IMG/VR virus record: IMGVR_UViG_3300005534_000022
Coordinates: 1-43,901 of that record
DNA from: a virus
Length of the DNA stretch: 43,901 bases
Reading direction: 5' to 3' (one strand)
Shown: one piece after another, positions 1 through 43,901 of the stretch
Layout of the letters: each line of letters starts with the position of its first letter
Position numbering within the stretch: the stretch's first letter is position 1
Notes under the pieces: generated by a model
The model's database searches: none
The model's input: the letters and a program-made list of their open reading frames with translations, nothing else
Told to the model about the DNA's origin: nothing
Position numbers and translations under genes: made by a program

Positions 1-2
1 CC

Positions 3-239
3 CTACTCAAACTCGAAAAAGCGTTCTGCGCCTTCAACGAAGCCATAGCCCGGCGCGCCTTCCACTTTGGAAGCCACCACGCGGTAGTACGGAGCCATAG
101 AAGACGGCTCAATGCGCTTAATCTCGGTGATTTCGAGGCCGTGGACTGCCGGACGCGGGGTTGGCACAGCGTTCGGTAAGGCGATGGCGTAGACCTTGTC
201 GCCGATGTGGAATTTCGGGGTGATTTTCGTGTTCGTCAT
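3..239 (-). CDS. hypothetical protein, 78 aa
   Basis: A small protein of unknown function. I chose the ATG at 239 because AAAGGA lies just upstream on the minus strand, rather than an upstream in-frame ATG at 266 that would sit inside the promoter region. The sequence is mixed polar with a KFHIGDKVYAIALP segment near the start, resembling a small beta-barrel (SH3-like) fold that many phage proteins open with; this is only a resemblance. It is divergent from the plus-strand cluster that begins near 355. Its stop codon lies at the very edge of the window, so its downstream neighbours are not visible. Confidence 0.65.
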   Translation of the reverse strand: MTNTKITPKFHIGDKVYAIALPNAVPTPRPAVHGLEITEIKRIEPSSMAPYYRVVASKVEGAPGYGFVEGAERFFEFE

Positions 240-274
240 GGCTTCCTTTCTTGCTTCCCAGTACATATATATTG

Positions 275-283
275 TGCTATAAT
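275..283 (+). promoter_or_regulatory. extended -10 promoter for the left plus-strand cluster
   Basis: The sequence TGCTATAAT is a perfect TGn plus TATAAT extended -10 element in an AT-rich gap between divergent genes. No good -35 sits at 17 bases (TTGCTT is 21 bases upstream), which is acceptable for extended -10 promoters. Transcription would begin near 290. On the opposite strand a TTGATG / CACAAT pair with 17-base spacing could serve the leftward gene. Confidence 0.55.
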
Positions 284-354
284 CCGCTTACAGCATCAAG
301 AAAAATCGTCATTACAAATCGTTATAGCTGGTCATGGTATGCTGTTTACGGCTT

Positions 355-561
355 ATGGTAGATGAAGAAGTGGATAGCGAGACGATTTCCAGGGTGATGC
401 GCGATCTCGGTCGGCGCGGCGGCCAGAAGAAGGTGGCCAAGGGATTCTCTAAGCTGTCCGAAGCAGAGCGAAAGAAGAACGCTAAAAAAGCGGCGGAGGC
501 ACGCTGGGGGAAGAAGGGTGGCCGCGCAAAAGCCAAAGGGCGGTCCGGCAAAAAGCCATGA
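355..561 (+). CDS. small basic Ala/Lys/Arg-rich protein
   Basis: A 68-residue, strongly basic protein, likely able to bind nucleic acid. It has a RRGGQKKVAKGF segment followed by LSEAERKKNAKKAAEARWGKK and a Lys/Arg/Gly-rich tail. The 'AxxARWGKK' ending is common in small phage and plasmid proteins of unknown role. An in-frame ATG at 334 would add MVCCLRL; neither start has a clear ribosome binding site, and I prefer 355 because the extra residues look unlike the rest. The next gene overlaps its stop by four bases, so the two are translationally coupled. Confidence 0.6.
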   Translation: MVDEEVDSETISRVMRDLGRRGGQKKVAKGFSKLSEAERKKNAKKAAEARWGKKGGRAKAKGRSGKKP

Positions 562-767
562 GCAACGAACAGCTTTATCTAGCCATCGGCGTGCCGGTGG
601 TGTTGAACATGCTCTTCAACGGCATCCTGATCGGGATTATGTGGCAGCACCTGAGCCAGGATATCCGGGAGATCCGGGCGGACCTGCGGGTCGTCACGGG
701 CAAAATCTACGATCTGGAGACGCGCGTCTCGCGCATCGAAGACAAGCTGGGGATTGCGCCCCACTAG
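558..767 (+). CDS. small membrane protein with coiled coil
   Basis: A 69-residue protein with one hydrophobic span at about residues 6-28 followed by a heptad-like charged region (IREIRADLRVVTGKIYDLET) that should form a coiled coil. The layout is that of a short inner-membrane anchored protein with a cytoplasmic helix, and it resembles the 74-residue protein at 36224-36448 in layout though not obviously in sequence. It starts at an ATGA overlap with the basic protein upstream. Function unknown; a spanin or holin accessory is possible but it lies outside the lysis genes. Confidence 0.65.
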   Translation: MSNEQLYLAIGVPVVLNMLFNGILIGIMWQHLSQDIREIRADLRVVTGKIYDLETRVSRIEDKLGIAPH

Positions 768-774
768 GAAGGCT

Positions 775-1050
775 GTGAGCAGCGCCGAATTGGAGTATGA
801 GATTCGCTACCGGCCCGAGGCACGCGGACCGAGTCCATGGGCCTGCTACTGCCTCCGGTGCGGCCACATGTGGGTCAAGCGAATTTACGGTCGGCCGAAA
901 CGCTGTCCGTGGTGCAAACACGAATGGGACGTGCCCGTCGGAATGCGCAAACTGGGACGGCCAAAAAAGACCGAGGTAAGAGCAAAAGGCGGGGAAGAGC
1001 CGATGTCGGGAGAACCGTGGCTACAACGGTGGCTAAAAAGCTACACATAG
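775..1050 (+). CDS. zinc-ribbon protein, 91 aa
   Basis: The start is GTG at 775, chosen because AGGAAGG lies immediately before it and just after the stop of the preceding gene; an ATG at 754 would overlap that gene. Residues about 24-50 hold two CxxC knuckles (CLRCGH and CPWCKHEW), a typical zinc ribbon, followed by a basic GMRKLGRPKK patch that looks like an AT-hook-like DNA contact. It may be a small DNA- or RNA-binding regulator; the partner is unknown. Confidence 0.65.
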   Translation: MSSAELEYEIRYRPEARGPSPWACYCLRCGHMWVKRIYGRPKRCPWCKHEWDVPVGMRKLGRPKKTEVRAKGGEEPMSGEPWLQRWLKSYT

Positions 1051-1084
1051 TGCGAGTAACTCGCAATCGTGAAACGGAGAACTC

Positions 1085-1564
1085 ATGGTGGATGTAAGAG
1101 TTAGGGAGGAACTAAATGCGGCGATTGAGGACGCCGCGAAGGGTGCAGATCCCGCCATTTCGAGCCTGAAAGTTGCCGAAGAATTCTACGAATCGCGCCC
1201 GGATCTGATCGAGCCTTTCGTCCGCGAATGGGTGGTCGAAAAGCTAGTTTTCAAAATTCGTCGCGAGCGGGCCAAGCTGCGCAGCCCGGGCGATTCTCAA
1301 CTCCTGTTGGGATTCGCGGTACCAAAGAAGATAGAGATCAAATCTGGCGACAGAATCCCATTGGCGCAAGCAACCTTGAGCCGGATTCGGGAGTATAGAG
1401 CGCTCGTCTGGAAACAGAAGCGGGCCGGGAAGGACCCCGAGGTCGAAAAGCTCGATGCGGTTATTTCGTTCCTGAGACCCTACGCCCGCAAACATCCCGG
1501 CATCACTTACGCCGAAGCCGTCGCGCTGGCCTCGAAGACGAAGCGGAAAGTCGCTGCATCGTGA
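1085..1564 (+). CDS. hypothetical protein, 159 aa
   Basis: An unrecognised, mostly helical protein. ACGGAG upstream of the ATG fits a ribosome binding site. The N-terminal half is acidic (VREELNAAIEDAAKGADPA), while the C-terminal half is basic, with KLDAVISFLRPYARKHPG and a lysine-rich end. Its stop overlaps the GTG start of the following ribbon-helix-helix-like gene, so they belong to one transcript. Confidence 0.65.
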   Translation: MVDVRVREELNAAIEDAAKGADPAISSLKVAEEFYESRPDLIEPFVREWVVEKLVFKIRRERAKLRSPGDSQLLLGFAVPKKIEIKSGDRIPLAQATLSRIREYRALVWKQKRAGKDPEVEKLDAVISFLRPYARKHPGITYAEAVALASKTKRKVAAS

Positions 1565-1890
1565 ATCGATCCGAAGAAGACGAAAGCCGAAGCGGAGCTG
1601 ATCTATGGCGCAAGAAAGCGATGGCTACAATGGGCGTGAAGAGACAGCGTGAGGAAGAGGCAATCTCCATGACGATCGCGCCGGAAATGGCCGAACAGAT
1701 CCGCGCGAATGCGGCGGAACTCGGCTTGAACTTCGACAGCCTGGTGAGGCTTTATTTGAAGCTCGGACTGGAAGTCCATGCGGCCAAGCAAGCCCATCTC
1801 CGCGAGCTGGTTGAGAAGTACCGCAATGAAACCGATCCCGATAAGCGCAATGAGCTTGGCGACCAACTGGGAACTTCGATCTTCGGCTAA
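1561..1890 (+). CDS. ribbon-helix-helix-like protein
   Basis: The middle of this 109-residue protein reads ISMTIAPEMAEQIRANA followed by LGLNFDSLVRLYLKLGLE: a short beta strand, a helix and a second helix, the pattern of a ribbon-helix-helix DNA-binding dimer such as antitoxins and phage Arc-like repressors. The tail is charged and helical. The GTG at 1561 overlaps the previous stop; an internal ATG at 1621 (after AAGAAAG) is an alternative start that keeps the whole predicted domain. The gene after it overlaps by one base, so a regulator/effector pair is possible but not shown. Confidence 0.6.
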   Translation: MNRSEEDESRSGADLWRKKAMATMGVKRQREEEAISMTIAPEMAEQIRANAAELGLNFDSLVRLYLKLGLEVHAAKQAHLRELVEKYRNETDPDKRNELGDQLGTSIFG

Positions 1891-2132
1891 TGAAGCTGGC
1901 GCGCTGGAAAGAGATACCGGAGGGGCTTCGGGATCATCTAGATAAGCGTCTCTCGGATCGGAAAATCACTGTGCCGGATCTGCTGAAACTTGAGGCTTGG
2001 ATCGCCACTTCACCGGATGTTCCAGAATTGCCGTGGTATAAGAATTTCGATTCGTTCACGCTCTGCGGGGCGGGACAATATCCACGCACGTTCCTCAACC
2101 CGGATCAAATTCCGAAGGGGATAGAGCTTTGA
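1890..2132 (+). CDS. hypothetical protein, 80 aa
   Basis: This 80-residue protein is immediately coupled to the ribbon-helix-helix-like gene (TAATG overlap). It has a helical, charged N-terminus (KEIPEGLRDHLDKRLSDR) and a C-terminal part rich in aromatic and proline residues (VPELPWYKNFDSFTLCG). The size and pairing recall a toxin-antitoxin partner, but I see no known toxin motif, so the function is left open. Confidence 0.6.
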   Translation: MKLARWKEIPEGLRDHLDKRLSDRKITVPDLLKLEAWIATSPDVPELPWYKNFDSFTLCGAGQYPRTFLNPDQIPKGIEL

Positions 2133-2158
2133 TAAGGCCGCTGATCGGGATGAGGCGA

Positions 2159-2332
2159 TCAGGTCCGAATCGTGACATCGCCCTTGGATTGCAGACCGGC
2201 ATGGGGGATAATCTGCTGCGCGGCGGCGAGCGCTGCCAACGATTCCTGGAGCGTAGCGCCGGATTCGCGGCAGGTGCAGAGAATGCGATCAATGAGACAG
2301 AAGACAATGGCGGGCTCTTGTGGGTGAGCCAT
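2159..2332 (-). CDS. small leftward protein inside the plus-strand cluster
   Basis: A 57-residue protein on the minus strand, read from the ATG at 2332. Its codon choice resembles the rest of the phage, and its sequence is coherent: an amphipathic helix (FCLIDRILCTCRESG), a second helix (LQESLAALAAAQQII) and the end GDVTIRT. A plus-strand frame at 2129-2353 covers the same bases but has a TTG start and an irregular composition, so I prefer the minus reading. Function unknown. Confidence 0.5.
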   Translation of the reverse strand: MAHPQEPAIVFCLIDRILCTCRESGATLQESLAALAAAQQIIPHAGLQSKGDVTIRT

Positions 2333-2421
2333 TATGGACCGATCATCGCATAAGACGGCAGGAAAGAAGGCCGGTAAAAAGAAGCGGGAGAAGAAGCGAT
2401 CTCCGCTCCCCACTTAAAGTT

Positions 2422-2880
2422 ATGGATATCGTACAGCGGCAGGAAGCGAGAAGACGGCTGATTGCAGCGAACGTCTGGCCAATCTGGACACAGTTCAAAG
2501 CCGGCCTGAAGGAATTGCTGGTGAGCTACGAGTCCTCTGAGCGGGCTCCAGGCTGGAGCGCACAGCTAACCTCCGTGCACGACAGATCAATCGTTGTCGC
2601 TCAGAATCGCGGCGTAGCGCGGGATGGATATCACAACCGGCGGCTTTCGATCACCGTATCCATTCACGAAAACAGTTTCATTGCGCTCGTCGCCTTAATC
2701 GAAGATTACATGGAGCGCGACGGAAAGCACGTTTCACTCGGCAAGCGCCGGCTCGAATACGGAATCGACGCGAATCTGGACAGCGGAGAGGTCTATCTCA
2801 CAAAGGGCGATACGCGGCTGAGCCCATCGGAAGCGGCGGAAAATCTGATAGCCGAAACGATCCTGAAGGAAGACGCATGA
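2422..2880 (+). CDS. hypothetical protein, 152 aa
   Basis: I start this at the ATG at 2422; the in-frame ATG at 2320 adds an arginine-rich stretch that overlaps the antisense gene and looks non-native. The protein is an alpha/beta mix with no motif I recognise. It contains a helical start (RQEARRRLIAANVWPIW), a beta-rich middle (RRLSITVSIHENSF) and an acidic end. It overlaps the next gene by four bases. Confidence 0.6.
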   Translation: MDIVQRQEARRRLIAANVWPIWTQFKAGLKELLVSYESSERAPGWSAQLTSVHDRSIVVAQNRGVARDGYHNRRLSITVSIHENSFIALVALIEDYMERDGKHVSLGKRRLEYGIDANLDSGEVYLTKGDTRLSPSEAAENLIAETILKEDA

Positions 2881-3203
2881 ATCTATCCGTCCACATCGTC
2901 CAGTGCTTATGCCCCGAGCGGCATTGCATTATCGGATTCGCTTACGAGCGGGATGAAGACGAGAATTGCGGTCCGCTTGCGGAGGCCGCCTGCGATGGAT
3001 TACGCGAATTGATACGCCGCGCCATCGACAGCCGGACGCTGAATCCGTGGTGTGGAATCTGCCGCGCTCCTCAATCTTCGTGGACCTACGAAGACGCACG
3101 CTCGATATTTCGGACTCTCGAAGAAGCACGGGCGGACCTTGCGCGCGCTCAGGAAGCGAACGACCGGGCACGCGCCATGCTAGGGGAAGCGGCGCGAAAC
3201 TGA
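2877..3203 (+). CDS. Cys-rich hypothetical protein, 108 aa
   Basis: Two cysteine clusters suggest one metal site: CLCPERHC near residues 10-17 and NPWCGICRAP near 57-66. The C-terminal third is a long alanine/arginine helix (EEARADLARAQEANDRARA), probably a coiled coil. It is the last gene of the left plus-strand cluster, starting at an ATGA overlap, and is followed within 25 bases by a strong terminator hairpin. Role unknown; a small zinc-binding regulator is plausible. Confidence 0.65.
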   Translation: MNLSVHIVQCLCPERHCIIGFAYERDEDENCGPLAEAACDGLRELIRRAIDSRTLNPWCGICRAPQSSWTYEDARSIFRTLEEARADLARAQEANDRARAMLGEAARN

Positions 3204-3227
3204 CGGAACGAATCCCCCAAAAACACG

Positions 3228-3265
3228 AATAGCGCGAGCAGCCCTACGCCGCCCGCGCTATTTTT
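3228..3265. terminator. bidirectional intrinsic terminator
   Basis: A perfect 9-bp stem (AATAGCGCG at 3228-3236 with CGCGCTATT at 3254-3262) around a 17-base loop is followed by TTTTT on the plus strand and, reading the other way, by a run of T (A-run at 3219-3223). It lies between convergent genes, exactly where a shared terminator is needed. Confidence 0.85.
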
Positions 3266-3287
3266 GAAAGCACATCCCTCGTCGAAA

Positions 3288-3497
3288 TTATTCTACGCTC
3301 TTCGGAGGCTCCTGTGGTTTCGGCATCTGTTGAATCGGCGACTGCTTCAAATATCCCGCCACGCCGATAATCGCGCCGGTTAAGGCCACATGCCCGGCGT
3401 GACCCAAATCCGCATGTGGGTCGAGCAGGAAATCGGAGAGCCAGGACACAGCGCCCGTGAACGCGGCGCACAGCAGAGCTTTGGTGGTGGTATTCAT
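3288..3497 (-). CDS. small membrane protein, holin-like
   Basis: A 69-residue protein with two hydrophobic segments, about residues 7-24 and 36-50 (LTGAIIGVAGYL), and a proline-rich charged tail (PKPQEPPKSVE). This two-span layout with a polar C-terminus next to a peptidoglycan hydrolase is typical of phage holins or holin antagonists. It overlaps the gene before it by four bases and is the last gene before the terminator, so it closes the long leftward late transcript. No family signature beyond topology. Confidence 0.6.
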   Translation of the reverse strand: MNTTTKALLCAAFTGAVSWLSDFLLDPHADLGHAGHVALTGAIIGVAGYLKQSPIQQMPKPQEPPKSVE

Positions 3498-3763
3498 GCT
3501 TGCGCCGTTGGCACGGCGTTGATCGTGATGTTGTAGGTGCCAGGCGCGGCCAGGTTCACAGTCACCGGCCCTCCGCCCTGCGTCTGCGGCAGCTTCGTGA
3601 TCGCTTGCACCGCCGGCATCAGCAGCAATAGCGCCGCCTGAATCTTATTCGCATCGCCATGCGCTTTTTTCAGCCCTTCGATGGCCGCAACGATGTTGCC
3701 GGTTTCTGTGACGGCAATCGGCAACAGGATAGAGATGAGCGAGAGAATTGAGGCGGGGTTCAT
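3494..3763 (-). CDS. small membrane-associated protein of the lysis region
   Basis: An 89-residue protein with a hydrophobic N-terminus (ILSLISILLPIAV) and a second hydrophobic helix (QAALLLLMPAVQAI), ending in a beta-rich GPVTVNLAAPGTYNITI stretch. The topology and position between the hydrolase and the holin-like gene suggest a lysis accessory, though a minor virion protein is also possible because of the beta-rich end. Stop and start of neighbours overlap (ATGA). Confidence 0.55.
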   Translation of the reverse strand: MNPASILSLISILLPIAVTETGNIVAAIEGLKKAHGDANKIQAALLLLMPAVQAITKLPQTQGGGPVTVNLAAPGTYNITINAVPTAQA

Positions 3764-3796
3764 GCGGGTTTCCTTCGGGAATTAGAATTAGGCGTG

Positions 3797-4222
3797 ATGT
3801 CTGGCGAACGCGATCCGCACGGAATCGAAAACTACGCTTTTATTTCCGGGATAGAGGACGCCGGCCGCCGCGCTCGCTGGGAAAAATACAGAGACGAAAA
3901 CGACGAAGTGTATCGGCAGGTGAAAGAGGCCGGCATCGCGTTTCGCGGCTGGAGATTCTGGCCTCCGTTCTTCTGCATGATCTGCGGTGCGCCCATCATC
4001 ACTAATCAATGGCTGTTTTCGGGAATCTGCGGGAGCTGCGACAATTACGCCGGCTGCATGGTCAGTTGGCGGATGCGGCGCTCTTTCGCCGGCCGCTGCG
4101 AACGGATCGAGGGCGAAGAGAGCCCGCTCGATATCGTGGACGTGACGCGGAAGGAAGGGATGCAATTAGCAGCCCGGGCGCAGCAATTAAAATCCGCCTA
4201 CTCCCCACTCCGCGTCAGGTGA
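3797..4222 (+). CDS. plus-strand zinc-finger protein (moron-like)
   Basis: This 141-residue protein runs against the surrounding late genes. It has a charged helical N-terminus and a compact cysteine cluster: CMICGAP near residue 55, then GICGSCDNYAGC, fitting a treble-clef or zinc-ribbon site. It converges on the hydrolase gene and overlaps its 3' end. A lone oppositely oriented gene in a late operon is how morons (independently expressed accessory genes) usually appear. No function can be assigned. Confidence 0.65.
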   Translation: MSGERDPHGIENYAFISGIEDAGRRARWEKYRDENDEVYRQVKEAGIAFRGWRFWPPFFCMICGAPIITNQWLFSGICGSCDNYAGCMVSWRMRRSFAGRCERIEGEESPLDIVDVTRKEGMQLAARAQQLKSAYSPLRVR

Positions 4223-4623
4223 GTATGTTCGCGAGGGGATCGCCCGGCCCGACTGCGAGAGAGCGCGCGATGCCCCGCGAAATACGAGCTGGGATCGTTT
4301 GAGTCGGCAGAGGGCGCGTATTTTTGGATGAACTGCCAGAACGTCAGGCCGCGCGATGCGTCGAGCCGGATCTGATTTTCGAGCGCGCAAAAACCCGCAT
4401 CGTCGTCCGCGAATTCGCAGTAGTCGCGGATTTTTCCGTCATGCCCCGTGACGGGATGCGGTTGCGCTCCAGCTTGCCCCTCGTACAGCAGGTCGCCGGG
4501 GTTGTGGAGGCGCTGAGGGACCGTAGGCCACGGGATGCCGCGGGCTTCCGCTTGCACCTGCGTGACGAAAAAACCCTCCTGTGCGGCGATGGCGTGTTTC
4601 AGCAGCTCAAGACGGGCGGGCAT
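4198..4623 (-). pseudogene. peptidoglycan hydrolase (lysozyme/transglycosylase-like), C-terminus frameshifted
   Basis: The 141-residue reading begins LLKHAIAAQEGFF and continues with RLHNPGDLLYEG and a GLTFWQFIQKYAP block, matching the small phage muramidase/lytic-transglycosylase-like proteins that carry an HNPGNL-type motif and a glutamate in the first helix (here E16). From residue 118 the sequence turns arginine/serine rich and unlike the family. Removing one base from the CCCC run at 4273-4276 restores GIARSLAVGPGDPLANILT and a stop at 4215, a family-like ending of a 135-residue protein. It is therefore either a recent frameshift or a sequence error; the catalytic part is intact. Confidence 0.7.
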
Positions 4624-4629
4624 TCCCGC

Positions 4630-5970
4630 CTAATTCATATCCAGAACTGTGATGGATGCCGCGTTACTCCATCCCGCGCTGTTTGCCAGAAAGAACCCGT
4701 ATTTGTTGGCCGTCACGACATACGATGAGACCTTGGCCACCGAAGTCAGCGTGACGAAGTTGGTGCCATCTTTGCTGTACTCGAAATATACATTGGTGCC
4801 GTCGTCGCGAATTCGCAAAGTTAAATACTGCGCACCTTCTGAACTGTCCGATGTAGAGTAAGCGTCAGTAGCATAAGTTGGTGATGAGCCGCTCCATTCC
4901 GAAACATTCAGGCGCGGTGTAGTAAGTGGACCAAATGAGTATAAGTGATTAGCGGTTGAATCGCGGATGTACATTCCAGCCCATGCCTGTGATGTAAAAC
5001 CAAGCTGAAACGCAAAGGTGATCTGTTTTGAATAGTTGGAAGATCCCGGAAGTGCCGCTTCATAGCCACGAATTTGTAGACTATCTCCGTTAATCCCTTG
5101 TAAGGTGATGCCGCCCTTGCTGGTTGTTACGCCAGTCGTTCCTAGATTCATTGCCGTGAGCGAGCCCGTCACCGGAGGATTGACCTGCCGCCCGTTCAGA
5201 AAATAGGACCACGTGTTTGTAGCGGTGCAAAGGATCTGCGAAAAGTAAGAATCCGTCGCCACATACACGTCGCTCGCCGTGCTGGTGTGTGTGCAGGTTC
5301 CCGGCAGGCTGGCGTAAGTGCCGGAAGTGACGCTAGGGCCGGAAGCGGGAGCATTCCCTATCTGCCCGTTCATCTGCCAGTTCGTGCCGTCGTAAAGCAA
5401 GGTGACATACTGCGAGGCGAGCAGATCGTTCGCAATAAGATTCGCGCTGCCGCCCTGTTTCTTGATCGTTGCCGCGCTCGACGAATTCACGTTCAGCGTG
5501 GCCGACGCGGTGTTGGCGACATCAGCTTTGAATAGGATCATGTCGCCCGCCGCCGGAGCAAACGTTGGCGAGGTCGTGCAGGTATAGGCAGTGCCCGATG
5601 CGGAGGCCGCCGCACACGTATGCAGAATGGAAGAGTCGTGTCCTGTAGAAGAGGACGTACCGCCCGCGCCGTTCCCTTTGAGAATGGCGCTCCCGGATGT
5701 CGCCGGAGCGTAATCGGTGCCGGACGCCGCAATGCTTGGCACTCCGGTGCCCGTCGTGTTTTTCAGGATGCCTGTAGCGAGCCCCGACAGCGCGGTTCCG
5801 TTGACCTTCGCGACTCCGGGATTCGGATATGTCCCCGAGAGATCGCCTCCCGCGGAGCCGGAGGGAGCGCCGCCGCCGCCCGATGGATTATTCACGTTGG
5901 CCTGGCCGAAGAGCAGCGCGGGCGCCAGCAGCAGCAGCAGATATTTCAAGAGTGGGGAATTCATTTTCAT
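4630..5970 (-). CDS. tail fibre / receptor-binding protein with signal peptide
   Basis: A 446-residue protein. Residues 1-22 form a Sec-type signal peptide (KYLLLLLAPALLFGQA), which is unusual for a virion protein. Next comes the GDLSGTYPNPGVAKVNG motif, common in phage fibre repeats, then long Ser/Thr/Ala/Gly beta-rich repeats. The last 170 residues (QITFAFQLGF to the end) look like a concanavalin/lectin-type beta-sandwich and could bind sugar. AAAGGAACC precedes the ATG. It sits with the tail-tip genes and the beta-propeller protein, fitting host recognition. The lectin assignment is inferred from pattern, not from alignment. Confidence 0.7.
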   Translation of the reverse strand: MKMNSPLLKYLLLLLAPALLFGQANVNNPSGGGGAPSGSAGGDLSGTYPNPGVAKVNGTALSGLATGILKNTTGTGVPSIAASGTDYAPATSGSAILKGNGAGGTSSSTGHDSSILHTCAAASASGTAYTCTTSPTFAPAAGDMILFKADVANTASATLNVNSSSAATIKKQGGSANLIANDLLASQYVTLLYDGTNWQMNGQIGNAPASGPSVTSGTYASLPGTCTHTSTASDVYVATDSYFSQILCTATNTWSYFLNGRQVNPPVTGSLTAMNLGTTGVTTSKGGITLQGINGDSLQIRGYEAALPGSSNYSKQITFAFQLGFTSQAWAGMYIRDSTANHLYSFGPLTTPRLNVSEWSGSSPTYATDAYSTSDSSEGAQYLTLRIRDDGTNVYFEYSKDGTNFVTLTSVAKVSSYVVTANKYGFFLANSAGWSNAASITVLDMN

Positions 5971-5998
5971 TTTTTTGGTTCCTTTGCGCGGAAGGCTT

Positions 5999-7204
5999 TT
6001 AGTACGCGGAGTTGGCTTTGGAAGTGGACGCGGCGGGCACGGTGAAAATGCTGTACATTACATCGGCGTTATCCCAGATATTCATGCCGGTTTCGCCGCT
6101 TCCTAAATCGGTCGCGGTCATCATGGAAAAACGAATCTCATTGGCGAATTCCCAGCCGGAAATCTGGCGCGAATCCAGATAGGTAGCCGGTGAACCCCAG
6201 GTGCTTCCGTTCGTGCTGGTGCTGGTGGTGATCAGGACGTGTTCCGCGCCGTCGGTGATCGTGATAACTTTCGCGACATCGACTTCCCAAGTGGCGCACA
6301 GCGTTGTGCCCGCCGCATTCAGATAGACCTGATAGCCGCCCTCGCCGGTAGCCGACGAATCCACGGTTATATAAGTCAGGGTCGTCGGCGCAGAGAGCGA
6401 ATCGGTCTGCGCCAATTTCCGCGCGGCTAAGCCGGATGTCTGATATCCGAAATACGCCTTTCCCCCGAAGCCGACGCCGTGACTCACTGTGCCCGATGAG
6501 GAGGCGTTCGTCAGATCGGAATCTGTGACCGCGATCGCGCTGCCGACGGAATTGCTCGATGAAATGGCGATCGCATAGGCTGTATTCGCGACGCCATCGT
6601 AAAACAGGACCGTGGCCGTTCCGCTCACCGGGTCGAAATACATTGACGCGAGACCGCCGCTAGTGGTGGTCGAGAGCGTAACCGGAGCGCTCCATGCGCC
6701 TGAGCTGTACACGGTGAATAAGACATTGCCCGAGCTGTTTTTTACGTATACGCAAAGCAAATCGCCGTTCACCCGCTGGGCCACCAGGCAATCGTCGGGT
6801 TGATCGGCGGTCGAGGCGGTAAAAGCGCTCCAGGCGGGCGTTCCGGCGCTGAGATCGATCGTCTTGAACCGCATCTTGCTGCTACCGTCCAGGCTTCCCC
6901 CCACGATGACGGAGGTTCCGCCGCGGAAATAGCTGGCGCAGATCTGCCGCGGCTCGCCGCCGGCGGGACTGTTCGCCCCGTCCAGTTCCGTCCAGGTCGC
7001 ACCATTATCGGTACTCTTCAAAACGCGCAGGGTCGTTTGGCTCGTGGTTATATTGCGGGAGGCCACGGCACTGTAACGATTCCCCGCGTAAATGATCGGA
7101 AAAGCATCGCCATTGTGCCCGAACGCGAACGTGCCGTCCGAGCAGGGAAGTCCCTGAATGGTAGTCGTTCCGTTTTGCAGTGCAACGGCGATTCGATAAG
7201 TCAC
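5999..7204 (-). CDS. beta-propeller (BNR/sialidase-like) tail protein
   Basis: A 401-residue protein made of repeated beta-strand blocks, including RVLKSTDNGATWTEL and TSTNGSTWGSP, which match the Asp-box (SxDxGxTW) motif of BNR/sialidase-type propellers. No signal peptide is present. It lies between the fibre and the small structural protein, separated by one base from the latter, so it is probably an adhesin or appendage of the tail tip. Glycosidase activity cannot be claimed because the catalytic residues of sialidases are not identifiable by eye. Confidence 0.65.
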   Translation of the reverse strand: MTYRIAVALQNGTTTIQGLPCSDGTFAFGHNGDAFPIIYAGNRYSAVASRNITTSQTTLRVLKSTDNGATWTELDGANSPAGGEPRQICASYFRGGTSVIVGGSLDGSSKMRFKTIDLSAGTPAWSAFTASTADQPDDCLVAQRVNGDLLCVYVKNSSGNVLFTVYSSGAWSAPVTLSTTTSGGLASMYFDPVSGTATVLFYDGVANTAYAIAISSSNSVGSAIAVTDSDLTNASSSGTVSHGVGFGGKAYFGYQTSGLAARKLAQTDSLSAPTTLTYITVDSSATGEGGYQVYLNAAGTTLCATWEVDVAKVITITDGAEHVLITTSTSTNGSTWGSPATYLDSRQISGWEFANEIRFSMMTATDLGSGETGMNIWDNADVMYSIFTVPAASTSKANSAY

Positions 7205-7205
7205 G

Positions 7206-7649
7206 TTAGTTATAGAGCAGTACGGTTATCACGTCATTGGCCGTCGGTGCGGTGGTGTTCGCATCCGCCAACCCGGTGACGGCCCCGATCCCAATCCCCA
7301 GCGAAAAAGCGATTCCCACGGCGCATTCGAGTGAAACGCCCGTGCCCGCCGCAACCGGAATGGTCATCACCGGCGTGTCCGTTCCCACCGTGGGCGCGGT
7401 GGCTTTGTTATAGAGCTTCACATAGCGGGTTGAGGCGGCGGCGTTGAAGATGCTCCAGCCGTAAACCTGCCCCGCCGCGTTTTTGACGTTCACGCCGGTC
7501 GATTGCGTATCGAGATTCCGGTAGATCGAAGCGCCTCCTTTGGTTGCGACCGCCAGAGCCGGACGCGGATATTTCACGCCGCTGACATCCGTCATCGAAA
7601 TGGTCTGGGTGGCTCCTACGGAGTCTTTCACAGTGAGATTGTCTGACAT
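7206..7649 (-). CDS. small structural (head decoration or tail) protein, 147 aa
   Basis: Start ATG at 7649 is preceded by AAGGAACCC; a longer in-frame reading to 7754 would run into the tail hub gene in another frame. The 147-residue protein is beta-rich with few charges (RYVKLYNKATAPTVG and PVAAGTGVSLECAVGIAFS), ending in DVITVLLYN. The pattern recalls small phage surface proteins found next to adhesins. Its position at the distal tail makes an appendage role likely. Confidence 0.6.
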   Translation of the reverse strand: MSDNLTVKDSVGATQTISMTDVSGVKYPRPALAVATKGGASIYRNLDTQSTGVNVKNAAGQVYGWSIFNAAASTRYVKLYNKATAPTVGTDTPVMTIPVAAGTGVSLECAVGIAFSLGIGIGAVTGLADANTTAPTANDVITVLLYN

Positions 7650-7660
7650 GGGTTCCTTTT

Positions 7661-10600
7661 TTACGCTGCCGCGATGAGGCCGGAATTGGCGGGCGAACTG
7701 AAATCGGCGCTTCCCGAGGCGGCGCTCGAATCCGGCGCATTGGCAATCAGCCACTTCAAGACTGTCGTGAATTGCCCGCTGCCGTCGCCGCTCACGATGT
7801 TGATCGAAAAATAATCCGTGGCCTGATCGATATACAGCGGATCGGATGAGAAAATCGTAGTGATAAGCCGCCCCGTCGAACCGGCCGGAATCGTGAAGCC
7901 TGCGGTGCCGGGGAAGATCGAAGTCGCAACGTCCGTGTCGGTGTTGATCTGCTGAATATCGATCACCGTATCGGCGGCCGGGCTGGTTTTGATCTGGACG
8001 ATGAAATCGACTGCCGTCCCGGATTTGCGGGCGGGCATGAGCGGCGCAACCACGTCGCCGACCGTGGCGTCTTCGATCTCAAATCCTGAACGTTCGTAAA
8101 CGACCGGCGCGGTTCCCGGCCCGCCATAGACATAAATCTCGCGTCCCGGCGATTCAAACTCAACCGATTCCAGATCGTCCGCCGTGGAAGTGAATACCTG
8201 CGTCCACAGCATCCGTTCCAGAAAGTTATCGATGGACGTAAACGCGATAATTCCCTTCAGCGGATCGGAGTTGCTAATTGACGAGAGCGTGCTTTCGTCG
8301 ATCCAGGCCGGGTCTTCGATGATGAAAACGGAAGTCAAATCCGGCCTGACGCCCCAGCCGCCGTCTACGGTCAAGGTCGTCGTGTTGTTCCCGATGATCT
8401 TGCGCCGTTGAAACCTCCCGGTGCCCGCGACGATGCGGACGAACCGCCCTATTTCCGCGTCCGGCTCCAGGCCCGTGATGCTCAAAAGCTCTACGCTGCC
8501 GCCGCCGGTATAATCGCCGTCTCCCGTTGTGGAATTGAGAATCACATGCCGGGAATCGTAATCCGGGTCTCCCGTCGTGGGGATTGTTACGGTTTGGATG
8601 CCGTTGGCGGCATCGTTGCCGCCCACTCCTGAAACGGTAACGTCCGCTCCGGTGAAATAATCGTGCGGCGTGGCCAGCTCGAGCACAATGGGCGAAGTGT
8701 TGCTCGCGTCCAGAATTGTGAAGGGTGGATTATGATACGCGACCTCGTTGACGAATTTGGAATCCCCGATGGTCGTGGAGGAATCCCCGGAGGTCGTATC
8801 CGAAATGATATCGGGCATCGTCCGCATAATCACCGTGTCGCCGACCTGCACGCCGATGGCGTTCAGATCCACGGCGGTTCCGTTCACGTCCGCAAGCGTT
8901 AGGGTCGTCGCGTCGCTCGAGGCCACCAGAAAATCCCATACCGGCAGATCCGCGCTGGTGTTCGGTTGTCCCGCGATCGTAACCACGCGGCCCGCCCATT
9001 CGTTCGTGGAAAATCCAAAGCCGTCGCATTCGATCACGTTCGAGGCGGGAATGTTATTCACCTGCGCGCCGAAAACGCCGGAATGATAAACGACTTTGGT
9101 TCTGAGAACCAGATGGTCGAACATCACATCGGGGATCGATTCATCCGAGACGTTGAAGCTCGTCATACTGACCGAGCCGGGCGTTCCGGTCCCCGATGCC
9201 TGCTTGGATAACTTGTTCGGGTTCGTTCCCGCATATAAGTTCCAGCCGGTGCTGCCTTCGGGCCAGAAGATATTGGGGAGCGTGATGCTCGATGCGCCGC
9301 CGGTCGTGGCGATCTGCGCTATCGGATTCGACGGCGGGGTTAGCAGGTTATTCGCGTCGATCCCCGAGATCGCCAGATAGTAAGTTCCATCCAGGATCGT
9401 TCCGCCGCCTGCTGTGGTTTCCGCTTGCGGCGCGTAGGGCGGTGAGGTTTGCGTGGCAAACGCATTCACCGGCAGGAAACCGGACCAGCGCAGTTTAGCG
9501 ATAGCGGTTCCATCCGCCGCCGCTTCATACGCCTGCCCGATCCCGTAGGTTTTCTCCGTCAGCGAATACAGCGGGTCGGTGATGAGCGGCGCGGTGAAAT
9601 TCGGATTCCAGCCGAAGGGCGGGCGCCGTAATTTGTTGCGGAGCTGCTGCTCGAGGATCGGACTCGGCGATTGCCCGTAAGCGTCCGTGTAGGGATCGTC
9701 TTCGTGCCACATCGCCCGCAGCGTCATGCGCTCGAAGTTCGGCGAGACTTTGATGGAGAGAATACGGAAGGTCTGATCGTTGGGCGTGTAAAGCAGATCG
9801 CTTCCGAGCAATACGATTTGTCCGATGGCCAGGTGAATCGCGCGGAACGAGGTTTCCCATTCGGCGATCCACGTTCCGCCGGAATCGTTCAGGCCGTTGA
9901 AGCCGGTCCTGGGATTGCCCCGGTATTGCTCGAAATACATCGCTTGGATCGCGCGTTTGGCCTGATCCCAGTTCGGAATTCCCTCGATGGAGGTTCCGGC
10001 CGCGATCTCTTGCCCGACGCGCGAGATTTCGGCGGTATCGGCGATCTGCAAACCGTCGTTGTTGTAGGAATAATCCTCGTCCTGGAAGGAGACGGAGAGT
10101 TCATTGGGCGTGTCCTGAATCGGCCGCTGCTCGATCTTGAACATGAGCGGCTGCTTGCGCGGGTCTTTGCCTTCCTTCCGCGCGACGTTTGAGCGATCAA
10201 AGCGGTAAGCGACGAACCCGGAAGATGGAGCGCCTCCGGCCGTGAAGGAATCGACCGGCGTGTCATAGTTCGAGCCCGGAATCCGCGAAGGTTGCGCGTC
10301 GGCCAGAGTTTGTTTGTGCCAGAGCTGCAATTTTCCGGCGTTCGCATCGCTGGAGAAACCAAGATTCGGCGTGAGGTAGGCTTTCGCGCCAGCCAGAACG
10401 TTTTTCAAAATATCGCTGGCTGGCCTGCGCTGCCGCAAGGCAAGCCCGATGTGGTAGCGCGTGCGGGTTCGGGTTAGCCCGGTGAGATCGGTATAGGTTA
10501 CATCGGCGTTCGATACTCCGCCCGCATCGAGAAACGTCTGCAAATCGAAATCGTTCTGTTGTGCTGTGGCCTGAAATCCGCACCACGTCAAAAGATCCGC

Positions 10601-12010
10601 GATGTTGAGCGCGAAGTTATCGCTTGGAATTAAGGTGTAATCGGAGGGATCGGCAGAATGCCACTGGCGGATCATCGGCCCGCTGGTGAGCACCTGAACC
10701 GTGGGAATGGTATTCGAGGCCGCAACGTCAATCGGAATCACGATCAAAATGCAGGCGATGGTTCCGTAGGGATCGCCCGCGCCGTCATATCCCAAATCTC
10801 GGTTCGGCGAGCCATTGCGCGAACCCAGACTGACCCAACTCCATCCCAGAATCGTCGGATCGCCCGAAACCGCACGCCACGGAACCACATAATCGTTGAC
10901 CACTACGGCTTGAATTGGGCCGGGCGTGGTGTTGTCGTTATGGATCTGGCCTGCGCAGATGGCGACTTCCAGCTTGGTCGAGTTGGGATTGCCGACGACG
11001 TTCATCACCGGGGGATTTACAAACGTGGTGCCCCAGATGTGCGGGAAATAATCCCCGTTGAATTTGACAGTATTCGGATTATCCAGGCCCTCGTTTTTGA
11101 CGCCGGAAATGTAATTGATTCCGCGCCAGTCGAGCGGCGGATCGAAGTGAATGCCGCCGAAGCGTCCCGTGTGACGGCCCCGCTGGTCCTGTTCGATCTG
11201 AACGGGCGCCGGTCCGGTGCTTGAGGCGGGAAGCGAGCGGTTGCCCAAACGGTCTAAGCATTCGTCCCACGTTCCGCCGCAGTAAACGAAAACGCCGGAG
11301 GAGTCCGTGACGACGCGGCCGTCAGGATTCGTCTGATTCGCGGAAGAGGTATTTCCCACTGCGTTCGGATCGCCGATATCCGCCGAATAGCCGCACAGAT
11401 ATTGCGGCGCGTCGATGCTCGAGGCGGCGAGCGTCCGCTCGGCGAAGTTCTGCGGGAAATACGCCGCATACGGGCAGGTCCGCTGAATCGCGGTCGAGGG
11501 CAGCATCACCCGCGAAAGATTCAGCGAGTTGATCGCCGATAGCGTGAGCGTCGCTTCGTCCCACGATGGCGGATTGCAGACGCCTGAAAACTTGACCGCA
11601 TACTGCGGATTGCCCGATCCATCCGTCGCGAAGGTGCTGGTATCGGCATCCCAGAGCGTGAAGAGCACCCGGAGCTTCGCGCCCTTGAGACCTTTGCCGT
11701 CGGGAATCTCCCACTGCGTCAGGATTTCCTTATCCGGATCGGCGAGCGTTAATTCGAGCGTTGGCGACTGTACGATGCCGTTGTCCGAAACCGCCTGGAT
11801 CTGTCCCAGGCTTTGGCTCTTGATGCGGGGAAGCCAATCGTGCCCCATGAACTGCGGGCCGCCATCGGTCGAGACAAGATTCTCATCGGACAGACGCAAA
11901 ACGGATCCATCGACGAGCGTCAATTCCGCCAGCAGCAGAGGCTGAAAGGTCAGCGCCTGCTCTTTGGCGATGTCGATAGTCGTGAGCGCAGTCTGGCCAG
12001 GAATGGGCAC
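7661..12010 (-). CDS. large tail-tip / baseplate hub protein
   Basis: A 1449-residue protein starting with GTG. The first ~300 residues resemble the DUF2163/BR0599-type tail hub: strands AELTLVDGSVLRLSD, SLGQIQAV and the cysteine block RTCPYAAYFP. The middle part (about 500-760) carries the tail hub fold that links tube to fibres. The remainder holds repeated beta domains (GSTGWNLYAGTNPNKLSK, and several TTGDGDY-like modules) that look like fibronectin-type or FCCH-like repeats. As the largest protein after the tape measure and next to fibre genes it should be the central tip complex. It is preceded by an unusual pair of palindromes. Confidence 0.75.
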   Translation of the reverse strand: MPIPGQTALTTIDIAKEQALTFQPLLLAELTLVDGSVLRLSDENLVSTDGGPQFMGHDWLPRIKSQSLGQIQAVSDNGIVQSPTLELTLADPDKEILTQWEIPDGKGLKGAKLRVLFTLWDADTSTFATDGSGNPQYAVKFSGVCNPPSWDEATLTLSAINSLNLSRVMLPSTAIQRTCPYAAYFPQNFAERTLAASSIDAPQYLCGYSADIGDPNAVGNTSSANQTNPDGRVVTDSSGVFVYCGGTWDECLDRLGNRSLPASSTGPAPVQIEQDQRGRHTGRFGGIHFDPPLDWRGINYISGVKNEGLDNPNTVKFNGDYFPHIWGTTFVNPPVMNVVGNPNSTKLEVAICAGQIHNDNTTPGPIQAVVVNDYVVPWRAVSGDPTILGWSWVSLGSRNGSPNRDLGYDGAGDPYGTIACILIVIPIDVAASNTIPTVQVLTSGPMIRQWHSADPSDYTLIPSDNFALNIADLLTWCGFQATAQQNDFDLQTFLDAGGVSNADVTYTDLTGLTRTRTRYHIGLALRQRRPASDILKNVLAGAKAYLTPNLGFSSDANAGKLQLWHKQTLADAQPSRIPGSNYDTPVDSFTAGGAPSSGFVAYRFDRSNVARKEGKDPRKQPLMFKIEQRPIQDTPNELSVSFQDEDYSYNNDGLQIADTAEISRVGQEIAAGTSIEGIPNWDQAKRAIQAMYFEQYRGNPRTGFNGLNDSGGTWIAEWETSFRAIHLAIGQIVLLGSDLLYTPNDQTFRILSIKVSPNFERMTLRAMWHEDDPYTDAYGQSPSPILEQQLRNKLRRPPFGWNPNFTAPLITDPLYSLTEKTYGIGQAYEAAADGTAIAKLRWSGFLPVNAFATQTSPPYAPQAETTAGGGTILDGTYYLAISGIDANNLLTPPSNPIAQIATTGGASSITLPNIFWPEGSTGWNLYAGTNPNKLSKQASGTGTPGSVSMTSFNVSDESIPDVMFDHLVLRTKVVYHSGVFGAQVNNIPASNVIECDGFGFSTNEWAGRVVTIAGQPNTSADLPVWDFLVASSDATTLTLADVNGTAVDLNAIGVQVGDTVIMRTMPDIISDTTSGDSSTTIGDSKFVNEVAYHNPPFTILDASNTSPIVLELATPHDYFTGADVTVSGVGGNDAANGIQTVTIPTTGDPDYDSRHVILNSTTGDGDYTGGGSVELLSITGLEPDAEIGRFVRIVAGTGRFQRRKIIGNNTTTLTVDGGWGVRPDLTSVFIIEDPAWIDESTLSSISNSDPLKGIIAFTSIDNFLERMLWTQVFTSTADDLESVEFESPGREIYVYGGPGTAPVVYERSGFEIEDATVGDVVAPLMPARKSGTAVDFIVQIKTSPAADTVIDIQQINTDTDVATSIFPGTAGFTIPAGSTGRLITTIFSSDPLYIDQATDYFSINIVSGDGSGQFTTVLKWLIANAPDSSAASGSADFSSPANSGLIAAA

Positions 12011-12066
12011 GGGAATTTTAGGGTTGAGGGAAGAAAGGGTTCTTAAGGCAAAGGAACCGGGTCGAG

Positions 12067-12105
12067 TTCTACCATGGGAGAAAACGCGCGTCTACCATGG
12101 TAGAA
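12067..12105. promoter_or_regulatory. paired palindromes, putative operator
   Basis: Two 16-bp dyads lie 23 bp apart centre to centre: 12067-12082 (TTCTACCATGGGAGAA, one mismatched pair) and 12090-12105, which contains the perfect 14-bp palindrome TCTACCATGGTAGA. They occupy one of the few real gaps in the tail operon, just upstream of the tail hub gene. Two similar dyads about two helical turns apart are typical of a dimeric repressor site. The binding protein is unknown. Confidence 0.55.
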
Positions 12106-12114
12106 AGCGTTAAA

Positions 12115-12471
12115 TCAGCTTGGTAGCGCGACGATCTTCAGTTGCACCGAGTACTCGTTCGGCCCTATACACTGCACTTCGAATTCGTCCTGATCGAACC
12201 GGCAGACGCTCCAGGTGGTCGCAGCTTCGTCGGTATAGCTGAACGTTCCCAGCCGCGCCCGCATGGAGTTGAAAAAATCCTCCAGCGTTTGCACTTCCGT
12301 CAGCGTGATGCAGGGGAAGTTCGCGACGAAGCTCTTAAGCGGCGTTGCATTGAACGATTGGGTATAGCTCTTGCCTGAAGGAGTATCGGATTCGGCCGTG
12401 TAGAAAAAATCTTCTTCCGTGTACGGATACTGCGATAGCGCTCCGTGCGCGATGCTGGGAAAACTGGCCAT
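12115..12471 (-). CDS. minor tail protein (distal tail / hub-adaptor type)
   Basis: A 118-residue protein beginning ASFPSIAHGALSQYPYT, with TLTEVQTLEDFFNSMRARLGTFSYTD in the middle. It shares its plan with the adjacent 124-residue protein: a 'FPxLAxG' start, an 'F..Y.R.L' strand, then 'TLxxFFxxxRGxLxTFxxxD'. This pattern matches small tail proteins that join the tube to the hub. It abuts the next gene with no gap. Confidence 0.65.
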   Translation of the reverse strand: MASFPSIAHGALSQYPYTEEDFFYTAESDTPSGKSYTQSFNATPLKSFVANFPCITLTEVQTLEDFFNSMRARLGTFSYTDEAATTWSVCRFDQDEFEVQCIGPNEYSVQLKIVALPS

Positions 12472-12846
12472 TTAGTTCTTTCGCGTCTGGCGGACCGGCA
12501 GGCTGAACGTCCAGAATCCGTTGTTGTTCGCGACCGCCGAAAACGTGCCTTCCGTAAACTGGCAGTTGTCGTATTCCACAGCCACGCCGTCGGTGTCGGT
12601 GATGAAGATCGTCCAGGTGGTATCGAGCTGCCCGCGCGTCGAAGTAAAGAACGCCCGCATCGTTTCCTTGTCCGCCGTTTTTACGTTGGTGAAATGCAAT
12701 TCAAACTCTTCAAGCTGCGTTCCCTTGGCGAAGCGCTGCTCGGAGAAATCGCCATGCACATATACCGCGGTGCGGTGCTTGTGCGTTCGCTTCAGGGGAT
12801 ATTTCGCAACGAAGCCGGAGGCGAGAGTGGGGAAGAGGAGAGCCAT
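12472..12846 (-). CDS. minor tail protein, paralogue of the 12115 gene
   Basis: Start ATG at 12846 gives 124 residues; a longer in-frame reading upstream overlaps another gene and is arginine-rich. It begins ALLFPTLASGFVAKYPLKR and contains KETMRAFFTSTRGQLDTTW, the same blocks as the neighbour at 12115-12471, so the two probably arose by duplication and may form a mixed ring at the tail tip. The protein ends in SLPVRQTRKN. Confidence 0.65.
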   Translation of the reverse strand: MALLFPTLASGFVAKYPLKRTHKHRTAVYVHGDFSEQRFAKGTQLEEFELHFTNVKTADKETMRAFFTSTRGQLDTTWTIFITDTDGVAVEYDNCQFTEGTFSAVANNNGFWTFSLPVRQTRKN

Positions 12847-12854
12847 TGCAAGCG

Positions 12855-13307
12855 TTAACCCGTTAGACTGCTTTCGATGCGTTTTTCGCGTTCGACATAG
12901 TTGAAGACCATTGTCATCGCCCGCCTTCCGACCGCAAAATGCGCGGCGCGCGAAATCTCTTCCCACTCGCCGGGAAATCCCGCCTTCACGCATACCCAGA
13001 TGGTCTTGCCATCAGTAGTAGACCATTCCCCTTGCTCGAATATCGGATACGGCTGATCGAACCAGGATGCGTCGCGAGGATAGTCCGACCACACTCGCCA
13101 TTTTCCAGGGAATCCGGACTCGATAAGTTCCCACGAAGATCCGTCGGGATAGTACAGGAAAGTCGGTTTCTCGAAGTGAGGGCCGCGTGGAATTGGCGCC
13201 TGGATTTTTTCGACGGCGGGGGGCGCCGAAAGCGGCGGTTGGGAAGCTGGCTTCGTGCGAGCCAAAAACGGAAGACCCAGCGCTGCGAAAAACTGTGCTC
13301 GTGTCAT
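12855..13307 (-). CDS. hypothetical tail-region protein, 150 aa
   Basis: A 150-residue protein with a hydrophobic N-terminus (QFFAALGLPFLARTKP) followed by a proline-rich linker; this looks like a membrane anchor or signal-like leader without a twin-arginine. Two similar Trp-rich blocks follow, LIESGFPGKWRVW and CVKAGFPGEWEEI, an internal repeat also seen in other virion proteins ending in 'xxGxPGxW'. Located between tape measure and minor tail genes. Function unknown. Confidence 0.6.
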   Translation of the reverse strand: MTRAQFFAALGLPFLARTKPASQPPLSAPPAVEKIQAPIPRGPHFEKPTFLYYPDGSSWELIESGFPGKWRVWSDYPRDASWFDQPYPIFEQGEWSTTDGKTIWVCVKAGFPGEWEEISRAAHFAVGRRAMTMVFNYVEREKRIESSLTG

Positions 13308-13314
13308 AGGCGAA

Positions 13315-16300
13315 TTATCGCGGATTCACCACGCGGCTCAATTCCGAGTTGAACGGATGAGGGCTTTGCAGCACCTGCTTCATCGCATTTCCGATATCGT
13401 CGGCTCTGTCGAGAAAGCCTTTCGAGTCCATAGCCGTCACTGGAACCGAAACGTAAGTGTTATGCGTTACCTGGGGCGGGGGCTGCTGCCGCGCGGTCGC
13501 TTGCGGAGTCATATCGCGCGGGGAAGCTATCTCCGGCGTGTTGACTGGCACCGGGGCCTGATCGGAATAAACGTTCGATGCAAGCGGTGAAGAGGGAACG
13601 GCGGCGGTCGAACGCGCCGTAAGCGCAGTCTGGTTCAGTGCGTTCAGCAGCGCCGGAGCATTCGGAACCGGCGTGCTCTGCGGTGTCAGGGAGCTTTGGC
13701 CCAGCGTATTCATGAGCCCCTGAAAGTTGAATCCACCGCCCGTCGGGGGAGGCGGCGCGGCAGCAACTCCCGGCGTCGCCGTTCCCACATAGCCCTGCGT
13801 CGTCGTTACAACCCGGTCGGGGTGTAGCGGATCGAAGCCGGTGGCCTGATTGTAAAACTGAACTTGTGGAGCGGCACCCAGAGAATGCAGATTGCCTTTG
13901 TAGTCCCGATCCAAAGCGTTGCCCGAGCTGTCGATGGTTGCGTTGACCGCGTCGGGCCGGTTGAATTTGAGGGCTGCGAGTTCGGTGGTTTCCTGCTTCT
14001 GCCTCTCCGCTCGGGGATCGCCAAACAGTTTGCTGATGCCTTCGAGGATCGCGCCCGCGCCGGCGATAAACGGAGCGGCAGGGCCGGTGAGCGGAGCGAT
14101 AGCTAAGGCCGTTTCGCCGATGCCCGCCGTGATATTGCGTCCGCCGCCTTTGGCGGCCTGGCTGATCCCCTGGAAAGCTCCGCCCGCAGCGCCGGCTACC
14201 GTGAGCCCCGCGCCGATGGCCGCGCCCGCTCCATTCGCGCCCGTCAGATTGCTCCAGACGCTGGGGGCGGGCTTGGCCTGCGCGGACGGGGACGCGCCGC
14301 CGGAGGAAGCGGCTGGTGTGCTGGAGGGCGATGAATCCGAGGATGATCCGCTGGACGAATCCGATCCGCCGGATGCGGCCTTGGATGCAGCCTTGGTCGC
14401 CTCTGCCTTTTGAGCTGCCGATACGATGGCTACCGCGCCGCTGAGAACCCCGCCCGCGCCGCTAACCGCATTGGAGGCTCCGCCGGAGGGGACTATACGG
14501 GAGATTTCAGAGCCAAAAGTCGATATCGACGCGGCGAGCTTAGCCGTCTGCGCGGATGCCGAAGACGTAATGGTATCCGATACCTTGGCACTGGCCGCCG
14601 GCGCTTTCGCCGTCTCCGAACGATCGGCGGATTTCGCCGGACTCGGAGTTGCGGCGGGTATATTCGGAGTTACGCCGGTAACGGAAAACGGCCCGGTGCT
14701 GATGCCGGACGGCTGGCCTGTGAGTGCTTCAATCTGGGCCGCCGATGCTTGCGTGTTGAGATTTGACGCCTGGGTGTTGAGGTTGGACGCTTGGGTATTG
14801 AGAGCGAGCGCTTGGAGATAATCGGGGAACCGGTCGCTGAAGGCGTTGCCCTGTGCAAAGGCCGGAGTCTGTCCGGCTTGCAGCGCGGCCTGAATCGAGG
14901 ACGTGTCGCCCGCACCTCCCGCCGCGAACCGCAGCATGTGATTCGGAATAATCGATCCGCCGGGAGTGTTGATAATCTCCGGTCCGTGAGCGCCCACGAT
15001 CTGCGGTTCACTCGAGAGCACCCGCGCGGGGCCGGGCTTCAGTTTGCCTGCGGGGAAATAAAGCTCGGGGCCGAGTTCGCCGGCTACGGCCTTTTCGCCG
15101 GGGCGGAGAGGCCCGCCATTGGCGCGCTGCGTCAGGTCCGGCGTTACCGCATCTTTCCTGTTGAGCCTGCCGTAATACTGCTTCATGGCGGCGCTGAATC
15201 CGCCGTTTTCTTCGATCGTCTTCTTGGCGGATGCCGGGTCTATCGATTTGCGCGCCTGCGTCCGCACGGTCTTGAGAATCTCTTGCGGCGTGACATCCGG
15301 GTTGATGGACTCCGGGACTTTGTGCGCGAATTTGGCGAGCGGGGAGTTGCCACGGCTCGAATTGCAGCGGTGGCAGCTTGTGATTAGATTGGTTGCTTCG
15401 TTCGATCCGCCTTCGCCGTGGGGCACGATGTGGTCGAGCGTCAGCTTATATTCCGGTCCGTCGCTGCCGTTCTTGCGGCAGTACGCGCATTCAAAGCCGT
15501 CCCGCTGATAAATGGCGAGCCGCTTGTGGGGGCTGATCCAATTCATCCCCTGGCCCTGACCGCCGCTGCGGGTGTGCCGATCCACCACGTCCGCGCGGCG
15601 TCCGAGAGGCACTTTCATTGCGCCTTCTTCGTCGGCCCAAAAATCAGCCCCTGTCTTCAGGATTATTTCCGCCATCTCGGGCGAGACGGCCCGAGGCCCG
15701 ACGAAAGGCGCGGCGGCTCCTACGCCCGTTCCGAATGCGCCCGCGATATCGCCTTTTTTGATCTGTTCGGCGGCTGTGCTGAACGGTTGACCGATAAACG
15801 GAATGCTTCCCAGGGCGTGCCCAACCGTCCCCACAAAGGTCGGATCGGTCGCGGCCTTGTGGAATTCGGCAACGCTGTTAGCCCAAAACGCATCGCTGCG
15901 CCTTAAGGATTCTTGCTGCGTCACCGGCCGCAGCAATTCAAGCAATCCGCGCGGATCGACCTGCTTCCACGCGCTCCCGGCGAATCGTTTTACGCGGTCC
16001 GCGATCTGCTCATCGCTCGGCTGGCCCAGTTGTTTCCGCAGGACTTCTTCATCGGTTAAAACGATCCGCTGAGCGTCCGGCGGCTGGCCGGCCTTCGGCA
16101 GCGCATACGGCAATCCGGGTATCAGCGTCGCCGGATCGAATGCGCCATCGGCGGCGAAGCGCATCGTCTCGGGAAGAAACACTTCCCGCCCGCGCTCGCC
16201 CGCGATTCCATCCATGCCGCGCCGCATATAGCCGCCATCGGCGAAGCGCGGCAGATTCGCCGTGAGCATGTGGTACAGCCGCTCTGGATTGAGAGAGCCG

Positions 16301-19300
16301 CTGTCGGGATGAGTTTTTAGGGTGACGCCCTGGCGCTTCAGAATCTCCTGGTCTGAATCTGCCGCTTGATTATCTTGCGGTCCGTAAACGCGCTCGATCC
16401 GTTTCGCAATATCCGGTCTATTCTGACCGACCCCGACTTCATTCAGTACCTGTAAGCGGAAGGCTCGCGATTCTTCCGGGTTTAAGCCGGGAATGATCCC
16501 GTGAAATTGCACAGCATAAGCCATGCCCTCGGTCACTGCGGAAGCATCCGAAAGATTCCCGTAGAGTCCTGGCGCGTGTAGGGTGAGGTCCGCGCGGATT
16601 TTGGGGATATAGCGCGCCAGATCGCCTGTTGCGGTGATATCGGTCAGGACGGGCCGGAGCAGCGCATGGATCTCTTCGTGCCGTAATGTATCGGAGCTTT
16701 GTTTGGGATCGGTCGCCTCATTCAGGAAAATGCGGCCGAAATTCTGAGCGCCGCTTTCGCCCGCTCCGGGAGCGTCGTAGGAATAAACCGGAGTGCGCGA
16801 AATGCGCGTGTAAGCGCTCGGGGACGCTAAGCCCAGCGAGGCTTTGGCCTCTTCCCCAATGAGCCCCGTCGAAAACATCGAAGTCGATGGCTTTGACGGC
16901 GGAGTAGTCGACGAATCGTAGGCTCCGTCTGCGGCGAACCGCAGACCTTGCAGCATGTGATTCGGGACGATGCTTCCGGCGACTTCCGGGATGAATAGCT
17001 CCGCCCCTTTTTCGCCGACTACCGTCAATTGCTTGCTGCGGAGAGGGCCGCCGTTGGCCCGGAACTCCAGGGATTGAGATGGAATGGCGGCGCTGCGCAG
17101 GGTCTCGGCGGCATCGAGCTTATCGGCTGCGCTCGGAACTGGCGCTTCCGGGGCGAATACCGGGGATTGCGGAATGGCGGGCGCTGCCACTTGAGCGGGC
17201 GTCGCCTGTTTTGCGGCAGCGGGGTTTAGCTTGTCCCGTATCTGTTTGAGAACTTCGAGCGAATCGTTGGCGTTCCGGTCTATCGCGGCTTCGAGCTTAT
17301 CTTCCGGTTTGGCTGCAAAGGGCGTGATGCCCGCCAGCAGCTTGCCGAGCGTCGTTAGCTCCTGATGTGGCTGGCCATCCGGCCCGGTAACGGATTTGGT
17401 CTGCCCGCCGATGGTGGGCAGGAATTTCTTAATTTGCGGATAGGCGAGACCGGCGAGATTCTCGAAAAGCTGTCTTTCGATTTTCTGGCCGACGCCCTTG
17501 AAGTAATCTCCGACCCCGCGCGCTCCTCTGGATTGAATCGCATCGAGGAAAGAGCCCGCCTGGGATTTGAAATCCTCCAGTTCTTTCTTGCGTTCATCCG
17601 CCAGTTTTTCTTCGGCGTCGAAACGTCTTTTGGCGATGTCGTCTTCGGCCTGCGAGACTTCCTTGTACTCTTCCTGGCGGAGTTTTCGTATTTCTTCTTC
17701 GGCGTCTTTTTTGCTCTTGGTCGCGTCCTTCTCGACGCGTGCAATATCCTGTTCGGTTCGGTCGACGTCCGTGAATACTCGCGCCAGATCGTCGGCCTGC
17801 CGCACGGCATCGCCGCGCAGTTCGGCCTGCCGCTTCTCGCTGGGCGTGGTGGCATTCGCTACGTCGAGCCGCGCGTTGCCTTCGGAGATTACGCGGTGGC
17901 TTGCGGACGATAGATCCGCGCGCTCGCGGACGCGCGCGATTTCCGCTTCGTCGGATTTGAGCTTTTCATCGGCCTCTCTTTTATCGAGAGCGATGATATC
18001 GAGCCGCTCCTGCTTTTCCGCTTCGTTCAGCGCTTTACGGAGAGCGTATCTGGCTTGATTTGTGGCGTCGCGGATCTGTTTCTGCCGGTCGTCCCGCGCC
18101 TTCTCGTCGTGATTTATGTCGAACTGTTCGGCCTGAAACGCCTTAAGATCGGCGATGCGCCGCTTGGCGATTTCAAATTGTGTCTTGGCCTCATCGTCGC
18201 TTTCCGTCTTCTTCTGCGCGATGTCTTCCCGGTCTTCGCCGCCGCTTGCATTGGTCAGAGCCTTCGCAATTTGAGCTTTGCCCCGCGCGGCGCTGCGCTC
18301 GGCATCCCGTTGTAATTCGAAGATGGTTGTCGCGCTGCCGCGTTGGTTCTGTATCCGGTTGAGAGCGAGTTGCTGGGCGAACTGCGCTTTCTCAGCGGCC
18401 CGTGCCTTCTCTATCCAAGCGAGATTGATTTGCCCGGCGCGGCCCGCCGCGAGCCCCGCTTCGTTGAGGAGCCGGATGCGGCTGTCGTATTTCTCATTGA
18501 TCTTTTCGAGGCCGGTATATTCCTTCGTTAGGACGTCGAGATATTCCTGCTCCAGCCGTTTCGTCGTCGCTGGGCCTTCCGTCAGCGCTTTCAGCGATGC
18601 CTGGAGCTTCAGAACCGTGGCTTGCTGTTTCGCTAGATCCGCTTCGGTATCGATGCGGTTCTGGCCGACGGAAGTATAGACTTTTTGGCCGGTCGCTGGA
18701 TTTGTTCGGGAATCGGTAAGGTGCGCTTGATCGTCCGCAATCTTCTGGCGGGTATCCTTGAGCGCGGCTTCGATGCCTTCCCTGGTTCCGAGCGCCTGGG
18801 CCGCGCGGCGTTTCTCGTCCTGCTCCGCTTTGGGGGATAAGATCGATAGCGCTAAGTCGTCACCGCCGAAAATTGCGGCGCTGGCCGGCCTCTTCTTCTC
18901 TTCCTCCGGTTTCAGTCCCTCAAGTTTCTTGTCCGCAGCCTTGATTTGGGCCTGAAGTTTGGCGATCTTATCGCTGTTGGCGCTCTGATCGGCGAGCAGT
19001 CGCGTTCGCTGAGCGGGCGACGCCTGTTCAAGTGCCTGATCGTTAGTTGCCTTGGCGGTCTGCGACGCCTCGAGCTCTTTTTGAAGCAAATCGCGCTGGC
19101 GCTGCGTTTGATCCCGCTCGGCGTCCTTGCGGGCCTTATCGCGATTTGCCGCGATCTCCGGTCCAACGAATCCTCCCAGCGAGTCAACAATCGCGAGCCC
19201 GGTTCCGACGAATCCGCCGCCGTGACTGGTTGCGGAGTGATCGCGGCCTAATTCATCCGCCAGCGTCATGACGATGGGGACAACGATAGGCGCGATTTTC

Positions 19301-20796
19301 GCGGCTAATTCTTTTTTGAACTGCCCGAACGCGACGGACAGCCTGTTAAATTCTTCATCGGTTTTCGCGAGCGATGGATTCAGTTCGGAATCCATGCCCA
19401 CGTGAAGCTGCTCGACGGCGGCGAGCAATGCGCCGTAATTGAGGATGAGCGGAAGAATCTCTTTCGATCCGCGTCCCAGGATGCGCTGCGCTTCCGCGAC
19501 GCGCTCGCTGGTCGAGCTGATCTTTGAGAGATGCTCAAGGACATTGAGCAGAACCGCGCCTTCGTCCCGCGCTTTTCCCCCGGCATCGAAGAGATTGATG
19601 CCGATGGCGCGGATGGCGTCGGCCGTCTTTTTGCCCGCGCCTGCTGGATCTTCCAGGGCGTTCGCGATGAAACGCGAGCTGGCTTCGAGCGAGCCGAAAC
19701 TGACGCCGGCGATTTTGGAGGCTGCCGATAGCTTTTCGGCCTGCGTTTCCGCGATCCCTAAACGCAGCGCGGTATTTTCGAGTTCATGCGCGGCAAGGGC
19801 CGAATTCCGCACCAGATCGAGCGCCGCCTTCGCCGCCACTCCCAGCGCCGCGCCCACGGCAAAGGCCGCCACTCCGACCGGGCCGAGCGCATCGGCCGCG
19901 TCCCCGGCATATTGCCCGATGCTTTGCAGCGGGTTCTGAATAGCCTGGCGGATATTCGCGCCGAATGCCGTCCTGTTAGCGCCGGTGGCTTCTTTCTTCG
20001 CCCGCTGATCGAAGACCGCATTGATGCGTTGCTGAAGTTCTGCGTCCTTCCCTGCCAAGCTGAGTAGCTTCTGCCGTTCGGCTTCGATTCGCTGAAGCGG
20101 GGAAAGAAGCTCCTGCTCGAGTTGAATGACTTTCTGCCGCGCGGCCTCGATCTGTTTAGCTTCGGCGAGTTCCTGGGAACGGCCCTGCTTCGCGATTGAG
20201 GCATCGTTTTCAAGATTGGCGAGGCGATTGATCTTTTCAAGCTCGGCGGCTTCCGAGCCGAGCACGGAAACGTACTGCCCTCGTTTGGCCGAAATGCGCG
20301 CGATGCCGGAGAGTTCGCCAAGCTCCGCCTGCTGAATCTCCCGATTGAGAAGCCTGCGGAATTCATCGCGGCCCTCCTCTGCCTTCGCGGGATCGTAAGA
20401 GCCTACGCCTTCCCGTGGCCCCCTGGGGGCTTTCGCGGAAGAGTTATAAAAATCCTCCAGCGCCTTTTTGGATTCGCGTAATGCCGCAGTGCCCCTATCC
20501 GCCGATTGCTCGACCAGATCTCCGAGCACACTTACGCTCGAGCCGGCCTTTTCGGCCGCCTGGCCGTACTGCTCTAAAGGTTTGGGATCGACGGACTTGG
20601 AGGAGAGATTTTGCGCGGACTTCGCGGCGGCATCGAGGGACGATGCGGTTTTTCGTGCCGCGTTTTCTTGCGCTTGGAGGGCGGGGGTTGCTGCTTCGAC
20701 GTTCTGCCGGACCTGGACTTGCGCCCCGGCGAGGCGGCGTAGTTCCGCTTCGCCGCGCGTGACGATGTTATATAAAATCTCGACCGGATTCGGCAT
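13315..20796 (-). CDS. tape measure protein with embedded zincin-like and HNH domains
   Basis: A 2493-residue protein that sets tail length and is ejected with the DNA. Residues 1-120 are the usual TMP start (VEILYNIVTRGEAELRRLAG) and coiled coil, residues about 305-330 and 2240-2330 are hydrophobic Ala/Gly segments, and 200-1130 is a long charged coiled-coil region. Three Gly-rich modules recur at about 1244-1297, 1516-1556 and 1889-1960 (ANGGPLR, GEKGAELFIPE and PNHMLQ blocks). Between the first two lies HEEIHALLRP with E1423 downstream (zincin-like), and between the second and third an HNH domain (CAYCRKN, LDHIVPHGEGG, CHRCNSSRGN). A 21-bp repeat encodes LNTQASN at about 1996-2016. The start has no clear ribosome binding site. 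Confidence 0.85.
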   Translation of the reverse strand: MPNPVEILYNIVTRGEAELRRLAGAQVQVRQNVEAATPALQAQENAARKTASSLDAAAKSAQNLSSKSVDPKPLEQYGQAAEKAGSSVSVLGDLVEQSADRGTAALRESKKALEDFYNSSAKAPRGPREGVGSYDPAKAEEGRDEFRRLLNREIQQAELGELSGIARISAKRGQYVSVLGSEAAELEKINRLANLENDASIAKQGRSQELAEAKQIEAARQKVIQLEQELLSPLQRIEAERQKLLSLAGKDAELQQRINAVFDQRAKKEATGANRTAFGANIRQAIQNPLQSIGQYAGDAADALGPVGVAAFAVGAALGVAAKAALDLVRNSALAAHELENTALRLGIAETQAEKLSAASKIAGVSFGSLEASSRFIANALEDPAGAGKKTADAIRAIGINLFDAGGKARDEGAVLLNVLEHLSKISSTSERVAEAQRILGRGSKEILPLILNYGALLAAVEQLHVGMDSELNPSLAKTDEEFNRLSVAFGQFKKELAAKIAPIVVPIVMTLADELGRDHSATSHGGGFVGTGLAIVDSLGGFVGPEIAANRDKARKDAERDQTQRQRDLLQKELEASQTAKATNDQALEQASPAQRTRLLADQSANSDKIAKLQAQIKAADKKLEGLKPEEEKKRPASAAIFGGDDLALSILSPKAEQDEKRRAAQALGTREGIEAALKDTRQKIADDQAHLTDSRTNPATGQKVYTSVGQNRIDTEADLAKQQATVLKLQASLKALTEGPATTKRLEQEYLDVLTKEYTGLEKINEKYDSRIRLLNEAGLAAGRAGQINLAWIEKARAAEKAQFAQQLALNRIQNQRGSATTIFELQRDAERSAARGKAQIAKALTNASGGEDREDIAQKKTESDDEAKTQFEIAKRRIADLKAFQAEQFDINHDEKARDDRQKQIRDATNQARYALRKALNEAEKQERLDIIALDKREADEKLKSDEAEIARVRERADLSSASHRVISEGNARLDVANATTPSEKRQAELRGDAVRQADDLARVFTDVDRTEQDIARVEKDATKSKKDAEEEIRKLRQEEYKEVSQAEDDIAKRRFDAEEKLADERKKELEDFKSQAGSFLDAIQSRGARGVGDYFKGVGQKIERQLFENLAGLAYPQIKKFLPTIGGQTKSVTGPDGQPHQELTTLGKLLAGITPFAAKPEDKLEAAIDRNANDSLEVLKQIRDKLNPAAAKQATPAQVAAPAIPQSPVFAPEAPVPSAADKLDAAETLRSAAIPSQSLEFRANGGPLRSKQLTVVGEKGAELFIPEVAGSIVPNHMLQGLRFAADGAYDSSTTPPSKPSTSMFSTGLIGEEAKASLGLASPSAYTRISRTPVYSYDAPGAGESGAQNFGRIFLNEATDPKQSSDTLRHEEIHALLRPVLTDITATGDLARYIPKIRADLTLHAPGLYGNLSDASAVTEGMAYAVQFHGIIPGLNPEESRAFRLQVLNEVGVGQNRPDIAKRIERVYGPQDNQAADSDQEILKRQGVTLKTHPDSGSLNPERLYHMLTANLPRFADGGYMRRGMDGIAGERGREVFLPETMRFAADGAFDPATLIPGLPYALPKAGQPPDAQRIVLTDEEVLRKQLGQPSDEQIADRVKRFAGSAWKQVDPRGLLELLRPVTQQESLRRSDAFWANSVAEFHKAATDPTFVGTVGHALGSIPFIGQPFSTAAEQIKKGDIAGAFGTGVGAAAPFVGPRAVSPEMAEIILKTGADFWADEEGAMKVPLGRRADVVDRHTRSGGQGQGMNWISPHKRLAIYQRDGFECAYCRKNGSDGPEYKLTLDHIVPHGEGGSNEATNLITSCHRCNSSRGNSPLAKFAHKVPESINPDVTPQEILKTVRTQARKSIDPASAKKTIEENGGFSAAMKQYYGRLNRKDAVTPDLTQRANGGPLRPGEKAVAGELGPELYFPAGKLKPGPARVLSSEPQIVGAHGPEIINTPGGSIIPNHMLRFAAGGAGDTSSIQAALQAGQTPAFAQGNAFSDRFPDYLQALALNTQASNLNTQASNLNTQASAAQIEALTGQPSGISTGPFSVTGVTPNIPAATPSPAKSADRSETAKAPAASAKVSDTITSSASAQTAKLAASISTFGSEISRIVPSGGASNAVSGAGGVLSGAVAIVSAAQKAEATKAASKAASGGSDSSSGSSSDSSPSSTPAASSGGASPSAQAKPAPSVWSNLTGANGAGAAIGAGLTVAGAAGGAFQGISQAAKGGGRNITAGIGETALAIAPLTGPAAPFIAGAGAILEGISKLFGDPRAERQKQETTELAALKFNRPDAVNATIDSSGNALDRDYKGNLHSLGAAPQVQFYNQATGFDPLHPDRVVTTTQGYVGTATPGVAAAPPPPTGGGFNFQGLMNTLGQSSLTPQSTPVPNAPALLNALNQTALTARSTAAVPSSPLASNVYSDQAPVPVNTPEIASPRDMTPQATARQQPPPQVTHNTYVSVPVTAMDSKGFLDRADDIGNAMKQVLQSPHPFNSELSRVVNPR
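14747..14809 (-). repeat. 21-bp tandem repeat, three copies, in the tape measure gene
   Basis: Three imperfect 21-base units at 14747-14767, 14768-14788 and 14789-14809 encode three copies of LNTQASN. The unit length is a multiple of three, so copy number changes would lengthen the helix without breaking the frame. Confidence 0.75.
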
Positions 20797-20842
20797 GAGG
20801 CGGAAAGGATGAGGATTGTTATTGAGGGGAAGAAAACTAACT

Positions 20843-21810
20843 TCAGCGTGCTTGCAGCGCGTCGCGCTCCTGCTGCGCGCGTTCGATGCGGAGGCGTTCG
20901 TCTTCGCACTGGATCATGGCTTGCGCTGCTTCCGCCGGCCATTGCGATAGATCCGGGCCATAGAGCGACGCGCCCAACGCGCTGCTTGCGTGGCCCGCTT
21001 CAAAAAACAACTGCACCAGGCGGATCGAGCGCTCGGCGATGTACGATACGGGGCATTCGCGGACTTTGGGGAATCCATGAATCACAGTAAGCGCGCCGCT
21101 GGATGCTTTATAAGTGGGCGACCACTCGGCGCGCTTCCCGGCTTCGGAAAAATCTAATTTGTATCCGCCGCCGTGCTCGTACTTACGGCAATTTCGGGCG
21201 AGATAGAGGCCGGATTGTCTGCACTTGCCGCAGTCGTAGCGCTCGTTTTGCCATCCGCCGGACTGCTGGAAATGGAAGGCAACGACGAGTTTTTTAGCTG
21301 TTCCCCCGACATGCCCCGGACTTCTTCGATCTTGCCGATGATCTCGTAAGTCAGATGCTCCGGGCCTTTGGCTATCAGTTCTTCGATTCCCGCCGGTTGA
21401 TCGTCGATGACCAATCCGCGGATATCCACCACGCCCCAGCGCAAGAGCGCCGGGTTGTAATCGAGCGCCGTTACCCGCAGCGATTCCATATTCAGGTCGC
21501 GCATCTCAAACAGCAGATCGGACGGCATATCGAACGTGGAGGCGTTCGCCTCGGCGACTGCGGCCTCCGGGTCCGGCGCATTCTTGGCCGCCGCCAGGCT
21601 CTGCTGCTTTTCGCGGTCGAAGGCGCGCCGCAGGGGGGCGAGCTTATCCTCAATCGCGCGCTGGCGCTTCGAGATATCGCGCACTTTCGAGCGGAACGGC
21701 TCGGTAGCGGCGTCGAGTTCGATCTTGTCGCCGTAGGACGGCTTTTTCAGCGTGACGCTGATTTCAGGATCGTATTCGGATTGGAACGAGATGGTTCTGT
21801 CGTATTTCAT
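20843..21810 (-). CDS. tail assembly chaperone, -1 frameshift fusion product (GT-type)
   Basis: Tail chaperones of long-tailed phages are made as a short protein and a longer frameshift fusion that bind the tape measure during assembly. Here the 218-residue upstream frame meets the slippery heptamer A AAA AAC at 21289-21295 (codons CTA AAA AAC). Slippage by -1 leads into a frame that is open to 20843 and reads LVVAFHFQQSGGW, then a YDCGKCRQSG and NCRKYEHGG cysteine pair, giving a fusion of about 322 residues. The downstream part has no good start of its own (a GTG at 21085 lies deep inside it). The position just before the tape measure fits. Confidence 0.75.
21154..21810 (-). CDS. tail assembly chaperone, unshifted product (G-type)
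   Basis: The 218-residue product reads MKYDRTISFQSEYDPEISV at the start and RDISKRQRAIEDKLAPLRR in a helical middle, typical of tail chaperone G-like proteins in architecture. Residues after 174 (SSLPSISSSPADGKTS) become low-complexity Ser/Thr/Ala, which is what an out-of-frame overlap would look like. The conserved part ends at the slippery site. It follows the tail tube gene, as in many siphophages. Confidence 0.7.
   Translation of the reverse strand: MKYDRTISFQSEYDPEISVTLKKPSYGDKIELDAATEPFRSKVRDISKRQRAIEDKLAPLRRAFDREKQQSLAAAKNAPDPEAAVAEANASTFDMPSDLLFEMRDLNMESLRVTALDYNPALLRWGVVDIRGLVIDDQPAGIEELIAKGPEHLTYEIIGKIEEVRGMSGEQLKNSSLPSISSSPADGKTSATTAASADNPASISPEIAVSTSTAADTN
21289..21295 (-). promoter_or_regulatory. 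slippery heptamer for programmed -1 frameshift
   Basis: On the minus strand the bases read C TAA AAA AC, i.e. A AAA AAC in the reading frame of the upstream gene, an X XXY YYZ slippery site. A weak stem begins six bases downstream (21278-21282 pairs with 21248-21252), at the spacing usual for a stimulatory structure. The shift joins the two chaperone frames. Confidence 0.7.
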
Positions 21811-21857
21811 AAGTGGGGAAGGGGCCGGGAAGAGAAGATCCCGGCCCGCGAAAAAAC

Positions 21858-22838
21858 TTAGCTGACCGTCAGCGTCAATTCGTCTTCGCCAACGCCGGAT
21901 CCGTGCGCTGTGGCATCCGGATAAACAACGGCGAAGCGAAGCTGCGAATCGTCGCGCGTGGGAGCGTCGAGCTGAATGCCCGTGAGGGCGAAGGTGAAAA
22001 TGCTGCCGGTAACGGTACCGATCTGGCAGGACGCGTTGATGAGCGCCTTCGATTCGGCGGCTGCATAGATGGTTTCCTGGCCGCTGCTGTCGTCTTCATA
22101 CATGTTGAAGCCGAAGGTCACCTTGCGCGTGCCGCGCTCGATGCCCGTCGAGTAATAGGTGCCGAAGGTATCGTGGACCAGCGCTACGCCGGTCTCGACT
22201 TTGATCGTGGCGGTGCGAATCGTTGCGAGGGTGATTCCATCGACCGTGAGCGATCCGGTGAATCCGGCGATGATGCCGCCGTGCGTTACTGGGGAGCCGG
22301 GCTCGGCCGGGAAGCTGACCAGGCCGCCTTTCTGCGTTGTATCGGAGGTCGAGAAGAAGAGCGAGTTATTGACATACATCGCCTCTCCCTCGCATTGCCA
22401 TTCGGCGATGTCCTGGCCGAGATTGATCGTCGCGGAACTCATCACCGCGCCGAGCGCGACGCGCTGCGCGGCGGTCGATGGATCGCGATAGTCCCACAGA
22501 TTCGCCGATACGGTGGAAGCCTTGGACAGCGTGTAAACGCCGCCGGAGGAGGCATTGGAAAACAGGAGCTGCCACAGGACATCGGCATCGGGCACTCCGC
22601 CCGAGCCGTTGACCAGCGATCCTTCATAGTTCCATTTGGCCCTGACGCGCCCACGGACGCCGGACGGAGGCGTGAAAGATCCGAACTTATCGCGGCGGAC
22701 CAGCGTCGGAATCTCATTATCCATCGACGCCTTGATGAGCCGGCAGGCATTGTCATTTCCGGGCGCGACGGCTTGGCCGTAAGTGCTTTCGAGAGTGAGG
22801 TACAGTCGCTCTAAGCGACTAAAGACAAAATTAGGCAT
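21858..22838 (-). CDS. major tail tube protein
   Basis: A 326-residue beta-rich protein starting MPNFVFSRLERLYLTLEST with GGAGAAACC upstream of its ATG. Blocks such as GRVRAKWNYEGSLV, WDYRDPSTAAQR and TLATIRTATIKVETG followed by KVTFGFNMYEDD fit the tail tube family found in siphophages. The gene is the largest before the chaperones, and its downstream neighbours are the tail completion genes, as expected for a major tail protein. Confidence 0.75.
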   Translation of the reverse strand: MPNFVFSRLERLYLTLESTYGQAVAPGNDNACRLIKASMDNEIPTLVRRDKFGSFTPPSGVRGRVRAKWNYEGSLVNGSGGVPDADVLWQLLFSNASSGGVYTLSKASTVSANLWDYRDPSTAAQRVALGAVMSSATINLGQDIAEWQCEGEAMYVNNSLFFSTSDTTQKGGLVSFPAEPGSPVTHGGIIAGFTGSLTVDGITLATIRTATIKVETGVALVHDTFGTYYSTGIERGTRKVTFGFNMYEDDSSGQETIYAAAESKALINASCQIGTVTGSIFTFALTGIQLDAPTRDDSQLRFAVVYPDATAHGSGVGEDELTLTVS

Positions 22839-22904
22839 TGCGGTTTCTCCAATGGCCCGGAAGCGGGCTCAAACTGAAATCTGGTTTTGAAAAGTTGGGG
22901 CTTT

Positions 22905-23453
22905 TTAGGTCGCGACGTGCAATTCAAACGTCAGCGGTATGTGATAGCTCTGCAGCCAATTCTTGGCGTCCTGCGTCAGGCGCGAACGCTCGAAAGAAAT
23001 GTCTCCGTTCCAAACGACCCCCAGCGCATTGCCCCAATCGCGCAAAGCAGGATCGTTGAACGTGCCGTACATGGCTTCCTCCACGCAATCGCCGAAGGTT
23101 TCAAAATCCGGCAACAGGCGCGAATTGATCCAGGAAACGAAAAACTTGATCGAAATAAAAACAGGACCCGCGAACAAGTTGAACTTTTCGAGTTTCGCGT
23201 CGCGGCTCCTGTTGCTGAATAAAACCATAGCCGGATAGGTCGAGGCGCTAGTGGTATCGATGTCCGCCGGCACAATGTCGGCCTGGAAGAAGTTCAGGCT
23301 CGCGGGGCTGAAATCGATCGGCAGGACAAATCCGTAGGGCAGCGCCAGCCCGGCATCGGCGAGCGCCAGGGTCAATCGGGGATTGAAACCCGTGCTCACG
23401 TCGGAAAGTCTGGTGAGGGCCGCGTTACGGACCTGTCTGCTGATCCGGCTCAT
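22905..23453 (-). CDS. tail completion / tail terminator-like protein
   Basis: A 182-residue protein with a helical N-terminus (SRISRQVRNAALTRLSDVS) and a mixed beta core (LPYGFVLPIDFSPASLNFF, then FNLFAGPVFISIKFFVSW). It sits between the tail tube gene and the joining proteins and overlaps the preceding gene by one base (TAATG), where tail terminator or stopper proteins lie. I assign it by position and size; no family motif is certain. Confidence 0.55.
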   Translation of the reverse strand: MSRISRQVRNAALTRLSDVSTGFNPRLTLALADAGLALPYGFVLPIDFSPASLNFFQADIVPADIDTTSASTYPAMVLFSNRSRDAKLEKFNLFAGPVFISIKFFVSWINSRLLPDFETFGDCVEEAMYGTFNDPALRDWGNALGVVWNGDISFERSRLTQDAKNWLQSYHIPLTFELHVAT

Positions 23454-23851
23454 TAGTTGCCGAGATGCGCCACGGCGCGGATTTCAACCTGAACGGTCAG
23501 GGTTGCCGAAGAGTTGGTCAGGAAGAGCTTCGTCACATCGGCGGAGAAGGGGCAGCGCCCTACGGTGTCCGCCGAAAGCGACCAGTTGAGTTCCTGGCCG
23601 GCGGTCATGGTGATGGTGTCGGTCGGAGAGCCGGAGCTGTTGGTCTTGATCGTCACGGGCTGGCTCGCGTAGATGCACAGCGATTGCAGATTGGCGCGCA
23701 CGGCGGCCCAATCGACCTCGTGATTCGTGGTGGAAATCGCGACCGTTACGGAGGTATTGAGCGAGCTATCGTCGGTAACCGTGGTGCTTCCGGTCAGGAT
23801 GACGCCGGACTCGTCGCGATAGGACCGGATGACGGTATGAGTAATGGACAT
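23453..23851 (-). CDS. structural protein, 132 aa
   Basis: A 132-residue beta-rich protein with repeated Thr/Ser-rich strands (GVILTGSTTVTDDS, TVTIKTNSSGSPTDT). It contains few charged residues and ends VEIRAVAHLGN, like small virion proteins that coat a surface or ring. It lies between the neck protein and the tail terminator-like gene and overlaps the latter by one base. Function not determined. Confidence 0.55.
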   Translation of the reverse strand: MSITHTVIRSYRDESGVILTGSTTVTDDSSLNTSVTVAISTTNHEVDWAAVRANLQSLCIYASQPVTIKTNSSGSPTDTITMTAGQELNWSLSADTVGRCPFSADVTKLFLTNSSATLTVQVEIRAVAHLGN

Positions 23852-23920
23852 GGGAATGGTTTCGCCTTTCGCGGCGGGGAATCGCGCCGCACGATGGTTT
23901 GAATTTTCGGGGAAGTTCTT

Positions 23921-24436
23921 TTAACGGCGGGCGCGGAAACGCTGCGCCCAGCGCTCTTCTAAATCGAGCGCGACGTTGCGGTTATCTTCGGGCGAGCTAT
24001 CGAGGAAATGACGCCGCGGCAATTTGGCCGTGCCTTCGTTGTGCCCTTCGGCTTTCGCGGCATTTTCGGGATCGTAAATTCCTACGCGCCCCTGCCGCGC
24101 TTTCGATTTGAAATCCTTGAGGCCGATGCGCTCTTCGGAGGCTCCGGGGCCGAGACGGAAATTATCGGCCGATACCTGCATCGAGTTCCGCATCCGTCCG
24201 CTCCAGGTGAGATCCACCGGCGAGACGTTGCGGCCCGACTTATCGCGTTTCTTCGCATAGGCCGGCGAATACGGAGCAAAGGGTTGGCCGTCGGCATCGA
24301 TGCCCCGGTCCATGCGCTGAACGATGCGCGTGCGCTGCCGCTGCATCGCGAAGAGAATGTCGCCTTCGGTCGGCAATGCGTCGTCGAGATTCAACTCGAG
24401 CCCGCGCGCGTTTGCGGACATAGTGGCTGAGGACAT
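23921..24436 (-). CDS. head-tail joining (virion morphogenesis, Mu gpG / HK97 gp10-like) protein
   Basis: The 171-residue protein carries DGQPFAPYSPAYAKKR in the middle and VDLTWSGRMRNSMQV, then GIYDPENAAKAEGHNEGTAKLPRRHF. This 'PYSpaYAkrK ... VDLTrSGxM ... AxxHNxGT..LPRRxF' plan is the virion morphogenesis/neck protein family of Mu gpG and HK97 gp10. It completes the head-tail junction. The start could be ATG at 24436 or 24421; neither has a clear ribosome binding site. Confidence 0.7.
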   Translation of the reverse strand: MSSATMSANARGLELNLDDALPTEGDILFAMQRQRTRIVQRMDRGIDADGQPFAPYSPAYAKKRDKSGRNVSPVDLTWSGRMRNSMQVSADNFRLGPGASEERIGLKDFKSKARQGRVGIYDPENAAKAEGHNEGTAKLPRRHFLDSSPEDNRNVALDLEERWAQRFRARR

Positions 24437-24438
24437 TG

Positions 24439-24470
24439 GGGGTTAACCGTTTATCGCGGTGTTAACTGTT
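24439..24470. repeat. two direct repeats containing GTTAAC, putative operator
   Basis: The 13-base unit GGGGTTAACCGTT (24439-24451) and GGTGTTAACTGTT (24458-24470) match at 11 of 13 bases, with 19 bases between starts. Each contains the palindrome GTTAAC. They lie in the short gap upstream of the joining protein gene; a binding site or weak hairpin is possible. Confidence 0.35.
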
Positions 24471-24478
24471 TTCGATCT

Positions 24479-24685
24479 TTAGATGGTCCGTAGGAGCGGC
24501 GTAAATGTCATCGGGCCGCACGTGTTCGGAAACTGCGGTGAATACGGATATGGCGCTGTCATCGGGTACGGCACGGTCGCCGGTTGAACTGGCGGCACGC
24601 CTATCGAGGGAGAGCAGGCGCAGAAATCGACATGCGGCGCATTCATTCTTTGGCAGCGAGGGCATTCCCAGGGTTTGTGTTCCAT
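24479..24685 (-). CDS. small zinc-ribbon protein, 68 aa
   Basis: I start it at the ATG at 24685. The longer in-frame reading to 24778 would overlap the plus-strand gene. The 68-residue protein has two cysteine pairs (WECPRCQRMNAPHVDFCAC) near its start, a zinc ribbon, followed by a proline-rich tail (PYPMTAPYPYSPQFP). An AAAGGAG lies 12 bases before the ATG. It is divergent from the plus-strand gene that begins 40 bases away. Function unknown. Confidence 0.6.
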   Translation of the reverse strand: MEHKPWECPRCQRMNAPHVDFCACSPSIGVPPVQPATVPYPMTAPYPYSPQFPNTCGPMTFTPLLRTI

Positions 24686-24724
24686 ATCGTTCTCGCGCTC
24701 CTTTTCTGCTAAGCTCGCCCAGTG

Positions 24725-25375
24725 ATGACGAAGGAAAATCACCGCATCTACGCGCACCGGATCGTTTGGCAAAAACATTGGGTCGAGAGATACTGCCGGA
24801 CGCCGCTGGTCCCTGAGGCGCTATTGATCGACGATGCAGCGCTTCCGTGCCTGCATAAGCCATGGTCCGGATGCGTGCTCAACAATTACTGGTATCTGAC
24901 GGCCCCTAACGAACTCTGCATCGAACAGCCAAGATCTGGGTGGACCGAGGAGAGACGGTCGCAGGCTTTTACCCTCTCAGAGCAGGAGGTTATTACCGCC
25001 GTCTGCCACATCGGAGCAATATCGCCCGAAATGGCCATGGGCGTAGCGCGGATGGCGATGAAACAGATGAACTGTCCGCAATGCAGCCATGCCCTGAAAG
25101 AGCATTTAGAAACTCCCCTGATACTTCAGTTGGAAGCAGAGAAGCCGCCGGATCATGCCTGGTTAAAATGCGTGCGCGGCTGCGGATGCCCCTATTTTTG
25201 CGGCGACATCCCGCTGACGGACTGCTACGTACTCGACTGGTTCCACAGCGCGGAGGGACTAAGCGAACTGGGAAAGTATGCGTCGCAAAACAATCTCCAA
25301 TCGATTCTTGCCGAGTTACACCGTCCGAATCCCGGAGGGCTATGCTGCGCACTCGGCCATCGCCAGAACGCCTAA
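24725..25375 (+). CDS. plus-strand Cys-rich protein, 216 aa (moron-like)
   Basis: Second plus-strand gene inside the leftward structural operon. It has about 216 residues, with clusters CPQCSH near residue 118 and CVRGCGCPYFCGD near 150 that could bind zinc, and a helical middle with VITAVCHIG. There is no recognised family. It is divergent from the zinc-ribbon gene at 24479 and converges on the 55-residue gene at 25372-25539, overlapping by four bases. The likely role is an accessory or host-interaction factor, by analogy with other morons only. Confidence 0.6.
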   Translation: MTKENHRIYAHRIVWQKHWVERYCRTPLVPEALLIDDAALPCLHKPWSGCVLNNYWYLTAPNELCIEQPRSGWTEERRSQAFTLSEQEVITAVCHIGAISPEMAMGVARMAMKQMNCPQCSHALKEHLETPLILQLEAEKPPDHAWLKCVRGCGCPYFCGDIPLTDCYVLDWFHSAEGLSELGKYASQNNLQSILAELHRPNPGGLCCALGHRQNA

Positions 25376-25539
25376 TTCAATCCCAGAAGCAGAAATCCGG
25401 CGAACCACGCTTGCGAGATGGGCCGCACGAAACGGACGTAGAGATATTGCGGCAGCGCGGAAGAGATCGCCACCTGAACGATGTGATCGCGGCCGTCCAA
25501 TTCCCAGTTCTCATAGAGCGTCGTGATTTGAGGCTTCAT
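25372..25539 (-). CDS. short unannotated protein, 55 aa
   Basis: Open reading frame of 56 codons from ATG 25539 to TAG 25372. It starts in a four-base overlap (ATGA) with the stop of the upstream minor head gene, with AAGGCCGC before the ATG serving as ribosome binding site. The protein begins KPQITTLYENWELDGRDH and ends FAGFLLLGLN; a short beta region is followed by a hydrophobic end, consistent with a small virion or membrane-associated protein. Too short for ordinary gene callers, so easily missed. Confidence 0.65.
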   Translation of the reverse strand: MKPQITTLYENWELDGRDHIVQVAISSALPQYLYVRFVRPISQAWFAGFLLLGLN

Positions 25540-26363
25540 GCGGCCTTGGCCTGCTCTTGTTTTTCGCGCGCGCTCAAATCGACCAGCCAGGTATGGCGGC
25601 AGTTAAACCCGCCGCCGGAGATCATGACATTCGGAATTTGTCCGTTGCTCATCTGATCGATCTTTGCCCGCGTGTAGCTCTTGGCGGCTTTCAACAAATG
25701 CTCGCAGAAGGGCCGCGTAATCGAATCGTCCGGCCCGGAGTATACATACTCCAATTCTTCCTCCGGCAGATCGGCTTCGATCCTGCGAAATGTCGCGTCG
25801 GTCATCGTCCGGTAGAACGAGATCTGCGCCGTGTCCGCGATGGTTTTGGCTTTTCCGACGGAGGTTTCAAGGCGCGTCGCCAACATCTCGACCAGGTCCG
25901 AAAACTTCAGACCCGCGATGCTGAACATGGCGCGCTGCATGGTGTTGCGCGCGGCGGTTTCCGCGACCATTTCGAGCGACGTGATGGCGTTCAGCTTCAA
26001 CGCCGTAAACAGATTCAAATCCGAGGCCGTGAACCCGACCGGATGCCCGATACCCAGATATTGCAGGATGTCCTGCAGAAAAACCGTCTGGCCCGTGAAT
26101 TCATTGGTGAAGGAATTCAGCAGTGTGTTATAGCCCGCATCGTCGAGATATTCCATGAAGCGGTCGTCGAGACTGCGGATAATCCGCAGATTTCCCGGCG
26201 TGCGATCCACGGTTCCATCGGTGATCGAAAGCTGTCTCTGGAGATAGCCGGTCAAGGACGCCTGCGCGCGGATCGTAATCATCCGCAGGTGCGTCTCGAA
26301 CGCATCGAGCATGGAATCGAGATACCGCCCGTGCCGTCTGTTGACGTCCGAAAGGTCCGCCAT
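25536..26363 (-). CDS. minor head protein (MuF / SPP1 gp7-like)
   Basis: The 275-residue protein is helical through residue 200, then ends with the family signature: YSGPDDSITRPFCEHLL followed by GGGFNCRHTW. This is the head morphogenesis (MuF/SPP1 gp7) C-terminal domain, with a cysteine pair around CEH and NCRHTW. It is normally found near the portal and is needed for early head assembly or is ejected with the DNA. Here it lies downstream of the coat and connector genes, an unusual order. Confidence 0.75.
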   Translation of the reverse strand: MADLSDVNRRHGRYLDSMLDAFETHLRMITIRAQASLTGYLQRQLSITDGTVDRTPGNLRIIRSLDDRFMEYLDDAGYNTLLNSFTNEFTGQTVFLQDILQYLGIGHPVGFTASDLNLFTALKLNAITSLEMVAETAARNTMQRAMFSIAGLKFSDLVEMLATRLETSVGKAKTIADTAQISFYRTMTDATFRRIEADLPEEELEYVYSGPDDSITRPFCEHLLKAAKSYTRAKIDQMSNGQIPNVMISGGGFNCRHTWLVDLSAREKQEQAKAA

Positions 26364-26669
26364 TTAGCGCTGGTACCCGAAGCCGGTATATTTTCCGGCG
26401 CCGCTGGTCGATTTCACCGTGATCTTCGAGGGATCGATCACGTCGGAATCGTATTCGTCTCCTACGATGAACGTTCCGCCAGGCGACAATTTCGCCATGA
26501 GCTTCACGCTCACCGGGTCGGTGGCATAGAGCAGGATGTACTCGCTGGCGGAATTCGCCTGGTCCGCCTGGACCAGCAGTTTATTGACATTCCCCGTCGA
26601 GACGAGGACGGTGTCGAGCGTCACGCCTCCCGTGGTCGCGGTGGGGTTGTCGAGTCCGAAAATTGCCAT
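26364..26669 (-). CDS. small structural protein, 101 aa
   Basis: A 101-residue protein with repeated beta strands (GGVTLDTVLVSTGNVNK and EYILLYATDPVSVKLM) and the end GKYTGFGYQR. The composition (low Cys, high Thr/Ser/Val) is that of a virion surface or ring protein. It directly abuts the minor head gene (stop/start adjacent) and follows the connector gene. Function unknown. Confidence 0.55.
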   Translation of the reverse strand: MAIFGLDNPTATTGGVTLDTVLVSTGNVNKLLVQADQANSASEYILLYATDPVSVKLMAKLSPGGTFIVGDEYDSDVIDPSKITVKSTSGAGKYTGFGYQR

Positions 26670-26689
26670 GTGATCTTTTTCCTTTTCCT

Positions 26690-27643
26690 TCAGGCCCTTT
26701 GCAGCACATTCTCAAATGCGTAATTTGCGTCCGGTAGTTGTCCGGGATCGAGCGCCGCGCCGGGTGCCGGGAAAAACGTAAACGTGGGCGTCGCAATCGG
26801 AACCGGCGTCGCGTTTTGAAGCATCGGCGTTCCGCCCGTGGGAGCCGCGTACACGTTCCAGCCGGAAGCGATCAAAGGCGAAAGCACGCCGTCCGCAAAT
26901 GTGGAACTGCCGTATGGCTTTCCATTCGGCGGATTCAACGACGCGATACTCACTTCGATCAATTCATTGAGCGGCAGCGTGAAGGTCAGCACCGCCGAAG
27001 GCCCGCTTTCGCAATTCTGTTTGCTGACCGGCGAAACGTAGCGCGTCTGATCGACCCAGGTGATCGCGATGTCGTAAAGCGCTTGCGGCGACGATCCGCC
27101 GGATACCGCGCTCAGATTCGAGGCGTCCCAGGTTCCCGCATTAAATTCGTGAAGCGCTCCGGGGCAGGGAAGCGGCTGCAATACAATCGGCAGTCCTTTG
27201 CGCCAGAGGCTCGCCGCATGGCAGCGTTCGTCCGCTTGAAAGCGCTGCAATTTGGATTCGTAGCGATCTTTCCCGAGACGCGCGCTCGCGTCCCGGTAGA
27301 ACAGAACCAGCGCGCGATAGACCATCCAGCGCGCGAGCGGCGGCAGCCGGTTCGCAGATGGGTCCGTCACGATCACCTGACCCAGGAAAAAGCGGGAGCG
27401 GCTCACGCCCATTCCATAGTTGGTGAGCAGCGTCGCCATCTGAATTCCGGCGCCGGCGAGCAGATTGACGTACCCGCCGAACGAGTCCATGCGCTCGAAG
27501 AGAGCGTCCGCGCACTCGTCCCAGGCTTGATGACAGATCCCGGAAACGTCGATGCTTTGCACGGACGCAACGGAAGTAATCTCGGAATCGAGATTTGTCA
27601 GCAGCTCCGGCGTGATGACGTCCGAATCGGTATAGAGGGCCAC
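26690..27643 (-). CDS. head-tail connector-like protein with added beta domains
   Basis: A 317-residue protein. The first ~150 residues are helical with ALYTDSDVITPELLTN and a WMVYRALVLFYRDASARLG block, like head-completion/adaptor proteins. The second half (ALYDIAITWVDQTRYV onward) looks like one or two fibronectin-type beta modules, with proline-rich linkers at the end. It follows the coat-associated gene and precedes the small structural protein, fitting the neck of the capsid. The connector assignment is by order and fold style. Confidence 0.55.
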   Translation of the reverse strand: MALYTDSDVITPELLTNLDSEITSVASVQSIDVSGICHQAWDECADALFERMDSFGGYVNLLAGAGIQMATLLTNYGMGVSRSRFFLGQVIVTDPSANRLPPLARWMVYRALVLFYRDASARLGKDRYESKLQRFQADERCHAASLWRKGLPIVLQPLPCPGALHEFNAGTWDASNLSAVSGGSSPQALYDIAITWVDQTRYVSPVSKQNCESGPSAVLTFTLPLNELIEVSIASLNPPNGKPYGSSTFADGVLSPLIASGWNVYAAPTGGTPMLQNATPVPIATPTFTFFPAPGAALDPGQLPDANYAFENVLQRA

Positions 27644-27644
27644 G

Positions 27645-28010
27645 TTATTTCTTGAGCTTCGCTTTGGCGTCCGCGCTTCCGTCGTGCTCCGGTTGATCTT
27701 CGACGCGGCTGACGATCACGCCGGGGGCGAGCGTGATATTGATGGGCTGTTTCCGGTCCAATTCTTTTTTGGCGTTTTCGGCGGCATTGCGCCGATCGGC
27801 GGCGATGTGCCGCTCGATCTCCTCGGGCGTGGCCAGCCGATGGGTCGCCCGCGCAATGCAGCGCGCCGCGACTTCGCGATTGACCTGCGTAACCGATCCG
27901 CCCCGGTTGTTGCTGTTCTCCTCATCGTCGAGCGACATCACGTAATAGTCGTCGGCGGTGAGCGATTCGCGCTGCCGCTGAACCTTCTGCCAGAATTTTC
28001 TCTGATCCAT
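27645..28010 (-). CDS. hypothetical head-region protein, 121 aa
   Basis: A 121-residue charged, mostly helical protein (KFWQKVQRQRESLTADDYY, EEIERHIAADRRNAAENAK). The middle has the block NNRGGSVTQVNREVAARCI. Its end (AKAKLKK) is basic. It lies between the coat protein terminator and the connector gene, only one base from the next gene's start. It may be a head-completion or maturation factor; no family is recognised. Confidence 0.55.
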   Translation of the reverse strand: MDQRKFWQKVQRQRESLTADDYYVMSLDDEENSNNRGGSVTQVNREVAARCIARATHRLATPEEIERHIAADRRNAAENAKKELDRKQPINITLAPGVIVSRVEDQPEHDGSADAKAKLKK

Positions 28011-28028
28011 AAACTCTCTCTCTTCGGG

Positions 28029-28058
28029 AAAAAAGGCCGGCGGGATAAAGCCGCCGGC
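28029..28058 (-). terminator. intrinsic terminator after the major capsid gene
   Basis: Reading leftward, an 8-bp perfect stem GCCGGCGG / CCGCCGGC (28036-28058, seven-base loop) is followed by C and six T residues (28029-28034). It lies just after the coat protein stop, so it probably cuts transcript levels for genes beyond the capsid gene. Confidence 0.85.
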
Positions 28059-28083
28059 TCTTCAAAGGGCCATGAAAGCCGGC

Positions 28084-29007
28084 TTAGGTGGTGACCTGAA
28101 CGGCGAATTCGTTGCGGAGCTTGCCGACGCCATAGAGCACGTCAACCGTGAATTGCTGCGCTAATGTGTTCGGCTGGTAGCTCATGATCACACGCAAGCC
28201 GAAGTTGCCCAGTTCGGCGTACTCGGCGATCGCGCCGGTCCCCGGAAGGGGTTGCGGCAGCCGCCGGATGACCAGGCCCATTGCGTCTCTGGCAAACGCG
28301 AGATTATGCGTCGCAATCGTCGGGGACACGCCGGTTTTCTGCACGAGCTGCGACCGGAAAATGAAAAAGTCCTTCAGCCTGCCGACGGTGCCGGATTCGA
28401 TGACGTTGATGTTGCCCTGCAACCCCGCGGCGATCGTCTGCAATTCGCTGAAGCGCGGAATCTGGCGCAACGCTCCGTAGGTACCGGAATCCACCACCAG
28501 ATATTTCTGGAGCGTGGCTGGCACCTTGGCATCGAACAATGCTTTTTCGGCGGAATCGAGCACCGCTTCGGTGATGGTGGTCGCGGCGGTTCCGACGGCC
28601 GTGTTGAACGTGAATTCCGGGTAGAGCGAGAGCAGGTCGGACTCGATCTTTTCCGCGATCGCAATGACCGCCGGCTGCATGTAGATCTTCAATAGATCCG
28701 GGACGGCCAGAACCTTCGTGATATCGGGAATCTGGAAGGTCGCCTCGGCGTGCGTGTTGAGCACGATCTGCGCGTTTCCGAGATTCGGATTCTGGGTTGT
28801 GACGCTGCCGCCTTCCGCGATGTTGTTGGCGGTCAACTGCGCGGGAATCGGCACATTGACCGTATCGCCCGACTGGGCGAGGGTGGGCTCGTAATCGCGG
28901 TTGACGAGGTTTCCCATTACAAGATTCGACATAAGGGCCGGGAGCGCGTCCACGGCCACGAGCTTAACGATCGCGTTCGCGACGTTCGCTGATGTAATTG
29001 CAGGCAT
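28084..29007 (-). CDS. major capsid protein (P22 coat-like)
   Basis: A 307-residue protein with a strong ribosome binding site (TTAGGAGA) before its ATG. It contains NLVNRDYEPTLAQSGDTVNVP near residues 31-50, matching the P22-type coat family ('xRDYExxxAxxGDTVNIxxP'), and the end LAQQFTVDVLYGVGKLRNE. It assembles the icosahedral shell from the scaffold encoded just upstream, and is followed by a strong terminator, as expected for the most abundant virion protein. Confidence 0.85.
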   Translation of the reverse strand: MPAITSANVANAIVKLVAVDALPALMSNLVMGNLVNRDYEPTLAQSGDTVNVPIPAQLTANNIAEGGSVTTQNPNLGNAQIVLNTHAEATFQIPDITKVLAVPDLLKIYMQPAVIAIAEKIESDLLSLYPEFTFNTAVGTAATTITEAVLDSAEKALFDAKVPATLQKYLVVDSGTYGALRQIPRFSELQTIAAGLQGNINVIESGTVGRLKDFFIFRSQLVQKTGVSPTIATHNLAFARDAMGLVIRRLPQPLPGTGAIAEYAELGNFGLRVIMSYQPNTLAQQFTVDVLYGVGKLRNEFAVQVTT

Positions 29008-29056
29008 TTGTTTCTCCTAAGAGCTTGATTTTTTCTGGCCGATGCTGGATCGATCT

Positions 29057-29755
29057 CTACTGGCCGAGTAGCGCTTGCTTGGCGACGCGGGCGATGTGCT
29101 CCCGCACGCGCTGGATCTCTTCCGGCTTGGCGCCGGTCCTGATTTCGTTCATGTCCGGGACGTCTTGTTTTCTGCCGCCCTGATTGTGGGCGCCCGACCC
29201 GGAGCGTTCGACGCCCGCGAGATAGTAATTATTCAGAGCCAATTGCGCGTCGATGTATTCCTTGGCCGGGGTTACCCCATCGGGGCCGACCAGAGTTTCA
29301 CCGTCCTGCGCCCGCTTGATTTGCAGGCTCATGATGGTGAGAAAGTTTTCCTTCGCGTTGTCGTCCGCGTAGACGTAATTCGAGGTCATGCTGCGGATCG
29401 TGCTGATGCGGTCCTTTTCCTCCGAGCGCTTGGCGATCTGCTCGCGTTCCTTCACTTCGTCCTTGAGCTGCTTGTGGACGTCGGAAAGCTGGCGCTGCAA
29501 AACGGTCACGACGGAACGGTCAACGGTCGCGGGCGCATCTTTCGGGGGCTCTGGCGCGGGAGGAGGAGGCTCGGGCGGATCGGGCGGAGGCGCAGGCTTC
29601 AATGCGGCGAGCTTGGTATCGATGACTTGCTCGACTTTGCCGAGGAATTGCGTCATGAAGGCGTTGACATCGAATGGAGGCGCGGCCGGGGGAGTTCCTC
29701 CGCCGGCGGGAGCTGGGTCGGGGTCCATGAGAGGACCCGTGAGAAATTTGTGCAT
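29057..29755 (-). CDS. scaffolding-like protein
   Basis: A 232-residue protein, proline-rich in its first third (PAPAGGGTPPAAPPFD and a PPPPAPEPP run), followed by a long charged coiled coil (SDVHKQLKDEVKEREQIAKR). The C-terminus ends in helical basic residues (REHIARVAKQALLGQ). A proline-rich arm, coiled coil and basic end immediately upstream of a P22-like coat gene describe a phage scaffolding protein, which guides capsid assembly and then leaves. An alternative ATG at 29728 is equally possible. Confidence 0.65.
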   Translation of the reverse strand: MHKFLTGPLMDPDPAPAGGGTPPAAPPFDVNAFMTQFLGKVEQVIDTKLAALKPAPPPDPPEPPPPAPEPPKDAPATVDRSVVTVLQRQLSDVHKQLKDEVKEREQIAKRSEEKDRISTIRSMTSNYVYADDNAKENFLTIMSLQIKRAQDGETLVGPDGVTPAKEYIDAQLALNNYYLAGVERSGSGAHNQGGRKQDVPDMNEIRTGAKPEEIQRVREHIARVAKQALLGQ

Positions 29756-29774
29756 AAAAGATTGGGGTGACTAC

Positions 29775-31298
29775 CTATGCGGCTTCGCGCGCCGCTATTT
29801 TGGCGAGCGAAGTTTCAAGCGAGTGCCCGAACGTTCCGGCCTGCGCCTGTTGCTGCATCTGCGCGCGCTCGGATTTGGTGGGAGCGGTTTCGATTTCCTG
29901 CGCTACCTTATCGCGCAATTGAGAACTGGAAGCGTCTTCCATGAAGTGCAGCGCGGCGCGTTTCAGAGCGAATTTTTCAAACGTGTCCGAAGGGATATTG
30001 AGATCGAGGGCGGCCTGCACCGATACAATTTCTCCCAGCTCGTCGCGATCCTCGAAAGCGAAGCCCTGGATTTCGATGGCCAGATCCGGCGGCATGGCCG
30101 AGGCGTAGGCGGCGTCTTCGATGGTCTGCCGCGTTGCCTCGCGCAGGATCGCGCCGAATTCGTTCAGCACGTCGGAAGACGGCGCCATATCCAGTTCCTT
30201 CGAGTAGCCGGAAGATGCGGAAGCCGAAGCCGACGAGGATCTGCCCTGCGCCTGCAGATACATCTGCCGGTAGATTTCTTCTCTCAGCGAGGCGATGCGA
30301 TCCGCCGCCACTTTGTAGGATCTGCCGGCCGGCTCCGTGTAGCTGAAGGTGTCTCCGGTCGATAGTTTGATGTAAGCCGTTTCGGAGATTTTCGGCGGCT
30401 CCAGATAATCTCCGGTGATGACAGCCACCGGAAGGCAGCCCATCATCAGCGCCCATTGATAGGCATTATCCTGATTCAGATGTGCCAAGACTTGCGGGAA
30501 GACCCGGTATCCCAGGCGTAGACCATGCGGCAGGGAAATGCGGCGCACCGGAACCCGTCCCGTCCCCGCTAAGGCGTGTGGACCTTCGGCGACGAGCTGC
30601 GCCATGCGCTCGTCCGCCGTCCCCAGGCTTTGCCCATCCGCCCGGACGCTTTCGTAGACCCGGAACCGATCGGTGTCGAAGTAATACCAGCGGTCGGTGA
30701 TGGCGGGGGTTCCGCCCAATTCCTGCTGCCGCTCTTCCGTCCGAATTACGATCCAGGCGAGATTCCCGTAGCGGTCGTCGCCCCAGTTGATTACCTGCTG
30801 CGGCGTGAAATTGATGAGATACGGATCGAGCGCGCCGCTGAGTCTCTGCTGCCTCAGATTGAGATTGCGCTCCGCCGCCGGCAAATCGAGCAGACAGTAA
30901 GAGACGCCGTAAAGCACAGCCGCCTCAAACCACTGCTTCGGCATTTGTATCAGCGTTGTGCCGGCGCGATCGCAATTCGCGAGAAATGGAGCGAGCGGAT
31001 TGTCTGCGATTTCCTCGCCGCCCGCTGTCGTCAGATGGATGCTGAGCGGCTGTTCGGCGAGCTTCGAGGTGTACCAGCCGATCGCGCCGCCCAGGATGTT
31101 CTGGTAAATGAACTGACTCAGACGCGCGGAATAGACCTGGCCCGGCTCCGCGGGACGGCTCCACAGAAAATTAGAGGCCCGCTGTTTAATGGCCCAGCCG
31201 CCCTCGTAGAGAAGGTCGATCTGTTCCCAGAACTGATGAAATTCAATCCACTCGGGATGTTTCTGATCGAGAGCGGATACGGATAGTGAGCCGGGCAT
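29775..31298 (-). CDS. portal protein
   Basis: A 507-residue protein. It begins with an EFHQFWEQIDLLYEGGWAIKQR helical block and continues with LNQDNAYQWALMMGCLPVAVITG around residues 275-297, the portal wing/stem region. Its end has a coiled coil (SERAQMQQQAQAGTFG). Length and position, between the terminase genes and the scaffold, match SPP1 gp6/DUF4055-type portals, the dodecameric ring through which DNA is packaged. Confidence 0.8.
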   Translation of the reverse strand: MPGSLSVSALDQKHPEWIEFHQFWEQIDLLYEGGWAIKQRASNFLWSRPAEPGQVYSARLSQFIYQNILGGAIGWYTSKLAEQPLSIHLTTAGGEEIADNPLAPFLANCDRAGTTLIQMPKQWFEAAVLYGVSYCLLDLPAAERNLNLRQQRLSGALDPYLINFTPQQVINWGDDRYGNLAWIVIRTEERQQELGGTPAITDRWYYFDTDRFRVYESVRADGQSLGTADERMAQLVAEGPHALAGTGRVPVRRISLPHGLRLGYRVFPQVLAHLNQDNAYQWALMMGCLPVAVITGDYLEPPKISETAYIKLSTGDTFSYTEPAGRSYKVAADRIASLREEIYRQMYLQAQGRSSSASASASSGYSKELDMAPSSDVLNEFGAILREATRQTIEDAAYASAMPPDLAIEIQGFAFEDRDELGEIVSVQAALDLNIPSDTFEKFALKRAALHFMEDASSSQLRDKVAQEIETAPTKSERAQMQQQAQAGTFGHSLETSLAKIAAREAA

Positions 31299-31312
31299 GA
31301 TTGATTCGGAGT

Positions 31313-31430
31313 TTTCCCGTAATGCGAAAAAACGGAAGGCGTCAGAACGTCAGAAAACGTGCCATGAGGAGGCGGCCCGTTTTCCCGTTCTGGCGCGGAG
31401 GACCGCCGCGCCGCGACGCCTTCCGGGAAA
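31313..31430 (-). promoter_or_regulatory. structured leader: multi-stem element upstream of the portal gene
   Basis: Nested complementary segments: outer stem 31334-31343 with 31415-31424 (GGAAGGCGTC / GACGCCTTCC), extended by 31313-31319 with 31424-31430 across an internal loop; inside are hairpins 31353-31359 with 31378-31384 and 31392-31398 with 31406-31412. Together they form a three-way junction in the noncoding gap before the portal start. It could be a leader RNA, packaging signal or regulatory structure. Confidence 0.45.
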
Positions 31431-31436
31431 GGCGCA

Positions 31437-31466
31437 TAACTTAACAAATAGCTTCTTGTTAAGTTA
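31437..31466. repeat. AT-rich 11-bp inverted repeat
   Basis: TAACTTAACAA (31437-31447) and TTGTTAAGTTA (31456-31466) are perfect complements around an eight-base loop. It has no T-run on either side, so a terminator is unlikely. Its AT richness stands out in GC-rich DNA and suggests a protein-binding dyad. Confidence 0.6.
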
Positions 31467-31480
31467 CGGGCCATTAAGGA

Positions 31481-32140
31481 TTAGTACTCAAGCCAAAGGC
31501 TTATGTTCGCGGTACCCGCGCTATCGAGCGCCTGCACATACAACCGCAGACGGGCGCTGGTTACGCCGAAGCGGTTATCGGGCACGTTGTAGCTTCTCCA
31601 GGTCTTGGAGATTCCGGTGTGTGGAACCGTGCCGGAGATATGGAAGACTTCCAGCGTGCGGATATCCGATACAAAACCGTCCGCCGATTCCTGAATCGAG
31701 ACCAGCGCTTTTTTGCTGGCCGTCATGGAGTCGATGGAAGCCTTGATCGTGAAATCGCCGCTGATGCCGGAAATATCATAGGCCATCGTCACGACGCCGC
31801 CGGAGGTATAAGCGCCGGTGCCGGTGATGCCGGTTGTCAGATTCGCGTCGGAATAAAAGCCGAAGGTGGTTGTGCTATAGCTGGTTACCTTGGCATAGCC
31901 GACCGTGTTGTCGGTCGTGGTCCCGCCGACGCCGGTAATCTGGATGGCATCGCCATCTTGCAGATTGTGGGCGGCCGAGCAGGTGATGACGGAAGGCGTC
32001 GCCACGGAAGCGCCGGAGACGCTGCAGCCGAATGCGCCGGTAGCCGCGTGCGCGCGGTTCGATTCGATCGGATAGACCGTCGCGGCGAAAGCCGGCGCGA
32101 TCGCCAGCATGAAAGCAAGTGACAGAGTTAGTTTCTTCAT
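31481..32140 (-). CDS. secreted-type protein with FCCH-like repeat, 219 aa
   Basis: The ATG at 32140 is preceded by AAGGA and opens a clear Sec signal peptide (KKLTLSLAFMLAIAPAFA). The mature part is a beta-rich module with CSAAHNLQDGDAIQITGVGG and GTGAYTSGGVV, similar to the FCCH-type repeats common in virion and surface proteins. A signal peptide on a protein encoded between terminase and portal is unexpected and suggests export to the periplasm or insertion in the host envelope. An upstream in-frame extension overlaps the terminase gene and is not needed. Confidence 0.65.
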   Translation of the reverse strand: MKKLTLSLAFMLAIAPAFAATVYPIESNRAHAATGAFGCSVSGASVATPSVITCSAAHNLQDGDAIQITGVGGTTTDNTVGYAKVTSYSTTTFGFYSDANLTTGITGTGAYTSGGVVTMAYDISGISGDFTIKASIDSMTASKKALVSIQESADGFVSDIRTLEVFHISGTVPHTGISKTWRSYNVPDNRFGVTSARLRLYVQALDSAGTANISLWLEY

Positions 32141-32196
32141 GAGTTTGTTTTTCCTTGGTGCGGCGGTTGGCCGCGAAATTTTGGTGAAGCGCCGCG

Positions 32197-33525
32197 TTAG
32201 ACAATCACGGTGGATCGGGGGCCGCCCCATTCTCTGAGCGGCCGGTAGTGCCAGACCAGATATCCTAGAGCGTCCGAAATATGCGTCCGCTTGGGATCGT
32301 TTTTCGCGATATCGTTCAGCGCGTTTCCCGCGGCATCGCGTTTCCAGCAGACGGCTTCAAAATCCTTTTGCAGCTCTCTACAGCGCGGATCGATCTTCAT
32401 CCGCGCTTCCCCGGATTGGCTGCGCAGCGTCGAATTCACTGCGGTGATGCGATCCCGCACGGGAGGGTTAGCCTGCGGAACGTAAAACGCCGCTTTGATC
32501 TCGGGAACGTGCTGCAGAAATTCGCGGACCGTCTGCCAGTCGGTTTTGAGAGAGGACGAATGCCCGCTCGCGCCGGTCGCGTCGCCGAAAACATAAACCG
32601 TCAGCGTCCGGCCTTCCTTCAGCCAGCCGCGTTCCGTGATGCGCTTCAGAAAGGCATCGCAGGCTTCAATCGTCCGCGTATCCGGCAGAACCAATTCATC
32701 GAGAATGCGGATCTCCGAAGTCTGCCGCCCCAGCATCGCCTGGTCGCGTGTCGTGGTGTCGATGACTTGGCCGATCACCGAGCAGGCTGGATCGATATTG
32801 AAATCGAGCGACCAGCACAGCGGGAAGTGCGGATCGTATTCGATCTTCTTTGCCGCGTGAATCCCTGGCGCAAAGCAGTAATAGGCGACGCCGGCGAACA
32901 GGTTTTCAAATGAGGCTTCGTATTCCTGCCGGAAGGTTCGTTCGTCGAGATCTTCCCGCGCCGCTTCGATTTCCGACGGAAGAACGTTTCCGCCGTCGAG
33001 CGTCGTGAACTGATAGGCGCCCCAATCTTCGGCAGCCCGCGCTTTTTGATATAGCCGGAAGAAATGATTCCGGCCCTTCGGAGTCCCGATGAATAAGGCG
33101 CTTCCGAGCCTATCGGAGAGCATTGGCCGGAGGGCTTCGGTCCAGGCTTCCTCCGCGATATCCGCGTATTCGTCGAGCACCAGACCGTTGAGGCCCACGC
33201 CGCGGAGCGAATCGTAATTATCGGCGCCGCGTAATGCGATGCGCGATCCCCAGCGCAAATCGATGGACAAGTCCGATTCGTTCGGCTTGCCCGCCGTCCA
33301 GGGAGCCGCCAGGCGCTTCAGCTTGCGCCAGACGATCTGTTTCGCCTGCCGGTAAGTCGGGGCCACATACCAGGCTTCCCGGTCCGGTCCCCAGGCCATC
33401 CTCAATAGTTCGGGGACGGCGAGAAACGTTTTTCCAAAGCGTCTCCCGGCCACTACCACGCGAAAGCGCCTATTGTCTTGGAAGATTTGCGTCTGTGGAG
33501 GCGTCAGGCTGATCGTCGGTTGCAA
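32197..33525 (-). CDS. terminase large subunit
   Basis: A 442-residue packaging motor ATPase/nuclease. The N-terminal ATPase has Walker A AGRRFGKT (residues 26-33), Walker B LVLDE (D118, E119) and the coupling motif GTPKG near 147. The C-terminal RNase H-like nuclease has aspartates at SLDFNIDP (D241), VFGDATG (D315) and ISDALGYLVW (D418). The small terminase gene overlaps its start by 56 bases. It cuts and pumps phage DNA through the portal. Confidence 0.9.
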   Translation of the reverse strand: MQPTISLTPPQTQIFQDNRRFRVVVAGRRFGKTFLAVPELLRMAWGPDREAWYVAPTYRQAKQIVWRKLKRLAAPWTAGKPNESDLSIDLRWGSRIALRGADNYDSLRGVGLNGLVLDEYADIAEEAWTEALRPMLSDRLGSALFIGTPKGRNHFFRLYQKARAAEDWGAYQFTTLDGGNVLPSEIEAAREDLDERTFRQEYEASFENLFAGVAYYCFAPGIHAAKKIEYDPHFPLCWSLDFNIDPACSVIGQVIDTTTRDQAMLGRQTSEIRILDELVLPDTRTIEACDAFLKRITERGWLKEGRTLTVYVFGDATGASGHSSSLKTDWQTVREFLQHVPEIKAAFYVPQANPPVRDRITAVNSTLRSQSGEARMKIDPRCRELQKDFEAVCWKRDAAGNALNDIAKNDPKRTHISDALGYLVWHYRPLREWGGPRSTVIV

Positions 33526-34108
33526 GCTGCACGATGAAGGGCGGTATTTCGGCGGAGGATTTTTCCGCTTGATTCGCGAACGGTCCGGTTGCGGCCTGTA
33601 TGCCGGTTTCGCGGAGCTCCGCGTTGAGCCGGGCTTCCCCGGCCAGATTGATCCCTTTGACGTCGGTCACAACCACTTTGGCCGGCGCCGTAATTCTACC
33701 CTTCTCATCCCGCACGGCTTCGATGGTTTCTTCGCGCCGCATCGTAACGGCGGGAGCTGCGCTCGCCTGTTTCAGTTGCGTCCGCATTTCGCGAAACCGC
33801 TCTTCCACCACGTCCTGAAATTCGAGTTGGAACTTCGCGCGTCTTTTCGCGAGCCGTTTCAGCTCCGCTTCAAACTTGGCCTGCTCTACCTGTTCGCAGT
33901 GCTGATCGTAGGCTTCGGCTCTCCGTACCCAGGCGTGATCGCTCGACCATTGCCACCAGTAGCGCGGGGCGCGTTGGGCATCGTCCGTGATTCCGGCGCG
34001 CTGCCGCCAGACCTTATCGATCGATCTTCCCGGCCCGTAGTCGCGGTAGGCGCGGAAGGCGTGATAGGCCGGTTTCGATTCTGCGGGATCGCGGTCGAAG
34101 AGTGCCAC
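33470..34108 (-). CDS. terminase small subunit
   Basis: A DNA-recognition subunit of the packaging machine. I start it at GTG 34108, 14 bases after the stop of the methyltransferase; the longer in-frame reading upstream is out of frame with the conserved part of that enzyme. Residues about 50-70 (RYWWQWSSDHAWVRRAEAYD) resemble the WSxxxxWVxRAxAYD block of small terminases; long helices (AELKRLAKRRAKFQLEF) follow. No ribosome binding site is visible, so translation may be coupled to the upstream stop codon. Its 3' end overlaps the large subunit. Confidence 0.7.
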   Translation of the reverse strand: MALFDRDPAESKPAYHAFRAYRDYGPGRSIDKVWRQRAGITDDAQRAPRYWWQWSSDHAWVRRAEAYDQHCEQVEQAKFEAELKRLAKRRAKFQLEFQDVVEERFREMRTQLKQASAAPAVTMRREETIEAVRDEKGRITAPAKVVVTDVKGINLAGEARLNAELRETGIQAATGPFANQAEKSSAEIPPFIVQLATDDQPDASTDANLPRQ

Positions 34109-34121
34109 ACGGTTGTTTTTT

Positions 34122-35528
34122 TTAGCGGGTCCGCTTGTGCTGCTTGCGCGGGGCGTTAGTTGCTTTGGCGGGCGTTGCTTTGGCGCGGGGCACCTTGGCG
34201 GCCTCGGGGTTGGCGAGCTTGGGTTCGATGCCGAGCTTGGACATGCGCTCCAGGATGACGGCGCAATATTTGGGCTCAATCTCCAGGCCATAGCAACGCA
34301 CGCCGGTTTGTTCGGCGGCGACAAATTGCGGCCCGGAACCGGCGAACGGCTCGTAACACGTCTCACCGCGCTTCAGGTGTTTACGAATAGGAACTGTAAA
34401 CAACTCGACCGGCTTAGGAGTCGAGTGATTAAATTCACGCCGGTCTGCCTGCGATACGGACTTCAATTCCCAGACGGTCGTTTGATTCCGCTCTCCGTCA
34501 CCGTGCCCATAATCCGGTGGCTGAGAACCCTTGACCCAGCCCATGAAACACGGCTCATGCTTCCAGTGATACTGGCCGCGCCCGAGCAGAAGAACCGGCT
34601 TAACCCAAATGATTTGACGATGGAGGATAACTTGCGCGGCGGCGGCGGCGGCGGCGGCGGCGAAGAATCCTTGAGTGAGATGGGCGTGCCAGAGATACCA
34701 TGCCGCATTTTTAGAAAGAGCGTGCGAAACGGAAATACGGAAAACGGACTCTAAAAACTGCTGTAACGCTTCATCTTTAAATCCGTCATTGGCGACACGC
34801 GGCTTGGCGACACGCGGCTTGGCGACACCCGGATTCGGTCTTTCAGAATTGTCATAATCCACGCCATATGGCGGATCGGTGTTCATTAGCCCGGCGCGCT
34901 CGCCTTGCATCAGCGCTTGGACATCCGCCTCGTTCGTCGAATCGCCGCACATCAGCCGGTGCTTGCCGATCTGCCAGATCTGCCCGCGTTCGGTATGCCA
35001 CTTCTCGCGCAACTCTTCGGCACGGTCAATCGGCGGCGGCTCGTCTTCCGCCACTGACCCCTCGGGCGTAAGCAGCGCATCCCCGGCCCGCTTCAGAACT
35101 TCATCGAACGCTTCCTGGTCATACCCGGCGCCTTCCAACCCGCCCGCTTCCGACTGGACCGATTGCAGCATCTCCGCGAGCATCTGATCGTCATAGCCGG
35201 GTGATAAATCGTTCGTCCGGTTGTCGGCCGCCATAATTCGCAGTTCGGCGGCTTCGTCCTGCGCCTCGATGAAATACACCGGGATTTCCGTGAAGCCGGC
35301 GGCTTTGGCGCGCTCCCAGGAGCCGTGCCCGGCCAGGATGTAGCCGGAACGGGAAGAGGCGACTACGGGCTTGTAAAAGCCATTGGCCGCGATGGATTTG
35401 TCGATAGCTTCGTCCGCGTGCTTCCTTGCGTTCCGCGGATGCGGCTTCAGATCGTCAATCGGGACCAGCCGGCACTCGTGGCGTAGGATCGGGGACGATT
35501 TAGCGGCCTTGTTTTTTCGGGCGGGCAA
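34122..35528 (-). CDS. ParB-like domain fused to amino-DNA methyltransferase
   Basis: A 468-residue fusion. It starts with TTG and has an AAGGA site five bases upstream. Residues 20-110 form a ParB/Srx-type domain (LKPHPRNARKH and GHGSWERAKAAG). The methyltransferase part contains DPPY at residues 218-221 and EPFAGSG at 393-399, the order of beta-class N6-adenine/N4-cytosine enzymes. It probably protects phage DNA from restriction. Two low-complexity features are notable: a triplet-repeat alanine run (residues 290-298) and a tandem repeat encoding VAKPRVAKPR. It has an 8-A run after its stop. Confidence 0.8.
   Translation of the reverse strand: MPARKNKAAKSSPILRHECRLVPIDDLKPHPRNARKHADEAIDKSIAANGFYKPVVASSRSGYILAGHGSWERAKAAGFTEIPVYFIEAQDEAAELRIMAADNRTNDLSPGYDDQMLAEMLQSVQSEAGGLEGAGYDQEAFDEVLKRAGDALLTPEGSVAEDEPPPIDRAEELREKWHTERGQIWQIGKHRLMCGDSTNEADVQALMQGERAGLMNTDPPYGVDYDNSERPNPGVAKPRVAKPRVANDGFKDEALQQFLESVFRISVSHALSKNAAWYLWHAHLTQGFFAAAAAAAAAQVILHRQIIWVKPVLLLGRGQYHWKHEPCFMGWVKGSQPPDYGHGDGERNQTTVWELKSVSQADRREFNHSTPKPVELFTVPIRKHLKRGETCYEPFAGSGPQFVAAEQTGVRCYGLEIEPKYCAVILERMSKLGIEPKLANPEAAKVPRAKATPAKATNAPRKQHKRTR
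34634..34662 (-). repeat. GCG triplet microsatellite (poly-Ala)
   Basis: About nine consecutive GCC/GCG codons encode FFAAAAAAAAAQ within the ParB-methyltransferase. Such trinucleotide runs are prone to slippage that changes alanine number without breaking the frame. Confidence 0.7.
34791..34835 (-). repeat. 15-bp tandem repeat in the ParB-methyltransferase gene
   Basis: The unit GGCGACACGCGGCTT at 34791-34805 and 34806-34820 is identical; a third partial copy begins at 34821. It encodes the VAKPR repeat just after the DPPY motif, and may be a length-variable hinge. Confidence 0.8.
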
Positions 35529-35589
35529 ACAGATCCTTCAGCAGACACTTCAGAACGTGGCGGAGCACCAGCAGGGAATTACGCACGGA

Positions 35590-36210
35590 TCAAAAAGTCC
35601 GTCTCACCGGAGTGGTTTTCGCCAGACGTTGCACCGGCCCGCGAAAATACTCTTCCGCCGGATAGAGCGCGTAGGGTTTCAATGTCCGCGCGGCATGTCC
35701 GACCCGCTGCTCGACCCGGTAGACCTCGTGGAAAAACGTTCCGCGCACATAGCCGCCCGGAAGACGCGGGATGCACTGATGGAAATCCTGACCCGAGAGA
35801 AAGTAATGCTCGAAAATGCGAAGCTGAGCCGCCGTCAGAATCCGTCTTGCGAGCAACACGAAGTCCGCGCAGAACTCGATGTCTTTCCGCGACCAGATCC
35901 CAGGATGTCCGGTGCGCAGCGCGTTGCGCGAGGCGCTGAGAAACGGCCCCGCTTGAATCTCGTGATAGCGCGACAGCAAGCGGACGAAAATGCGCCGCGT
36001 GACGCAACCGCAGGGATACCCCTCGCGGTAAACATGCGATTGTCCGGTCCCGTAGCAGCGCTGGCAGCGGTCCGCCGCGAGTAAACAGGTGAACTGGCGC
36101 GACCATTTGGAGGGATCGCGCCTCGGCGGTTCGATGCGAACACGGAACTTCACGGGCTCCGTATCCTCCACAGGGTCGTTCCAGGGGCGTGCTAGTGCGG
36201 CGCAGCTCAA
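35590..36210 (-). CDS. zinc-binding transcription regulator-like protein, 206 aa
   Basis: Residues 49-69 hold a DnaJ-type CQRCYGTGQ and a second CGC pair, fitting a small zinc finger. The C-terminal third is a helix-turn-helix-like run, EHYFLSGQDF then GTFFHEVYRVEQRVG, comparable with sigma region 4 or late-gene activators. TTG at 36210 is the called start; a GTG at 36153 behind a GGAG motif is an alternative. It sits between the methyltransferase and NusG-like genes, matching a regulator of the late switch. Family not certain. Confidence 0.6.
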   Translation of the reverse strand: MSCAALARPWNDPVEDTEPVKFRVRIEPPRRDPSKWSRQFTCLLAADRCQRCYGTGQSHVYREGYPCGCVTRRIFVRLLSRYHEIQAGPFLSASRNALRTGHPGIWSRKDIEFCADFVLLARRILTAAQLRIFEHYFLSGQDFHQCIPRLPGGYVRGTFFHEVYRVEQRVGHAARTLKPYALYPAEEYFRGPVQRLAKTTPVRRTF

Positions 36211-36223
36211 TCAAAAGCGCTCT

Positions 36224-36448
36224 TTAGGGGATGCGGACGATACGGAGGCTCGCGATCCGTTCGTCGAGGGCCTTATTGTGTTCCTGGTACACGTCGTCGC
36301 GGACGTAGGTGGCGTCGATCTTGTCGAGCAGCTTAGCGGTGAGGCTCAGCAATTCCGCGCGCAGCGTGAGCTTGATCCACAAATTGACCGCCGTTCCCGC
36401 GCAGGAGACGAGGGAAACGGCGATGAGAGCGAGCGTGTGTGAATCCAT
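36224..36448 (-). CDS. small membrane protein with coiled coil, 74 aa
   Basis: One hydrophobic span (ALIAVSLVSCAGTAVNLWI, about residues 7-25) followed by a helical charged region (AKLLDKIDATYVRDD). The layout is the same as the 69-residue gene at 558-767. An overlapping longer reading (36333-36527) in another frame starts with MWETEWAWLF; I regard it as less likely. Function unknown. Confidence 0.55.
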   Translation of the reverse strand: MDSHTLALIAVSLVSCAGTAVNLWIKLTLRAELLSLTAKLLDKIDATYVRDDVYQEHNKALDERIASLRIVRIP

Positions 36449-36584
36449 GTGGCGAGTGATAATTCAAAGCGGCTTCACGGACGTCGTCGTCCGCCTCGAA
36501 CAGCCAGGCCCATTCGGTTTCCCACATGTGAGTTTCAGCGGAAGAGGTTTCACAGCAATCACGGAAGTCACAGCGGGGCGAGCA
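36449..36584. other. 136-bp gap, nothing certain
   Basis: The gap between the small membrane gene and the NusG-like gene has no good reading frame on the minus strand with a ribosome binding site. A leftward MWETEWAWLF reading and a rightward WRVIIQSGF reading both cross it. I can support neither as a gene. Confidence 0.4.
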
Positions 36585-37115
36585 TCAGACCAGATCGGCA
36601 ACAGTGCACTCGACGGAAATCGCTTGCTTGAACATTTCGACGAGCACGATGAGCTTGCCCTTGCCGCCCTCTTTTTCCCGTATAAACACGCCGGACACGC
36701 CGCGCAGGGGGCCGCATTTGATCTCGACTTTCGCGCCGGGTTCAAACGACCGGCACGGTGAGGCGTTGGTCATCCGCGATAGCTCCCGGATCTGTTGCAC
36801 TTCCGCGTGGGAAAGCAGGGAAGGACGCCCGGCACAACGGAGGACGTCGTAGATGCCGGGCGCGTGAAGGAGGGACAGACCATGGCGGACGAGAAGGTAA
36901 CCGGGAAACAAAGGCGATTCGACGGACTCGGGCGCGCGATGCGAAAGCTGGCGTTTCCGCCGGTAGACCGGCAGGTAGTTTTCGATGCCGCGCTGTGCGA
37001 GATAGCCCGCGATCCAGATTTCACGGCCGCAATGGACGCGCAGCACGTTCCACGGATCGGGGCGGGGAAGCGGTTTCCAGGGGTTTTCGGGGCCGTTCGG
37101 GCAAGGCTCACGCAC
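36585..37115 (-). CDS. NusG-family transcription antiterminator
   Basis: A 176-residue protein with both NusG domains. The NGN domain runs from about residue 22 and includes VESPLFPGYLLVR (residues 66-77, the PLFPGYLFVR motif). The KOW domain is at about 126-172 (GAKVEIKCGPLRGVSGVF). Such proteins bind RNA polymerase and ribosome or ops-like DNA, promoting read-through of long operons; phages rarely carry one. The GTG start lacks a clear ribosome binding site. It sits in the regulatory block with two sigma-like factors, and could act on the ~30-kb leftward late transcript. Confidence 0.85.
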   Translation of the reverse strand: MREPCPNGPENPWKPLPRPDPWNVLRVHCGREIWIAGYLAQRGIENYLPVYRRKRQLSHRAPESVESPLFPGYLLVRHGLSLLHAPGIYDVLRCAGRPSLLSHAEVQQIRELSRMTNASPCRSFEPGAKVEIKCGPLRGVSGVFIREKEGGKGKLIVLVEMFKQAISVECTVADLV

Positions 37116-37144
37116 AAGAAGTAGGGAATTCCGCTTCCGGCTGC

Positions 37145-37190
37145 CACTTATCCGGGCACTTATGCGGGCACGCGCACGCAGGTGTACACC
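37145..37190. promoter_or_regulatory. tandem 12-bp repeat and palindrome in the gap before the NusG-like gene
   Basis: The 12-base unit CACTTATCCGGG recurs as CACTTATGCGGG (37145-37168), followed by the perfect 10-bp palindrome GGTGTACACC at 37181-37190. This 140-bp gap has no gene. A leftward -10-like TATAGG lies nearby. These elements could be an operator/promoter set for the NusG-like gene. Confidence 0.4.
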
Positions 37191-37254
37191 CTATAAGTAC
37201 AAGCAAGCGGCAAAAAATAAACGGGCTAAGTAAAAATAAATGCGCCGGAAGGTT

Positions 37255-38340
37255 TTAGGCCGCCATCCTTTCGTTCAAAGGTTGTCCTGCAAGAGCCGCG
37301 CTAAGGCTTCGGTATGCAAGCGCCGCCACGATTGGAATGACGCCGTTTCCAAGGGCTCGGAGTCTGTCCACCCGAGAGGAAGCCCCATGAGAAGTTCCAC
37401 GAAGCGCGGGTTCAAGCGAGGCGTCCCGTCCGAGAAGTTCGCGCCAGGCGTCGAGATCGCCGGGGCCGGGGGGAAAGATTGGCAGGCTGGCCATTCCCGC
37501 GCCGTTGCCGCTAAGTCTTCGCCGCCCGATCCGCGGTTCTTCCGGCTCGCTCTCGCTTCCAGGCCGCCTGTTGGAACTTTGGGCGTAGGCCAGAACCGCG
37601 CCTGCCGATCGAGTCCCGGTTCGTCCTTGCGTTCCCCGCCGCGGGACCGGAAGGAGTCCGAAGCCGGCGTCTGCCAACTCATGACCTGCTTGGCAAACTC
37701 CCCGCCGCCGCCCGCCGTCTTGCCGCGCTTGTCGGTGTTCTGAAAACCGTGCGGTGTTTTCCGGTTCCGCGCCGCTCCCGTCAGCGAATCCGTCGCCCCC
37801 GGATGATTGCCGCAACTCTCCGCGTCTTCGGTCCGCGCGCTCGGCCAGGCAGAACAGCCGCTGCCGTTTGTGCGGGGCCCCGACTTCTGACGCTGTAAAG
37901 AGTCCCGCCGCGCAGCGGTAACCCATGCGTCGAAGCTCTTGCGCGACTTCAAGGAATCCGAGTCTAAGATGGCCGGCGACGTTTTCAAGGAAGACCTGCC
38001 CGGGTTGCATTTCGCGGACGATGCGCGCGACTTCGGGCCAGAGATGCCGCGGATCTTTTTCGGCGAGCCGCTTACCGGCGCACGAGAACGGCTGGCAGGG
38101 ATAACCGGCAGTGAGGATATCCACCCGGCCGCGCCACGGTTTGCCGCTGAAGCTGCGAAGATCGCTCCAAACCGGCGCAGCGTCGAGCGTTCCGTCTTCA
38201 AAACGCGCAACCAGCTTTTCGGCAGAAGTGATTTCCCTTTCCACGTACAGGATCGTGCGAGCTTCCGGGATTGCGAGCCGCAATCCGAGATCGATCCCGC
38301 CGATTCCGGCGCATAGGGAGACGATGGAATATAGAGCCAC
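37255..38340 (-). CDS. C5-cytosine DNA methyltransferase
   Basis: A 361-residue enzyme with the C5-MTase motifs in order: motif I SLCAGIGGIDLG (residues 8-19), catalytic motif IV GYPCQPFS (C82), motif VI ENV (119-121), motif VIII APHKRQRLF and motif IX/X LRALGNGVIP (327-336). It methylates cytosine in a target read by the variable region between VIII and IX. It ends in RMAA. The same bases carry a second, long open frame with different conserved motifs (see findings). No restriction enzyme is nearby, so it is an orphan enzyme for DNA protection or regulation. Confidence 0.9.
   Translation of the reverse strand: MALYSIVSLCAGIGGIDLGLRLAIPEARTILYVEREITSAEKLVARFEDGTLDAAPVWSDLRSFSGKPWRGRVDILTAGYPCQPFSCAGKRLAEKDPRHLWPEVARIVREMQPGQVFLENVAGHLRLGFLEVAQELRRMGYRCAAGLFTASEVGAPHKRQRLFCLAERADRRRGELRQSSGGDGFADGSGAEPENTARFSEHRQARQDGGRRRGVCQAGHELADAGFGLLPVPRRGTQGRTGTRSAGAVLAYAQSSNRRPGSESEPEEPRIGRRRLSGNGAGMASLPIFPPGPGDLDAWRELLGRDASLEPALRGTSHGASSRVDRLRALGNGVIPIVAALAYRSLSAALAGQPLNERMAA
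37275..37682 (-). other. alternative +1 reading frame over the methyltransferase target-recognition region
   Basis: From an ATG at 37682 this frame reads SWQTPASDSFRSR, RQARFWPTPKVP, LNPRFVELLMGLPLGWTD and SEPLETASFQSW to a stop at 37275 (135 residues). The blocks correspond to WPTP and LNPxFVEWLMGxPxGWTD motifs of phage methyltransferase-related proteins, in the frame that the C5 enzyme reads as LADAG, VLAYAQ and RVDRLRALGNG. I cannot show that it is translated; the ATG lacks a good ribosome binding site. Confidence 0.3.
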
Positions 38341-38369
38341 ACGTTACCTTTTCCCGATTTCAAGAAGCA

Positions 38370-38456
38370 TCAGGAGTACACATCCAGCGTCAGGGTATAG
38401 AGCAAAGCCCAGAGCACGGCGGCCAGGGCCACGGCGTAATACAGCCAAAACTTCAA
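38370..38456 (-). CDS. 28-residue single-span membrane miniprotein
   Basis: Reads M-KFWLYYAVALAAVLWALL then YTLTLDVYS and stops at 38370. Start is TTG at 38456, overlapping the TGA of the preceding gene by one codon (TTGA) with GGGGGAAGG just upstream. A hydrophobic span of about 16-18 residues predicts one transmembrane helix. Such mini-proteins are often overlooked because they are shorter than normal cut-offs. Function unknown. Confidence 0.4.
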   Translation of the reverse strand: MKFWLYYAVALAAVLWALLYTLTLDVYS

Positions 38457-38680
38457 CGCCTTCCCCCGGCCCGCCAGCGCCTGAGGACCGCGCAATCGTA
38501 TAGCTCATCGAGGCGTTTCAACGTGGCTTCTAATTCCGCCAGTTCCGCTTCGATCACGGCGCGATCGAGCAGCGAGGCGTTGGGGAGCTGCTCTCTCATC
38601 CAGCGTTCGGCTGAGCACACATCCTGGATCAGCATGGCCCGCATATAAGCCGGGGCCTCCAGTGCTTCAAGGTCTGACAT
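38453..38680 (-). CDS. hypothetical protein, 75 aa
   Basis: A 75-residue acidic helical protein (SDLEALEAPAYMRAMLIQDV, ASLLDRAVIEAELAELEATLKRLDEL) that should form a coiled coil, ending in a basic GGRR tail. It overlaps its upstream neighbour by 14 bases and is coupled to the 28-residue gene downstream. No family recognised. Confidence 0.55.
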   Translation of the reverse strand: MSDLEALEAPAYMRAMLIQDVCSAERWMREQLPNASLLDRAVIEAELAELEATLKRLDELYDCAVLRRWRAGGRR

Positions 38681-38888
38681 GTGAATCCCGCATCTGGCAG
38701 TGGTCCATCAGGCACTTTGTCGAGTTGGAGGGCGCGCAGATCGTTCCGCAGTCGCACGCTTCGGGTCGAGCGATCCGAAAGGCGGTCATGACCAGGAAGG
38801 CGGCGACAAAGGAGCCAGCCAGCGCAATCATGGCCGCGAGGAGAAGCCGGGGCTTCGCGCGGCGTTCGATGAAAAGTCTCGCGCTCAC
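38667..38888 (-). CDS. small membrane protein with cysteine cluster, 73 aa
   Basis: A basic start (RLFIERRAKPR) is followed by a hydrophobic span (LLLAAMIALAGSFVAAFLV, about residues 15-33), then a Cys-rich tail (CDCGTICAPSNSTKCLMDHC) that could bind metal or form disulphides. GTG at 38888 overlaps the stop of the methyltransferase (GTGA). Coupled to its neighbours. Function unknown. Confidence 0.55.
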   Translation of the reverse strand: MSARLFIERRAKPRLLLAAMIALAGSFVAAFLVMTAFRIARPEACDCGTICAPSNSTKCLMDHCQMRDSHVRP

Positions 38889-40081
38889 GCCGCCTTCGCT
38901 TTCTGCCGCGCGGGACGCAGCCGGGCGCGGGCCAGCTTCACGTATTCCGGGTTTAGTTCGATGCCGGTCACTTCATCCCAGCCGGCGTTTATCGCGCCGA
39001 TCATTTCGCTGCCGCTGCCACAGAAGGGAACGAGGAGACGGCGCGGGGTGTCGCGCAGAGGCGGCAGAATCAGCTTCGCCAGATACTCGGTGAGCTTGAG
39101 CGGCTTTACTGTGGGGTGGTGATTGCCTGCGCCGCGCTCTTTCCGCGAGGCTTTGGCGCAGTAGAAGAAGCGGGATGCGCCGCCGGAATCTCCAAAATTG
39201 AAACACGATGCGGGCATCGTCATTCCACCTTTGTTGTAAACAACGTTTTTCCCGTTCCCGCACGCCGTCGGATTTTTATTTCCAGGCCCCTTCAAGTCTC
39301 CGGTCTGCTCATCGAGTAACCGCGCCGCTTCCTCGCTGAGCAGAAGATTCGCGGGCCAGCGGCCCAGGGCTTTCGTGAATCGTCCTGGAATACGATCCAT
39401 GCGTCCGTATGTATTCGCCTTGCCTCCTTCGCCGGGTGGGTTCATGCGATGATCCGTTCCAATCCGCCCCGCCGCGATGTTCAACCCAGCCACGCCATGC
39501 TTCAGCGCGTTGCCTGCGTAGGTTCCGTCCAGCGGCTTCATCGCGAGAATGACTGGCTCCCAGGCGGGCTTTAGAGCCGTGCCATAGCCGTCCCAGGTGC
39601 GCGCGGCATCGGTGACGGGGGCGGTTAATGCGCCTGCATCGCCGCTCCCTAACCTGCTGTGAAGTTGTTCTGGATTAAAGTCCGATTTGAATTCGTATTT
39701 ATATCTCTCGCCTGGCTTGCGTCCTACAGGCTCTCGCTTCACCCCTGCCTGCCGGTCCAGCGCTTTTCCGATATCCAAACTTTTCGGGAAGCCCTGCCCA
39801 TGTAAGAACATCAAGCAATCCCTGATCTCAAACCCCGCGTCTTCAATCGCGCACATGAGCCGGTGATGCGTCCGCGTTCCGCCGAAAGCCAGCAGCATCG
39901 CGCCGGGCTTCAGCACACGGAAAACATCGCGCCACGTGTCCGCCGATGGGACGCCATGATCCCAGGTCTTGCCCATGAACTTCAGGCCATACGGCGGATC
40001 GCACAGTACCGCATCGAAGGATTCCGCTTCCAGCTTGGCGGCCACTTTGCGAACGTCTCCGCACACAATCCGCGCGCTCAT
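38885..40081 (-). CDS. amino-DNA methyltransferase (N6/N4), 398 aa
   Basis: Contains DPPY at residues 28-31 near the N-terminus and VPFCGSGSEMIG at about 351-361 near the C-terminus, the circularly ordered beta-class layout of N6-adenine and N4-cytosine methyltransferases. The large middle (about residues 110-330) would hold the target-recognition region. Its C-terminus, KAKAA, overlaps the next gene start as GCGTGA. No cognate nuclease is near, so it is an orphan enzyme, probably anti-restriction. Confidence 0.8.
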   Translation of the reverse strand: MSARIVCGDVRKVAAKLEAESFDAVLCDPPYGLKFMGKTWDHGVPSADTWRDVFRVLKPGAMLLAFGGTRTHHRLMCAIEDAGFEIRDCLMFLHGQGFPKSLDIGKALDRQAGVKREPVGRKPGERYKYEFKSDFNPEQLHSRLGSGDAGALTAPVTDAARTWDGYGTALKPAWEPVILAMKPLDGTYAGNALKHGVAGLNIAAGRIGTDHRMNPPGEGGKANTYGRMDRIPGRFTKALGRWPANLLLSEEAARLLDEQTGDLKGPGNKNPTACGNGKNVVYNKGGMTMPASCFNFGDSGGASRFFYCAKASRKERGAGNHHPTVKPLKLTEYLAKLILPPLRDTPRRLLVPFCGSGSEMIGAINAGWDEVTGIELNPEYVKLARARLRPARQKAKAA

Positions 40082-40812
40082 GCCGCCTTCGCTTTCCGTG
40101 GCCGCGCGGCTGTCGCGGCTTGGCTGAGGCGCTTTGCGGCGATCTCACAATAGCGCTCCTCGATTTCGATGCCAATAGCGCGACGGCCAAGGTTCTTAGC
40201 GGCCACCAGTGTCGTGCCACTGCCCATGAATGGATCGAGACATTCGCCCTCGGGAGGCACCATCGCCCCGACAATTTGGAGTATTAAGGGCAACCACTTC
40301 TGTGTCGGGTGATCTACCTTTTCATGCGCCCTGATTCCATGGCGGTACGTGTCGGAATAAAAAACATTCCGGCGCGATGTGTTTTCGTCGCGAAACCACG
40401 CGCCCGGAGTATATCCGTAAAGCGCATACTCGAATCCACTCGGCCACCAATTACCCCGCATCGCCGGAGGCGGACACGCTTTAATCCAGACGGCTGGCTT
40501 GACCGTAAAAGATCCTTCTAGCGCCAGTTCGATGAACGACACTTGGGACGCTCCGCAGAATGTAAAAAAGCTACGCGCGTTTTCGCAGGCCGCCACAATT
40601 CCATGAATTGCGACATCCCTGGCCAGTGGTCCATCCCACGAAAACTCCAGCCGCCGCGATCCGTCCAGGCGCATTTGTGAGCCAAAAGAGTTCCGTATCG
40701 CATACGGTGGATCGGCGATAACAACGCGCGGCGACTTCGGCAAGCTCGGCAGCACTTCCCGGCAATCGCCGTGATAGATCGTGATTCCAGCGCGTGAATA
40801 ATAGGACTTCAA
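40078..40812 (-). CDS. amino-DNA methyltransferase (N6/N4), 244 aa
   Basis: Begins SYYSRAGITIYHGDCREVL and carries DPPY at residues 34-37 and DPFMGSGTT at 193-201, the compact beta-class set (motif IV, then I) of site-specific adenine or N4-cytosine methyltransferases. It ends RKAKAA, nearly the same C-terminus as the neighbouring enzyme, and its stop overlaps the next start (ATGA). It starts at a TTG that overlaps the stop of the sigma-like gene. One of three amino-methyltransferases in the block. Confidence 0.8.
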   Translation of the reverse strand: MKSYYSRAGITIYHGDCREVLPSLPKSPRVVIADPPYAIRNSFGSQMRLDGSRRLEFSWDGPLARDVAIHGIVAACENARSFFTFCGASQVSFIELALEGSFTVKPAVWIKACPPPAMRGNWWPSGFEYALYGYTPGAWFRDENTSRRNVFYSDTYRHGIRAHEKVDHPTQKWLPLILQIVGAMVPPEGECLDPFMGSGTTLVAAKNLGRRAIGIEIEERYCEIAAKRLSQAATAARPRKAKAA

Positions 40813-41318
40813 GCCGCTGGCCTCCGCTTCCTTAGCGCCTGAATCTCACGCTTCTTAGCCAGCGCGTTCATCGCGCGCCATTTGGCTTTCACCGCCCAGT
40901 TCGGCCTTTTCTCGCTATCGGGAGAATCGGCGGAATAGAACTCCTCGATGGCCTTGCGCCGCTGCGGGCTGAGGGTCGCGATTTCCCGCTGAAGTATGTT
41001 GCGCCGTTCGGCGCTCAAGAGCGCCTCTTCGGGATTCGGGCCATGATCGGCTGTGTGCTCTACCGCGTCTAGGCTTTCGGGCGGCCGGTAAGTTCGCCGG
41101 TAGAGCGCCGCTTTGCGCCTGAGCATCAGGCCGATCCACCATTTGATCGAGCACTCGCCGCGGTAAGCCGCACGGCCGCGCCACAAGTCGAGAAGCGTGT
41201 CCTGCACTAAATCCTGGGAAAGCTGTGGTGGCACGAGACGATACGCCAGGGCGTACATGTAGCGCGCGTATTCGGCGAAGGCTTCGGTAAACAGGGCGTC
41301 GCGCTCGGCATCGGTCAC
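40809..41318 (-). CDS. sigma-70 family (ECF-like) factor, 169 aa
   Basis: Residues about 10-80 read EYARYMYALAYRLVPPQLSQ, then DLVQDTLLDLWRGRAAY and RGECSIKWWIGLMLRRKAA, the region 2 helices of ECF-type sigma factors (LVQDTLLxLWxxR). Residues 115-165 (EIATLSPQRRKAIEEFYS) form a region 4-like helix-turn-helix. It would direct RNA polymerase to phage promoters. The GTG at 41318 follows an AAAGG directly, so the exact start is uncertain. Its neighbours are methyltransferase and membrane genes. Confidence 0.75.
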   Translation of the reverse strand: MTDAERDALFTEAFAEYARYMYALAYRLVPPQLSQDLVQDTLLDLWRGRAAYRGECSIKWWIGLMLRRKAALYRRTYRPPESLDAVEHTADHGPNPEEALLSAERRNILQREIATLSPQRRKAIEEFYSADSPDSEKRPNWAVKAKWRAMNALAKKREIQALRKRRPAA

Positions 41319-41321
41319 CTT

Positions 41322-41510
41322 TCAGGCCGCCTTGTCCCACTTCTCTAGAAGTCTGCAAATCCCCAATTCGACGGCGGCCCAGCCGCATATCAGAGACATG
41401 CCGCTATTGAAAGAAGGACGGCAGCCGACCCAGGAGGCGATTGCCTCGCTCATAATGACAATGCCGAAAATGATTCGGACGGTGCTCACGAGCAGCGATA
41501 TCGCCCTCAC
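41322..41510 (-). CDS. small membrane protein, 62 aa
   Basis: Two hydrophobic segments (LVSTVRIIFGIVIM and SLICGWAAVELGIC) separated by a polar linker suggest a two-span inner-membrane protein. It starts at a GTGA overlap and ends WDKAA just before the sigma-like gene, so it belongs to the same transcript. A holin-like or superinfection-exclusion function is possible; nothing proves it. Confidence 0.55.
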   Translation of the reverse strand: MRAISLLVSTVRIIFGIVIMSEAIASWVGCRPSFNSGMSLICGWAAVELGICRLLEKWDKAA

Positions 41511-41902
41511 GCCGCCTGCTTCTCTTCGGCTTCCCGCGGAACCGCGATTAGCTCACGCGATCCGGTGCGCGCCGATGTAATCGCTTTAGCGGCTTCCTGC
41601 TTGCCGACTTCTCCCTCCAGCGCCGCAATGGTGAGGGTGAGCAGAGGGCGGAGCCGCTTCACCGTCCACAATTTCAGAGCCTTCAAAACATTGACGGAGC
41701 GCTGATTCTCGCGCGGTCCGACGAAGATATTGCTGGCGACGCCTTGGGCGCAGTAAGTCTTGTCGGGGTCCGCATCCGCGTAGCAGGCGCGGATCTGTTT
41801 CTGGAGCGCTTCGAGGCGGGAGGTTTTGGCCTTCATCGCCGCGCGCCAGTACAGCAGTTCGGCCAGTTCGTCGATGTCTTCGGGGCGTGGAATGTCCTTC
41901 AC
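41507..41902 (-). CDS. hypothetical early protein, 131 aa
   Basis: A 131-residue helical protein (IDELAELLYWRAAMKAKTSR, LEALQKQIRACYADADP) with a charged middle and the end EEKQAA that overlaps the following GTG start. No known domain. Leftward, coupled to the membrane gene, and preceded by a 150-bp intergenic gap. Confidence 0.55.
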   Translation of the reverse strand: MKDIPRPEDIDELAELLYWRAAMKAKTSRLEALQKQIRACYADADPDKTYCAQGVASNIFVGPRENQRSVNVLKALKLWTVKRLRPLLTLTIAALEGEVGKQEAAKAITSARTGSRELIAVPREAEEKQAA

Positions 41903-42052
41903 GCCCCGTTTAACGCGGCAGGGGGATGCTTTTACAACCGGGGGAGCGAATTATTTTGGGAGTCGGCACTCCTTCCGGCCCTAGCCCGTGCCTGCAATGG
42001 AGTTCTGATATGATCAGATGTTTTTGCAGAACTGACGGGCAAGTTATTGGAA
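41903..42052. other. 150-bp gap with small dyads
   Basis: Holds a CTGAT-ATG-ATCAG dyad (42005-42017) and GGAGT-CGGC-ACTCC (41958-41973, approximately). A plus-strand short reading (MIRCFCRTDGQ) crosses into the next gene antisense and is rejected. No terminator signal; possibly a promoter for the 41507 gene. Confidence 0.35.
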
Positions 42053-42562
42053 TCAAGACCCTTTCGCCTGACGGCGGGAATCAATGGCTTCGCGTATATC
42101 TGGACCGTTTGCTTCCGCATCGTTCAAGTCGATGGTGTTGACATCGGCCACGAACAGCCGGTTGACGTTGTGCGACGCGGTAAATTTCCACCCGTACTTC
42201 GTGCCGTAATGAGCATTGAGCGAAAGCCGTCGTCTCTCCAGCCAATCTAAACGCGCCGAGTCCTCGCGTGCGCTCCGCAGTTGGAAGACGAGCCACTCAA
42301 TGTCGCCGATAAAAATCCTATGCCCTTCGATGCGCGCGATCCGCTGTTCGTCGTCCTCCTCTACCTGCGTGCCCGTTGAGGCGCAGGAAGTCTGATTTGG
42401 CGCGTCCGCCCATCCATCGGCGCACTTCAAAATGCTCGCAGATCCGCACCGGGGGCATCGCATTGGCGGGGCCGCTATCTGGGTTGTCCCGACAATTCCA
42501 AACGCGGCGTTCCACGTCGCGCCGCAGTCTTTGCACGTCTGCTGAAATTGCATGTAACTCAT
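42053..42562 (-). CDS. zinc-ribbon protein with phage 'ARLDWLE' domain, 169 aa
   Basis: Starts at ATG 42562, overlapping the sigma factor stop. The first 50 residues form a zinc ribbon (CKDCGATW and MRCPRCGSA). The C-terminal half carries SARLDWLERRRL and ends DIREAIDSRR, typical of a small phage protein family of unknown function that begins 'xDxxRLDWLE'. A much longer reading that extends through the sigma gene and beyond 43 kb is a shadow. Function unknown; zinc plus acidic helices could act on nucleic acid. Confidence 0.65.
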   Translation of the reverse strand: MSYMQFQQTCKDCGATWNAAFGIVGTTQIAAPPMRCPRCGSASILKCADGWADAPNQTSCASTGTQVEEDDEQRIARIEGHRIFIGDIEWLVFQLRSAREDSARLDWLERRRLSLNAHYGTKYGWKFTASHNVNRLFVADVNTIDLNDAEANGPDIREAIDSRRQAKGS

Positions 42563-43026
42563 GCCGCCAGCGCCTTCCTGCCGTTCCGCAGCCGCGCAAT
42601 CGCTTTCCGCTTCCGCCGCGATACCGCCTGCTGACTGATGCCCAGACCGGAAGCGATCTCCGCCTCGGTCGCGCCTTCCGACCAATCCTGCAAGATGCGC
42701 TTGTCTCGCTCGCTCAAGCCCTCCAGCAGTTCGCCCGTGTTTGAATGCGGCGCCGCCGTTGGCTCGGCCGTCAGTTCCGCGTGCTCCTCCGGCCATTCCT
42801 TGCGCAGCGTGCTCAACATTGCGTTGCGGACGCAGCCCGCGAGGAGGGCGTCGGAAAGCTCCGGCCCGTAGCTCTCGACGGCCATATATGCGGCAACGAT
42901 GCCCCAGCCGCAGAGGTCGCCCAGCTCCAGAGCGCTCGGATATTTCCGCTTCACCGCGCGCGCCGCGCAGCGGATGAGACCGAGCTTGCTCACGATCAGA
43001 TCGTGCGAAATGCAGATTTCCGGCAT
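42559..43026 (-). CDS. sigma-70-like factor ending in ALAA, 155 aa
   Basis: Region 2-like helices at residues about 14-80 (CAARAVKRKYPSALELGDL, LLAGCVRNAMLSTLRKEW). Region 4 follows, EGLSERDKRILQDWSEGAT then EAEIASGLGISQQAVSRR, a clear sigma helix-turn-helix. AGGAGGAGC lies before its ATG, the best ribosome binding site in this block, and it is the first gene of the leftward early run, so it is probably the master factor. Its last residues, KALAA, resemble a ClpXP recognition tag; inferred, not shown. Confidence 0.75.
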   Translation of the reverse strand: MPEICISHDLIVSKLGLIRCAARAVKRKYPSALELGDLCGWGIVAAYMAVESYGPELSDALLAGCVRNAMLSTLRKEWPEEHAELTAEPTAAPHSNTGELLEGLSERDKRILQDWSEGATEAEIASGLGISQQAVSRRKRKAIARLRNGRKALAA

Positions 43027-43090
43027 TTTTGGGCTCCTCCTGCCCTAAAACGTCTGGTATCAAAAACAAATCCGGTGTATTCTTGCTCAA

Positions 43091-43393
43091 ATGGCAAAAA
43101 CAGCAAAAAGGACGATTCCGCAGCCACTGCCTTACACCCAGTTCATCGCGCGTCTGACGCAGTGCCAGGCTGGACTGCAATACCTCGAAACTCAGGTAGG
43201 CTCGCGCATCGCCAAAGGAGTGCGGAATGCCTCGGGAATTATCGGGCAGGCCCTCACCTTCTGGACCGGCAACGAAGACCTCTATCGCGAGGCGCGGAAG
43301 GCGCAATCGACTGCTGGAAACACGCGGCAGACCGGCACGGCCGGCCGGAGCACCAAAGCGCACGGCATGGGCCTCACGGCCCGCGAAGCCTAA
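43091..43393 (+). CDS. hypothetical plus-strand protein, 100 aa
   Basis: Divergent from the sigma-like gene. A 100-residue helical protein (FIARLTQCQAGLQYLETQ, GKVRN-like GVRNASGIIGQAL) with a basic end. A palindromic GC stretch (CGCCGCGCGGCG) occurs just after the stop. No domain recognised; a small regulator is possible, given its position next to the repressor-like gene. Confidence 0.55.
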   Translation: MAKTAKRTIPQPLPYTQFIARLTQCQAGLQYLETQVGSRIAKGVRNASGIIGQALTFWTGNEDLYREARKAQSTAGNTRQTGTAGRSTKAHGMGLTAREA

Positions 43394-43745
43394 GAGCTTG
43401 GCCGCCGCCGCGCGGCGTGGTGCGGCGTAGAGCAGTGCGGCCAACGCGGGGCGTCCCGAATGTCCCGCGAGTTGCCTGGTCCGCGCGTCTCCCCGCTCAA
43501 GCCGCGCGTGAGACCGCGCGCCGGGCGAAGTGTTTCTAATTCCCGCAATTCGCAGGTAATTGGTCCGCTTTCTGCTAGAATTGGGCCAACCCACCCGTAG
43601 GCCCTATGTTCTACAGTCTGGCCGGGATCTTTCGCCGCGCAAGACGCTCTATCGCCTGCGCCGCAACTCGCTCTGATGCAGCGCAAGTTCGACCGCTGGG
43701 CCGAAGGCGGTTGAGAAAATCCGCGTTCGCCGGGCACTCCTAACA
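43394..43745. other. mostly noncoding gap before the repressor gene
   Basis: About 350 bp with GC-rich dyads and the extended -10 at 43573. Three short frames (43606-43743 and two near it) read plausible but unsupported mini-peptides, none of which I can call. It may be a leader or operator region for the repressor. Confidence 0.35.
43573..43581 (+). promoter_or_regulatory. extended -10 promoter
   Basis: TGCTAGAAT, a TGn-type -10 element, differs by one base from the one at 275-283. It faces rightward and precedes the repressor-like gene by about 180 bases. It supports a shared promoter class for the rightward genes. Confidence 0.4.
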
Positions 43746-43763
43746 GTGCACGCCGGGAGCCAG

Positions 43764-43901
43764 GTGCTGAAGTCCACGTTTCCCCGGCGGCTCGTGCGGT
43801 TGCGCGAAATGCACAGCCTCAGTCAGCACGCGCTCGCCTTGGCGTGCTCCATTTCCCCGTCCACACTCAATGAAATCGAAAGCGGCCTGGCGAAGGACTT
43901 G
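43764..43901 (+). CDS. XRE/Cro-CI type repressor, N-terminal fragment (runs off the window)
   Basis: Reads LKSTFPRRLVRLREM then SLSQHALALACSISPSTLNEIESG, the helix-turn-helix of the XRE family ('LSQxxLAxxxxIS.STLxxIExG'). GTG at 43764 is preceded by GGGAG; GTG at 43746 in the same frame is an alternative start. The gene is cut by the window edge at residue 46. Such a repressor beside divergent genes is what controls lysogeny in temperate phages; the partner integrase is not in the window. Confidence 0.7.
   Translation, partial: MLKSTFPRRLVRLREMHSLSQHALALACSISPSTLNEIESGLAKDL

Follow-up and report, generated by a model that had tools for sequence, protein, structure and literature searches.

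Two overlapping genes on the minus strand of a 43,901-nucleotide viral DNA (positions 1 to 43,901 of IMG/VR virus record IMGVR_UViG_3300005534_000022; this whole stretch is called the window below) probably code, to judge from sequence comparison, for a C5-cytosine DNA methyltransferase made of two polypeptides. Both reading frames are conserved; the larger one (A) is held open where the +1 frame (B) is the one under selection, and start signals for B are found in many relatives. Because the core of motif IX lies in B and because selection acts on different frames in different regions, A is read as the alpha and B as the beta polypeptide of one enzyme. Alpha would supply motif X along with catalytic motifs I-VIII, the link between them being a stretch in which the amino acids are hardly constrained; beta, separately started (in the window at a putative start codon that precedes alpha's by 2 nt), would supply the target-recognizing variable region and motif IX. 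We infer that both proteins are made and that they assemble into one enzyme, which would methylate the phage DNA at a specific sequence, set by the variable region of B, and would probably serve to protect that DNA from host restriction.

Layout of the locus

Frame A runs from a GTG at 38340 to 37255 (361 aa; this and all the features that follow are on the minus strand). It contains motif I (CAGIGGIDLG, 38284-38313), motif IV with the catalytic PCQ (PCQPFS, 38083-38100), motif VI with ENV (LENV, 37978-37989), motif VIII (GAPHKRQRLF, 37852-37881) and motif X (RALGNGVIP, 37333-37359), as a C5-cytosine methyltransferase should; motif IX and a full-length Pfam match are not found with them in this single polypeptide. 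Frame B had been described as extending over 37275-38363. It is indeed open that far, from a TTG at 38363 (362 aa), but the start that is conserved is the GTG at 38342, from which B (beginning VWLYIP) reads to its stop (37275-38342). The start codons of the two frames overlap in the sequence GTGTG (38338-38342), with B starting at 38342 and A at 38340.

The open reading frame list confirms that A and B are both open over the shared bases, with B in +1, and each of the frame B blocks quoted in the preliminary description is present in the window: SWQTP (37662-37679), FWPTP (37578-37595), LNPRFVELLMGLPLGWTD (37362-37415) and SEPLETASFQSW (37326-37361). The first two lie in the variable region (37578-37679), where B is the selected frame and where the bases of the blocks read ELADAG and VLAYAQ in frame A. 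The proposed equivalence of LADA in A with WQTP/WPTP in B thus holds for WQTPA, which lies over ELADAG, but not for FWPTP, which overlies LAYA; the equivalence of GWTDSEPLETA in B with RVDRLRALGNG in A is exact, base by base. Between the variable region and LNPRFVELLMGLPLGWTD, the putative motif IX, for which B is again the selected frame, lies a block in frame A (FPPGPGDLDAW, 37444-37476) that is kept in the window's clade and for which A is the selected frame, as it also is for motif X.

Genes for three N6_N4_Mtase proteins (PF01555) lie on the same strand, at 34122-35528 (with an N-terminal ParB-like fusion), 38885-40081 and 40078-40812, for a total of four methyltransferase genes in this phage when the C5 enzyme is counted. 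Directly downstream of the methyltransferase pair is a gene for a NusG-like protein (36585-37115, minus strand; PF02357 and phrog_6386, transcription antiterminator), and the same gene cluster includes a sigma-70 region 2 match (PF04542; 40809-41318, minus strand). Further away, 13315-20796 (minus strand) codes for a protein of 2493 aa that has tape-measure matches and, at approximately residues 1757-1835, an HNH endonuclease domain.

Family and domain matches

Frame A matches PF00145 (3.6e-32), over residues 5-172 only, and phrog_363 (1.2e-57). Frame B matches phrog_1008, a 'DNA methyltransferase' family (3.1e-16); searches of Pfam and NCBIfam yielded no match to it, and searches of Pfam, PHROGs and NCBIfam no HNH match. 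B-type proteins are already clustered in PHROGs as phrog_1008, phrog_27243 and phrog_31772, labelled DNA methyltransferase or unknown, and their frame relation to phrog_363, the family of A, goes unremarked there. The conserved LNPxWVEWLMGFPxGWT of B is similar to motif IX of C5 methyltransferases (cf. M.HhaI) and occupies the corresponding place. Of 204 loci, 199 have the core of this putative motif in B and just one has it in A; the assignment is made on resemblance and position, a profile search not being significant. A B profile run against the PDB retrieved no methyltransferase, and only a single chance match (E 0.74). AlphaFold models are poor for the B proteins of the window and of a second locus, L188 (pLDDT 54), and the LNP helix region alone is confident in the model of the window's B. 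As a control, B scores at most 26 bits in each of 17 C5 methyltransferases with a full-length Pfam match; among 13 with a partial Pfam match, 11 have a B in the +1 frame that scores 116-217 bits.

Selection switches frame along the gene

Locus pairs were drawn at random and their amino-acid identities compared between A, B and the unused third frame; the pairs and sequences are related by descent, so that the figures are descriptive and carry no P-values. For pairs at 65-75% nucleotide identity, the identities in A, B and the third frame are.64,.46 and.42 over motifs IV-VIII,.37,.52 and.37 over the variable region,.47,.71 and.43 over LNP..GWT (IX), and.69,.36 and.35 over motif X. These region-by-region identities show that purifying selection switches frame, from A (motifs I-VIII) to B (variable region and IX) and back to A (motif X). 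In the variable region the amino acids of A drift as freely as those of the unused third frame, also in 534 pairs at 70-80% identity (.49,.67 and.47 in A, B and the third frame). The comparison of purifying selection in both frames that the preliminary description had proposed finds A and B each to be selected, by region. The two known endings of the family that it saw sharing the same DNA are better taken as complementary parts (the variable region and IX from B, motif X from A) than as alternatives.

The window's clade (40 loci) follows this pattern with an embellishment: A is the selected frame in motifs I-VIII, in the FPPGPxDxDxW block that separates the variable region from IX, and in motif X; B is the selected frame in the variable region and in LNP..GWT; at the C-terminus both are. 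The simplest reading is that A runs through the variable region for no other purpose than to link motifs I-VIII to X; since the FPPGP block is selected in A in the window's clade, A is no mere linker there. At the other end of the gene, 86% of 184 loci show selection on B upstream of motif VIII (P<0.01). With the general B profile this signal is weak in the window (z 2.1), and in L002 it is absent (P 0.37).

Each frame is held independently of the other

Whether the conservation of B is a by-product of A can be judged from synonymous resampling with the protein of A held fixed (200 resamplings for each of 207 distinct two-frame loci), a sharp test because the wobble base of A is the second codon position of B. 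In every one of the 207 loci, including all 72 that had been picked by A alone, the real B score exceeds all 200 nulls. The median across loci is 131 bits against 37 bits in the null, and frame B contains 6 stops, where 887 are expected. The general B profile was trained on eight loci, the others among the 207 not having been used in training. It scores the window's B at 99 bits against 21±7 for the null, and a clade profile made without the window scores it at 231 bits against 79±13 (with a maximum of 143 bits in 1000 resamplings). An open B frame by itself is unremarkable in the window's G+C-rich gene (P = 0.054 with A fixed). Together with the frame-wise identities, the synonymous null provides strong support for one option of the preliminary description, an overprinted gene, in the sense that B is under purifying selection of its own; that selection on A might fully account for the conservation of B is contradicted by the same null.

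The reciprocal analysis holds B fixed. Among 151 loci selected by B, 145 have no stop in frame A over WPTP..LNP, where 3.5 such loci are expected; the third frame of these 151 loci has 965 stops against 880 expected, indicating that the B-fixed null is roughly calibrated. Only L177, L229 and L234 have many stops in A (15, 11 and 9, which is the null level), and in these three the A reading frame closes after motif VIII, with the B open reading frame running on into a motif X of its own. The same split, with motif X within the B open reading frame, is found in L091 and in Mycobacterium phage Firecracker (gp5, L021), for which two overlapping methylase open reading frames are annotated. A single locus (L226, 802-2058), from a Pelosinus metagenome-assembled genome, has motifs I-VIII, WPTP, LNP..GWT and X all in one frame; it could be a natural fusion, or else an indel error in a lone metagenome-assembled locus.

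How B is started

In the window's clade B starts at ATGTGGCTCTAC(A/G)T, with the GTG of A 2 nt downstream, often just past an upstream TGA. An in-frame start for B is present in 97% of the 149 loci that have a conserved N-terminus (..EQLTLF), against 66% in the null. In 50% of them the B N-terminus is preceded by an ATG together with a Shine-Dalgarno-like site, against 13% in the null, an enrichment of ~4-fold. These start signals and the selection on B upstream of motif VIII favor separate initiation, which is more likely than frameshifting to be the way in which B is made.

Distribution and annotation

Related A/B pairs occur in ~250 phage, prophage and plasmid loci. By tblastn, B has matches in over 140 phage records (E below 0.01); Lacticaseibacillus phage R23.9 is among the isolates that have the pair. 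IMG/VR was scanned with A and also with B, and GTDB genomes were scanned with B; these scans yield 240 loci, with some contigs recurring across them. With the phage records counted in, both proteins are present at 262 loci, and at 259 of these B lies in the +1 frame with respect to A. Nearly all of the phages examined, which range from 47 to 70% G+C, have an uninterrupted A-type methyltransferase in the other frame; in the low-G+C phages, near 50% G+C, the third frame is rich in stops. Another IMG/VR record (L001) contains an identical copy of the window's pair, the closest found; beyond it, identity in A drops to about 43% in the nearest relatives, so that conclusions about the window itself depend largely on its clade.

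Existing annotations treat these loci in diverse ways. Paenibacillus phage Shelly has its nested B labelled 'g55 internal gene', E. coli phage K1G has an 'Mte8-like protein' within the methylase, and the near-identical Synechococcus phages JY39 and Yong-M2-251 are annotated in opposite frames. Among the papers searched, none describes a nested methyltransferase arrangement in phages.

Several loci deserve separate mention. In a Pseudomonas phage (L020) and a Rhodobacter phage (L023) a stretch of B is near-identical (YIAAKKAQGHGMANLNDL), and A is far more divergent over the same bases. A virus contig (L050:133-1950) has A/B pairs in tandem, a complete one followed by a second whose A is without the N-terminal motifs. 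In L225 (648-2148) the N-terminal motif I part of the methyltransferase is in the frame of B, and ahead of the B region there is an insert that looks, by eye, like an HNH endonuclease.

Alternative readings

The notion that B is a true overprinted gene for an unrelated protein (anti-restriction, regulatory or nuclease) that merely overlaps a methyltransferase draws on the fact that B has no recognized domain outside the PHROG families, but it is improbable: B is selected exactly where alpha is without motif IX and without a conserved variable region, it shares an open reading frame with motif X in the five split loci and a frame with motifs I-VIII and X in L226, and for a nuclease the HNH match is missing. 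A programmed +1 frameshift after motif VIII, generating a full enzyme from A (I-VIII) and B (variable region, IX) besides a second form that consists of A alone, would suit the order of motifs along the DNA, which is canonical, and the paired methylase annotation of Firecracker. The preliminary description had suggested something of the kind, a frameshift-switchable recognition domain; it is not favored here and is the less probable of these two readings. Selection on B reaches upstream of motif VIII, B has start signals of its own (the enriched ATG with its Shine-Dalgarno-like site, and in the window's clade a start 2 nt ahead of that of A), and one shift would lose motif X, so that a second would be needed to regain it.

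Two further readings can be given next to no credence. One is that B is a mere shadow of A, kept open and similar by the conservation of A and by codon bias; that an open B is not unlikely in a G+C-rich gene is in its favor, but the synonymous null is rejected throughout the 207 loci and A drifts over the variable region much as the third frame does. The other, also raised in the preliminary description, is that frame errors in sequencing or assembly, or the carry-over of annotations, have produced two half-wrong reading frames. Annotators do differ on the frame to be called, as the two Synechococcus phages attest, and L226 may be an indel in a metagenome-assembled genome; however, the +1 register is the same in all but three of 262 loci from unrelated assemblies, complete isolate genomes among them, A is unbroken in all but six of 151, and the third frame is stop-rich near 50% G+C. 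The artefact is therefore rejected.

Implications

A large and mostly unrecognized class of C5 methyltransferases in phages and prophages is likely to be dual-coded, with the recognition region and motif IX coming from a nested +1 gene and the annotated frame serving there as an open, unconstrained connector to motif X. The recognition domains of many annotated phage methyltransferases would then have been read in the wrong frame, the prediction of their specificity would rest on that wrong frame, and most annotations of such loci would miss one gene, standard annotation overlooking the arrangement. The catalytic and recognition halves would be physically locked together in evolution, and a two-subunit enzyme would be heritable as a single indivisible stretch of DNA. 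Long same-strand overlaps that are strongly selected in both frames are, to our knowledge, rarely documented in bacteria and phages; the A/B overlap recurs in hundreds of loci and many phyla, and is directly testable.

Comparison with known systems

M.AquI is a two-subunit C5 methyltransferase in which motifs I-VIII are separated from motifs IX-X. The division of the M.AquI type, with IX and X in the second polypeptide, is found in the split relatives L091, L229, L234 and L177; in the window, unlike M.AquI, motif X stays with I-VIII in frame A. An out-of-frame gene inside a phage methylase is known from ShiLan, in which a mobile HNH endonuclease gene has been inserted (PMC11855218). The window shares with that element a second protein out of frame within a phage methylase gene whose own frame remains open; unlike it, B overlies the conserved motifs of the methyltransferase itself and has no HNH match.

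The small subunit of M.EcoHK31I is reportedly coded out of frame inside the gene of the large subunit, and by that account the nesting of the small frame of the window's pair within the large gene is alike. M.EcoHK31I (and M.EaeI) is presented as a two-polypeptide C5 methyltransferase in the work of Lee et al. (1995, NAR 23:103) as cited in PMC3404938; its large polypeptide has motifs I-VIII, X and a predicted recognition domain, and its small polypeptide has motif IX (PMC3404938). At the level of motifs and selection, the window's pair likewise has I-VIII and X in the large frame and IX in the small. It differs in that the recognition region is selected in the small frame (B) and unselected in the large (A); the recognition domain of the large subunit of M.EcoHK31I is a prediction from the literature, and in this the window's A departs from it. 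It also differs, on a comparison of descriptions, in that B overlaps nearly all of A, and in its occurrence in phages. By analogy, then, M.EcoHK31I is the closest known enzyme, with the recognition region apparently in beta, not in alpha, in the window's pair.
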